This document shows, piece after piece, positions 1 through 64,000 of a stretch of DNA of 64,000 bases; position 1 is the first letter of the stretch; each line of letters starts with the position of its first letter. The stretch comes from Erythrobasidium yunnanense (lineage: Eukaryota; Basidiomycota; Cystobasidiomycetes; Erythrobasidiales; Erythrobasidiaceae): positions 1,202,115 through 1,266,114 of the forward strand of contig BCJC01000007.1 in the NCBI GenBank assembly GCA_001600175.1, in the 5' to 3' direction. The position numbers were made by a program, and so were the translations under genes. The notes beneath the pieces are model-generated. The model searched no databases, was not told where the DNA came from, and saw only the letters and a program-made list of their open reading frames with translations.

Positions 1-719
1 CGGCCAACGTCTTGCAGGCGCGCTGTTGCACTACTCGTCAGCTTTCAGTACACTTTGTGTATATCAATGCCGCCCACTATGGCCTTGATGAGCGCTGCAT
101 GGATCCATCGGCGAACGATGAGGACGAGACGAGGTAACAGGGCGTGTCAGCGCGTCGCTTTCTTCAGCTAGAATATACCCATATTGACTCACACTTCAAG
201 TTGTAGTAGCCCACCATGGCTGCGTATAGGGTCGGACTTGTGTGGGAGTACGGTAGGCACCGATTCAAGGTGCTTCTCTCGCTTTGCCCGACTCAAATGT
301 ACTTCAAGCTAGTTGCTATGTCATTCCAGAAATCAACAACATAACATTGAGAGTTGATATCTAATGATGGCTACTTCTATTCTGCGTTGGACAGCCTCGC
401 TGCTCGACGCGACTCAAAGCTACACAAGGATCAGAGTCTATAGATCCGATACTGCCTTGAGATGTACACCGTCTTGCCATCACGTCGACGAGATTGCACT
501 TATTCAATCATTGACCTGCGCCTTGCCCGCCAGATCTGCATTTGTATAGGAAGAAGCGCGTAAGATAGCAGCGGTCAGTTTGGGTCGCCAGTATGAGCTT
601 CAACCAAGATATCTCTGTTGTGAAATTCGCTGTTAGATGCAGAAGCATGGTCATGGCGGGTGACATCTCGTTGACGCTTCGGATATGATGCTTGATCCGT
701 TTCTGCCAACATCTTTTCC
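1..719. other. No supported gene; upstream region of the mS45 gene
   Basis: Only short open frames occur here, none with recognisable protein character. The last part is probably the promoter and 5' UTR of the gene starting at 720. The window may begin inside the 3' flank of an unseen gene. Confidence 0.4.
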
Positions 720-1861
720 ATGGCGTGTCGACTTTGCAGCGAGGGCGTATTGCAGCGTCTGAGCAGCAGCACTTCCATCAAGTCTGCTTCAAGGCTCCAT
801 ATTATATCGCGGTCTGCATCGAGCAAGCCAGCAACGAGCGACGCCGACCGCGACACCTCGCAGGACTTGGTGAAAGAGAATCAGGAGCGCACATCAGCGC
901 AGGGCACGCCAGCAGATCCAGAGAATCAATCAGGCAAAGGGTATGGCGCAGATTTGGAGGCAGAAAGTACCGACAATGTCGATGCAGCAGGAAGAGGAGC
1001 TGGCGGACGAGGCAGGAAATTCCCAAGCGCAGAAACATGGCTCAAGACGGATGGAAGCAAGTTCAAGAGACCTATGGAAGGCAGAGTCAACTGGATAGGC
1101 AAAGTCGTACGTCGGCCATTGTTCGAGAAAGCTGGGCCTAAAAACTGATTCTCGTCGTTTCGATGCAGCCTTTTCCATTGAACGAGTCGTTTAGACCTCC
1201 TCCTCCCGTCTCTAATGCTATGAAATCAACAATCTACAATGCCTTTGTCACCAACCTTCAAAAAGCCAAAGCTGGCGCAACTTCGTCTACTTCCTCTGAT
1301 CCCATCCCTACCAGCGAATCCTACCACGTCCGACAGCTCTCCCTCAAATACAACCTGTCGATAGATAGGATACGAGCTATCATCCGTTTGAAAGCGCTCG
1401 AAGCCAATTCCAATCCCGCGTTCCTGCAATACAAGTTCTCCAACGCTATGGAGTCGTATCTTGGTGTCGCAAGGTCGCAGACTGCACCTATACCTCTTAT
1501 GCAGGCTGGTCTGAATACTACACAAGCGGAAGTGGAGAGTATCATAGAACAGGATTACTCGACAGGTCATCGGGCGAATTACGTGATGACGGACGAGGAG
1601 AACAAAGCGGAACTAGCAGAGATAGAGCATGAAGCTCAGCAGAGAGCTGCGAGGCGGGCTTCCATCCATAAGAACTTCGTTAATCCACTACAGTCGTTGC
1701 TGGATTATAAGGAGGACAAGAAGAGTGATGTTAGGAGTAGGAAGCACAAGCCTGCCAACCCGGATAGTCGCAGGAAGAAGGGTAGACCACAATTACAATT
1801 CATTGATGTACCAAGTAGCAAGGCTGCACCGGCAGAAGCTCAGGTCGGAAGCAAGCAGTAG
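720..1861 (+). CDS. Mitochondrial small-subunit ribosomal protein mS45 (Bot1/Mrps35 family)
   Basis: Fungal mitoribosome small-subunit component, called Bot1 in fission yeast and known as the eukaryotic mitochondrial regulator family. Two exons: 720 to about 1106 and 1169-1861. The intron acceptor is TGCAG at 1168; the donor is GTACGT at 1107 or GTCGTA at 1104, both in frame. The N-terminus is Arg/Ser-rich without early acidic residues, fitting a mitochondrial presequence. Family signature: SKFKRPMEGRVNWIGK running across the junction into PFPLNESFRPPPPVS, then a helical part with VRQLSLKYNLSIDRIRAI. The C-terminus is Lys/Arg-rich. The start at 720 is the first ATG in the frame that leads into the signature. 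It converges on the carrier gene, 97 bp away. Confidence 0.85.
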
Positions 1862-1958
1862 CATCTCGACTGCAATGGAACGACAATACATCTACCTGCC
1901 ATCTGTATCTGTAATGTGCAGTCCTGCATTGCTACTAATTCTACACTGCGTCATGCTT

Positions 1959-3361
1959 CTATTTGACATGCATTAACCGTGTCAGTCCCTCCCAGCTTGC
2001 GAAACTGATAGCTGTCAAGGGAACGACCTTGAGGTATCCTATACTGAGTCCCACGAAGAAGCCTCTCCACCCTTTCCGCGCATAAACGAATTGCACTGTT
2101 TCCCAGAAGCCAAAGAACCGATCTGGCCGGAGCAGACCACCGACTTGCATTCTCCGCCGGACGACTTCAAAAGGATAGCTCGCCGTCTGAGCAGCTGCAC
2201 CCGCTATTGCGCCGAAAGCTAGATTCGCTACTGTACCTGTCTTCTGACTACTCCCGTCTGCTGTGCGGGACGCATACCGCTTCTTCAGCCAGCCCCAGAC
2301 GAGGAAAGACGTCCCTGCATACGGCACCATCCCGATTACAGATACGATGAAGCCTCTGTAGAACTTCAGGACGGGCACATTCTGGAAGAGAGTGGAAGAA
2401 AGGATGACTGCTTTCGAAGGGTTCTTGAAATAAGGTTGCCGCGTTATAGACTGTGCGGAATCTGGAAGAGGTGGAAGAGTGAAGCCTTGCCGCGGTTTAG
2501 GATCGCCTTCGTGGTATATTTTGAGGATGGAGAATACGAGGACGGAATGACCGCCTAGCTGGCTTGTCGGAAGTCGCCGGTCATATGCTAGGCGCACGCG
2601 TATGAGATCTAAAGGGTATGTAAGGAAGACGCTGGTCACGCCTGATAATGCACCAGCTGTGAACAGACGGATCGAAGTGACATCTTCGCTACTCGGCATG
2701 AGGAGCTGGGGAGAAACTGTCGTGTCAGTATAAGGAGGTTCAGAGATAGCATAGAGAAAGGCAATGCACGGTATGAAAAGCTTCATATGCCATAAACTTG
2801 ATGCCGGCGTACGGAAAGATGCGTAGAAGAGTTGCCGAATGACCTTGAAGCAGGCCTCTCACTCCTGCTTCACGATATATCTCTCTCATAGCAGAGAAGA
2901 CGCCTGTCCAGCTGCCTTTGATGTACAACCATTTGCATCAGCCCTATCACTGCATGTTGATCTGCGATTGTCCGGCACCTGAGTATTTCTCGAAAGGCTG
3001 CGAGCCAGTCTGGAAGAGGATCTTGACTCTATCAAGGGGAGCTGCACATCAAGGCAGAAGAGCTTCAGCATTCTTGCGTATAATTTACTTTTCGGTAACC
3101 CGGTTTCCCGATTTTGTGTGAGAACATAGCGGGAAACCGTCTCAAGGTGTGGTGGCTGCATAACACACCAACTGAGGTCTTTGCGATGCATCCAGCGAGT
3201 CCACCAGCCAGCCCTGAGCGTGCGACTTGATCCCATGTTTGCTGCTTCCGGCTTTTTGATGAAGCTGGCGTCCTTGATGGCTGCGATGCCTCTGCTGCTG
3301 TTCCTTCGATAGGGATGCGCGACGTCGACGCTTCCGTCGAGCCTTGCATGAAAAAGCACAC
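1959..3361 (-). CDS. LEU5: Mitochondrial carrier, Leu5/SLC25A42 (coenzyme A carrier) type
   Basis: Inner-membrane carrier of the SLC25 family. The closest recognisable type is Leu5 / Graves-disease carrier, implicated in CoA accumulation in the matrix; the substrate is inferred from the family. Four exons close in frame: 3361-3169, 3041-2979, 2915-2770, 2705-1959, giving 382 aa. Three carrier repeats are visible: [13 protein letters not shown] built across intron 1, [12 protein letters not shown] after intron 3, and [11 protein letters not shown] near the C-terminus. A hydrophilic N-terminal extension of about 45 residues precedes repeat 1. The start is 135 bp from that of XRN1 on the other strand, so the two share a promoter region. 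An alternative start is the next Met, four codons in. Confidence 0.88.
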
Positions 3362-3496
3362 CTATATAGGTTGCCGGAACTTGGACAAGGCAAGGGTTGT
3401 CTTTGCTCGCAAGCAACACAAAGTTATCGCAAAAGTTACGCGAGCTTCGATATACCAAATCACAGCAAATACAGCAAATAGCATCAAGTCTGCATC

Positions 3497-3501
3497 ATGG
3501 G
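3497..3501 (+). other. XRN1: Five-nucleotide first coding exon of XRN1
   Basis: ATGGG is followed by a GTGCGC donor at 3502. The acceptor CTGCAG ends at 3580, giving a 79-nt intron. The join makes ATG GGT ATT CCC AAG, the invariant Xrn1 N-terminus, so this start is well determined. Confidence 0.88.
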
Positions 3502-6500
3502 GTGCGCCTGCTCGATATCTGGAAGCTCGCTCGCTATGCCTGGCCACTGACGACGTCCGGTCTCGCTGGGAATCCTGCAGTATTCCCAAGGCCTTTCGAT
3601 GGCTCTCAGAGCGATACCCTCTTATCTCACAGCTGATCCAGGAGAATCGTATACCTGAGTTTGGTGCGCTGGACTCTCGCTTCCGGCAAGCTGTCCGTTG
3701 ACGCGATAATCTTATCGCAGATAATCTGTACTTGGACATGAATGGTATCATTCACAACTGCTCACACAACAATAATGAAGATATTACTTTCCGGATCTCA
3801 GAAGAGCAGATCTTCCTCCAAGTATTCGCATACATCGAGCATCTCTTCAGCAAGATCAAGCCGCAGAAACTCTTCTTCATGGCTATCGATGGAGTCGCAC
3901 CGCGTGCAAAGATGAATCAACAACGTAGTAGACGATTCCGATCGGCGAAGGAAACGAATGATAGGCTGCTCGAAGCGAAGCGCAAAGGCGAGGATATTCC
4001 AGATGATGGCAGCGGAGCATTCCAGAGTAATCAGATTACGCCTGGAACACCTTTCATGGCACGCTTGACGGCCAACCTGAAGTACTTTATCAACAAGAAG
4101 ATCACGGAAGATGCGAATTGGAGAGGAGTGCAAGTCGTACTATCAGGGCATGAAGTGCCAGGAGAAGGAGAACACAAGATTATGGAGTACATTCGACTGG
4201 CGAAAGCACAGCCAGATTACAACCCGAACACCCGACATTGCTTGTACGGCCTGGATGCCGATCTTATTATGCTGGGTCTACTATCGCACGACCCGCATTT
4301 CTGTCTACTGAGAGAAGAAGTACTCTTTGGTCCGGCGAAAGCGAAAGCAGCAAAGAAGGGGCTGGAAAATACGACTTTCCACCTCATGCATCTATCCCTC
4401 TTTCGCGAATATCTGGACATCGAGTTCAGGGACTTGAAGGAAATCATGCCGCCTGAGAATCCCTACGACTTAGAACGCATCATCGACGATTTCATCCTCT
4501 TGGCCTTCTTTATCGGAAACGATTTCTTACCGCATCTACCCGATCTACATATCAACGAAGGCGCGCTCAATCTGCTCTTTGGCATATACAAGAAGATACT
4601 ACCTACCGCTGGCGGGTACCTGAATGAACACGGCAAGCTCAGCACGGAACGACTCCAGCTCGTGCTTGACGAGCTCGCAGCTTTCGAAAGGGAGAAGTTC
4701 GAAGAGGAGAATGCAGATGCATCTTGGTCACGGCTAAAGAATGCAGGCAAAGACGCTACGAAGCAGGCTGCTCAAAAGCGCAAAGGCAAAGCTACCATCA
4801 CGCATGCTCAGCGAGGCCTTCTCGCATCCATCAAGACATTTTTGACTAGCAACCTCGACAACCCTACTCTCTCAGCAAAGCTGGAATTACCAGCAAGCTT
4901 CTCAGCATCGGACAGAGCGTTCTTACAGACTTTGGGAGACGAGCTCAAGTTGGACATCGCCTTCGATGAGTTTGATGCCAATGATGACCCTGTCATCGTG
5001 GTCAGATTGAGCGAGTACATCATCGAGGTCATGCAAGTCAGTGACATAGAGGACGAGATTGCGCTAGCTGGCGTCGACTGCGACGAGCAGTTGCTAAGCG
5101 ACGAGGAAGAAGGTGAAGGAGATTGGGAGGATGTCGACGAAGAAGGTTCGCAAGAAGAGCAAGATGTCATTCCCGGCAATAGTCAAGGCATGAACAATGT
5201 CATGGAAGGTCTAAAGAACGTAAAGCTCAACGGCAAAGCGGCTGTCAAACCGGCGCCCGAAGTGCCAGAATGGCGGCAGGCCCTTGAACGTGTATTCACT
5301 AAATATGAGAAGGCTCCGAACTCGAAAGAGTTCGCCAAATCGGCAGCCGAGCACGAGAAAGAATACGAGAACTTCGTAGATGATCGCCTGCATGAGTTCA
5401 AGACTGGTTACTATCGGGAGAAGCTGGAATTCGACATCAACAAAGAGCCACAAGCACTCAAAGATATGGCTTTCTCGTATGTCGAAGGCTTGCAATGGGT
5501 GCTGCACTATTACTACGACGGAGTAGCTTCGTGGTCATGGTTCTATCCCTACCACTACTCGCCAAAGATATCAGGTCAGTCGTCTATTTGGCTGTGCGAC
5601 TGCATTCGCGCTGAATGTGCTACTAGATCTCGTCGATGTCCCGTCGATGAAGTTTGACTTCGACCTCAACAAGCCTTTCAAGCCCTTCGAACAGCTTATG
5701 GGTGTACTACCCGAGCTCAGCTGTACGCTCGTGCCGATACCGTATCGCGTAAGTGCTGCGCGACACCTGCCTCGGCTCCTCCGACTGACGCGTTCTTACA
5801 GGACTTGATGACCGATCCGAATTCGCCCGTCAAGGACTTCTACCCTCAATCGTTCGAAGAGGATTTGAATGGAAAGAAGCAGGAGTGGGAGGCTATCGTC
5901 AAGATTCCCTTCATCAACGCAGATCGCCTTCTGAAAGCAATGGCATCGCGAGAGGCAAGATTGACGGAGGAAGAAAGAACGCGCAATTCGTTCGGCAACA
6001 GCTACATCTTCACATACGAGCCGACACTCAATGCGACTTATCCTTCCTCGAGTCCAGGCTTCTTCCCCGATCTATACAACACCAAGTGTCAGATCGCTGT
6101 CTTCAATCTTCCTACTCTTGGTGGACTCCGCCTGGTCAAGGGGCTTTGCGAGGGCGTTCTGCTGCATGAGCACGCTCTGCCAGGCTTCCCTTCCTTATTC
6201 ACTCTCCCTCATACAGCTCATATCGCATACCACTCAGTCAATGTCTTCCAGTCTGATTCAAGGAACGAATCAGTAATCATCAGTATTGATGATCAATACT
6301 CTGGCTTGGCCGTTGAGCAGATTGCACAGCAAACACTCGGTCGCATTACGCATGCCGGCTGGCCATATCTGCAAGAAGCGAAGATCGTGGCTGTTTCTGA
6401 CGAGGAGACGAAGCTATTTATTGACGAAGCTAGCGGCGCGATGTCAACCATTCGTCAGTCACCTGAGCAGAAGGAGAAATGGCGAAAAGCGGCAGCGAAG

Positions 6501-8343
6501 CTGGAGCATGTATACTCGAAGCGCTTTGCGACTTTGATCCATGGCGTGGACGTCATACTTCATGTCCGCTTGCTGAACGGTTTGAAGCGTCTTGACGATG
6601 GGGCGCTGGTCAAAGATTGGGCAGACGAGATTACCGAACAGGCCGTTCAAGCGACTGTCCTGCAGGTCACAAAGGAGGATCCGCGCTACGTGGAGCATCC
6701 GCCTATGCCTATCGATCAAGAATTCCCTTTGAACTCGAAAGTCTTCTTCTTAGGGCAGGGCAGCTACGGTACTCCGGCAGTGGTTGTCGGGCATGAAGCA
6801 GATACCCTCAGTATACAGACTGCAGTAAGTCTGAACTTAGCGGGTACATGTGATAGCTAATTGGACTCTCGCCATCCAGTTCTTCATGTCGGACCGCAAT
6901 GAGCCGGCCATCTTCGCAGCGCGTAACGCTACACGAGCGCAGACTCGTTATTTACCTTCCTTCGTGGTATGCAAGCAGATCCGCATGTCAGCCTTGACCC
7001 TATCCAAGATTACCTCAGGCTTGATGATCGAGGTTGCGAATGGGCAGCGGATCAATGCCGGTCTCAATCTCAAATTCGAAGCAAGGAGTCAGAAGGTGCT
7101 AGGCTATGCGCAAAGGAATGAGCGCGGCTGGGAGTATTCACAGAAAGCAATCGATCTGATTACGGAGTACAAGTCGAAATTCCCGGAGATCATCTTAGCC
7201 TTGGATGGAAAGTCAAACGATCTGACCAAGGCAGCCGATTTCTTCCCTACAAACACCGAGGCTCGCATGACGGAGCTCAAAGACTGGATCAAAGAGAAGG
7301 GCGTTCGTGACTTCGAGAAGGTCTCGCTATATTCCGATCAGATGGAAAAGGAGGCCGTCCAGGATGTGGAGCAGCTGCAAACGAAGCTCTATGCTGCGAA
7401 AGATCCTTCAACAATGAAGATCGCACTGGTAAAGAACCTTCCTCGAAGAGCTGTCATCAAGCCGGAACACACCACGAGTCGCTTGCAGCATCAGCACTTC
7501 AACGTTGGCGATCGAGTCATCACTGTTCAGGAAACAGGCAGCGTGCCTCTTGCTGTTCGAGGTACCGTAGTCGGTATTCAGGCTGGCTTTATCGACTGCG
7601 TGTTCGACATTCCCTTCCTAGGAGGTACAACGTTGAACGGACGGTGAGCAGCTTCACTAACTATACCTGAAACCCTACTTACTTCCGTCTTCATCAGCTG
7701 CTCACAATATCGCGGTATGAGCGTACTGGGCACGCAAATCCTGAATCTGTCCGAGGTACAACTGCTTCAATCAGTCGTACAGAATGCACCTGCGCCTGTC
7801 CGAAAGCCTCAGCAAACGAATGGACAAGCCAACGGACATGCTGCAGGAGCTACTTCGCACCCGAGCTACCGTGGCTTTGCACCTCGAGGTGGGCCACCTG
7901 CTGCGTCACGAGGACGAGGAAGAGGCAACGGCCCCGTTCAGATACTTGGACGCGGCGGCAAGGCTTCAACAGGCAATTACCTTGCAGCCACACAAGGCGG
8001 CGATGGAGCATACGCTCCTGTCAGCAAGTCGGCCAATCTGCTGTCGACTTTGACCGGACAGCAAGCACAACAGCTACCTCATAATGCAGGTCCACGCCAG
8101 GTCGCCCGTCAAGACTATCATAACGTCGCACCCCCTAGTGAGCTGAATCAGCCCTCACAGAGGGGAGGCGCAGGGCATCGAGGAAGGGGAAGAGGACGTG
8201 GGAACTTCAATGGCGTGCCATCTCTGGTGCGGCCTGAAGCAAGTACATCTACGGTACCTACCGATGGTGCAACCGCTCAGAGAGGCCGAGGAAGAGGCCG
8301 TGGCCGAGGTGTAGGGCGTGCAAGACCAGTTGGCACAGCATAA
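3497..8343 (+). CDS. XRN1: 5'-3' exoribonuclease 1 (Xrn1/Kem1)
   Basis: Cytoplasmic 5'-3' exoribonuclease that degrades decapped mRNA. Seven exons: 3497-3501, 3581-3663, 3721-5574, 5627-5748, 5802-6824, 6880-7643, 7698-8343; the sum is 4497 nt (1498 aa), divisible by three. The first coding exon is only ATGGG; splicing yields the conserved start MGIPK and then FRWLSERYPLISQLI. Catalytic acidic motifs are present: NLYLDMNGIIHNCSH, SGHEVPGEGEHKI and GLDADLIMLGLL. The Xrn1-type PFEQLMGVLP and LMTDPNSPVKDFYP blocks follow. The C-terminal ~200 residues are low complexity with RGG/GRGRG repeats, likely RNA-binding or condensate-prone. XRN1 rather than Rat1, because of its length and the absence of the Rat1 zinc knuckle. 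Confidence 0.95.
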
Positions 8344-8665
8344 GCGTTGCGTGTCGGTCCTCAGCGACTCTGTGCCATGTAAGGGACTGCCTGCATGATA
8401 CTAAACTAGTTCGTTGATTTAGACGAGACCTCGCCCACCTGGCTTCAGGCGGGCGCATATCAGCCTAGCCAGTCAATCAAAGCATCGGTCGAGGCTAACA
8501 GTGGCCCTGCAAGTTCGTGAGGCGTGAAGTAGATCCGCAAAGCTGGATTTGTATCTAATTACGATGCTATGAACTAGAATATTTACAGGGATGCCCGGCA
8601 CGAACTCGTTAAAAAAAGTGTAGTAATCTCTAGTGTCTGCCTACGTTCGCTTGGAAGCAAGTAAT
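8344..8665. other. Convergent 3' flanks of XRN1 and the MFS transporter, with a hairpin
   Basis: No gene seen. Positions 8432-8455 form a GC-rich inverted repeat: CGCCC-A-CCTG, loop GCTT, CAGG-C-GGGCG. It lies between two convergent stop codons and could be a 3'-end structure. Confidence 0.5.
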
Positions 8666-10504
8666 CTACTGCCTGTTGTAGACAGGCTTGTCATCATCAG
8701 AGTCGCGTGCTGCAGCCTTTTCAGCATCGAGCGAAGTATCGCCGCCCTGCTTGAGTACAGCTCCATCCAAGACGCTCTCATCCTCATCGCTGTGGAGCTC
8801 GAGATGGGTATTGATGGCCTTGGGGTTGAAGGCAAAGGCACCCTTGGGGATGAAGGTAGCGAGGATAATGACAGCGCAACCAACGGTGAACTGAATACCG
8901 CCGACTTGTCGGAGGGACTGCGTGATAGTTCGTGTAGCGACAAAGTTTCTGTCGATGACCTTGCCGAGAACGGATGAGAGGATAGCGTTGACGATGACGT
9001 AGCTGGAGTAGAGGAAAGCCATGACTGCTCCGAGAGGGGAAACGCCTTGGTCGGGAAGATCCATAGAACTGAGAGTGTGCTGGATGTAGGCAGCGAGGGA
9101 GACATCTCCAGCAGCCCAACCGTAGGAGATGGGAAGGAAGCATGCAGCGGTGATCCAAGCCCATGTGACGTTTCGGCGGGCAATTCGCGAGAAGGTAGGC
9201 ATGACCCAGACGATCTGGTAACACCAACTATCAGCTGCAGTTTACATCCTCGTGAACGAGTCACTCACGTTCAAGGCCAATGCATCAAGTCGTAGCCATG
9301 GCATAGGGGTTGCGACTTTGTCGGCGAGCAAGAAGACGGTGAGGGCGCCAAGTAACTCTCCGAAGTTGGACCCGCCAACTATGATCTGGGACCAAGCAGA
9401 GGTACCTAGAACACGTCGAGCATATGCAGGAGCGAGTGACGACTCGAGGAAGCGATGGAGGTAAAGGGCGATTGAGTAGGCGGGGAAGAGCCAGATGAAA
9501 GCTCTGTTGCCGAAGATGATCTTCCCTCCGACCCAGATCGACTTGCCAAAACCAATTGTTCCTTGGTATACGGCCTTGAGATAACCTGGGCGGGAGTCTG
9601 CCTCTACAGCTGCCAATGCTGCGTCGTTTTCTTGGCCCTTCACAGGCTTCTTGAAAGTAAGCGCGGAGATCCAGATCCAGGTAAGGCCGGCACAAGTGAA
9701 GAAGATAGGACTCATGAAGAACGAGTAATTGTTTCCGAAGCGCGAGATAGCAGCTGAAGATGCGAAAGCACCCGATGTTCCGGCAACCTCGTAGAGAATG
9801 TGCACCATGGCGTCCATGCGTCGCAATCTCTTGACATCTCCTCCAACGATATCTAAGAGATGACAATAGAGTCGAGTATCAGACTTGTAATCCATATCGC
9901 TCAGAAGCTCCCAAAAGCGCAGCACTCACCAGCAGGAATGGTTCTTCGAATCAATTCAACCATTCCATAGAAGATACCTAACGTGATAACTGTATGAGCG
10001 CTGTGGTGCGAACTAGAAAACTTGCCAACCGACCGGCGAGACCCCAGACTGGGAAGATAGCGTTGGGGTTCCATGAGCCGTAGTCAACAGCCTTTCCAGG
10101 TTGTCTGATTGAGCCACCAGTCGCAGCATCGGTGATGAGGAGGATCGTAGTCATCAAGCCGAAGCCGAACACGGCAGCAGACAGGACGGTTCGAGTAGGG
10201 TAAATGCGGACCAGAGGCGCGATGAGGATGGCACCGACACACTGCATGGCCTGGTTAAGACCTTGTGCAGCACCAAGCTTGGTGATTGCATTCTCAGCGC
10301 GGAATCTGGGAGAGAAAGAGTTTTAGGGGTAATCTTGGAGAGGATGTACAAGAATACTACGGACCGGTCAGTAGCTAGCGTAGTGATTGAACCGTTGAAG
10401 AACTCAAGCGCTAGCTTGTAGAACATAATACCGCCTATATAAATCCCAATGTTGCGGCGCTGAACTGGCGTGTACGAGTGCCATACTTCCGTAAGGTAGG
10501 CCAT
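8666..10504 (-). CDS. Major facilitator superfamily transporter, substrate unknown
   Basis: Polytopic membrane protein of 534 aa from five in-frame exons: 10504-10365, 10305-10034, 9989-9930, 9852-9269, 9214-8666. It starts MAYLTEVWHSYTPVQRRNIG, then hydrophobic segments such as IYIGGIMFYKLALEFF and ILIAPLVRIYPTRTVLSAAV. An acidic tail carries DSDDD near the C-terminus. The paired hydrophobic segments and central loop fit the MFS fold, but I recognise no substrate signature. The third intron is only 44 nt and contains other AG dinucleotides, so its acceptor is the least certain. The stop faces that of XRN1. Confidence 0.75.
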
Positions 10505-11095
10505 CTTGAGGACGAGGAAGAGTGGTCAGGGAAGATCAGCAGGAGGTGAATATTATTGGGGAGAGGTCAGAGATGGGATACAAGCAGAAGCAAGCTGTCA
10601 AGTGGTCCCGTCTTTTTTCATCCTCGCGGGAGGAGGATGTTGCGAGAAATTTGTCAGTCTTCATCTTCTGAACGTGTCTGCTCTTTGCAAGCCAAAAAGA
10701 GGTCTACTGAGCATGAACGTGCTGCTCTCTGCTGGACATTTGTCGAAATCTGTCAAAAAGGTCGAAAGCCAAGAAGGCCAAGACTTTTTCTCAATCATTT
10801 TGATGTCTTCCTCCGCGCTTCCAGGCGTCAAAGAGGGCACGGTCTCGTATCTTTCACATGAGAAGTATGTAGGATTCGCACGGTACAACCCCCCTTGCAA
10901 TGGCCTAGAATTTATGTTGATAGAGGTATTTTCGACTAGAAGATAGGAGCACCGAGTATTTGGCATATGTTGACCGTGAGAACTGTATCAGCAGGAGGCG
11001 CTTCGTGTAAGGACTCCTGCACGTTCAGCGGTAGTCCTTTCCTCAAATCTATCTCCTGATTGAGAATCATATGTAGATTGATCGGCCAAATTTTC
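10505..11095. other. Intergenic region between the MFS and iminopeptidase genes
   Basis: It holds the 5' flank of the MFS gene and the 3' flank of the iminopeptidase gene. Open frames of 100-146 codons lie on either strand, but their composition is not protein-like. A 7-bp perfect inverted repeat, GCAGGAG/CTCCTGC, lies at 10991-11020, just downstream of the iminopeptidase stop. Confidence 0.4.
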
Positions 11096-12510
11096 CTAGA
11101 TGTCTAGCCTGGCGTAAGAGTCAGTTGCTTCCACCAACGCTTTGCTGATGCCAGGCTCTCTCCAACTATGACCGGCATCCGGTACCATAACAAATTTGGC
11201 TTCCGGCCAGACTGTAACTACGCATCAGCTGCGCTGCTCCCTGATAATATATAGCACTTATGCAACGTACCTTTGTGAAGCTCCCAAGCTGTCTTCGCAG
11301 GACACACCGTATCATAGCGTCCTTGAACGATAGTGCATGGTATATGGCGGATCTTGTCAACCTCAGCCTTTTCAAGCAGCTGTCCGTCTCTCATCCATCC
11401 TCCATTGACAAAGTAATGCGCTTCGATTCTCGCGAACTTGTCGGCGAAATCTCCTGAAAATGCGCATCTTGTCATTAGGCTCCAGCACTTAGAGTCGAGA
11501 CGAAGGACGCACCATCGCTTGCTTTCGCGATGTTCTCCTCATCGACGTGCAATCTGCTTGTGGCCATCTCCCATTTTGACCAGGCAGCTGCAGCTTTGCT
11601 CCTCTCAGGCTGCGGGCCAGTCAAACGCTTGCTGGAATCGGGAAGATTCAGCTTGATTCCTCGAGGTCAGATTGAGCTTACTAGTAGGCCGCGATAACAT
11701 CTTTCCGCTCTTCTTCCGGAATGACAGAGATGTACTCGTCCCAATCTGCCCAATGGTGTCAATGCAAGACGACGGAAGGAAAAGTGAGGTTCCCTACAAT
11801 CAGGGAAGATATTATCAGATCCAGGACCTTGATAGAAGAATTCTAGTTCTGAGCGTCGCAGTGTGAAGATGCCTCTTAACGTCAAGGAAACGACCGGTTT
11901 CGGATGTGCCTGAGAATAGGCAAGCGAGAGAGTCGAGCCCCAAGAACCGCCAAAGACGTGCCATCTCTCTATCTGAAGGTGCTTGCGAATCTGCATTATA
12001 GGATTGGCTTTGTATGTGACTGTTTGGGAAGTGGGATCGGACGGACCTTCTCGATATCCTCGACTAGATCCCACGTAGTATTGCCTTCCAGTTCAGATTC
12101 GGGCTTTGATTTACCAGAACCGCGCTGATCGAACAAGACTATGCGATAGATGTCGGGATTGAAGCATTTGGCACTTCATCAGCATAACGCGTCAGCCCAG
12201 ACAGCACTGTCGCAAGCGCTTGCAACTTACTCGGAATGACTTGTGCCTCCTCCCGGTCTGGTGTGTACTGCTTGTCAGATCGTGGTGATGCCAAAGGGAT
12301 CCGGCTCATGCGTACCCGCCATGAATGAAGACGACTGGTTTCCCGTCAGGCTTGCCGTACTGTCCAATCCAGATAGAGTGCCTGGACGCGGTGAGGAGTC
12401 GTTGATTTCAGCTCTAAGCTGGCTGAGGTCAACCGGCGTGTGCCTTCTCACTTGGAGGCCACGTCGAGGTATTCCTCCTTGTACGGCGTGCTGTCAGGGT
12501 AGGTAGTCAT
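11096..12510 (-). CDS. Prolyl iminopeptidase (alpha/beta hydrolase, peptidase S33)
   Basis: Cleaves N-terminal proline from peptides; probably cytosolic, as no signal peptide is seen. Nine exons close exactly: 12510-12452, 12381-12316, 12257-12231, 12173-12047, 11990-11798, 11745-11682, 11631-11513, 11453-11271, 11217-11096, giving 319 aa, the normal family length. Motifs: HGGPGGGTSHS (oxyanion hole), VLFDQRGSGKS, nucleophile elbow GGSWGSTLSLAYSQAHP, VQGRYDTVCP (catalytic Asp) and PDAGHSW (catalytic His). The typical AYY(K)RLTG and RIEAHYFVNGGW segments each appear only when introns are removed. Intron 7 carries a clean CTAAT branch point. Confidence 0.9.
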
Positions 12511-12825
12511 TATGAGGCTTTGTATAAGGTATCCGAAGCAGTCTGTAAGAGGTCAAGAGGGTGAAGTACACGAGAATAGTCTCGTCAGGCGGCCGACGAA
12601 AATAGGGGAGGCGCGAAGCAATTCAAGGAACGGAGCAGTAATTGTAGGCAAGGGTTTCATGTTGTGGAACTAGACTGACTGGGTTTGCGTGTATACCATT
12701 ATACAACATCAGAGTAGGCAGCGAACGAGAGGCTAGAGTACAAAATTCTATAGCTAGCGCGAGAGGGCGTGTTCTGAATACCTGGATAGACATAGCCGAT
12801 TGTGCATGTGTTATAGGTGACGCAA
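12511..12825. other. Intergenic, iminopeptidase promoter side
   Basis: Nothing recognisable. It contains the upstream region of the iminopeptidase and the 3' flank of the small membrane protein gene. Confidence 0.4.
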
Positions 12826-13495
12826 CTACTCAGTCTTGTTTCGGTTCGATCTGGTTATAGGGAGATAATTGTCAGCTCGATCATTCTGCAGCTGCAGGGC
12901 AAACGCCCTATGCGCAGAGACAGCATACCGTAGACGTGTTTTGCGTTGTTCAAACTCTTCTGGGGTCTCGAAGGCGCTTGGAATTGTATCCTGTTCGACG
13001 CGGAAGGAGGTCTGTTGGCCTGCAGACAGGACGCCTGGTCGAGCAAGAGCTTCGCCGCCTCGTAGAACAGCTCTGTGGAGAGTAGTGGGCACGTCAGTGC
13101 AAGGAACAGTGGGAAGATGAGGAAGTCAGCGGACCGAGATTGCGAGTCAATCAGGTCCTCTGTGAAGAAACGAGGAGCAGGTATGACAGCGTCAGAATCG
13201 GGCCATCAGCAAGTCGTATGACAGTGTATGCACCTCTTGTCGGCGCCTGCTTGTCAGTCTTTATCGCTATTCCAGTCGGTGTCAGGGTGATTCCTCTAGA
13301 TCGCAGCTCAGAGTCCTTGTCCCTATCAGTTTGTGCACAATCAGATACTGCAAGTCTGCGTTTCTCGGTACATGTTTGCGCGTACTCTGCAGCCTTCTTT
13401 GCGGCCTCTGTGACATAGATGAACCCAGCTACAGCGCCGAAGAAGAGAGTCGAGATTACGACGAGCGACACGACGTCGCCCCAAGTAGCTGGCAT
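12826..13495 (-). CDS. Small single-pass membrane protein, function unknown
   Basis: Starts MPATWGDVVSLVVISTLFFG, whose hydrophobic stretch (about residues 8-28) makes one membrane segment followed by a charged helix. Later motifs are SRGITLTPTGIAIKTDK and REDLIDSQSR. Exons 13495-13234, 13159-13135, 13072-12929 and 12850-12826 give 151 aa. The last intron (12928-12851, 78 nt) is a multiple of three and has no stop, so unspliced mRNA would give 177 aa. Its GTATGC donor, CTGACAAT branch point and CCAG acceptor favour splicing. I do not recognise the family. The gene is divergent from RPS10, with 268 bp between starts. Confidence 0.65.
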
Positions 13496-13763
13496 GACAG
13501 CGAATACTCGTGATTGCAGTTGTCTTCTGCTCTTCTGCCCGAGTCTCCCTTTTCCGAGCTTTTTTTCTCAACCCGATCGCCCAATCTTCCAAAACCAGAA
13601 GAGGAGGGAGAGGAGAGAGGAGAGAAGAAGCTGAAGGAATCCCCAGCAAAGGAGTAGTCGAGGACTGAACGTACGTTACGACGATACATCAAGGCTATCT
13701 TCAATACATCAAGGCTAACTCTATTGGAATATCGCCCCTCAGACAAAGTCCAACTCGCCCAAC

Positions 13764-14489
13764 ATGTTGATCCCGAAAGACCAGACAAAGACAATCTACG
13801 AGGCACTTTTCAAGGGTTAGTAACGTCTTACATCAAATCAGACTTTAAGACTGGCCTCCAGAGAGTCGCAGAGACAGAGGCCAGGTCTGGGGAGCAAAGA
13901 CAGCTACAAATCGCAGATGGGAACGAAGGAATGAACGAAGCAAGCAAGGACAAGATGCTGATTGAGATGCTTTGGTTATGTGAAACTGCAGACGGTGTCC
14001 TTGTCGCGCAAAAGGACTACAATGCGCCCAAGCACGTCGAGCTCGACATCAAGAACCTTTACGTTATCAAGGCAATGCAGTCCTTGACTAGCAGAGGATA
14101 CGTCAAGACTCAGTTCTCATGGGGATGGTACTACTACACGCTTACCAACGAGGGTCTCGAGTTCCTCCGCGAATAGTAAATTGAACCCTACATCGATGAT
14201 TTCCCTTAGACAGAACCGCTGACCAAAGTATGATTACAGCCTCCACGTGCCAGCCGATATCGTACCCAACACACACAAGAAGGCAGTCCGAGCAGCACGA
14301 CCTGGCGCACCCGCTGGAGGTGCTCCTCGACAGGAAGGAGGTGCCTACAGAGCACCCAGAGGCGAGGCTGGAGAGTACAGACGCAGAGGTGGAGACGGTG
14401 AGAAGAAGGAAGGTGCAGGAAGCGATTTCAGACCACGATTCTCCGGTGTTGGACGAGGTGCTGGTGCCGCCCCCGCTTCTACGTCATAA
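13764..14489 (+). CDS. RPS10: 40S ribosomal protein S10 (eS10)
   Basis: Cytosolic small-subunit ribosomal protein of 161 aa. Exons 13764-13815, 13992-14175 and 14240-14489. It reads [20 protein letters not shown] across intron 1, then [10 protein letters not shown] after the conserved [16 protein letters not shown] core. The tail is Gly/Arg-rich ([19 protein letters not shown]), as expected for eS10. Intron 1 is 176 nt, much longer than most here, and contains a strong stem-loop. An open frame continues through part of the intron but does not encode eS10 sequence. Confidence 0.95.
13849..13887 (+). other. Stem-loop inside RPS10 intron 1
   Basis: GACTGGCCTC at 13849-13858 pairs with GAGGCCAGGTC at 13877-13887, with one bulged base. 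It sits early in an unusually long intron. I found no clear C/D-box pair, so a snoRNA is not supported; an autoregulatory RNA structure is possible. Confidence 0.4.
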
Positions 14490-14705
14490 GGAAGGAAAGG
14501 GCAAGCTCGCAGGTCACTCTATCTCTCTTTCGTTCTTTTGGCAGATACAGCAAGAAGGCTGTTGTAGACGCTACAAAACCTAGCCTTGATCTAGCTTTGC
14601 ACGGGACCTACGCTGACGTTGGAATCAGAAGCTAATGCACCCCTCCCGCACAGTACTTGTACACTATACAGCAACAATATTATGCGACATCATCCACAAT
14701 CTCGA

Positions 14706-16801
14706 TTACTGCACACTTCGCGACCAGAGTTCGACATCATCTGCGAGAAAGAAGAAAAGCAGAACAGCATTATTAGCCTCCCATACACGCACGATATGAC
14801 AATAGGAGACCTACTCCACAGCTTCGTGTTCCCTCTATCGATCAAGTCCTTCCTCGCCTCAGCGATCTGCTTCGTGAAGCTACTCTCCTTCGCACAAGCC
14901 GTGTCTTGATAATCTTTGTTCAACAGTGGCTGACCCCTCATGAACACCTGCGCCTGCATCGCTACCTTCTTATCGATGATGCCCAACAAGCCAGGGTCGA
15001 TCTCGGCTAAGTCAAGTTTCCGGACTCGCTGGTTCGATTTAGGCGCGCGTGCTCCAGGAAGCTCCAGCATTTGTTGCAGCTCGACTGGAAGATGGAAATT
15101 CGCTTGCTCCGCATCGAGCGTTGTGAGCCTCACTCCGAGAGGCGTGGTGAGCTTGCTCTTGAACAAGCTCAAGAAGCGCTGCATTGCTATATGGTGTTCT
15201 TCTGTGATGAGTCTGCTAAACGTTCCAGAATGCGACGTGACTCCATCTCTTCCGTTCTGCAGGTCTTCAATAGGGTAGTCCGTTGCGAGATACACCGTCT
15301 TGATAGTTGGGAAACGCTGGCTCAGCATTTCTACTAGCTTGTCTACTAAGGCTTCGCCGCACGGTGCGATTGAAGATGAGGGAAGAGTCTCCTGCCGCCA
15401 ATGGATAGCTACGAAGGGCGAGAGGTTGTTGACGACTTGGTCTGCGAGATCCGACCAGATGGAAGAGTATGGGAAGTGAGAGAAGGGAAGAAGAGGGCCG
15501 ATAGACATATTATCTAAGTGTAGATTGTGCACAAGTTGAGGTGTGATGGCTGGATAGCGAAGTTCATAATTGAAGACCAGGACGTCCGGGGAAGGAGGCT
15601 GTCCTTTGATGCTTGACGGATGGCGCAAAGACCGCTTGGTGACTTGCTGACTACTGAGTGTATTGATCAAGAGCTGTCCGAATCCTTCACTTCCTTCAGG
15701 CGTCTTATACCAAGCTGCAGGTGGGTATATAGCCAGCGGAGAATAGTCCTCAAACTCCAGGTATGTTCTGGGCGGCTCCAGACACAATTTCCGCTTGCTT
15801 GCATTCGGTATACTGCCAGCATTCAGAGCTGAATCTACTTCCAAAGCACCTTTTGGAAGCTCAGGTTTCGTATTCGCTACAGAGATGATCTGTGCAGAAG
15901 GAGGGATAGACCGTTTGGCTGTCCAATCTGCGAAAGCAGAGAATGAGATTGTAGGTATTCCTAGATTCTCTAAAGAGTCTGCGGAATAGTAGAATTCGAA
16001 GGGATGTTGTGCACACGACATCATTCGCGATTTTGAGACCTTGGGAAGGACGAGTATCCGGCCTAGAGCGATCGCCAACAAGCCAAGTTGATGCAGGTGC
16101 ATCTGGGCTTTTGTCTCTTGCTCGCCTAGCCAGGCTGCAAATAGGAATTTACACCCTCCCCTCTGTCCGCGACAAGTATGCGCGTCTAGCTCTTTTGCGG
16201 GTATGAGATTCGCTTGACGCGCATGCTCCTCCTCCTCTTCAGCAGTTAGGATGCTTGCTGCACCTTCTTCTACCGAGTTGTTCTTCTTCTTCGTATTCGG
16301 GATAGCTCGTATTGGAGGAGGTGAATCCGGGTTGCTAGTATAGCGCGAGGGAAGACGATCTGCTTCGCGAGCTTCTATCTCATCTTCATCTGTGTATCCC
16401 ATCACTGCATCGAGCGCTGCTAGCTTCTCCATGACGGATCTATCGACGACTCCTTCTGGATGCGCTTGCATATCTGCTTCAGCTGGAGCGCCATGGAAGT
16501 ATCTTGATAATCCCCCATTGCGTAGCACAATGAGATACAAAGCCAGCGAGCCCAAGAGCCCAAAGAGAATCCGTTGACGCGTAGATTTCGCGGCTTTGCC
16601 AGATGACCGCGATGCATCTGGCTGCTTTCGAATTGAGAGGCTCTGTAGCTGTGAGGAGGATGATGCTGTTCCAGCTAATAGATGCGTCCTAGATCCGCGG
16701 TGCTGGATGTGCGACTTGTCATTCTTCGAGGAGGATCCAGCTTGGACAGGCGATGGCGGTATAGCGATACGTGTCGAGTTTGAGTTGACACGCTGGTGCA
16801 T
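14706..16801 (-). CDS. Type II membrane glycosyltransferase-like protein (O-fucosyltransferase-like fold)
   Basis: 673 aa from exons 16801-14815 and 14740-14706. A Ser-rich cytosolic N-terminus is followed by one membrane anchor, ILFGLLGSLALYLIVL (about residues 77-92), an acidic stem and a large luminal domain. The segment LLAIALGRILVLPKVSKSR and the later FVAIHWRQET resemble the N-terminal and HxR regions of GDP-fucose O-fucosyltransferase-like proteins in basidiomycetes. That assignment is a family inference. The last intron uses donor GTAGGT and restores a C-terminus ending LWSRSVQ. Without splicing the frame runs on into low-quality sequence. Confidence 0.72.
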
Positions 16802-17425
16802 GATATATAATAATACGTGCGACTGGGAGTGGTGCTACCGGTCAATCATGAAGATGTCGAAGCAGAAGAATTGGTCTTTTCTCGGTCAAGCCGTCAAGAA
16901 CAAATACGCGTTCCTCAGCCAGCCAGCGCAGCGACCATCAGCATCCTCTGTACAGTTCGTACAGAATACATCCATACTGCATTATCAGACTGAAATTCGG
17001 GTCGCTGACATGCAGCATCGATATCATCGGGCTTTACGTTTCTTGTTTCCACTCGGCCTGGCTTCTGATCTACCACTTCTATACTGCCCTCAAATTAAAG
17101 ATCCACTATTACCTTTCCAGAGACATACCGAGACCATACTCAGCAGAAGATTAGGCGATGTTTCTGCTTTGTCAGTGGAGGACGGATCAGCAATCATTCC
17201 CAAATTTGGAAAGCTTGAGACACCGAAGAGCCTGGCTTCTAAGGCAACCCCGAACAGCTGTCAGCTCTGCTTCATACACATCAACTCGGTCGCATTTGTA
17301 GTGATCATTCTTCAGTTCTCTTGATATAAATTCAGATTCCACACTCCCTGTTCTCTCCTCTCTTTACCATTCCACTCAGTCCAAGCTCAAGGCATAACCC
17401 CTTGCAAGTTTCCAATCTATCCTCC
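16802..17425. other. Divergent promoter region with a TATA box
   Basis: It separates the glycosyltransferase and AIF-like genes. A plus-strand open frame of about 240 codons crosses into the antisense of the glycosyltransferase start; its composition does not look like protein and I did not call it. TATAAA lies at 17325-17330. Confidence 0.45.
17325..17330 (+). promoter_or_regulatory. TATA box upstream of the AIF-like gene
   Basis: TATAAA lies 95 bp before the ATG at 17426, a reasonable distance for a fungal core promoter with a short leader. Confidence 0.45.
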
Positions 17426-18739
17426 ATGTCTTCCCCCAGTAAAAAAGCAATCGTTGTGATAGGCGGAGGATGTGAGTAATGATCATACAGCTGTCGACGT
17501 GCAAGTCACTTACTTACATCTGAATACAGCTGCTGGCATCGCGGCGGCCTCCTCACTCGAGAAGTCGATTGCCAGCATCCCAGGCTACGAAGTCATCCTC
17601 ATCACCGGCAAAGACTACTACTATCATCTCATAGCTGGACTACGCGCAAATACAAGCGATGCAGACTTGGCAGAGAAGATGGTTTTAAGCTACGACAAGC
17701 TCTTCAAGAATCAGACATTGAACAAGATCATCACGAAAAAGGTTCAAGAAGTCAAGAAGGATAGCGTGGTGCTGGAAGATGGAACAGAGATCCCATTCGC
17801 GTACTGTGTAGTCGCTACCGGCAAGAAGTGGATGGCCCCTAACGAGTAGGTCCAGCAGCACTGCATCCATTGATGTTCACTGTCTTTATATAGGCTGACT
17901 TTCCATCGTCTCCCCGCAGCATTCCGGATACGAGAACAGAAGCCATCAGAGACATGAAGGCCTACCGCGAGCGCATAGCGGCTGCCAAGAACATAGTGGT
18001 CATAGGTGGGGGAGCAGTCGGCGTCGAGCTGGCAGGCGAGATTGCCAGCTCGTTCAAGGGATCAAAGAAGGTCACTCTCATTCACGCTCAGAAGAAATTA
18101 ATCAACTCTACGTACAATGAGAAGTTTCGGGATGGCCTCCAGAAGCAGCTGTTAGCTTTAGGCGTCAATATGCACTTGGGAGATCGCGTCGAAGGAGAAT
18201 ATGATTTCGCTTCTGGACCGGTTGACCTCAAGACGAAAGAAGGCCACTCCATCACTGGTGTGGACCTCGTCATCCCAGCTACAGGCGGATCGGTCAACAC
18301 CTACCCCCTTCAGGCACTTGTCCCTCAGTCCATCTCTTCGAGCGGAGTCAAGGTCAAGCCTACGTTCCAGCTGGAAGGACACGACAACATCTATGCTATT
18401 GGCGATCTGGCAGATCTATCAGAGCAGAAACAAGCTATGAAGACTGCTGGTCATGCTGCGATCGTAAACACCAATATCGTCAACTCTATCAAGGGAACAC
18501 CCTTGGTCAACTATAAAGCTCCGAGAGAAGCCATCCTTGTCAATCTTGGTAAATCGGGCGGACAAGGCTGCGCAGTAAGACATTCTGGCATCGATGTCTG
18601 TGAGAAGTCGAAGCTGACTCTCCGGTGCCGTTAGGACTTCCCATTGCTGGGCAAGACAACGCTCGGTCCTTGGATGGCCAAGACGTTCAAGGGCAAGAAT
18701 CTCTTCCTGCCAGAAGCCCGTACGGCCCTAGGGTACTAG
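17426..18739 (+). CDS. AIF/FSP1-like FAD-dependent NAD(P)H oxidoreductase
   Basis: Two-dinucleotide-binding-fold flavoprotein of the pyridine nucleotide-disulfide oxidoreductase family, AMID/AIFM2-like in length (373 aa). Exons 17426-17471, 17530-17845, 17920-18574 and 18635-18739. FAD fold: KAIVVIGGGSAGIAAASSL, built across intron 1. NAD(P) fold: KNIVVIGGGAVGVELAGEIA. C-terminal FAD contact: NIYAIGDLADL. The C-terminus reads LLGKTTLGPWMAKTFKGKNL, typical of fungal members. No signal peptide or membrane segment is seen. The electron acceptor cannot be told from sequence; quinones are used by related proteins. Confidence 0.88.
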
Positions 18740-18858
18740 GCAGCCTTTTATCGTATTTCGCAATTGTCGTTACATTCTCTAGTGCGAAGTTCTCGTGCGA
18801 AGTTCTGTTTACAATGCAGGCTCGCGTCTCGTAATATTCATCAGTCTTCATGCCCTCT

Positions 18859-19903
18859 TCAGTATGTTGTTATTGAACAGAGTATTATGCATGCTTTGGC
18901 CCTCTTCGAATAATGATACTTCTTCTGTCGTCGCCCTACGTCCTTCCTGCAGAGCGCGCTCTGCTTAACTTGTCTCATACGGCGATGAAGGACACGATTT
19001 ATCAGCATTTGCTCAAAGGCTGGAGAGGCAGGACGCACCATACTACACGGCCCAGCGTTAGGTTTGTATAGCACAAGTGACCTACTTGTGGTAGGCAACG
19101 ACAATAAGCCACTCTCGGTAATACTCCTTTCCGCTGGCCGTGCCGACTTTTCACGTCTAGGTATGACTAGACGAGGAGGAATTGCATCGCTGAAGAAAGA
19201 TCGAAAATAGCAGAAAGATCGTAAGAAAACCAGTCTGACGATGAAGAGTACGGACTTGATATAGCGGAGTGTAGAAAGAGAACCGTATGTAAGCATGATG
19301 GTTCCTAGTGCCAGAACGAGGACGGTGTGCCATAGTTCCACGCTGACGTAGCCATAGACAGCCAGAGGTCCCAGAATACCGGGACGATCTGTGACCGAAA
19401 GACTCGATACGAAGTTTTCAACAATTCGGGCGTGAGAAGAGAAGCCGAGGTGTTGCAGTAGCTGGAACAGCCAGCGTATCTTAACTGGACGAAAGGAGGT
19501 TGCCTAAGAGGGAACATAGTCGAAGCGAGGATCTCTGACTGCTGGAAAGATGTTGCACATGAAAATTGGCCGCAGCTGCTTGAGTATCGACCGCCGATGT
19601 TGCCTACTCGACCGCCGTCTTGACCTCTTCAGCTCAGCTGATGTCTTGAATCCCTCGATAGCGGTCTTCTCCCTTGTGATCCGCTCCTCCGCAAGACTTT
19701 GAGCTGTCTCTACTGCCGTAACAGCATCTTTCTTTGCCGATGCTACCTCACCCGCTGCGTTTTGAACGTCTTGTTGCAGGTTGAGGATCGAGGTGACCAC
19801 AGTGAGCAAGAATGAAGAACGAGAGGGAGAAACGGCAGAGGGAGGGACGTGGGCTAGACAGCACGGTCTGCGTTGCTATGTTCGGCTTGGATGGGAACGG
19901 CAT
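18859..19903 (-). CDS. Putative membrane protein with coiled coil, structure unresolved
   Basis: A coding signal on the minus strand that I could not close into one frame. An Ala/Glu/Lys-rich amphipathic part (about 19780-19630, with VTAVETAQSLAEERITREK) precedes a part with two hydrophobic segments (about 19420-19200, with TVLVLALGTIMLTYG and SVLFIVRLVFL). A 55-nt intron from GTGCAA to CTCTTAG joins VDTQAAAANFH to ATSFRPVKIRWLFQLLQ in frame. Between the coil and VDTQ the frame changes and a stop intervenes, so there is another intron, a sequence error or a real lesion. A possible start is the ATG at 19903. The family is not recognised. Confidence 0.35.
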
Positions 19904-20047
19904 CGTCCCAACGTGCGACCGTTGAAGTTTAAGAAGAGGAAGAGGGCGCAGGAGGATACAGATGAAGGTCGTCTGTCGAGGCGAAAGAGCCGATGGAGTC
20001 CTCGATTGACACAGCCACTGATGGCTGAACGAGAATAGCGTTCCTGA

Positions 20048-21211
20048 CTATAGCCTAGTCCGGCTTTGTCTACTGATCTCATGGACGATGAGATCCATTG
20101 CATGCTCCTCACCCACTATGTTGATGTCGCATGCCCGGCATACAACCTTTACTGCGGCCCAGATGGTCCCATCCTGTGTGCGTGCTCTCCAGAAGCCGCC
20201 GAAGGAGATTCAACTGGGTTTCAGATGCAGGGACGAGTACCACAAAGCTTCGATCGAAGAGACAGCGCTGGCTAGAGACGTGACCGCGGGAGGCCCATGA
20301 ATGAGTGAGTCGGCTCATTCCGCAAGAACGCCGGGATAAACCTATTACACTCACTACGCGTTAACATGGAGGCCCAAATGTGCAAGTCTGAGGAAGACAG
20401 CCTGTCCTACTTGCTGTTTCTTGGCCAGATTATCGCTCAAGGCCATCGCAAACTCGTAGTTATTGTAAGAGGCTGAATAGACAGTGGCGGCCGACTCGAT
20501 ATTAACCTTGCGTGTGATCAGCTTATGGGTCAACCACTCAGGAGTAACCATCGTCTCGGCTGGATAATTGGTTTTCTTCTGAGGGGCCTGAGGATCAGGA
20601 TCGTCCCAAACACTGTTGACATCTTGGTGAAGAGATCGCTGACAAGTCCAGTGGTGAAATCGTTCAGCAAGGCGACCAAGCGAGTATGAGGGGCACCGGA
20701 TCCAAAGGATGTTGCCAGCTGATGGAATGCTGGACAATGAGCTTCAGCTCCGTGTATGTGACCGTCTCTGAATTACCAGGAATACACACCTACGACCACT
20801 GATCGACCAGCTTCAGCGGACTCTTGACCCAGTTTAGGAAGTAGCGACTTTAAGAGATTGAAGCGATCCTTTCGCACTATTCTATCAATAGTCTTGTTGA
20901 CGCCCAATACTACGTGATAGTATGATCAGTGACCTTCACAAGGCGGCAGCCTTTTAACCGCCATGTAGGACTCACGATTAGGAAAATAAGGTCCACATGC
21001 AAGCGCGACTTGCAAGATGAGCTCGTCTGGTAAATTCTGTAGAGAGGGTATGATTGCGCCGTTGCCGCGACCACTTCGCGTCACCTGACACAGAGCTTGC
21101 TCGAAAAGGAACACGATAGCCGGAATCTCCATAATCGGCGGGATATTCAGCAGTGCGAAAGCTGCACAGCAAGGAAACTCGAGATCCGCTTTGAGTGACG
21201 GTTTGAGCCAT
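20048..21211 (-). CDS. Uncharacterised multi-exon protein
   Basis: I do not recognise this family. A seven-exon model closes at 244 aa: 21211-21200, 21126-20976, 20909-20790, 20747-20677, 20638-20411, 20267-20241, 20173-20048. Recognisably protein-like stretches are LQNLPDELILQVALACG, KDRFNLLKSLLPKLGQESAE, ETMVTPEWLTHKLITRK, YSASYNNYEFAMALSDNLAK and VKVVCRACDINIVGEEHAMD. No membrane segment is obvious. The first exon and the 38-nt fourth intron are weak. A different last exon ending in a Pro/Ser tail near 19927 is possible. A strong TATA box lies upstream at 21485-21492. Confidence 0.5.
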
Positions 21212-22052
21212 GATCCGCAGGCAAACCTGTATGCGTCTGTCTGTGTTGATTTCGCTACTCTACCATGATACTGTGTCTGCGATGGTAATGTGGAAGGAAT
21301 AAGAGATAATGTCTCCAGAGCAGGAACGTGGAGTGATAGCGTAAGTGTGGGCTGCGAGGCAGAACGAGATGGAACCCTGTGAGGAATTACGAAAGTCGCT
21401 GAGGAAGATGAAGTGACAAGATAGGAATGGGAGAATGGATTATGAAGAAGAGAAAGAAGAGAAGCAAAGCAAGAAGAAAGCGTCCTTTTATACCTTCCAA
21501 TCTATTTCTTCCAGATCGCCGGAATTTCCAGCAAAGTGGAAGATGGAAGATAAATGACATCACTTGTTCTGCGTCCTTCGACGAGCTTCTATGGAAGCAT
21601 GACGTTGTAGGCATCGTCCAAGGCGCTCCGAGAGTCTTGTATACTGAGTAAAGCGCCTGGCTTGCTAGTGATATCGATTCTGGCGCGTTCGGGAGGCACT
21701 ATAACTCATAGGAAGTGCTTGGACATGGTCAAAATGATTGCGTCCGCCTGGAAGCTTTTCGACCTTTTGCAGACTTCGTCAGGCCTCCATATTCTCCTTG
21801 CAAGCCAGCGTGTCGATTGCAAGGCTTATATAGCAGGATCTTGACAGGTCCTATGTATAAGCTACTAATGCCTTCCAGGAGCATGCTGCGTTGAGGTAGA
21901 TCTTCGAGGCCAGCTCCGACAAGCTGAGAAATGCGGAGGAAGAGAGCGGAGGCAGGAATAGTGACTCGTTCTGCAAGCTTCCTCCATTTCTTGTGTTTAT
22001 TCAGGTGACCTCTGCTGCCCTTCCTTGGCTTTGTTTCAGCTCTTCATTCCAG
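21212..22052. other. Divergent intergenic region upstream of ureG
   Basis: Contains a minus-strand TATA box at 21485-21492 and a CT-rich leader for the uncharacterised gene. The open frames are short and not protein-like. The part nearest 22052 is the ureG upstream region. Confidence 0.4.
21485..21492 (-). promoter_or_regulatory. TATA box for the uncharacterised minus-strand gene
   Basis: TATAAAAG on the minus strand, followed by a pyrimidine-rich stretch typical of fungal transcription starts. It lies about 270 bp upstream of the proposed ATG, so the leader is long or an upstream exon exists. Confidence 0.5.
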
Positions 22053-23058
22053 ATGTCTCAGTCTCACTTGCACGACGGCGCAGCAGCGCATTCGCACTCT
22101 CACGATGGAGCAGCTAATGACCATGGGCATACTCACGAGCACCTCACTCACCCAGGGAAGTTCTCGATGCGCGACATGCCGACGTACGACAATCGCAACT
22201 GGAAAGAGCGAGCCTTTACGATAGGGATAGGCGGTCCCGTAGGATCTGGCAAGACTGCTTTAACACTTGCGTTGTGCAAGTTGTTCAGAGATAGGATCAA
22301 TCTTGGTGTCGTTACCAACGATATCTTTACGAGAGAAGACCAGGAGTTCTTGATAAGGAACGAGGCGCTTCCTGATAAAGGCCGAATCAGAGCGATAGAG
22401 ACTGGTGAGCGCGTATCATGTTCCTCGAATCATAGCATCATACTGAGCACCTCACTGGGATAAACAGGCGGATGCCCTCATGCTGCTATTCGCGAAGACA
22501 TCTCGGCGAACCTGAACGCGCTGGAAGAGCTACAGGCGGACTACAACTGCGAGCTTCTGCTCGTAGAGAGCGGAGGGGACAATTTGGCTGCCAACTACTC
22601 CCGCGAATTGGCGGACTATATTATATATGCAAGTTCCTGATATCAACACGATTGGATCTTTGCTGACTTGCTATCCGACGTACAACAGGTCGTACGTAGT
22701 AGGCTACCTCACTTCCGGTCCGGCTAATGATAAGGTAGATCGACGTGTCTGGAGGTGATAAAATACCTCGAAAGGGCGGGCCAGGTATCTCGCAAAGCGA
22801 TCTACTCGTAGTGAACAAGGTCAGTGATTCCTTCTCACCGCTCACATCCGACTCGACTGAAGGTGACTGCTATCCCTGCAGATCGATCTCGCACCACACG
22901 TGGGCGCCGACCTTTCAGTCATGTCTCGCGATGCAGCCAAGATGCGAGACTCTGGACCTACGCTGTTCACGAGTGTCAGACAGAATCAAGGCGTAGACCA
23001 GGTTGCGATGCTGATAGAGGCTGCATGGAAGCAGAGCGGGGCGAGTTCGAGCTCTTAA
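22053..23058 (+). CDS. ureG: Urease accessory GTPase UreG
   Basis: SIMIBI GTPase that helps load nickel into urease. Exons 22053-22404, 22468-22628, 22689-22691, 22739-22819 and 22882-23058 give 257 aa. The His-rich N-terminus (HSHSHDG, HGHTHEH) is typical of eukaryotic UreG and may bind metal. P-loop: [18 protein letters not shown]; then [42 protein letters not shown] and [24 protein letters not shown]. Two things are odd: the intron after 22628 starts with GC, and a three-base exon supplies the conserved Val of IYVIDV. It converges on the Ohr gene, 153 bp between stops. Confidence 0.93.
22689..22691 (+). other. ureG: Three-nucleotide microexon (GTC, Val) in ureG
   Basis: The upstream intron 22629-22688 runs GCAAGT to ACAACAG. 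The downstream intron 22692-22738 runs GTACGT to GGTAG with a CTAATGA branch point. Keeping GTC gives [16 protein letters not shown]; skipping it removes the Val conserved in UreG proteins but keeps the frame. Confidence 0.7.
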
Positions 23059-23211
23059 GACTGTACCTCTATCTAAGATCAATAGTAAAATGATGGGGAC
23101 TTGTTAGGGTAATTGCAGGCCTTTGCTTTAACCTTGCTACGATGCAGCTATCCACATTACAGGGTTCCGTTCTTTGGCAAGCTGTTTTGGCTATTCTCGC
23201 TCCGCACTGTT

Positions 23212-24100
23212 TTATACGAGCTCCGCCTTAGTCTCGATGTTACCCTTGATGGCTCGCGAGTACGGGCAGAGCTCGTGCGCTTGCTCGACTGGAAAGAAGC
23301 TGCCCCCTCAGTCCGGCTCACATCATGTCTGGCATGCGATCTTACCTAGCTTCTGAGCATCCTCCCTAGAGAGCTTACTGCTCTGGAGCGAGTCGTATAC
23401 TACTTTGATGTGAGTAGCCAACTATCGGGATCAGATCGAGAATGGTCAGCTCCGCATCCGCTATAGATGTGGTTGGGTGAGCGCACCTTGAAGCCTGGTC
23501 CATCGGTGGCGTTTCCAATGAAGACTTCGCACTTGACTTGAGCATCTGGGGAGAATGGCTTTCCGGTCTTTGTGCCAAACTTCTCCTTGTAGACGGCTCC
23601 AAGAGCGGAAGCGAAGCAGTTGCTGTAGCCTGTCGCAGTACTCAACATTAGGACAGCGAAAGTGGGATAGGATGCTATGCTGACCCATTGCGAAGAGCTC
23701 TTCAGGGTTGTGTTCTCCGCCTGGTCCTCCGAGCTGCTTTGGGAGTCGCATCTTGAGCTCGAGCTGTATAAGGATAGGGTTAATTAAGCATGATCGTCAT
23801 TGTATAGCTACCGCCCTGAGCAGACGAGCTGAACATAAGCGGAAGATCACACGCACATTTCCCTCCTTGCCGCGCACCCACTGTCAGCTTTTCTGACAGA
23901 CCATCATGAACTGAGAGTATACGTACATCAAGCTTTACTGTCCCATCAGAGCGGGATCCATGGCTAGTCGCCTTTGCCGAGTATTGGTGCTCATCCTTGA
24001 TGCTCGACCAGCTGCGAGCGTGTCCAGCCAGAGTGGGTGCAGATACTTTGTAGACTGCGGATCTTGATGTACGAACAGCGGTTCTAGCAAGCATGGCCAT
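23212..24100 (-). CDS. Ohr/OsmC-family organic hydroperoxide peroxidase, mitochondrial
   Basis: Thiol peroxidase family that reduces organic hydroperoxides. Exons 24100-23927, 23763-23685, 23629-23487, 23421-23346 and 23288-23212 give 182 aa. The Arg/Ser-rich start MAMLARTAVRTSRSAVYKVS looks like a mitochondrial presequence, followed by SIKDEHQYSAKATSHGSRSD. Family core: KQLGGPGGEHNPEELFAMGY. First Cys: YSNCFASALGAV; second Cys: ELCPYSRAIKG, so both catalytic cysteines are present. The C-terminal Cys appears only when intron 4 (GTAAGA donor) is removed. The start is 281 bp from that of the acinus-like gene. Confidence 0.9.
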
Positions 24101-24381
24101 TATTGAAATCGGAGTAGAGATGACGGAGGAGAAAGCAAAAACACTTCCACTGTCAGTCACGCAGATGAAAAGGTTGAACTGGATGCCTCTCTCCTGGATT
24201 CGAACTATTTCTTTCATCTCGGTGAATGACGTTGAGGTAGGCCACCCCTAATTTCTCTGCCCTCTTCCCATTGGTCAGCCGTCTGGGCTGTACTGCCCCT
24301 AATTTCTAAGGGCCTCTCCTCTTCTCTGCTCTTCTCCTTCACTTCGATACCCAAACAACTAGGAAGAAGGGAAGATTCACA

Positions 24382-26746
24382 ATGTCTGAACTCACAGTTG
24401 AAGAAGTCCCCAAGCTCAAGGTCGCTGACCTCAAGTAAGTGCTCTGTTACAGAGAAGCCTGCCATGTGTATGAGCGCTATATGCTGATTATGATGCCGGC
24501 AGAACCGAACTCGCTGCTCGAGACTTGCCTACCAAAGGCCTCAAGAAAGACCTTGTAGAAAGACTCACAGAGGCTTTACAAGGCGGTGGAAGCCAGGAAG
24601 GAACCCAGGATCCCGCCGGCCAGACTTCGGGAGAAGCACCTCAGCTGGCAGATGAAGCGCAAGCAAACACAGAGAGCCTACCTTCAGAGCTCCCTGCTGT
24701 CCCACCTGCGAACGAAGATTCCGTGCAGGATCTAGAAGGCGCAGAACCAAAGCTGTCTGAGGAGAAAGCTTCGAACGGAGTAGAGACCGCTCAAGGCGAG
24801 AGTGAGGTCGTCAGACCCGATGTCAACTCGTTGGATCAGACACCTGGCGTAGTCAGTAGCACTGCAGCTACCGAGACAGACACCAACGGCACCGCAGATG
24901 TCGGCGAGAAGCGCAAGCGGGACGATGAGCCTGCAGTACTGCCGCGTAAGTAGCCAGGACACTCGTATATACACTCAGTACACTAACGCCCTCCTGTCAT
25001 CCAGTCAACGCTGCACCAGAACCAGTTGCTGCTCAAGCAGAGACTGCGCAGCCTGGCAACGATTCTGTACCTGCTCCACCTGCAGACGTCGAGGAGCCCG
25101 ATACGAAGCGTCTGAAGACCGACGGTGACGATGCTGGTGCCGCTGCTGGATCAGCCGACATCCCCGTCCCAAGTGCGACGAGCGATATTCCCGTACCCGA
25201 GCAGAGCTCCGATGCTTCGGCCTCTCTCCTCCCACCTCAGGCGGATTCCATATTACCTTTGAACGAAGCTATCGTTCCCGATACCACGACCAGCAGTGCA
25301 GCAGCCGCAGCACCAGGTTCAGAGGATCCCAAGTCAGTCCAAACTTCTTCTTCCACGTTAAACGGAACCGCATCCTCATCATCGTCATCATCCACTCTTT
25401 CGCATATTCCTACCACCGCAGATCCCAACAACCTCCAATCGCGTAAATCCTTCTCCATCAGAGGGAAAGGTGTGGAGAGGAAGTGTGGAAATAGCGATGA
25501 GGGTAGAAGTAGTGCAAGGATGACGAAAATAGGCAATATCACGCCTGATACCTCTGTGGATTCCGATAGAAGAGGCAGTTCAAATAGTGTAGCCAAAATG
25601 TCGCATACTATTGCTACACAAAACGAGAATATACAGTCGGATGGACAAGCATCTGCGCCGGCAAGCGAGGAGACGTCACATATGGACGTCGACGCCCCTC
25701 ATCAGAGTAGCTCGAGGCCTACGCAGTCTCGTTCGGCTGCTCCGAGGGATGCGTTGTCCTCGATTGTCGATTCCCTCCTGAGTACTGATGAGCATGCCAA
25801 GACCGCTGATAATGACAAGCCTCCGCCGTCAACCTCGATCTGTGTATCGAATCTAGTCAGGCCATTCACGCTACCTTCCCTCAAGGAGAAGCTAGAAGAG
25901 TTCGGTAGCTACAGCTACTTCTGGATCAATGCAGTAAAAAGTCATTGTTTTGTTACCGTAGGCGTACTCCTGCCCACAAGTTCAGACATAGTCTGATACA
26001 TTTCGCTTCTCCAGTATGACACGGTAGAGACAGCAGAGCAGGTCTCGGCTGCTCTTGACGGCATCACCTGGCCAGATCGGACGGGCAAGCGATTGAGCGT
26101 GATCTATATACCACACTCTGAGGTGCCTAGGCTCGTAGCAGCGGAGGAAGCAGCCGGACGAGCTCGCTTGGAACTGGTAGTAAAGAAGAACGCAGATACT
26201 TCAGAATGGCAGTACGATGTCGAAGCGCCTTCTGCAGTATCAAGCGCAGGTAATGGAAAGGTAGCTGGTTCAGTTCGAGGTTTGGCTAGTGCCGTGCCTT
26301 CTGCCGCGAGACCCAATACCTCGAATCCATTCCCGCTCGGTACTCCAGCCTCTGCACCGCCGACTTCTCTGGCGTCTAGAGCTGGAGCAGGTCCGCCTGG
26401 CAACCGCCTATTCCAGCAAGCCAATGCCAATCGCACTTCTGTAGTGACAGCTAGCGGAGCATCTATACAAATACCACGTTCTTCTGCTTTCTCCCAATCT
26501 ACTGTTCTCGCAGGCCCGGCTTCGGCATCCATTGCTGAGCCCGCAAGACGGCTTGAGGAAGATCGGATATGGCAGCCTGCAAAAGGAGCAGAATCAACCT
26601 ACAAACAGACGCAAAGTCTCCCAAAAATATGGTTCAGACCGGTCGATGCAGTTACTGCTGGACGAAAACTGAGAGACCTAGCTAGAGAGCAACAGAAAGC
26701 AGCGCCGAGGCGGCAGACGGGTATAAGGGACTGCTACAGACCGTAA
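24382..26746 (+). CDS. Acinus-like SAP-domain protein (ASAP/PSAP complex scaffold)
   Basis: Nuclear RNA-processing protein of 726 aa. Exons 24382-24434, 24503-24945, 25005-25957 and 26015-26746. The N-terminal SAP domain reads LKVADLKTELAARDLPTKG across intron 1, then LKKDLVERLTEAL. The middle is long, acidic and Ser/Ala-rich with nuclear-localisation-like EKRKRDD and DTKRLKTD. Near 480 there is an RRM-like module: ICVSNLVRPFTLPSLKEKL, then EQVSAALDGITWP. At the C-terminus LPKIWFRPVD matches the RSB motif that binds RNPS1 and SAP18. The family assignment rests on this SAP + RRM + RSB order. Confidence 0.85.
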
Positions 26747-27026
26747 AATACCTCAGCTCCAGCCACAAGGCCCCTGGCATTGCAAAAGTAATTCGAAGAA
26801 ATGACATTCTGCACTTCTCAATCGCTTCATAGCAACGAAAAATTGAAAGTGTAGAGTGCGCGCTACACGAACTCACATCACCGAACATACTCATCACCGG
26901 ATGAATCGCGAGAGCGCATCCTTGTCCGTCTTCCCTTTGACGAGCTCCGCCGCCCCTCTCCAACAATTGCTCTTCCAGCAGGCTTACCCCTCTTAGCTTC
27001 CTCAAAAATCAACGTCGCAGGCCGAC

Positions 27027-27847
27027 ATGACTTCCGCACCACCTCCCTCTGCGACTACATCAACCCTCGATGGGACCCTCTCCGCTGCCACCTCTCCCGT
27101 AGTCCGAGACTATGCATTCACGACTGAGCCGAGTCTCCCTGAAGCCAAAAGCGCCATCGGAGCTCGATTCCTGGTACGAGATTCGCTCTTCGTCGCCAGT
27201 CCTACTGGCTACGACCATGGTGCACCAGTGAGTGATCTGGTGCTGCCTTGTTCGGACTGGAGCTGATCCGAGCTGCAGGGACCTTTGTCGATATCAGAGT
27301 CACCTCTTCCTGCCATCAACGAAGAATCGCAGCCCTCTCCTCCTGTTCCGAGCTATGAATCGGCGACTAATAGTCCAGACAAGCCGGCACACGACAACAA
27401 ACACCCTCTCGAGATCGCTCAACTGGCGAAGATGTACGAGCGAAAGGACTTGCCGGAGCCTGGGCCAGCTAGAGAAACAAACAAGACACGATGCGTAGCG
27501 CTCTGCGGTAAGCATTTACGTCCTCGATCTCGCACATGACAAATCGCTGATCGACGTCTCCACTTTAGCGTGTGCCTTCATCATACTGATGTTCATGAAC
27601 GGCTCTCTGGTCCTCGCTATGCTATTTGCGACCGAGGTAAGCGCGTCTACGACACCAAAGACCCCTTCCGCTCATATCGCTGTTTTGACAGCGCATCGGT
27701 CTACAGGAGGGTCAGACACCATCAGGTAAACAGCAGGTCACTGCAGCTGCTCTATCGGGATTGTTATCAGCTATTCCATCGGGCATGTTTCTCGGACTCG
27801 CTTGGTGTGCTTTTCGCATGGAAAGACGCACTGCCCTCGAGGCGTAG
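27027..27847 (+). CDS. Two-TM membrane protein, function unknown
   Basis: 217 aa from exons 27027-27227, 27279-27507, 27569-27636 and 27692-27847. The first ~140 residues are hydrophilic and Pro/Ser-rich (ESQPSPPVPSYESATNSPD). Two hydrophobic segments follow: CAFIILMFMNGSLVLAMLFA and LSGLLSAIPSGMFLGLAWCA. It ends RMERRTALEA. All junctions have good donors and the frame closes. The family is not recognised. Confidence 0.65.
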
Positions 27848-28024
27848 GTATGAAAATACGAACCCTATATGCCGAGAGTAATACTACAGAAACGAAAGTG
27901 ATGGCGCAGAGCGGTTGCGGACTTTGCCCAGGTGTTTGACGGTCTGACGCATATCCCGGCGAAGACTTTGCCTCCTTTGCAAGCAGGCTCTCTTCTTCTT
28001 TGCCCATACTTCTGCAGACTCGAC

Positions 28025-30113
28025 ATGCTGTTGCTGGCTCAGCAGGTTGTCCTTCTATCGACATGTCTCGTATCGGCTATCTCCGCTGCTCGGTTAGGCG
28101 AGAAACCCATGCTTGGATGGAGCAGTTGGAACAAGCACGCGACTTCATCGCACAGATTAGGTGTCTTGTGCTGACTATGCGCGCAGGTTTCAATGCGACA
28201 TCAACGAAACGGTTATTTTCAATGCAGCTAAAGCCATACGCGAGCGGGGCCTGCTGGACCTGGGGTGGGTCGCAACCGCTATCGCTCAGAAGTGTAGCTT
28301 ACGCTTTAGAAGCAGATATGAATACATAGCAGTCAGTCTCTGCTGGTCGCTGCTGCATAAGTACCCCTATCTTCGCTAACGCGCGTTCGCAGATTGACGA
28401 TGTACGAGCTGATTTGCTGACGAAGTTTGACCTACACTCATGAACTACTCGCAGTGCTGGCAAGCGGATGCGAGAGAGCCGGAAACCAACAAACCGCTCG
28501 CTCATCCTGACAAGTTTCCATCTGGCTTCAAGAATCTGACTGATAGCCTGCACAATATGGGCTTCAAGGTCGGGATCTATAGCTCTGCTGGTACGATGAC
28601 CTGTCAAAGACGATTCGGCAGTCTGCACTACGAGGAGATCGATGCGAAACAGTATGCTGAGTGGGGCTTCGATCTGCTGAAGTATGGTAAGTGGTTTTGT
28701 TGTAATCAAGTCTTGCTCAGCTAATGGTTGTGTTAGACAACTGGTAGGCCATGTTTTGAGGAATGTTACGCGAGCTTCACTAAAGCATGCGATCAAGCTA
28801 CAACGAAGGTCTTCACGGAACACCTTGGCTCAGCCGTGACCGCTACAAGAAGATGGCGGACGCTCTTCAAAAAGCCGGAAGAAGTGTATGGTACTACCTG
28901 TGCAACTGGGTAAGCCTTAAGAGTGCAGCGAGCGGAAGGTATGGACTAATACGCATTGCAGGGCGAAGACAACCCATGGGATGTAAGCTACTTTATTCTG
29001 TTCTCTGGCAAACAGACTGATTCCCTTAAAGTGGGCATATCTATTTTCTCAGAGTTACCGTATCGCAGGTGGGTGTCGTCAGTGAGGGGATAGATGCACA
29101 GCTGACCTAATGAGAAGGCGATGTTGGCGACAATTACGGTATGTACAGTTGCGGTACCTGCAAGTATCCATTCCTGAGGTGAATTTGCAGATCGACAGGA
29201 CGATAACTGCCCTTGTATCGGCACCCTGGAGCAATGCGCCGTGGCTGGCTTCGGATGCTCCATCATGTCATATACCGACAGAGCTGCGAGCGTGGTACAC
29301 AAGTCCTTCGTAGGCAGCTGGGCTGACCTGGACGGACTAGAAGTAAGCGGCCGTTACGCAGGTTGACAACCTTGCTGATATACCTGTAGGTTGGGAACGG
29401 AGGCATGACGTTCAATGAATATAAAAGCCAGTTCAGCTTATGGGCTTTGGTGAAGAGCCCGCTTATGCTTGGCCACGATCCGAAGGAAACGTAAGCTTCT
29501 TTGACGTCTCTATCCGGCAAAGATGGGCTGAGACAGGCTTCATCCACCAGATCTGCGGAGACTATGAAGATCATAAGCAATAAGCGGATCCTGGGCATCA
29601 ATCAGGATCCAGCAGGCCGCCCAGGCTATCGTGTCTGGAAAGACTCGGCCAGTAAGAGCAACATCCAATTATGGAGGGCCGACATAGGAGGAGGGTAAGC
29701 TTGTTCTTTTCTCTCAAACGTAGACGCCAGCCCACGTGTATTCTTTAGCCGCTATGCACTTCTTCTCATCAACTCGACTCCTCTGAACCAGCGCGTCGAA
29801 GTCAAGCTAAGAGAAGACTTTTTCCGCAAAGAGGTCAGTTCTGCAGGGATCCTGCATATACTGTCACTGACGTTGTCTTCGCTCCCTTTGCAGCGCAACA
29901 TCCGCACATCAGACTTTGAGCTTCACGATCCCTGGGCAAGCGAGAAGTCACTTGGTCGGGGTAGGCACATACTGGACCTCGATGTCCCCACTCATGGCGT
30001 CCGCTTCCTCGAGCTGGTACCGAAAGGACAGTCGTAAGTCGCTTACCCTCCGTGAACTGATCGTGTATATTGAGCTATGCTACAGGAAGGTGGCATTGGT
30101 ACAGCAATTTTGA
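28025..30113 (+). CDS. Secreted alpha-galactosidase, glycoside hydrolase family 27
   Basis: Releases terminal alpha-galactose from oligosaccharides. 430 aa from sixteen exons: 28025-28134, 28187-28264, 28316-28331, 28393-28401, 28455-28686, 28737-28743, 28798-28909, 28962-28982, 29032-29068, 29118-29138, 29191-29342, 29390-29490, 29551-29694, 29749-29833, 29894-30033, 30086-30113. Signal peptide [20 protein letters not shown]. Motifs: [52 protein letters not shown] with the nucleophile Asp, YRIAGDVGDN with the likely acid/base Asp, [37 protein letters not shown]. Intron 1 needs a GC donor. The stop is 10 bp from that of the next gene. Confidence 0.9.
28316..28743 (+). other. Cluster of microexons in the GH27 gene (16, 9 and 7 nt)
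   Basis: Exons 28316-28331, 28393-28401 and 28737-28743 encode GYEYIA, IDD and the core of YDNC. Each has AG before and GT after it. Removing any one destroys a conserved GH27 motif, and removing the 16- or 7-nt exon also breaks the frame. Confidence 0.78.
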
Positions 30114-30123
30114 GCCAACGAGA

Positions 30124-30799
30124 CTAGAAATGGTCAAGAGCGTCTGAAAATTCGCCTTGCTTTCGAAGTTTACCCTCTTCCTTCAGGCCTCTGTTGCCCG
30201 TCACGGTTCCCTTGATCTGGTCGATTGTGCCTGCAATATACATCGGCTCTCTGAAGTCAGAAGGCAGGCTGACAGTGCTGACCTGCAATCTTGTCGCCCA
30301 AAGTTGGTTTGGTCCGATACTCGGTTGTTCCGTCAGTACTGCATATCCTCTCGTCAGACCTGTTCTCTGAGACAGGCAGAAAGTGGGCACACCTATGGCT
30401 TTGTGGCATCGGCGGTCTATGAAGAAGTCCTCCATCTGTCGGTGCAGAATCTGCAGAATCATGAGGCTCCTCCGTTCGTAGCTACGAAAGCTCATCAGAT
30501 CGACTAGCGCTGAGTGGTGAAGGGCTTACACTATCTCCCTGCTGACCTGCTAGAGCCTGTTCAAGCATGCCAGGGTTGTTGAGCAGAGCAGTTGTTGGCA
30601 ATGCGTTCGAGGCACCAGCAGCATTTGCAGTGTCAACTGTGCCGACACCGGATGACTGTGCAAAGTCTCGTTGGGTATCAGGCTGCATGGCGCTGTTATT
30701 GCTTGCTGAATGTTCAGATGAAGCTGGAATTGTGTCGGTGTCCGGTACCACAGGATTGCCATAAGACGGCGACGCGAACTGATGATTTGCTTGAAACAT
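30124..30799 (-). CDS. CsbD-like small stress protein with disordered N-terminus
   Basis: 161 aa from exons 30799-30530, 30481-30393 and 30250-30124. The first ~115 residues are polar and low complexity (SEHSASNNSAMQPDTQ, PHDSADSAPTDGG). The C-terminus has the CsbD-like module IAGTIDQIKGTVTGNRGLKE, then EGKLRKQG. CsbD-family proteins are stress-induced in bacteria and also occur in fungi; the biochemical function is unknown. The second intron (30392-30251) is 142 nt, longer than most here. The gene is convergent with GH27, only 10 bp between stops. Confidence 0.7.
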
Positions 30800-31085
30800 T
30801 GCGGGCTGACTCTGCAGATCTGCGTTGATGACAGCGTAGCTGTAGAAAGGAGAGCCTTGTCCGAACCAGCATGCAAGCTTGAAGCGAGCTGCGCATCGTC
30901 AGCTGTTTGGAGGGCCCTTGTAACATTGACGTGGACAAAGGCTCGGTTATGAAGCGGAATTGACGTCAGTATAGAATGCACAGGCCTTCTGGGCGGAATC
31001 AGCAGGCATTGCAATTGGGCAGGAGAGAGGGGAAGAAAACAACAACATCAACTTCAGCTTGACAAGAGCGAAGGGAGCCCTATCT

Positions 31086-33721
31086 TCAGCGCCCGCGACG
31101 TCCTCGACCGCCCCACCAGGTCTTGCGTCCTCTCGCCGCAGGCTTTCGAGATCTTTCGCGTTCTGGAGGTGGGTCATCATCAGTCTTCGATCTCCTTAGC
31201 AGCTTTCTTCTTCTTCTTTGCCGGACGTGGTTCGTCGCATGGTTTGCCATTCTCATCGAGGCCCAAGATTCGATAATCTAGGTGTATAGGATCAGCTTGG
31301 ACGTCATGGGGATCTATTGAAGGTCTTACACGAATCTCGCAGTGCAGCAGGGATCTTAGACAAATAGATCGATCCGGCTGGCGGAGTGCCATCATCGCTA
31401 TCCTCGTCTGCATTCGCATTATTGGCCCTTGCGGCCGGCTTCGAAGTTGATGCTTTCGGGACATTCTGTACCAGTGCATCTTCTTGAATATCATCATCTT
31501 CCCATAATCCTGCTTCATCATCATCGTCTATCTCGATGACGTTCCCCGCATTCCTTCGGTTGCCTTGCTGAATCTTCTGTTGTCCGGATCTTGTTATTCG
31601 TTGATTTACATAGGGAGCATTGCGTACCGGCGACTGTACGCGGTGCTGTTGCTGTCTGGGTTGCAAGACTTCGGCAGGCTCAGGTGATCTTGCACGCTTC
31701 TTTCCCTTCTGAGAGCTCGTGTATCTTGCAGGACTTGGAGGAAAGAGTTCATCTTCCAGTTCTTCCCTCGTGGGTTCTTTCTGTAGAGGCGGTCTGGCTG
31801 CATTGGCGGTTCTGCGGAAAGGGTGATTCGCTTGCTGAGGCGTGTCCGCTTGTTGATCTCGTGCTTGTTTGACTTTCATCTTGTTGGAAATCTGCTGAGC
31901 AGCTTGCTTGGCTATGTCATTTCGACGGACAGCGGAGGAGGTAGGGCCAACTGAGGTGGACATCTCCTTTGCGACCTTGACGGACTTCGCGTCCAGTATA
32001 TCCTGCTCTTCCTGTTCGTGCGAGTCTAGAACTGCTAACGGAAACTGCATGAACAATTTGCATATTAGTCACGGAGAAGTCGATCGAACTTGCGTTGGCG
32101 AATTTACCATCTTTAAGCAAAAGCTACATTGAGCCTGTTCTTCTTCTACATCCTTCTGATTCTCTTCCTCCTGATGTAACTCATCTTGAAGGACAAAAGT
32201 CTTCTGTTTCTTGCGACTGTTATCTTCTTTACCGGACTTCTCCTCGTTACTCTTTCGTTTCGCAGTTGCAGACGAGCGGCTGAGCACCAGGTTCTCGAGA
32301 GATGTCCCGCTTGCTGTGATAGGAGGTGTGCTCTTCTTCGAGCTATCGGCGAAGCCTTCGTGCTTCACAGCAGGAGACTTGCCTTCTTGCTTGACTTGGG
32401 ACTCTGATTGCCTTCTCTTCGCTTGATTGCTCGACGCCCTCGCACCAGTACCACTTTGTCTGATATCTCGCGATGTACTCGCAGACGCTTGTGAACTTTG
32501 CTTCTTCTGCTGACTCTGTGTTTGCTTACCACCACTTCGAGTAGGAGAGCTGTCGTGTGCTTCCGCCCTTGCGGCTGGAAGGATGTTCCATGGAGCTATC
32601 GATGACTTGACGGTCGACGTCTTATTCCTCGAAACGTATGGAACCCTTGTCGAAGAAGATTGCGGTCCGCTTGCACTTCTCAACATATCCGCTGGCGGCT
32701 CAGGCATGTCCTCCTCCATCATATCATTTCCTCCGTAATCGTAATCATCGCCCTGTTCTGCTGCGGCGACGAGGTCGTCAAAGCCATCCATCGCATCACT
32801 ATCCGGAGCGAAGAATCTTGTATTACTTGGTCGAGGCGGTGAAGGTTGATGAACAGGCTGTGATGATGCTTTCGGACTTGACCCTGCTGCTGCCGCAACA
32901 ACTACTGGTGCGGCTGTTAGTTCCAGCTGATCGATCTCTTCATCCAGATCTTCCCACTCTGGTTCCGTCTTTTGCAAAGGAGGAGGCAGAGCAAAGTCCT
33001 CTGGTGAGTCTTGTCTTGTACGATTTCGTATAGAAGCGGGAAATTGGGTAGGTGGCAGCATGTATGAAGGAGGAGGGGGCGTAGAAGCATCTTCGGACGT
33101 CCCTGTCGATCCCGGTAGAGTCTTGTCACTCTCTATGGGAGGTATACCTCTTCCTCTTGGAGTGTCAGGCAATTTGAACTGCTCGTCCTCTGCACCTGCG
33201 TAACTCGGACGCGATCGAGGTTTCCATACAGGCTTGGGCGGCGGGGGAAGTTGAAAGTCATCCTCCTCGACCTTTGGTGGAGAGGGAAGATTGAGAGGTG
33301 AAGAGGGAGGGAGCTCATCCTCTGGCGAAGAGGCCAATTCGTCGACCTCAGATTCTTCTGATGGGTCTATGATCCTTCTCTTGCCGAGCTTCTTGCTCGA
33401 CTCGGTCGGAGGCGTAGTCTGTCTCCTAGGCTTGCTCTGCTTCTCCTTGCGTGACTTCTTGAGCTTCTTCAGGCCTTTCTTACGCTTCTCCTTGCGTTCT
33501 TGGGTGCCCATCAGCATATCAACATCGTCCGAATCCGAGTTTGAATCTGAGGCATCATCACTGCTACTTCTACTGCTTGCACTGTCGTGTGGGCTCGAGA
33601 TCAGCGGGCTTGGTGCTCCTCTGCGTTGGTTGTTGATCACACGCGTAGATGGGCCAGCCGAAGCGACTGAAGAGATCAAGGCAGCATTCTTCTTGGCGGC
33701 TTTCGTTGAATAGGTAGTCAT
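31086..33721 (-). CDS. Large disordered nuclear protein with a CxxC...H zinc-knuckle-like motif
   Basis: About 818 aa; the family is not recognised. Exons 33721-32108, 32044-31330, 31277-31227 and 31162-31086. The N-terminal 500 residues are acidic/Ser-rich with Lys blocks (KEKRKKGLKKLKKSRKEKQ) and several Pro-rich PPPP stretches. At the first junction CSFCLKMFPLAVLDSHEQE forms a CxxC...H motif resembling half of a UBZ/Rad18-type finger, without a clear fourth ligand. A second acidic stretch reads VIEIDDDDEAGLWEDDD. The C-terminus is basic, ending RKTWWGGRGRRGR. If the last 64-nt intron is retained, the protein instead ends KKKKKAAKEIED at 31180. A DNA-repair or chromatin role is only a guess. 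Confidence 0.6.
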
Positions 33722-34111
33722 AACAGGTTTGGATCTGCTTGGAACGGGCTTTGGCAGAGATCCCTTGGAAAGGTTGAAGAAGTCATCTGCGGGATCTAAT
33801 CAGCCTTGAAAACGGGCAGCATTTCTGGCGTGTTTCTTGCCTTCATCATGCATGTATCCTTGCTTTAAGCAGGATGTAAGGCCCTGCTTAAGCCCTTCTG
33901 AGTTGGCGAAAAGGAGACCCTATAGCTAGTAAACACGCAAAAACAAGGCGCGAGTTGACAATCTGACAATTTGTGACCCAAAACGACCTTACACGCTGCT
34001 TATACCTTCAAGAACAATCTGCATACACGTCTTAAACTGCTGGAACCCCTGCTTGAGATTGCCAGAAAGCTCGGATCGACGTTCTGGCTCAAAAGGCCCT
34101 TTGCTATCTGA
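33722..34111. promoter_or_regulatory. Divergent promoter with an 11-bp inverted repeat
   Basis: It separates the nuclear protein and Rab4 genes. At 33862-33893, GCTTTAAGCAGG and CCTGCTTAAGC form an inverted repeat with a 9-nt spacer and one bulged T. This could be a dimer-bound operator-like site. Nothing else is seen. Confidence 0.45.
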
Positions 34112-35214
<1,103 letters not shown>

Positions 35215-35409
35215 TACTAAGTGGTCTCATGAGTCGCGTAGTCTTGAGTAATCGGTTTGTTGTCGTACTTTGGCTTTCTTACTATCTTTCACATTGTGCT
35301 GTAGGCTCTATTTCACGCACATCTTGTAGCCAATGATCAATCCTAATGCTTTCATGAGTCAATAATGTACACGTGCGGCCCTTATCATCGCACTTACTGC
35401 AAGATTACC

Positions 35410-37779
35410 ATGGCGAGTTTTGCGAGTTTCCAGAATGAGATCGAGCAGTATTCGCGACAGCATCTCAAAGCTGGCTACGCCAAAGAAGCCGCGACTTTGA
35501 CGGGAAAGCTTTCGAAAGCCAGCGTGCAAGCGGCGGCGGTGGCAGATGAGAATCGATCGCATGCAGCAGCTATCAAGCAAGTCGCAGAGGGTTCAGACGA
35601 TGATGGTAGAACGATACTCGTAAGTTCATGCGCGACGAGCCGTAAGAATCAAGACTGATGATCATGCAGGAGCGGCTACTCCATCCTACCGAAGCTTCTA
35701 CCTCTTCCCTGGCTTCACTGCTCAACAGGCATATAGAACTATCACAAGGAGAAGTGCTTCTGGCTCTTTCAGCCCATAACCTGAACGAAAAGTCATTAGC
35801 ATCACTGTTCGAAGCCCCGGACCGATCTGCCGGAACTTCATCTTCTTCTGCCCTCCCTTTAGTAACCAAGCAAGACACTCTGACCGCGTTGAATAGTATA
35901 AAAGAAGCTGCGGCCGAGGTCTCGCTGCACGCCTCGATCTTATGGAATCCTTTGGACGAGACTAACGAGTCAGAGGAGAATGCTCTTAGCAAGTACGCGC
36001 CGGAGACTAGTGCAAACGATGAAGAGACAACAAAGCTATGGACGGCAGGCGATGTGCTCTACGTCATGGTTCGTGCGAAGCCGCATACGGCAGAAGAGCT
36101 TCTGGAGCTGCGTGTTGCCGTGGTAGGCAATGTCGATGCAGGAAAGTCGACGCTGTTGGGTGTGATGACGAAAGGTCGTTTGGATGATGGCAGAGGGCGA
36201 GCGAGAGTTGCGCTCTTCAGACACAAGCATGAGATAGAGACTGGTAGGACCTCAAGCGTTGGTATGGAGATACTCGGCTTCGGACCTCAAGGGAATGAAG
36301 TTATGTCAGACGTCGTCGGTGGATCAGCAACTTCACAGCAGCCGCAAGGTGCGACCACAGCGGCCCGCAAAAAGGATCTTAGCTGGGATGAGATCTGCAA
36401 AGAGGCTGCTAAAGTCGTCGGCTTTATCGATCTTGCTGGGCATGAGAGGTGACTATCCATCTTGTAGTACGTGGACGGTACTAAAAATCCTTGCAGATAC
36501 TTCAAGACGACTATTGGTGCCCTTTCCTCCTGCGCTCCAGACTTTGTTCTGCTCATCATCGGAGCAAACGCGGGCATTGTCGGAATGAGCAAGGAGCATC
36601 TTTCGGTAGCCCTGGCGTTGAACGTTCCTGTCGTTTGCGTGGTCACCAAGATTGACAGCACGCCAGCAAACGTTCTCGACAGTACCCTCAAACAGCTTTC
36701 GAAGATCTTAAGGTCGCCAGGATGCAGGAAGCAGCCTGTCTATGTCAAGAACAGGGGTATGGCATGTAGTCTTGCTAAAGGTTTCGTGCAAGCCAAGTCA
36801 GTACTCCTGGACTATCGTCAGCATGGCAATAGCTAATGCATTTAGCAGAGCTGCTCCCATCTTCTTAGTCTCGAATGTCAACGGAGATGTAAGTATGCTT
36901 TTATGCCTGATTTGCGCGTGATACTGACTAACTTTCACCTCTTGTCGCGGACAGGGCTTGCAGTCTCTGAGTGGGTCGAATCCCGTTGCAAAACTTTCAC
37001 CAGACTGATCGAGACTTCCCTTCACTACAGAATACTTCCTCAACGCCTTGACTCCCGTGTCACAAAGCAAATTCGACCCGAACGCTGCGCTAGAGCTGTC
37101 TATCTCGGACGTCTTCTCAGTGCCCTTCGTGGGCTGCGTCGTCTCGGGAGTTATTCTTTCAGGATCCATTAAAGCAGGAGACAACATCCTGATAGGCGTA
37201 AGCTTTGCGGACTGATATTTAGACCGTGACTGATGCTGTTTCTTCCCTAGCCTGACTCGCTCGGTGCTTTCATCCCTACGTCTGTTCGATCAATAGAAAG
37301 AAAGCGAGTGAGGGTAGCTGGTGGAGAAGCGGGCCAGTCTGTAGCGCTGGCGCTGAAGCGAATCCGTCGAAACCAAGTCCGCAAAGGCATGGTCCTGTTA
37401 AGCGCAGACGCGACACCTAAAGCGGTCACTCGTTTCACTGCTTCCGTCCTGATCCTCTATCACAACTCTACTATCGCGAAAGGATATCAAGCCATGGCAC
37501 ACATAGGATCGATCCGACAGACGGTCAGGATCGTCGATATCGACAAGCCTTTCGTCAGAACCGGTGATAGAGCGTCAGTGGTCTTTGAGTTCATCAAGTC
37601 ACCCGAATTCACAAGACCTGGCTCTCGTATTCTATTCAGAGAGGGTAAGACGAAGGTGCGTCTTTGGTCTTTTCGCCTAGGTTATGCGGGAATTGATAAT
37701 CGCTGTGCAGGGTCTCGGAGTGATAACATCGCTCACAGGAGAGCTACCTGCAACGTCTACGGCACCGTCCAAGGCATAA
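35410..37779 (+). CDS. GTPBP1/GTPBP2-type translational GTPase
   Basis: EF-Tu-like GTPase of the GTPBP1 family, linked in animals to mRNA decay and ribosome rescue. 591 aa from exons 35410-35619, 35670-36448, 36497-36796, 36849-36888, 36955-36970, 37031-37197, 37251-37655 and 37711-37779. G1: [35 protein letters not shown] across intron 2; [15 protein letters not shown]4: VVTKID. Beta-barrel domains: [20 protein letters not shown] and [18 protein letters not shown]. One exon (36955-36970) is 16 nt and joins to give [14 protein letters not shown]. The N-terminal ~150 residues are fungal-specific and helical. Confidence 0.88.
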
Positions 37780-38122
37780 TCAGAAAGTCCGCATTCTGCC
37801 GGAACAGTCTTCGCGAGAAAGCGGTTATGTAGCATAATAGCAACAGTTCGAGCATTCGTTGAAGTTGTTGTCGTTGTGCGAAGTACCTCTGTATTGGGGC
37901 GAGCAGCGGACCACCTGCATGAGTGGCTCGGGTCCTCTGTCACGCTCAGATCAACCAATTCCTCTTTCGTCAAAGCATCCCGGAAAGCTCAGCCTTCGCG
38001 TCGCTGTGCACATCAAGAAGACCACAACACACTCCTTTCGCGGCCTGCTGACCTTCCAACCGCGAATCGGCGCGCACGAATTGGCCTCATCTGCTTTTGG
38101 CTATCGGATTTCGCGCAACAAC
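37780..38122. other. Intergenic, SET9 upstream region
   Basis: No protein-like frame or recognisable element. It contains the 3' flank of the GTPBP1-type gene and the SET9 promoter. Confidence 0.4.
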
Positions 38123-40309
38123 ATGGGCAAAAAGGTTACGACTCTCGAGCATGCGAAACGGGACGATGACCTGCTCAGGTAAGGCTCAAGGAAGATCTCG
38201 CCAGAACGCGATAGCGCTGGCTCGTCTGGGCGTGATCAGAGAAATTGACGCGACTATGCCATTGCTGTAGCTACCTCTTCATTGATCTGGCGTCATTTCT
38301 GGTCAGTAATCGTTACAGAGGAACTACGCGAAGCAAGCTGATATCCTGTCTACTTGCACAGCGGAGGAAGGACATGAGCCGCAAGATGCAGAGATCCGAT
38401 TTCAAAGTCCCGAACGTAGATTGGGATCAGACGCTCAATCTACTCGATAGAGTACGTATCTAATCGCCTTCCGGCTTTCTCTCGCTGACCAGTTCTGCTT
38501 TGTTTTGCTAGGTTTGGATAGGCGAGGTCGATTCGAAAGAGGCGGCACAGACTCTTCTGAGGTAATAAGCACCATTGTTCCCTTTAGGTATTGGGGTCAT
38601 CAAGCTGATCAACTCGACAGATGCGAAGCCATTAGAAAACTACTGGCCCAAAAGCGCGACGCCGCTCATCGGCAGCACCTTGAAGCGTTCGTTACCAGTT
38701 CAAGACACAAGCCCGATACGAAGACTGACACATGCTGTTGCTTGCAGACATATAGATCGCTACCTAGAGATGTGGCAGCCTGATGTAGGCTACGAGATCT
38801 TCGAGACTAAAAGATACAAGTCAAAGAAGGGCAAGCAGCGCCAGTCTGTCGGGCACCCCACAGCAGTCGCGTCTCAAGCAGACACTTCGTCGAATGGCAC
38901 CGGCGGGCCTGTTGCAAGCGGATCGCAAATATCAGAGGCACCTGCAGAGCCCAAGAAGCCAAATCCGCCTGTACTCGATCTGGGAGTCAGAGCACTCAGA
39001 GGATACGAAGTTGGCGAACACATCAGGCTTTTCGGAAGCGCAGTAGACATCACCGACGAACAAGATGACGAAATGAGAATGGATCCATCGGAGCTCAAGG
39101 CAGATGTAAGCGAGACTGCCCAAGCTGCCTTCTTGCATGAGCTGACTGTTTGGTCAACAGTTCAGCGTCCTCTTCAGTGCAACGCGAAACTGCTTCCAGC
39201 TGTTCATGGGCCCAGGTCGATTCGTCAACGTGAGCATTTTCCAGATAGATTGCCGAACTGCTATACTCATAATACTCTTGACTCCCGCTCCAGCACGACT
39301 GTCACAACAACGTTGAACTAGTCAGAACGGGCCGGAACCTGTGTTTCAAGGTCATTAGGCCAATCGAAATCCACGATGTAAGTACTTTGACACGGTAGGG
39401 AAGTTCGATGCTGATGCGTGGAGCGCAGGAGATCCTCACATACTACGGCTCGGAGTATTTCGGCGAGAAGAACGAGGCATGCCGCTGCGCTACATGCCAG
39501 GTGTAAGCAATGAGCTCTGTGTACGCGAATCCGTCTGACATTGCCACAGCAAAGGCGAAGGAGCCTTCTCAAGTCCATCAAAGAAGAGGAAGCAACAACA
39601 AACGGCTGCAAATGCCAAAGGCCGTACGCGATCTGGCCGGACATACGAGGTCCAGGAAGATAGCGACGCTTCGTCAAGCACAGTAAGTGCCAGAAGGACC
39701 GCTCCCGCTCCAGCAGGGAAACGCGGGAGAGGGAGAGCTCCGCTTGCGAAGGCAGTACTGGCCAAGCGAGCTAAGCTAGCTGCAAAGAAGAAAGCTGCAA
39801 GACAAGCCGGGGACGACAGCGAATTCGAAGATGACAGTAGCGACGATGATAGCGATCCCGACCCTCGAATCATCAAGCGCAGACGGCGCCGGGCCTCCAC
39901 ATCCAGTCTATCGGCATTGTCTGCTAGCGAGTCCGATCTCACCGATATGAGCGACCTCGAGGACAGCGTCGATCTACACGGCGTGGAAGTCGATGCAGAA
40001 ACAGGAACAGCTATCAATCCGCTTACTGGCGCGACAACTGCCCTCGAGCCAACTTCGGCCAATACTACACTACTGGCAGCATCTATCCCTGTTCTTGACG
40101 AAGGCGTACCCACTCCGCAATTGGCCACTCCTGCAGAAGAGCAGACATCTGGGTGGAGCACAGCTAGTGTACTGAAGAGTGCTACCGACTCGATCAACAA
40201 GATGATCTCGATTGTTTCTCCCAAAAGGCTTTCCCTGCCACAAACGCTTCCTCTGTCGCCCCGCACCGAGACCAGCGACGGAATGTCTTCTTACCAGCAG
40301 GACGAGTGA
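38123..40309 (+). CDS. SET9: Histone H4-K20 methyltransferase Set9 (Suv4-20/KMT5 family)
   Basis: Nuclear SET-domain enzyme that methylates H4 Lys20. 576 aa from exons 38123-38178, 38271-38451, 38512-38561, 38588-38686, 38748-39105, 39161-39229, 39294-39377, 39429-39502 and 39550-40309. N-terminal helical part: DDDLLSYLFIDLASFLVSN. SET core: RALRGYEVGEHIRLFGSAVD, DFSVLFSATRNCFQLFMGPG, RFVNHDCHNNVEL, PIEIHDEILTYYGSEYFG and post-SET CRCATC. The tail is basic then acidic, with GKRGRGRAP and IIKRRRRRAS. Intron 3 (38562-38587) is only 26 nt as modelled, and the donors at 38562 and 38687 are the least certain. Confidence 0.87.
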
Positions 40310-40379
40310 CTTGTATAGATATACCAGCTTGTAGCCATTCTTTCGGGTTACCTGGCTCTCTTGACGTTGTACTTGATCC

Positions 40380-42580
40380 TTATTCTTGTATGTACAGGTA
40401 GCTGAGCCGCAACCACGACCATATCAGACCGATTGCACAGTACACGCTGGTCGCCATTAGAGGCAGGAATTCCATTGCCGGCTTCGCCAAGTCTACTTCT
40501 TGTGCTCGGTCAGCCAGAAGGTCACTAGCGATGGCAGCTGATGTTGCTGAGAAGAAATATGGATGCACGACTGAGACGAAGAACTGCAGTAGAGGAAAGC
40601 CGGCCATGTAGAGATTCTCCAGATAGCCCACAATAATTGAAAGGCTTGAGGGGTTTGGCCTGCTCACACTCGGATCAGTAGGAAGGAGGCTGCGCGAGAG
40701 ACGACGGTCTACATACGTGTATACAGTCCTCGACAAGGCTGGAAAGAAGACTAACGCCCATACACTCGCATATATCAGCTTGATCGGTGTTTCTGTAGCT
40801 TACGGAGTCAGCTGTCTCTACATGAGGTAGCGAAAGGCTACCTACCTGCGGGCTGAATGAGGAGCGGGAACAAGGCGAAGACGCCAGACACCGTTGCCAG
40901 CATGAAGATTCGGAGGTGGGCATAGCTTTCAGTGGCTAGGAGGCTATCGAGAGACTTTCAGCTGTGCAACATCAGCATCAGGAGACTGTGGAACGCACCT
41001 CAAAGGCACAAGTGCCAGAAGAATTGCTTTCTCATGTACGTGAAAGCCGAAATGAAAGGAGGTGAATGCCGAAAGCACGATTGCTGTGACGAATCGCTTT
41101 GGCGATGGCTGCTTCCACAGCTTCAATCCGTATACCTGATGCAAGATCTCTCAGTTTGGCCTCCGAAGAGGATAAGTAGGACTACGTACCGCATTCACTG
41201 CTAGCGTGATTGCAAAGCAGTGAATCGCCTTGATCTCAGGAAGGACGCCAAAAGTGATGTCTCCCACTAGTCCTCGAGAGGCTGAATGTATAGCTTCTGT
41301 TTTTACGGACAACCCTCGGAATAGCAAGTCTATCAGGTGATGGTCAGCATTCACCCGTGCGGGCAAGGCAGGAGTACTCACATTTGACTAGAACCCGATC
41401 AGCTGCGCTGTATATAGCCCATACATTTCCTGCCCAGTAAGCGTGGTTGAGACCCCGCTGGAAAGGAAAGAGCCGGGAAAAGATTTGGGTCAACTGGGAA
41501 AGACCCCCCAGCGCAACGAAGGGTGCGAAGGCAGATGCTGTGACGAAGATGACTATTGCTGCCAGCTGTACGAGGCGATGCGCCTGGAATGCACCTGTTT
41601 AAGCTGTCAGTGAGCTCGTTCGGCTGATCGAGACTATGAAGGCATACCTTTGCCATCAAAGCAGGAAGCCCGAAAGAGATACACAATGAAAGGAGGTGCC
41701 AGGTAGACGAATATATGCTTGAAGTTTAGCAGAACAGCGAAGTACAGCGCACACATGGCATGATTGCCCTGCGAGAAACGCTCAGGTCCAGATCGTTCAT
41801 CTGCGACTGCATTACATACCTCTCTAGCATACGCTATGCTAAGCAGCAGCAAGTTCAGTAGCATCCCATTATATTGGAAGTGCATAGAGTCCACAATTAA
41901 CAGACCGGGATGCAGGAAGATGGAGGCAGCCACTAATCGCGTTTGCGAATCACTTGGGCGTATCGTCCTGTCTCTTCACGTCAGTTTTCGTAGAATACAA
42001 GATACAAGCTGATCCTACTTGAATAGAGCAAAGGCCAGGACCAGCTCGGATACGATGACTGATGTACGCTGAAAGGCGACTGTAGACCATGTTGATATAG
42101 GAGTCTTGCTGAGTTGCGTTATGCTCGGATCCAGCATGTATGCGACTCCGGCCAGAAGCCTCTCGAAGTAAGCGAAGAAAGGCGGCTGTGTGTTGGCTCT
42201 TTCAGCTTTATCTCATGCGAACCAGAAGTGGTATGTGTACGTAGTCCAGCGTCCATTCTGACGTTGCCTGCCGTTACTTTCAGCATTAGAGCCGAACGCT
42301 CTCAAGCTCTCTTTCGCTCACCTCGAAGTACCATTCTTTCAAGGGCAGACTCTTCGTTATAGCGAGCCAGTTGCGATGGACCTCAAAGTCCGTGCTGCGA
42401 CTAGCCAGCGCAAAAGGTAGAACGCGTTACTTTTCGTGCTTTGTTGATGCTTTCGTAAGGATTGACTGACTATGCCGGGAAGAGCAAGACTTTGGCAAAG
42501 AGCGATGCAACGAAGATATCTCGTTCTGTCTTGCCGAATCTAGAAGACTGAGGGTACGCTGGAACACCTGACGGTTCCAT
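40380..42580 (-). CDS. ALG8: Dolichyl-P-Glc:Glc1Man9GlcNAc2-PP-dolichol alpha-1,3-glucosyltransferase (Alg8)
   Basis: ER membrane enzyme that adds the second glucose to the N-glycan precursor. 567 aa from exons 42580-42471, 42400-42322, 42267-42241, 42185-42019, 41967-41648, 41594-41382, 41329-41190, 41135-40999, 40943-40846 and 40792-40380. Motifs: [56 protein letters not shown] and [13 protein letters not shown], the ALG6/ALG8 C-terminal signature. Many hydrophobic segments fit a polytopic GT-C enzyme. ALG8 is preferred over ALG6 by [11 protein letters not shown] and the weak DDLL-like features. The stop is 70 bp from that of SET9. Confidence 0.88.
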
Positions 42581-42657
42581 TTTATGATAGAGTTCGGATG
42601 AGACAGAGCCCCCTAACTTCGCTTACAACATAAACAAGAAGGCGTCTCTATGACAGT

Positions 42658-45350
42658 CTACACTTCTTTCACGTTCTCAGGTCGGTTCTGCTCTCTGGAG
42701 TCCAAGATAGAATCCATGGTAGCTTCTTGACTCTGGTATCCCCAAAGAGTCGCATATACTCCGCCTTCCATCGCTAGCAGCTCTTGATGCGTGCCCTGCT
42801 CCGCGACTTTGCCGTCTTTGAGCACGATGATGAGATCTGTTATTGTCTTCAGCTCGATATACGTACACCTGACGGAAATGGCCTGGCTTACCTGCATCTG
42901 AAATCGTTTTGAGCCTGTGAGCAACGAAGACACTCGTCCGCTGCTTATCCAAAAGCACGTTGTTGATGTTCCGCGTCACGTCGGCCTCGGTATATGTGTC
43001 CAGAGCTGAAGTCTGGGCACCCTGGTCAGCTTTACTTCTTGCTTGTCTCGTAGGCTACACTTACTGCTTCATCGAAGAACAATATGGGAGAGTCCTTCAG
43101 CAAAAGTCTTGCAACAGCCAAGCGCTGCTTCTCTCCTCCACTGATCATGCTGGGTGGACGTGCCTCTCAGCATGAGCACCTGCACAGTGTTATTGGAAGC
43201 TTACAGTCCACGCTCTCCGACTTTCGTAGACCATTTCTCGGGCAGCGATTCGATAGTATGATATATGTTTGCCTTCCTACACGCGTCTTTGACTTCATCA
43301 TCTGTTGCGCTCAAGCGACCATATCTGACATTATGCATTATGTCCGAGTTGAAGAGCGGCGTGTCTTGAGGCACGACTCCAATAGCCTCTCTCAGGCTCT
43401 GCATCTGAACATCTTTCAAATCCTGGCCATCTATCGTGATTTTGCCAGATGCAGGATCGTAGAACCGGAACAAAAGTCTGAAGATCGTGGATTTCCCGCA
43501 GCCTGAAGGGCCGACGATAGCGACTTTCTTACCAGCTGGGATAGTGAAAGAAAGATCGCTGAAGATAGTCCTGTCAGGTCGATAGCCGAAAGTGACGTTC
43601 TCGAAGCGGATCTCTCCGCGTGTTGTGGTCAGAGGTAGTGCATTCTCTTTGTCTTTGACGCCGAGCTGGACGTTTTGTAAGCTGAAAAGAGCGTCCATGT
43701 CGATCAGACTCTGTCGGAGTTCTCGATAGACGGTCCCTAGGAAATTTAGGGGAAGAGAGAGTTGAAACACGAGCTGATTGACCATGACGAGGTCTCCGAC
43801 CGTCATGCTTCCAGACATGACACCCTGAGCAGCCAACCACATCATAAGCGTCAGAGACGATGAGAAGATAGCTCCTTGCCCCGAATTCAGGTATGCTAGA
43901 GAAGTAGCGATCTTGACGGACGCTTTCTCGTAGTCTTTCATCGCGGCATCGTATTGCCCAACTTCATACTTCTCATTGTTGAAATGCTTCACTGCTTCGT
44001 AGTTGATAAGAGAGTCGACGGAGACGGTGGCTGCGCGATTGTCGGCTTGATTGGCTTCTTTTCGGAAGCGTATCCTGCAGAAAACTACTATCAGTGTCTT
44101 GAACTCTTGATATTCACATTGACCAGCTCACCGCCACGTCGTAGTCTTGATGGTGAAGTAAGTATAGGCTATCATCGTCATCATCGTGATGCTAGCGAAG
44201 TTGAAGCCGAAGTTATATGTCTATACAATATCACTGTCATATTTCACTTCTGAGTTGTATCAGACTCACAAGTATACCGCACACAAGGGAGATTTCCAAT
44301 GCAGTCGGGACGACATGGAACAGTATCGAGGTGAGGAGGAAGGAGATACCTCTGTGAAAGAAGACACTCAGCAGATTTCAGAAGCAGCGCTTCATCATTG
44401 ATCACTTTGTTCCTCTGTCTATAGCTCGCGTGAGTCCTCCCGTATTCCGGCTCAAATGGAACTGGACATCTAGGTTCAAGAGATGACTGAAGACATTCCT
44501 AGCGACTCTTCGTATGGCGCCTTGTGCTACATTTGCAAAGACGGCGTTCCGTAGCTCGGAGAACAAGGATGAAAATATCCTTGCCAGGCCGTCTATCGAA
44601 AATTGTTAACACCGTTCTACAGTTGGGAATTGCAATATCGGACGCACAACCGACTACTGCTGTCCCAGCTAGCGTCCATACTGTCTGTTCTGCCGATAAC
44701 TCGGCTATAGGTATGTTGAGGGAGTCTACTATCGACTTGAAGTAGAAGGGCACTTGTACATTGAGGAGCTGCATAGTACAACATGTTCAGCATGTAACCG
44801 CGTTCGGACGCGGCTCAATCCAATCTACCTTTCCTGCCGCCAGCAGGGAGAGAGCTATAACGACTCTTGCTTTTGTCGACACGTCGCCTTTCGGCCATAT
44901 GTTTGGTATCAAGCGCTTGATTATCTGGATATCCTGCAAGCGCTGTTCTTTATCATTCGACTTTATGTCGGAGCCTGGCGTTGCGTCTTTCGGCGAGGGC
45001 GGCGGTTTCGCTTTCACTACTGCGCCTGAAGAGGCTTCTTTCTGCTTCGCTTGCGCTGGTGGTTGCGCCTGCTGAGGTGCTTGATTCGCAAGATGGGAGA
45101 AAGGCCGACATGACGAGAATAGGGACGAAGTAGCTAGGCTAAGCTTGGAAGTGGATGGAAGATGTGGATAGCGAGAGGATAGGCATGGAAATGCAGACAC
45201 CGAGGGAGATGTGATTCTACGTCTCGAAGTTGTCGACGATGATGATGCGACCGAACTCAGAGGCCGACAAGATAGCTTTAAGTTGCGCTGAGATCCAGGA
45301 CAGCTGGCCAGAAAGGCCTGCCGTAGACGCGGCATCGACCTAGCTAACAA
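42658..45350 (-). CDS. ATM1: Mitochondrial ABC transporter Atm1
   Basis: Inner-membrane half-transporter that exports a sulfur-containing intermediate for cytosolic Fe-S assembly. 751 aa from exons 45350-44829, 44768-44648, 44592-44406, 44351-44270, 44220-44132, 44074-43205, 43149-43065, 43012-42892 and 42836-42658. The presequence is Arg/Ser-rich ([13 protein letters not shown]). Family blocks: [20 protein letters not shown] and [20 protein letters not shown]. Walker [16 protein letters not shown]; signature: [18 protein letters not shown]; Walker [22 protein letters not shown]-loop: [13 protein letters not shown]. The intron at 44647 joins to restore [20 protein letters not shown]. Divergent from the ferric-reductase-like gene. 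Confidence 0.93.
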
Positions 45351-45754
45351 AGCTTAGCTACCGCAACCTTGATGTTTCTCAAGGTCGAATGGACTGATTG
45401 ATCGGAACAGCACCAAAGCGACTTATCAAATTACGAAGACATCTTTCAAAAATTGAAGAAAGCTTATACATCCACAACCTATGTATCTATAAGACTTCGT
45501 ACACTACGGCGCCGAATCTATAGCAAGTCGCGCACGGCAAAACAAGCACAGCTTTTGAGTAGATACCGATATCTGATCATTTTCAAGACCCTCCTTCACA
45601 CTTTACATTGTAACAGCAAGACGACGAATAACCTCCTGGCGAGCTGCCGGCGAGCGAAAGAACCAGCGAAAACCAAGAGGCTGCGCGCAGGCCGCGACGG
45701 CTGAGTTCTCGACTATCATCAACCTGAAACCTTAGCCAATACACCAACGCAATC
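45351..45754. promoter_or_regulatory. Shared promoter of ATM1 and the ferric-reductase-like gene
   Basis: 404 bp between two start codons on opposite strands. One full GATA core, TGATAAG on the minus strand, lies at 45422-45428. Iron-responsive GATA factors bind related sites in basidiomycetes, but a single core is weak evidence. No coding frame is seen. Confidence 0.4.
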
Positions 45755-48700
45755 ATGTCTATCAGCTTTGCCAGAGTAGCTGGTACCAGCACCACGATGG
45801 CTGGAACCAATGTCTACTCAGCCTATGCTCCTCCCACCGCTACCGCAGCACAGAACGGCCAACTCTCAGGCCAAGACATATCAGACTACTACCTCAGAGT
45901 CTTCTTCACCAAACCCTACCTGGATGCGCATACTCTGAGCTTCCCATCATGGCGATATGCCTACATCTTTTGGTTTGTCCTCATCTTCCTGTTCGGAGTT
46001 TGGACTATCATGCATCAATTGCATTGGAGAGCAGGGTTCATAGGCGCAGCATATCGTAAATACGGGATGCGAAAGGTTACATTCGGGAAGAAACCACCAC
46101 CGCGGTCATCAGCAGCCCACGCCGGTACAGCAACAGCGCCTGCCAAACGCAGGCGTAATTGGACATCAATGACTATCTCACAACTCGTTGGACTGGTACT
46201 TCTCGTGGCTTTCACATTCGTGATGTGCTATGTCGGGCCAGACTTCATTCAGCCCCGAGAATGCATGTTTGGTGGCGAGTGCGCCTATGTAGCAGTCAAT
46301 GGAGACGGTGCTACAAATCAGTTTTCAAGGAAGAGGGCTTTGCAGGCAGCAGCGACGGAGGGTCTACATCGCCTGGTCAAGCGGCGGAAAGCAAGATACG
46401 GTAAGGCATTTCTCAGCTGGTTGCGTTACGTACGCTGAAGATGGCATACTCTTTACATAGCCTGGTCTGTGCTTACGTGCGTACTTCTATCATGCGATCT
46501 GGCCGGATCAAAGGCTGACTTCGTTCTGCAGTGATCCCCTGCTGGCCGCACCCAATTTTACGATCGACAAGAATTACTGGGCAAGTGCCAACCGCGTCGG
46601 ATTGATAGCTTATGCTTTCCTACCCTTGAGCGTCGCCCTAGCGCTTAAACAATGGCCAATGAACCCTTTCGCCGCACCCTTCTTTACCAACCTAGGGATA
46701 GACAAGACTGCTTTCTGGCATCGATGGATCGGAAGACTCGTTTGGGTGCTCAGTACGGTCCATACGGGCCTTTGGACAAAGCAGCTTTTCATCGACTTAA
46801 ATCCCTTCAATGAGCCTACCTTCTATACATCCTTCAAATGGCACCGTCTCATGGCAGGCGCAGTGGTAAGTCATTCGCAACTTGCAATCTGCAACATAAG
46901 CACTAACAAGACTCGTAGGCATATGGGTTCTTGACGGTAATGGTCGCTTTCTCCTTTAAGCCACTCCGCAATCGATACTACGAGCTCTTCTACTATTCGC
47001 ACGTCGTTCTAACACTCGGCTTCCTAGTCGGCATCATTATCCACTACCAAGCTTTGCAAGGCTGGGCCCTGTTAGCTGCTTGCTTATGGGGACTTGAACG
47101 TCTCGTCCGATTCGGAGTCTATGTCTACCTGAACTATGGTAGAGGCATACCTGTCTTCGGAGAAGGCAGCATCGGAAAGTCGCAGTTTACGTCAAGAGGC
47201 GCACATGACTCAGGATTCAAGGTACATACGGTGGAAAAGAGACTTTCAGCGGAAAGTCAGAAGTATGCTCCAGCGAATGCAGGCAGCCTAAGCACAAACC
47301 CATATGGAAACGAAGAATGGTCAGCTGCTTCCAGATCTACGCAGAACCTGCAAGATTCGCTCGCACCTGTTCAGAGTGAACGACAACCTGTTTACGCCTA
47401 CGGAGTCGGCAACAACAACAGCGCTCTCAGGTCCTCGTCTCCTGCTCCATATACGTTAGCGGGACCATCTGCTCTCTTATCACAACTGCACCGAACTCAG
47501 CCTATACCACGAGGTTATGCACTAGCGCAAATCCTGCCTGGCAAGGTCATCAAGCTCACTCTTCATACTCCTCGCCATTTCAACTGGAAACCAGGCCAGC
47601 ATGTTCAGCTGACTGTACCGAGTGTGCGATGGTGGCAGAGTCATCCTTACTCGATCTGCAATGCGCAAGATATGACAGAACGCCTACTTAGCCGCAGACC
47701 AGACGGAGAAGATAAAGCAGGATCAGAGATAGTAATGCTCATGAGCGTCAGAAGGGGCTTCACGAAACACCTTTACGATTCACTGGTGAACAAGCGGAAA
47801 CGTCTAGTCAGTAGCAGTTCCAGCTACGGTAACGACAAGAACTCGAACGGTCAGCTATCAAGCGAGGGCGTGCTCATTCGCGCTCAAACATACCTGCCAA
47901 CTGGATCAGCAGCAAGAGCACACTGGCATGATTTCTCTACTGTCGTTCTCGTAGCCGCTGGAACAGGTATCACATATTCTCTTTCTGTATTGGAGGATTT
48001 GTGCTTTCAGATGGCGAAGAAGGATGCGGCTCTACGAGGAGACAAACCATCATGGGCGCGCTCGCAAGGCAAACGTAAGCAGAAACCGACGAATATCGGC
48101 AGAGTCCGCTTCGTTTGGATCATGAGGGAATACTGTAAGTAGTGCTTGATCCAAGACTAGCAGGGAAGACTGACTCACAAATCTAATTTTCCAGCCCATC
48201 TTGCATGGATAGCACCTGCTCTTCGCCGATGTCTTGACATCGCAGATCCTGCTCGTCTTCGAGTCGACCTGTTCGTGACGCGCGAAGCCGCTCGTGCGCC
48301 ACAAGGGCCGGCTTTCTCGCAATCCTACTCTCCCTATCCTACATCGGACAATCTACAATACACTCCAGGCTTCGAACATGGCGATGCCGATTTCAAGCCT
48401 CCAGCACCTGGCTTCGCTCGACATGCTAGAACGGGAAGCGCCGATAGTAGCATGAGTGATCTTTCGCGGACTGTCGTCGATGGGCGCGACTACCCCTCCA
48501 AGCAGACTGCGTATGACAGCGAGCATTCTCAGACTGGTATAGTAACTACGCAGCCTGACGAAACAGCAGACTTCTCAGTCACGGATATGGTTCTTTTCGA
48601 TGGAGAAGAAGATCTACCTACAAGCACCGCAGACGAGGAGATGTCCAAGAACATCAGGAAAGAGGGCAAACTTCGTCGTGCACTCAGCCGAAAGCGGACC

Positions 48701-49300
48701 GGCAGAATGCCCAAGAGCGAAAGCAAGCAAGGGCTTAACCCTCGTAGTCAAAGTCAGGCAAGGACGGATGCGGAAACAAGTGATGATGAAGCTGGATCGA
48801 GCACGCCCAAGACCGGCAAACCCTTCTTCAGTCCATCCCATCAGTACCCACCTGCGAATTCCAGGCGAGGCTCCGCTTATACAGCCTATGGTCAGTCTGG
48901 GAAGGACGATTCTGCCTCTGAATACGGAAGACGCGGCTCTACGCCAGGACTTCCCTTATTGCACAACGACGAACTGGCTTCGTTCGATATGTCCGAGCAA
49001 GACAAGGAGGATTTAATGGTCATTGCTGAGCTGGCAAGAGGTGGTCATCCTGACTTGGATGGTATACTCGACCAGGAGATCGAAAAGTCTCAAGGCAGCG
49101 TGGCTATCGGCTGTGAGTGGTTCGGCCACTAACCCAAGCAAGAAGAATGAAACTGACTTTTACGCTTGACAGGCTGCGGACCCCAGACGCTCAACAATCT
49201 TGTCCGAGGCATGGTTGCTAAGCGCATCAGCCCTTCTCGCATGCTGAAAGGCGATTCGAGGGGCAACATCGAGCTTATTGCGGAGGATTTCGCTTATTAG
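45755..49300 (+). CDS. Ferric reductase-like transmembrane flavocytochrome (FRE family)
   Basis: 1085 aa from exons 45755-46400, 46461-46476, 46532-46865, 46919-48134, 48195-49112 and 49173-49300. The hydrophobic core has the bis-His haem pattern: FWHRWIGRLVWVLSTVHTG and FYYSHVVLTLGFLVGIIIHY. FAD-binding part: HFNWKPGQHVQLTVPS, then WWQSHPYSICNAQ. NAD-binding part: VVLVAAGTGITYSLSVLEDL, with C-terminal CGPQTLNNLVRGMVAK. Two large low-complexity insertions, about 70 residues before the FAD domain and about 240 within the NAD domain, make it far longer than usual. Likely plasma-membrane electron transfer to Fe(III); Cu(II) and others are possible. Confidence 0.87.
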
Positions 49301-49511
49301 AGGCATGTCCCATGTTATGTAGTGCTCACGGACACTGTCATGTATCGTGTAATATAGTCAACGCATGCATATAGTCATCAATCGAAACTCTAGAAGCTTC
49401 CTGCAGCAGCTCTAGAGCATTGTAGCAACTTCGTAGAGACTGGCATGCAAGGACAATCACACATTTCTCCTATCAGCTGCATCCCAGACATGGCCAGAGA
49501 CATCGAGATTC

Positions 49512-50621
49512 TCAGATATCTATCTCTCGCTCTAACAGCCAGGCATCCCTCGGCCCTTCGATGTTCTTCTTGTAATATTCCTTTATCGTCTCCTTGTCAC
49601 TAAAGCCATTCGTCTGCCAGAATATCTTTGCATCTTTATTACCAATCTGTACGTGCACGAAGATATTCCTCAAGATGGGTGCAGGCGGCAGAATCGGTTT
49701 TGCAGCAGCTTGCTCAGTCTGCTTCTTCAGATCCTCATCTATTGCTGGTGCTGCGGGCGCAGCATTCGCAGCTGCTTTGCCCTTCGCTTTGGCTGACTTC
49801 TTCTCGGCTTTGGCAGGCGCTGCCGCTACCGGCTTTGCAGCAGGTACAGGTGTTGGCTCGGCTGGTGGAGGTGTCAGAGAGGCTGCTAAAGAAGCTTCTG
49901 TAGCCTTCTCGATGACATGTGATAGTAATTTAGAAGCGAGTCCTTGTCGACGATATGCTGTAAGAGAATCCTTAGCCAGACTGTCGCGATGAAATTGAGG
50001 AGGAAAAGGGAGCTCACGCGCGAGTATGCCCAATGTCATCAAGTAAAGCCTTCCTGTAGGCTGGGCGGGTGCCTTATCCTTCTCGTCAGACTTGCTACCC
50101 TGGTCTCGCTCGATCCGACAGCATATCGCGCCGACCGGGATGTCGTTGTAGTAGACTGCGAGAGGTTGTAAGCTGTCTGTAGATCGCACATCCAGGCTGT
50201 CCCTACCGAGCTTGCAATAATCTTCGACCTGATGCACAGGTAAGCTTTAGCTGTCGAAGCTGGAAGTGCTGATGCTGCCTACCTCTGGCATCAGTACTTC
50301 CTTGTAGAAGCGGTCCGAGTACGCTACAGGGAAGAGAACAGAGCTGAACGCAGAACAGGTCAGCATCATGGGACAAAGGGGTAAGTGTTGTATGATGTAC
50401 TTGAGTTTGCGGAGGGTTCCAATGTTGTTAGGCGTTCTGAGACATATCACGGGCGTCAGACTTATATTCATGCCAGAGTAGCAGCATCTATCGGCATCAT
50501 ACAGGTCTCCAATGCTGATTCTAGGCGGTACGCGAAAGGGCTTTGAGCGTTTGGCAGATGGTCCAGCGACAGTAGGAGGGAGGTGCATAGCAGCAGACGA
50601 CATTGAAGCAGTTGCAGCCAT
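49512..50621 (-). CDS. NAA50: N-alpha-acetyltransferase Naa50 (San) with an insertion in the GNAT fold
   Basis: GNAT acetyltransferase acting on Met-start N-termini, partner of NatA. 273 aa from exons 50621-50503, 50436-50401, 50343-50283, 50228-50207, 50155-50018 and 49957-49512. Conserved parts: TPNNIGTLRKLNSVLFPVAY, SDRFYKEVLMPEVEDYCKL, VYYNDIPVGAICCRIE, RLYLMTLGILAPYRRQGLAS (acetyl-CoA site) and NIFVHVQIGNKDAKIFWQTN, then GF. Between the acetyl-CoA helix and NIFVHVQ lies an Ala/Pro/Lys-rich insertion of about 70 residues (PAAKPVAAAPAKAEKKSAKA). The start is 90 bp from that of YSH1. An upstream Met at 50669 would add 16 residues. Confidence 0.9.
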
Positions 50622-50711
50622 TGTGAGATCTAACTTAGCCAGAATCGACCAGAAAGAAAGGCCAACCACTTCCCGGCTCTCTTTCTCGTTTGTACCAATT
50701 CTTATGGAAGG
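50622..50711. promoter_or_regulatory. 90-bp bidirectional promoter between NAA50 and YSH1
   Basis: The start codons of two divergent housekeeping genes are 90 bp apart, so both 5' UTRs and promoters must fit or overlap. No TATA box is seen. Confidence 0.6.
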
Positions 50712-53700
50712 ATGACCAAACGACGAGCTGATACGCTGAATGGCGTCGCGGTGGACGCTGTCGTGTCGAGCAGCGGAGTGGTAGCATCAAGGACCGACGA
50801 TGAGATCCAAATCACCATGCTCGGATCAGGTGTGCAAGCTCGCTATCTAGATGAGATACCCGATGTTCTCAGAGCAATCTCGTTGATACATTCATGCAAT
50901 GCAACCTCGTTTCTCCCATCTCTCTCGCTTCTCGTTTTCCCTGCTTCTTTGATACCATGCTTTCCCGTTCCCGTAACTTCTTCCCTATGATGCTTTCCCA
51001 GGCCAAGAAGTCGGTCGCTCATGCTGTCTCATCAAGTATCGCGGAAGGACCATCATCTGCGACGCTGGAAGTCATCCTGGAATGCCCGGAATGTCGGCCT
51101 TACCCTACTTCGACGAAGTCGAATGGTCCACAGTGGATGCTATCTTGATAACGCAGTAAGCAGATACTAATGTGTAGCAATTGAGCCTGCGCTAAGAACG
51201 GTCTTCGCAGCTTCCACATCGATCATGCTGCGTCTCTTCCGTACATCATGGAGAAGGTACGTCCTTTTCCATTGCGATGTGATGCAATGACTAATGGATG
51301 AGACCACAGACCGACTTCAAGGAAGGCACGGGCAAGGTCTACATGACGCGAGCAACAAAGGCCATCTACAATTTCCTCATGAAAGATTTCGTCAAGATCA
51401 GGTTCGCATACACATTTATCTGAGTAAACTGAAGCTAACGTGCGGGTATTAGTCTGAATACAACAGATCAAGACACCATATCTGAGCGCCTATATGACGA
51501 AGAGGAGCTGCGGCGTTCTTTCGACTCTATTGAAGCCATCAATTTCCTCGAAGAAGTAACTGTACCGCATACTGCAGGCTCATCTACCTCTATCCGCTTC
51601 ACTTCGTATCATGCCGGACATGTTCTTGGAGCAGCCATGTTCCTTATCGAGATTGGCGGTGCACGAATACTTTACACGGGAGACTATTCTACCGAAGAGG
51701 ATAGACATCTCATGACTGCTGCCGATCCTAATTGGGGTAGACCGCCTGATGTCATGATCTGCGAGTCTACGTACGGAGTACAGAATCATCAGCCTAGAGA
51801 AGAGAAGGAAGAGCTGTTCTTGGCTACTATGGCGAATATCCTCAAACGTGGTGGAAAAGTTCTCATGCCTATCTTCGCGGTAGGCAGAGCGCAAGAATTA
51901 CTCCTTATCCTCGATGAGCATTGGCGAAACCGCCCGGACCTTCAGCAGTTCCCTATCTATTTCGTCGGAGGTCTCGCTAGCAAGTGTATGTCTGTGTATA
52001 GGCAACATACCAACTCCCTCAATCCGTCAATTCAAGCTAGAGTAGCAAGAGGTGACAATCCATTCGATTTCCGCAAAAGTGGCTATATTCGCGAAATCAA
52101 GGGCATAAGCAAGAGGGACCGTTTTGACGACTCGAAACCTTGCGTCGTCTTGGCAAGTCCGGGTATGTTGCAGAGCGGAGTCAGCAGAGAATTGTTGGAG
52201 AAATGGGCGCCAGACCCCAAGAATGGCCTTATGCTTTGTGGATACTCGGTTGAGGGGACACTAGCACGAGCAAGTCTCACATCAGTATTGCAGTGTATGG
52301 CCCTTGCTAACTCGATTGGGCGAACTCGCAGGACATGCAAAACGAACCCCGTGAATTCGACTCCTTGGTAACGAACAAGAAGATTATTCGTCGGATGACA
52401 GTGCACTACATCTCCTTCTCGGCGCACGTCGACTTTCAGCAAAACAGCTCTTTTATCGATCTTGTGAAGCCGAACCATCTGATCCTTGTACACGGCTCAA
52501 GAGACAATATGTTCCGCTTAAGAGATGCATTGAAAGCCAAGTATAAGGAGAAGCAGCAAGATGTACAGATATATACGCCTGGAAATGTGCGCGACAAGGT
52601 CCGGATACAGCTTAGTGCAACTCGTATAGCCAAGGTAGGGAATTTTTAGCAAAGCTGCACAGTAATTTAGCTGATTTGGGCTTCAGGCCATCGGTAGTCT
52701 AGCCGAGAAGAAACCGACGCAAGGCAGCACCTTCTCAGGCTTGCTTCTAGCCAAAGATGGCTCGTATACTTTACTCGACCCTTCAGACCTGCAAGCTTTC
52801 ACAGGTCTTTCAACAACTACCATTCTGCAAAGACAGAAGATCAACATAGATGTAGGCTGGGATTTGATTCAGTGGCACATGGAAGGCATGTACGGTAGTG
52901 TGGAACAAGGTCGGGACTCGAATGGCGTCACCACAATGAGGGTAAGAAAGCTGTTTATGGTATGTGTGAAGCTCGCTGACCGTTTGCCATCCAGATCATG
53001 CGGGCTATCGATATCAAACAGACGGGCGACCGCCAAGTAACGCTTGAATGGATGGGAGGATCTACGAATGATATGGTCGCCGATTCTGTTCTCGCTCTTC
53101 TCATGGGCATTGATACCAGTCCGGCATCCGTAAAGAGTAGGTCACTTCGAATACTCTATCCATAACTCTGCTGATGAGCATTTCAGAAACTTCGCATCAT
53201 TGCAGTCATGTACATGCCGACCGTGGAGAAAGCTATCTTCTCACACCTTCGAAGGACATCGACTCACCCACACAGGTTGATCGGCTTATTGCTTTCCTTC
53301 ACTCTCATTTCGGACAAGTCGAGTTTCTTTCGCCTGAAGAGGCTAATGCGGAAGCCGATAAGTTACAGGAGGAGGAGGAAGAGAAGAAGCCTAAAATCGA
53401 GGATGAAAGCATTGTTGATGAAGCGAAGGTAGAGGAATCCACCGAAATGAAGAATGGGCATGTGTCCGGTCCTGTCATCAGGGTGCGACTGGATCAGTAT
53501 GTAGCAGACATTGGTGTCGAAGATTTGGTGAGTGAACCCCTATGCTTGAATGGAGCGACGACTAACGCGCTTCGATGCAGTCTGTCCGCTCCGATCATGA
53601 ATCGCTACAAAGTCGGGTCGAAGCGGTGATTAGGATTGCTCTGCGCACCTTCACTCCGCTTGCACCTCTACAGACGAAGCAGAGCTGGGCTCAGGTTGGG

Positions 53701-53730
53701 AGCAAGAGGGTAGCCATCAAAACCGATTAA
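50712..53730 (+). CDS. YSH1: mRNA 3'-end endonuclease Ysh1 (CPSF73)
   Basis: Metallo-beta-lactamase/beta-CASP nuclease that cleaves pre-mRNA at the poly(A) site. 805 aa from exons 50712-50829, 51002-51155, 51211-51256, 51310-51401, 51453-52269, 52332-52634, 52687-52941, 52995-53136, 53187-53527 and 53581-53730. Metal sites: HFHIDHAASLPYIMEK, FTSYHAGHVLGAAMFLIEIG, ILYTGDYSTEEDRHL. Beta-CASP: VLMPIFAVGRAQELLLILDE, VLASPGMLQSGVSRELLEKW, ISFSAHVDFQQN, LILVHGS. HFHIDHA has Ala where many CPSF73 have Cys. The intron after 52269 starts with GCAAGT, because GT alternatives break the frame. The C-terminal domain carries an acidic EEEEEKK stretch. Confidence 0.95.
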
Positions 53731-53800
53731 CATATTGTAGAAGTCGGAACAGGCTTGGATAGGCATATTATTATTGTTGTAGCTTAACACAATGCATACA

Positions 53801-55108
53801 TCACCGCCCTGGAACTTCGACAGTGTCAGAACTCGCAGCAGACGGCGTCTGCCCCAGCATAACCTCGTCCAGCGCTTCTCTCCAGTTCTTAGCGAAGTCA
53901 GCTATGCTTGTTCCATCGCTAAGACCGACCACATCCTTTGGGTATCGGTTGTGACTGTACCTCGGCATACTTTGCGATGCTTCCGCTTCCGACTCGACTA
54001 CCCGGAAAATTGGCTCGCCTGTTCCACTTCGTATAGATTGTAGCTCTGACCAGTCAAAGAGAAGTGTGTCCGTGTGTAGGGAGTAAGAGTTGAAGTCGAT
54101 CAAGAACACCTTCGCTTCATCCCGAGTAATATAGATATCGAAAACGTCTGTAGTCTAGCCTGAGCGATATTTTAGCTGCGACTGCCTTGTTATACTCACA
54201 GTCTGCCTCTTCAAATTGTCCTTGTATCTTTTGTACGAAGAATCCGATGATGAGTTGCGCAAAGTCGGCTTGCCGCTGTCTATCTTGCAGGAAATCGTAG
54301 TAATTGGTATCTCGCTGGGCGATGGCTACCAAGCTAATGAGCATCGATTGATATGTGACGTTAAACTGTGACTTTACCAATCAGATTGTGCTCCCGGACA
54401 AAGCACCTGAATTCGTGCGATTTGGGCATGCTGAACCACTTCTTGAGGACGAGGTGATAGGAGGCAGTGTGATTGCCTCTTGCGCGGTCTTCGCAAGCAT
54501 CATAGGCATGTCCGAGGTCGTGAATAATGAAGTCTGAGGCTTTGAGAAGGAGATAGACATCGTCTGGCGTCGTACATTTTAGGGGTGGACCCGCTACCAT
54601 CCAGGCAGCATCCTAGGCTGAGGTCAAACCGTGGACGTCTTTATTACACTGTCAAAGTGCCCTACCTGCGGACTTGACCAATTTAGCTTAGGAAAGACAG
54701 CCTCGTAGTCCGCTATGACTGCTTTGATCTGTTCGTTTAGGTCGCGAAAGTCATACTTCGGACGCGGCGTCTCTTCTGCATCGTCTTCTGAAGATGACTG
54801 GCTGCGTGCATCCCCTTCCTCATCGTCGCCGTTTTCGGTCCTGAAACAGCGTGTCAGATCCTCGAAGAGCCGCTATCAAACTTGGGAAACACACACGAGT
54901 CTGCTTCGTCCGTTTCCAGCAGAAAGACACCATCTTCTTTGAGATACTTGATGAACTCGACCGGCAATGGTATAATCGTAGCTTTTGGCGAGACCCGTCG
55001 AAACTTGGGATACCACGATGCGAACGAGCACGCATCCACCATCCGTCGCGTGAGGGTTGGCATAGGTAGAGCATCACTCCTGTCAATTGGAGCATCTTCC
55101 ACGGTCAT
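53801..55108 (-). CDS. CDC123: Cdc123, eIF2 assembly factor (ATP-grasp fold)
   Basis: Cytosolic chaperone that joins eIF2 alpha and gamma subunits. 364 aa from exons 55108-54897, 54840-54666, 54612-54378, 54325-54200 and 54147-53801. Family blocks: CSFASWYPKFRRVSPKATII, PLPVEFIKYLKEDGVFLL, PRPKYDFRDLNEQIKAVI, PKLNWSSPQDAAWM, HEFRCFVREHNLIAIAQRD and YVFDIYITRDEAKVFLIDFN. An acidic linker lies near residue 75, and the C-terminal ~70 residues are variable. The stop lies 70 bp from the YSH1 stop (convergent). Confidence 0.93.
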
Positions 55109-55231
55109 AATATTGGCATCGAAGCGAGGAGCATATCAATTCGCAAAGCGTTCTTCCCGTCGACTCTGTCGCAAGTCTACTATATAACCATTCGCTACGA
55201 TGTTTGACTCATTAAACATAAGACGAGCTGA

Positions 55232-56756
55232 TTACGGCGGAGATCGTCCTTTGTACGTGCTCGAATGCTGACCTCGAGATCCTGGCGGGACATACATAGA
55301 AACATACGCTGGCGGTGGCTCCATGCCAGGGTATACACTGAATCCAGCTTGGAACTGACTGGAGGCTATCGACAAGCCTGATGATCCCGCACGCTGGCCA
55401 GGATTCTCAGGTTGGCCAATCCGACTATCGATGGGCGCATTCCCGCTTGCTCTCGCTGGAGGTAGACGAGACTGGGTTTCGGGACTGATGGATGAGAAAC
55501 CATCCCAGCCTTGACTTGCAGGAACAGAAAGCCGACCTTCAGACGGCGATGTGCCTATGGGACTTGGCCCCCTCCACTGCATGGACAGAGTATTCTCAAG
55601 CGCATTGGAATAGGTAGAGGAAGCTGCTGAGGACCTGCTCTGCGACCTGCTGAGGGTAACAGAATCTGTATCCAGGCGATGTATATTTCGCGCCTGCCGC
55701 AACGCTTCAGGTATGGTCATGCGGGACTGCGAGCGTCCATATTGGGCATCATCCTGCGACCTATGGGAGACGTAGCTGTGCACGCTAGGTGCTCTGACTG
55801 ATGTGCGTTCTTCGGCGAACTCGCTGTCGTGTTCCTGCTGGTGCACTTCTGACCGACAAGAAGCGGCATCGCTGATTTGATCTCGCTTATGCTTGTCCAA
55901 GTGACCTTTCAGTGTGTATCCACTTATTGTCGATGTAGGCGATTGTGGTGAGGCCGCCAGTTGAATGGACACCGTTGGTGCAGATTCTTTGCGTCTTCGC
56001 CAAGTATAGTGAATGGCGAAGCCTAGTAACAATGCTGCTAGGACGCATCCTACAGTGAGTAAAGAGACATTACGAGCGAAATGCTGGTATCCGGCATTGA
56101 AAGGAGAAGACGGTCTCCGTGGCTCCTCTTGATCAGCCTCTTCCTCGGATGTCGTATAGCTGGAGACTTATCAGCTTATGCAAATCCTCGAACTCAGCCA
56201 CGTACACAAAAGCCTTGACGGACAGCTGGGTTCCAGTATCGGCCGACTGAGTGACTGATATCGTATGCTCTGTGTCCTTCAAAGAGACTTCGCCACAGTC
56301 AGCAAAATATAGCGCTCCCATCGAAGGTGCTACTGACCGACTCCCCATATAGCTCCTGTCTCCTCTGAACCTTTCTTCAATCCGCTTTCGAATTCAAATT
56401 CGGTACCGTCTAGGTTGATAGTTGAGACGCCATTCTCCGCAGCTGAGATCGTCTGAAAGTAGACAGCGGTCCCTGCATACGTACTCCTGATCAGCAAAAG
56501 TGATAGTTCAGCCTGTTGTGGACCCACCATTGAAGCGCAAGGTGGCCGTTGCGCCGTTCTTATCCGATACCTTAGCATTCTGGCTACCGACGTTGGCAAC
56601 GGCTATAGGTTGAGCAGTCCAGGCTTCGGCAGGCGTATACTCGATCGAAGCGTCGTCCGCATTGATTGTGTAGTTCCGCTCCGCAAGCGCTCTCGGCAGA
56701 ACGAAGTATAGTGCAAACAGCCGTAGGCATCTGCACCTGTTTATTAGGGCTGTCAT
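55232..56756 (-). CDS. Secreted-domain single-pass membrane protein, basidiomycete type
   Basis: 458 aa from exons 56756-56524, 56486-56342, 56276-56206 and 56159-55232. N-terminal signal peptide: CLRLFALYFVLPRALA. The extracellular part reads RNYTINADDASIEYTPAEAW, STYAGTAVYFQTISAAENG and GDTEHTISVTQSADTGTQLS, resembling the jelly-roll-like ectodomains of many basidiomycete membrane proteins of unknown ligand. One membrane segment: LLTVGCVLAALLLGFAIHYT. A Ser-rich cytosolic tail of about 250 residues with many RSQSR-type sites could be phosphorylated. The function is unknown; a cell-surface or wall sensor is a guess. Confidence 0.75.
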
Positions 56757-57736
56757 GTAGCATGGGTTGGTGGGCAGCGAGGAGTCCGGTGATATTATCT
56801 TTACTTGCTAGAGCCAGCCCTCGCGCGACAGTCATGTAGCATGCATGCAGGCCTACAAGACCATAGTGGCTTGAAAGGCACCGGTTTGAGGCCAGCTGCT
56901 GGTGTGTGAGGGCACAAAATACCGCAATAGACAAGGGGGACCTCCCGGATTGCAGCCTGACACAGCTTGGGACTTGCTAATGAGTGCGCATTCGTGCGGA
57001 GTTTGCTGGACATGTTTCGAGCACGTAGTGGTCAAGCTATGATAGTTGTTGCGGTCTGCACACGCAGCGGGTTCGGGCGAAGGCTAGGGAGGCAGGATGT
57101 GGAAGGAAGGTAGAGTATGGCATTGCAGTGAGATGCGATATAAGATCAGTATTAGCAACGAGCAGGGGATTGTCAAGCTGTAGGTCCGGTAATTTTGGCA
57201 TGATGGGCATCGTGGCAGGCTGGGAGCATCAACGCTATTGAGGGCGATACATTGTCGTACATCCTTGTGTAGACGTCCAGTATACTATGCTTGCAGCTTC
57301 TCGACTTGCATGGATTCGCGAGAGCTCGAGTTCGACGAAATTTTGGAAGACGACGGCGCTTCTTTCCCTTCCGCAAGAAACCTCCAAACTCACCCAAACC
57401 CGTAAGTCAAAGCAGAGCGCAAGAGCAGTTTCCCAGCAGTCTGGCAGCACATCCTACGACACACGAAGGGCGTACGACATTCTGCGCGAAAGAACGAAGA
57501 GATTTGGCCAGTTTCTGCCAAAAATCAGCATAAATCGGGGTGCATAGATGGAGGCGTCGGAGATAGCACAGATGCTCAAGAACGCTGCAAACTACAGATA
57601 AACCGCACTTCTGGACCGTCCAAGATGCCAGCTCTGCTGGGAAACTGCTGCTCGATCATTCTGGCATACGACGAGCTTGAAGGCTGAGAATTGGCTGGCT
57701 TGTATCTGATTACAGACCTCCCATCCCTTTATCACA
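56757..57736. other. Largest gene-poor stretch (980 bp), upstream of RPS21
   Basis: It separates the start of the membrane protein gene from RPS21. Short overlapping open frames occur on both strands, none with conserved protein character. No repeat, tRNA or transposon signal is seen. It presumably holds both promoters. Confidence 0.4.
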
Positions 57737-58132
57737 ATGGAGAACGACGCTGGTGTCATTGTCGACCTTTACGTACCCCGCAAGTGTGCGTAGCCAGACG
57801 GTTCACATACTGCCCAACGAAATGCTCAAAGGGATGTTCTGCTACTACAGGCGCGGCTACAAACCGACTCATCACTGCAAAGGACCACGCTTCCGTCCAG
57901 ATCAACATCGCAGACGTCGACGAGGAGGGCCGAATGGTCCGCGGCAAGAACACCGTCTACGCTCTTTCTGGCTACGTGCGCAGCTTAGGCGAGGCAGACG
58001 ACTCCTTGAACATGCTCGCGACCCAAGACGGTCGTACGTCCGGAGCTTAATCAAAGCTCGTCGACGATCGCTTGCTGATCTTCCGTTTCTCTCATTGCAG
58101 TCCTGAAAAACACCTGGTCGTACAGCAAGTAG
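57737..58132 (+). CDS. RPS21: 40S ribosomal protein S21 (eS21)
   Basis: Cytosolic small-subunit ribosomal protein of 86 aa, the usual length. Exons 57737-57785, 57851-58030 and 58101-58132. It reads [20 protein letters not shown] across intron 1, then [20 protein letters not shown] and [19 protein letters not shown], ending LKNTWSYSK. Both introns are typical in length. Confidence 0.95.
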
Positions 58133-58628
58133 ATGTTCTTCGTTGGCTTCTAGACACTTCAACTTTGGAGAGGTCGTTGTAGTACCGCCTTGAGATTCGG
58201 CACTCTGCAATCGGTTTCTTTACTTTGGCACTTTCTGGAAGACCGGAAGCTAACGCGAGAGCAATAACCGTAACGTTTCTCTGGTGACGAACCAACAGGC
58301 ATGTTCCCACGCTTATACGCAGAGTCTGTAGCGATACAGCAGACATTGAGGAAACTGAGCCTGACTTCTGATTTTGAGCGGCATATATCTTCACTCTTGC
58401 GAGCTGATCGCGAATTGACTGTGAAGAGTCGGGCTTTCGCACGGCTTGCACAGAAACTTAAGCGGGTTTATCGATACGCTTATGCGGTACGCATTAAAAT
58501 CCTTTACGTACGCATGAGACTCCACAGCAGTGTACAACATACAGCTACAGTGCTACGTAATGAAGATAACAGATGCTAAAGGGCGAACGGCATCTGGCCA
58601 AAGCGTAGGGATCGCAAAGGGCATGCGA
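58133..58628. other. Convergent 3' flanks of RPS21 and MOB2
   Basis: About 500 bp with no protein-like frame or RNA gene that I can recognise. Confidence 0.4.
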
Positions 58629-60124
58629 TCATGGATCGAGTATACCCAATGCGCGCCATGCCTAGCCAACTGTCAGGACGCGAATATTCAACTCTTTAGA
58701 GAAGATATGCTTACATCCATTAGATCACCGACAACAAAGCCCCAGCCTTCTCGAGGAGCACGGCATTCTTTAGGATCCAATAACTCGAACGTAAGGCCGA
58801 AGGTCAAGAATTGTGCGAAGAGGGACTGCAATGCCTTGAAGTCAGCATGTACCTTGATTGGATGGAATTAAACGATCGCTTACATTCAGATGGGCTTCCA
58901 AGCTGAGGTGCAGGATATCCCGGAAGTGAGCATGGTATAGATGTGCGAAGATCCTCAAGAACTGAGTGTAGAGATGTACTGCCGTCTTAGGGAAAGCAGG
59001 CGAGAACTCGCGGCCAGACTTTGTGGGAAACATCGTCTCGTCGCCAATGAGCTTCTCGGCCCACTGGAAGCACGCTCAATGCGTCAGCTCTGGACGGACG
59101 GCCTGACAAGAGGTACTTACCGTCAAGACATAGTCGGTATACTCAGGTGCTGGCACCTTGACTTGTTTTTTCGTCGGACCAGACGTCCATGTATAGTCCT
59201 AGTGTAGACAGCAGTTAGCTAATAAGAAGAAATGCTGCTCCGAGGGGGCAATCACCATGCTGTAGACATATGTGTCAGAATATCTCGAAAGTCATCAGGA
59301 ACATGAACATACCCAGGCCCGGCAGACATCGTAGAGCAGTTGTCGCGCGTGCAATGCTCGCTCACGATACCAAGGAAGAGATTGATGCTGGCAATAGTCT
59401 TCCGTAAGTGCTTTGTATGTCAAACTATGAGCGCATCAGGCGTACTTGTGGAAGAAGTCGACCACTGTTAGGGTAGAAAGGATCAGCACGCGTCTCTCTC
59501 TTCATTGAGCTGTTCACGTACAGTTGACTGCAACCCATTCCATACCATCGACATATTTGGGCACGGCTGTGATTGTTCGGAAGGACCCTTTTACGAGAGC
59601 AGCCTTGACAAATCTGCGCGGTCCACGAAGCAGATCAGAGACATTTTCGTATATAGCCCATCCAAGGACACGCACGGCTCGCAGAGATAGAGAGGTTTCC
59701 CGCCGTTTGGCTGCAGGCAATCGTGCACGCCCATCATAGGCGCCGACGTGTATGGAGCGCCATTTCCACTAGGAAACTGCGGTGTAGTAGGTGTAGTCCC
59801 TCTTCGCAAGCCCTGTTGCTGTTGCTGTTGTTGCTGTTGCTGGCCGTTGCCAGCTGGCTGAGTCCCACGCATCCGTCTGATTGACACAGGAAGAAATGGA
59901 GGCTTTGCGCGTCAGTATAGACCACTACGATACTCGCATCCAAGTCGTGGAATCGTCTGGCTTGAAGGGCTGTTTGTACGGTCTCCCAACATCGGCTTTG
60001 AGCGCCAGGCCAATTCTTTGCCTTTTCGACAAAGGATACATAGGCTTTGTGCATACGCTTGACGTTCGCCAGAGATACAGAGAGTAGGAGCAGGAAGCGC
60101 AACTCACCCTAGAAAGCTACTCAT
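58629..60124 (-). CDS. MOB2: Mob2, NDR/LATS kinase (Cbk1/Orb6) activator
   Basis: Regulatory subunit of NDR kinases in polarity and cell separation. 269 aa from exons 60124-60108, 59876-59676, 59613-59522, 59464-59446, 59387-59313, 59259-59256, 59198-59121, 59063-58884, 58825-58715 and 58661-58629. Mob2 rather than Mob1: YLCEPFVKAALVKGSFRTIT, PKYVDGMEWVAVN, FPTKSGREFSPAFPKTAV and RIFAHLYHAHFRDILHLSLE. An N-terminal run of ten Gln precedes the core. A 4-nt exon is needed to join SAGPG to MDYTWTSG. If the last intron (from 58714) is retained, the end is DVSISSLKS instead of DAWRALGILDP. Confidence 0.9.
59256..59259 (-). other. MOB2: Four-nucleotide microexon (CATG) in MOB2
   Basis: The upstream intron 59312-59260 runs GTATGT to CTACAG. 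The downstream intron 59255-59199 runs GTGATT to CACTAG. CATG completes Gly and adds Met, joining SAGPG to MDYTW. Removing both introns and CATG as one intron shifts the frame and loses the conserved C-terminal half. Confidence 0.75.
59812..59842 (-). repeat. CAG/CAA repeat encoding poly-Gln in MOB2
   Basis: A run of CAG and CAA codons encodes ten Gln near residue 17. The mixed codons suggest moderate stability. Confidence 0.8.
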
Positions 60125-60243
60125 GGTTGCGGGATGGACTTGGGCAAAGCAAGAGACGCGTCGTAAAGTGCAGAGTTGCTGATGCCCATGAATGCTCGGC
60201 TGGGCTACAAGGCTACTTGAATTATTGCTAGTATGCATACGAA

Positions 60244-61655
60244 TTACTCTGGCATCTCATCCACGCTCTTCGGGAAGTATGGCTCATCGATGAGATCGCC
60301 GTTCTTCTGCGCTCGATACTTCCGGCTGGCCTCGTACACCCTCTTCCTCAGTCTGTTCACTGATCCCAACGGCGTGTGCGCTACCAATCCGTTGAAAGGC
60401 GAAAGAGCGATTTTCTCGTCCCACCACGTCCGTCTCTTATCGCTGTATGTCTCTTGAGGCGGGAACTCCAGCACTGCAAGATCGTGCCAAGGAGAGAAGA
60501 ACTCGTCCCATGATGTCGAAGCATCCTCTACTGGCTGCTGCTTCAGATCTGATACGAATTGTGCACGAAGCATATAGCGAGCAGCCTGCTTGCTGTAGAA
60601 GTCCTTGACGTTGTCGCGCAGCGCCATATACGAATCGCTTGACGAATACTGAGAGGCATTGCCTTCTTTCTCTTGTTCAGGTACGATGGGCGTAAGCGAG
60701 AAATGGCAGACGTAAGGACCGTAGCGGAAGGCGGCTGTAACAGCAGACTCAGCACGAGCTAGGTATGATAAGAGAGAGCACTTACACTGTGAAAACATCT
60801 CCATACCCATGATGGGCTTGCTGGGCAGCAGCCCTGGTGCGAACTGCTTTGTGCTGTCACTTCGCTTGGCCAATTCGGCTTTCAGCCCATTTGGATCACG
60901 CCAGTACTTCTCTCGCAGAGTAAATATCTCGAGGGCGGTGTCAAGATCGGTGAGCTCAAGCTGAAAACACGGGTTAGTTGATAATTCTGTTTACGGAAAG
61001 ATCGCTTACCATAGGAGCGTTATTCATGAGAAGATCTTGGGTCTTGGTGTCTCCATATGTCGCCGAGTCTATACGCTCTCCCTCAACTTCAAATATCTTG
61101 AGTGACAATCCTCTAGGCATGGCATCGGTGTCTGGCTTCAGGTGGGATGGCTCATTCGCGTATCTTGCGATGACAGGGTAAATCTTTCTTGGCCTGAGAC
61201 TGCATTCAGACGCTTCTAGAAGTGGAGCGTGAATCGGATCGCTTACTCTGCGAAAACACCATGTTGAAGATGTTCCGGCAGATCATGCTTGACCTTGAGT
61301 AGACCTTTCACGTAGCCGAGACCTTTGACCTGCAAGATGCATTAGCAGACACCTTGACATCCGAAATGGTTTACCTTACATGCGTTGCTCTCATGCCATG
61401 ATTGTGCTCCTCAGCGTTACGGTCGATCACTCTGCGGATAACGTCACAGATCTCTCCACTGTCGCGGACCAGATAGAACAGCTGTAAGTAATCCAGTGCA
61501 ATACAGTGCTGGTACGTCTGCATTTACATCTTCTTCTCCTCGTCGGGGACCGGTTGTTCGGCATCTTGCCATTTGATCCAATCTTCGGGCTCTTTAGGCT
61601 GTGAGTAGATTGTAGATTTGACTGCATTTGTAGCGCTTTCCAGTATTCCAGACAT
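60244..61655 (-). CDS. Catalase-like haem protein
   Basis: 379 aa from exons 61655-61528, 61458-61380, 61329-61247, 61193-61010, 60960-60786 and 60734-60244. It resembles the fungal catalase-like family, shorter than true catalase. Blocks: PDEEKKIGEICDVIRRVIDR across intron 1; HNHGMRATHVKGLGYVKG, matching the catalase RVVHAKG region with the distal His; HDLPEHLQHGVFAEPRKIYP; VIARYANEPS, DAMPRGLSLKIFEVEG; SAFRYGPYVCHFSLTPIVPE. I do not see a convincing RxxxY proximal haem-Tyr motif near the C-terminus, so peroxide dismutation is not assured. No signal peptide is evident. Confidence 0.82.
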
Positions 61656-62393
61656 GATTTCCAGCTAGAAAAGCGTAGTTGGAAGAGTGCTTCAGAGAGC
61701 CTTTCGACTGAGTGTCATTGGATTACGAGTGTGGCGAGGCGATTACATCACAATGTTGTGTTGCTTCACGAAAGACGTCTGTCGCGTACAAGTAACGCGT
61801 CTCGTAGCGCAGAGGGCAGTAATCTTCAAGGACAGTTAGCGAAGCTTTTTTTTTTACATGTCTGTCCGCCAGAATCCCACCTGGAAATTAGGAAAGCGTA
61901 GTATGTTGACGAGATTGCTGAGAAGTAGAGAGGAAGCTGATATGAAGGGAGGATGGCAATCGAGCTTCTCGTGCAAGAATATGTCTAATCAGATGGCCAG
62001 TGTGCCTGGCAAGGTGCCTGACCCGGTCGTGCAATCCGGCTTGTTGTGCGCGTAGTAAGTCACAGTATACGGAGGAGCCGCAAGTAGCTTATATAGGGAG
62101 CGCTATCGCTTCGTACTCGTACACGTAGCCGGTGTGGATGGAGAACAGATCAGCCAGACTGCTATACTTGTGGAGGCCAACGAGCCGGAATAGCCATCGC
62201 GTATGGGTAGATTACAAGTGACAGGTGGGATGCCTCTGAAGTCGAATTGTTCAGATTGTGGTTGTTCCAGTGTGCCTTGATTTGGTTCTTCTCCTATCGA
62301 TTTCAGTAGATCCGCATCGCAATTCTTCGCATTTCAGTTCGCATAGCATCTTCGCATCACTCCGTAGTCGATATCCCAGCAGAAGCAGAAATC
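61656..62393. other. Divergent upstream region of the catalase-like gene and SND1
   Basis: 738 bp without a supported gene. It has a run of T near 61848-61856 and only short open frames. It presumably carries both promoters. Confidence 0.4.
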
Positions 62394-64000
62394 ATGGCAG
62401 CTCCAGCAGCAAGCACCGGCCCAGCGGGACTGGCGCTGAAAGCCATCGTCAAAAGTGTTCATTCGGGAGACACGCTCAATCTACAGAGTCGCAACAGCAC
62501 ACAGCAGAGAAGTTTGCACCTGGCCCATCTCCAGGCTCCAAGGACTGGCTCTGCGAGCCGGAACGATGAGGCATACTCTATTCAAGCGAGGGACTTCCTG
62601 AGAACCATGGTCGTCGGCCGAGAGATCTCCTTCGAAATCACATACACCATCCCTGCTAGTGGAACTACGGGCCAGATGGAGTTTGGCGATGTCGTCCTGC
62701 AGAGACCAGGCACTACGGAATCCGTAGATGTCGCGCTGGCGGTCGTGGAGCTCGGATGTGCCAAAGTCAGAGAGAGCAGGAGCAACGAGCAAGAAGGATC
62801 CTCTGAAGCAGCACGCAAAGCAGTACTGCGGGAAGCTGAAGAGAGAGCCAAAGAAGCAAAGAAAGGTCTATGGGCAGACGATGTTCCTCACAGTACCGTC
62901 AACTACAGCATGCCAGACGATGCCGATGCTTTCCTCAGCGAACATGGCCAAGGCAAGAAGCTGGATGCTTGCGTCGAAGCTGTCAACAATGGCTCTACCG
63001 TCAGAGTCAGGCTGCAAACAGGTCAAGATAGCTATCAGATAGTCAACCTTGCGTGAGTAGCACGCTCTTCATCTTCAGACGTTTAGCTGACACGCTTATC
63101 AGCATGGCCGGCTGTCGAGCACCTCGTGCGCGTTACGCAAACGCCAGCTCTGCAGACGCTAATAACGACGCTGGCGAGCCTTTCGGTGATGAAGCTCGTC
63201 AATTCACCGAAACGCGCCTGCTTCAGCGAAATATCCAAGTTCAGCTGGTTGCTATCCCTCCTACACCCATCAATGCTGCTGCAAGCGCGCCGACATTCTT
63301 CATCGGCCATGTCATTCATCCTGCTGGCAATATCGCATCTCTTCTGGTCGCAAATGGTCTGGCTCGATGTGTGGACCAGCACGCTGCCTTGCTAGGCGCA
63401 GAGGGCATGTCCGTATTTAGGAACGCTGAGAAGTCTGCCAAAGCCGCTCGCAAGGGTATCTGGTCGACTCTCCCATCGGCGCCGATAGTTCCAAGCAAAG
63501 CCGCGAACGGAGCATCTGCCGGCTCTGCGACTGCCACGCCTCAAGGACTCGAAAGCGAATTTGAGGGTATCGTCAGCAGAATCTGGAGTGCGGACAGCAT
63601 TAGTATCAGGATGGGCAAGCAGGGAGACGGAAAGGAAGTCAAGGTCTTCTTTGCAAGTTTGAGGCAGCCTAGAGCCAATGAGACGAGATTAGCGGGTCTA
63701 CGAGCTGAGGCACAGGAATACCTGCGAAAGCGCGCTATCGGCAAGCACGTCAAAGTTGTCATCGATGGCACTCAGCCTAAGCAGGAGCAGTAAGTACACT
63801 CGGGCGCACTGTAAGCTGGGAAACGGGATCTGACATATATTTTCCAGATACGAAGCCAAGGAGATGGCGACCGTAAAGCTTGCCAACGGTCACAATCTAG
63901 CAGAAGGCCTCGTAGAGCGAGGCTATGCCACCGTCATACGGCACAGGCAGGGCGACGAGGATAAAAGCTCTGAGATCGATAAGCTGATGGAGGTGGAAGC
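62394..64000 (+). CDS. SND1: Tudor-SN/SND1 (p100), 5' part only
   Basis: Multidomain protein of four staphylococcal-nuclease repeats plus a Tudor-SN domain; roles include RNA decay and stress granules. The window ends inside the gene. Exons 62394-63052, 63103-63789 and 63848 onward. First SN repeat: AIVKSVHSGDTLNLQSRN, SLHLAHLQAPRTGSASRNDE, ARDFLRTMVVGREISFEITY. Second repeat: RVRLQTGQDSYQIVNLAMAG, CRAPRARYA. A third begins EFEGIVSRIWSADSISIRM. The repeated AEKSAKAARKGIWS-type segment is characteristic. About half of the usual ~900 residues is present. Confidence 0.9.

Follow-up and report, generated by a model that had tools for sequence, protein, structure and literature searches.

Gene structure and identity of ureG

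The ureG gene of Erythrobasidium yunnanense, evidently an intron-rich fungus, very likely contains a constitutive coding exon of just three nucleotides (GTC, encoding Val172) between two ordinary short U2-type introns, a reading of the sequence that would leave the gene intact. The gene lies in the window, the stretch of 64,000 nucleotides on contig 7 that was analysed, in a genome of 20.9 Mb and 10 contigs. It extends from the ATG at 22053 to the stop codon at 23058 and, with its four introns removed, encodes 257 residues. The start codon at 22053 is putative, the gene finder starting the gene at 22167 instead. The features of the gene are as follows:

22053..22404, + strand: ureG exon 1, with the ATG, a His-rich N-terminus and the P-loop GPVGSGKT
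22405..22467, + strand: intron 1, GT-AG, 63 nt, also in the held-out finder
22468..22628, + strand: exon 2, ending in ELADYIIY with the final codon TAT at 22628, supported by the structure alignment and the held-out finder
22629..22688, + strand: intron 2, GC-AG, 60 nt, GCAAGT...CAG
22663..22667, + strand: branch-point-like CTGAC of intron 2, with the A at position 22666, 23 nt upstream of the microexon
22689..22691, + strand: predicted 3-nt microexon GTC (Val172), supported by homology, enumeration, the held-out finder and shuffles
22692..22738, + strand: intron 3, GT-AG, 47 nt, GTACGT...TAG
22724..22728, + strand: branch-point-like CTAAT of intron 3, with the A at position 22727, 12 nt upstream of exon 4
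22739..22819, + strand: exon 4, starting ATC GAC GTG, supported by the structure alignment and the held-out finder
22820..22881, + strand: intron 4, GT-AG, 62 nt, also in the held-out finder
22882..23058, + strand: exon 5, up to the stop TAA, also in the held-out finder

The end of exon 2 at 22628, the start of exon 4 at 22739, the GTC and the 60-nt GC-AG and 47-nt GT-AG introns all lie where an earlier note on this DNA had placed them. The spliced product scored 265.9 bits against TIGR00101, above the curated cut-off of 204.2, which identifies it as UreG; two solved UreG chains can be aligned to its residues 55-245, and both alignments pass through VIDV without a gap. Four of the five TIGR00101 matches in the genome are exons of this ureG gene, while the fifth lies on contig 6 and is weak (22.8 bits, E 6.8e-4). 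Matches to other genes of the urease pathway were found for urease alpha (contig 6), UreD (contig 3) and UreF (contig 1); because the pathway is present, constraint on UreG is to be expected.

Conservation of Val172

The relatives with which residue 172 was compared were the best 80 of at least 576 stretches of bacterial or archaeal DNA that code for a relative. By tblastn, 79 of these best 80 of at least 576 have V at this residue, one has I and none has a gap; D174 and V175 are identical in all 80, and one of the 80 has a stop at residue 171. The protein that results from skipping GTC, lacking the Val, has a gap near the junction against every one of the same 80. Removal of Val172 lowered the TIGR00101 score to 257.1 bits, a cost of 8.8 bits, and the Pfam cobW score from 119.8 to 110.1 bits, a cost of 9.7 bits. 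Judged by this comparison, which is with bacterial UreG only, Val172 is within a conserved core motif, and it is from such protein conservation that we infer that GTC is very probably included in the mature mRNA.

Enumeration of splice arrangements

All arrangements of GT or GC donors and AG acceptors with introns of at least 30 nt were enumerated for the region 22560-22800. The 147 one-intron and 1,522 two-intron arrangements, 1,669 together, yielded 214 distinct in-frame open proteins. The motif YVIDVSGG is present in three of these proteins, two of which lose conserved upstream sequence through introns that begin at 22570 or 22603, and DYIIYVIDVSGG is kept by the microexon arrangement only among the 1,669. 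The earlier note had called this the only arrangement that restores the Val, a claim that holds since just one of the three with YVIDVSGG keeps DYIIYVIDVSGG. The other one- and two-intron arrangements enumerated were rejected, none of them keeping DYIIYVIDVSGG, as was intron retention between the outer exons, for which the reading frame is not open. Against a bacterial UreG profile built from 79 sequences (the best 80 of at least 576, with one short translation dropped), the microexon form scored best at 337.9 bits, followed by the skip form at 328.7 bits and the next protein at 322.7 bits.

Splice-model and shuffle tests

The exon-intron finder was a simple one, self-trained on sequence without protein homology, and its first setting was discarded as far too permissive (1,770-2,936 introns). 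With the stricter setting, the exon at 22689-22691 was predicted in five of six iterations, iteration 1 having called no gene there. When training was confined to positions 1-200000 of contig 7, with the window left out, the finder called the 3-nt exon at 22689-22691 on a path of 22.8 bits versus 14.5 bits for skipping, a margin of 8.3 bits. The nearest forced alternative kept the microexon and used an acceptor at 22774; it scored 18.8 bits, 4.0 below the best path, and removes twelve conserved residues. As expected of a microexon, taken as an internal exon that does not exceed 30 nt and has an acceptor and a donor of its own, the sequence at 22686-22697 reads CAG/GTC/GTACGT.

The 110-nt interior was also subjected to 20,000 dinucleotide shuffles in which the first six and last three nucleotides were fixed. 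Some AG/NNN/GY occurred in 2,280 of the 20,000, a 3-nt exon that outscored the single intron in 83, and one that in addition coded for Val in six, while no shuffle among the 20,000 matched the observed microexon score. Homology, enumeration and the held-out splice model all back what had been proposed earlier: the need for the Val, the pairing of a GC-AG with a GT-AG intron, and the microexon.

Strength of the flanking introns

U2-type introns with GC-AG ends have a GC donor that is otherwise near the consensus (AAGT), a branch point and a YAG acceptor. Intron 2 of ureG has all of these, namely GCAAGT, CTGAC and CAG, and is one of 17 introns with GC donors among the 546 predicted. The median predicted intron is 58 nt, and the earlier description of 60 and 47 nt as normal for this genome was borne out by 486 of 546 introns having lengths of 45-75 nt. 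Its remark that a single intron of 110 nt would be long was correct in that such introns are uncommon, yet 36 of the 546 are of 110 nt or more, so length by itself does not rule out a single intron.

Among the 546 predicted introns, intron 2 is at the 44.9th percentile for total score and its GC donor at the 11.4th, whereas intron 3 is at the 12.5th percentile for total score and its TAG acceptor at the 9.7th; the 110-nt stretch scored as one intron is at the 2.0th percentile. The branch point of intron 3 is 12 nt from the exon, compared with a 5th percentile of 13 nt in predicted introns. An AAG sits 4 nt upstream of the TAG used, and its use would place the exon 8 nt from the branch-point A, under that same 5th percentile; the AAG may be bypassed because it is too near the branch point. 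The weak side of the arrangement is the TAG acceptor and branch-point distance of intron 3 together with the GC donor of intron 2.

Alternative explanations

A single GC-AG intron of 110 nt, extending from 22629 to 22738 and giving a protein without Val172, is in our judgment quite improbable. It is in frame, confirming the earlier statement that skipping is frame-neutral, and it would be made from sites already present, at a cost of just 8.8 of 265.9 bits for TIGR00101 and with a length shared or exceeded by 36 of 546 introns. However, none of the best 80 of at least 576 relatives has a gap at Val172, the held-out model places the single intron 8.3 bits lower, and the internal CTGAC, CAG and GTACGT are left unexplained, an exon coding for Val and better than the single intron having arisen in only six of 20,000 shuffles.

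We attach a similarly small probability to a regulated microexon, with inclusion and skipping both used so that UreG with and without the Val acts as a switch. Some skipping is plausible, given the sub-optimal sites and the frame that it leaves unchanged, and small exons that are regulated are described in passages of the literature, including a glucose-regulated microexon of 20 nt in Trichoderma virens (PMC11121469) and the alternatively spliced 3-bp exon of Drosophila hth (PMC7392893). Against this, Val172 is in the core motif, with no gap among the best 80 of at least 576 relatives, small exons are without a bias towards multiples of three (17 of 50), and skipping any of four of the five other microexons in the window (4, 7, 11 and 13 nt) would disrupt the frame. 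No positive evidence emerged for the one-residue switch that the earlier note had suggested, and the conserved residue among these 80 relatives and the divisibility of small exons speak indirectly against it.

A stwintron, in which an internal intron splits one of the signals of an external intron (donor, branch point or acceptor) and no exon separates the two, is the least credible explanation: a pair of adjoining short introns resembles a stwintron, complex introns are known in fungi from parts of two reports (PMC6616335, PMC5639578) and a zero-length exon at 22689, where there is a GT donor, is one route to the skip product, but that product lacks the Val, and nested introns are rejected because the bases that flank the outer-exon join (GCA on the left, TAG on the right) allow only the codons TAG, GAG, GCG and GCA, so that by inspection of the sequence no plain or nested join of the two outer exons makes a Val codon and DYIIYVIDVSGG arises only with GTC retained.

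Discussion

Proposed splicing of the three-nucleotide exon

The GTC exon is most likely constitutive; each flanking intron, equipped with a separate donor, branch point and acceptor, would be recognised by intron definition. Pairing across introns is most likely because the introns are short (the 58-nt median), and as the sites would pair across the intron, an exon would require no minimum size and its length would matter little. Introns 2 and 3 would be removed stepwise and probably not together, since 3 nt cannot plausibly hold two assembling complexes. The report on the 1-nt exon of Arabidopsis, in the portion considered here, likewise argues for stepwise removal (PMC4674806). As for its origin, the exon may have arisen by two independent intron gains that flank one codon; the possibility that one intron is a duplicate of the other received no support in a local alignment of the two, which scored 10.0 while shuffled sequences averaged 11.5. 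The sites, the frame, the conserved residue and the preference of the model can be read directly from the DNA; constitutive inclusion, the order of removal and the origin are predictions.

Comparison with known ultrashort exons

Several exons of similar size have been described in the sources cited here, each from selected passages of the report. One is the 1-nt exon of Fusarium CYP621A, published in 2026 (PMC12940212), which like that of ureG is fungal, lies within a seemingly over-long intron and restores a conserved motif; it differs in being 1 nt and frame-restoring, such that its skipping breaks the frame, and in that its authors report support from transcripts and aligned 24 sequences. 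In Dactylellina haptotyla, lipS has two 3-nt exons (PMC5639578) and is also an intron-rich fungal gene, although the gene and lineage are different and the exons are mentioned in passing in the text cited. The 1-nt exon of Arabidopsis APC11 (PMC4674806) is constitutive and ultrashort, as is proposed for ureG, but it is from a plant, is 1 nt and was experimentally tested; its authors favour intron definition with stepwise (recursive) removal. The Xlr2 microexon of Trichoderma virens (PMC11121469) is fungal and codes for part of a conserved domain, but is 20 nt, is glucose-regulated and belongs to a transcription factor. The micro-exon of Drosophila homothorax (PMC7392893) has the same 3-bp length, but is from an animal, alternatively spliced and overlapped by a 48-bp exon. 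Lastly, the P450 genes of Phanerochaete chrysosporium (PMC1184071) resemble ureG in coming from an intron-dense fungus with small introns and microexons, but their exons are longer (2-10 aa), the shortest being 6 bp.

From what these sources describe, fungal exons of 3 nt and 1 nt are already known (PMC5639578, PMC12940212), and ureG adds another case. The earlier placement of three-base exons near the lower limit known was fair, with the qualification that 1-nt exons are published for Arabidopsis (PMC4674806) and Fusarium (PMC12940212) in the passages cited. In the open-licence literature, no published title was found for a 3-nt exon in ureG, nor any paper for URE7, Cryptococcus and intron in combination. 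The ureG case suggests a further example of intron definition needing almost no exon. It also has a practical consequence, as automatic annotation could easily drop the conserved Val of UreG or break the gene, and likewise for several of its neighbours.

Microexons elsewhere in the genome

The numbers of microexons that follow are predictions, some of which will be wrong. In the joint set, 449 internal exons were predicted in 89 genes; 18 were of 1-15 nt, versus 35.2 ± 5.4 when the same introns were placed randomly, and three were of 1-3 nt, versus 7.3 ± 2.7 expected. The set from training on contig 7 only had ten exons of 1-15 nt (19.6 ± 4.3 expected) and four of 1-3 nt (4.0 ± 2.0 expected). 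Microexons here are about half as many as chance, yet are present. Of 50 predicted exons of 1-30 nt, 17 have a length divisible by three, as by chance; published figures, from part of one report, are about 80% for human and about 50% for plant microexons (PMC8831610).

Within the window, the held-out finder called eight exons no longer than 15 nt. Five microexons in the window other than that of ureG encode conserved motifs and can be aligned to solved structures with no gap over the exon; these and two predictions of the finder are listed below:

27027-30113, + strand: GH27 alpha-galactosidase gene, many exons
28393-28401, + strand: 9-nt exon of the GH27 gene, IDD of IDDCWQ
28737-28743, + strand: 7-nt exon of the GH27 gene, DNC of KYDNCY
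34112-37837, + strand: Rab4-like gene, with exons of 13 nt (VVIIG) and 11 nt (DITR)
59256-59259, - strand: 4-nt exon of a MOB2-like gene, GM, inside the conserved MSAGP..DYTW stretch
6496-6509, + strand: predicted 14-nt exon, held-out finder only
38522-38526, + strand: predicted 5-nt exon, held-out finder only

The 3-nt exon of ureG is therefore not very special within this genome. Extrapolating from 264 kb, we tentatively raise the idea, about which we are more doubtful than confident, that exon size is nearly unconstrained and that ultrashort exons number in the hundreds genome-wide, because exons of 1-6 nt are tolerated at about half the random-placement rate. If true, this fungus would lend itself naturally to testing how short an exon can be and in what order introns are removed, and ultrashort exons as frequent as those sampled would make it a good system for the removal of introns 3 nt apart.

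Two minor observations concern the finder itself. For the Rab4-like gene, its donor was shifted by hand 9 nt downstream before alignment; the finder also fuses this gene to the one downstream, which we take to be translation-GTPase-like, and the two are probably separate genes. Zero-length exons, of which the finder called two in the joint set and four in the set trained on contig 7 only, were not accepted as real; those at 96734 and 106110 of contig 7, where introns abut, are either artefacts of the finder or nested or recursive introns.
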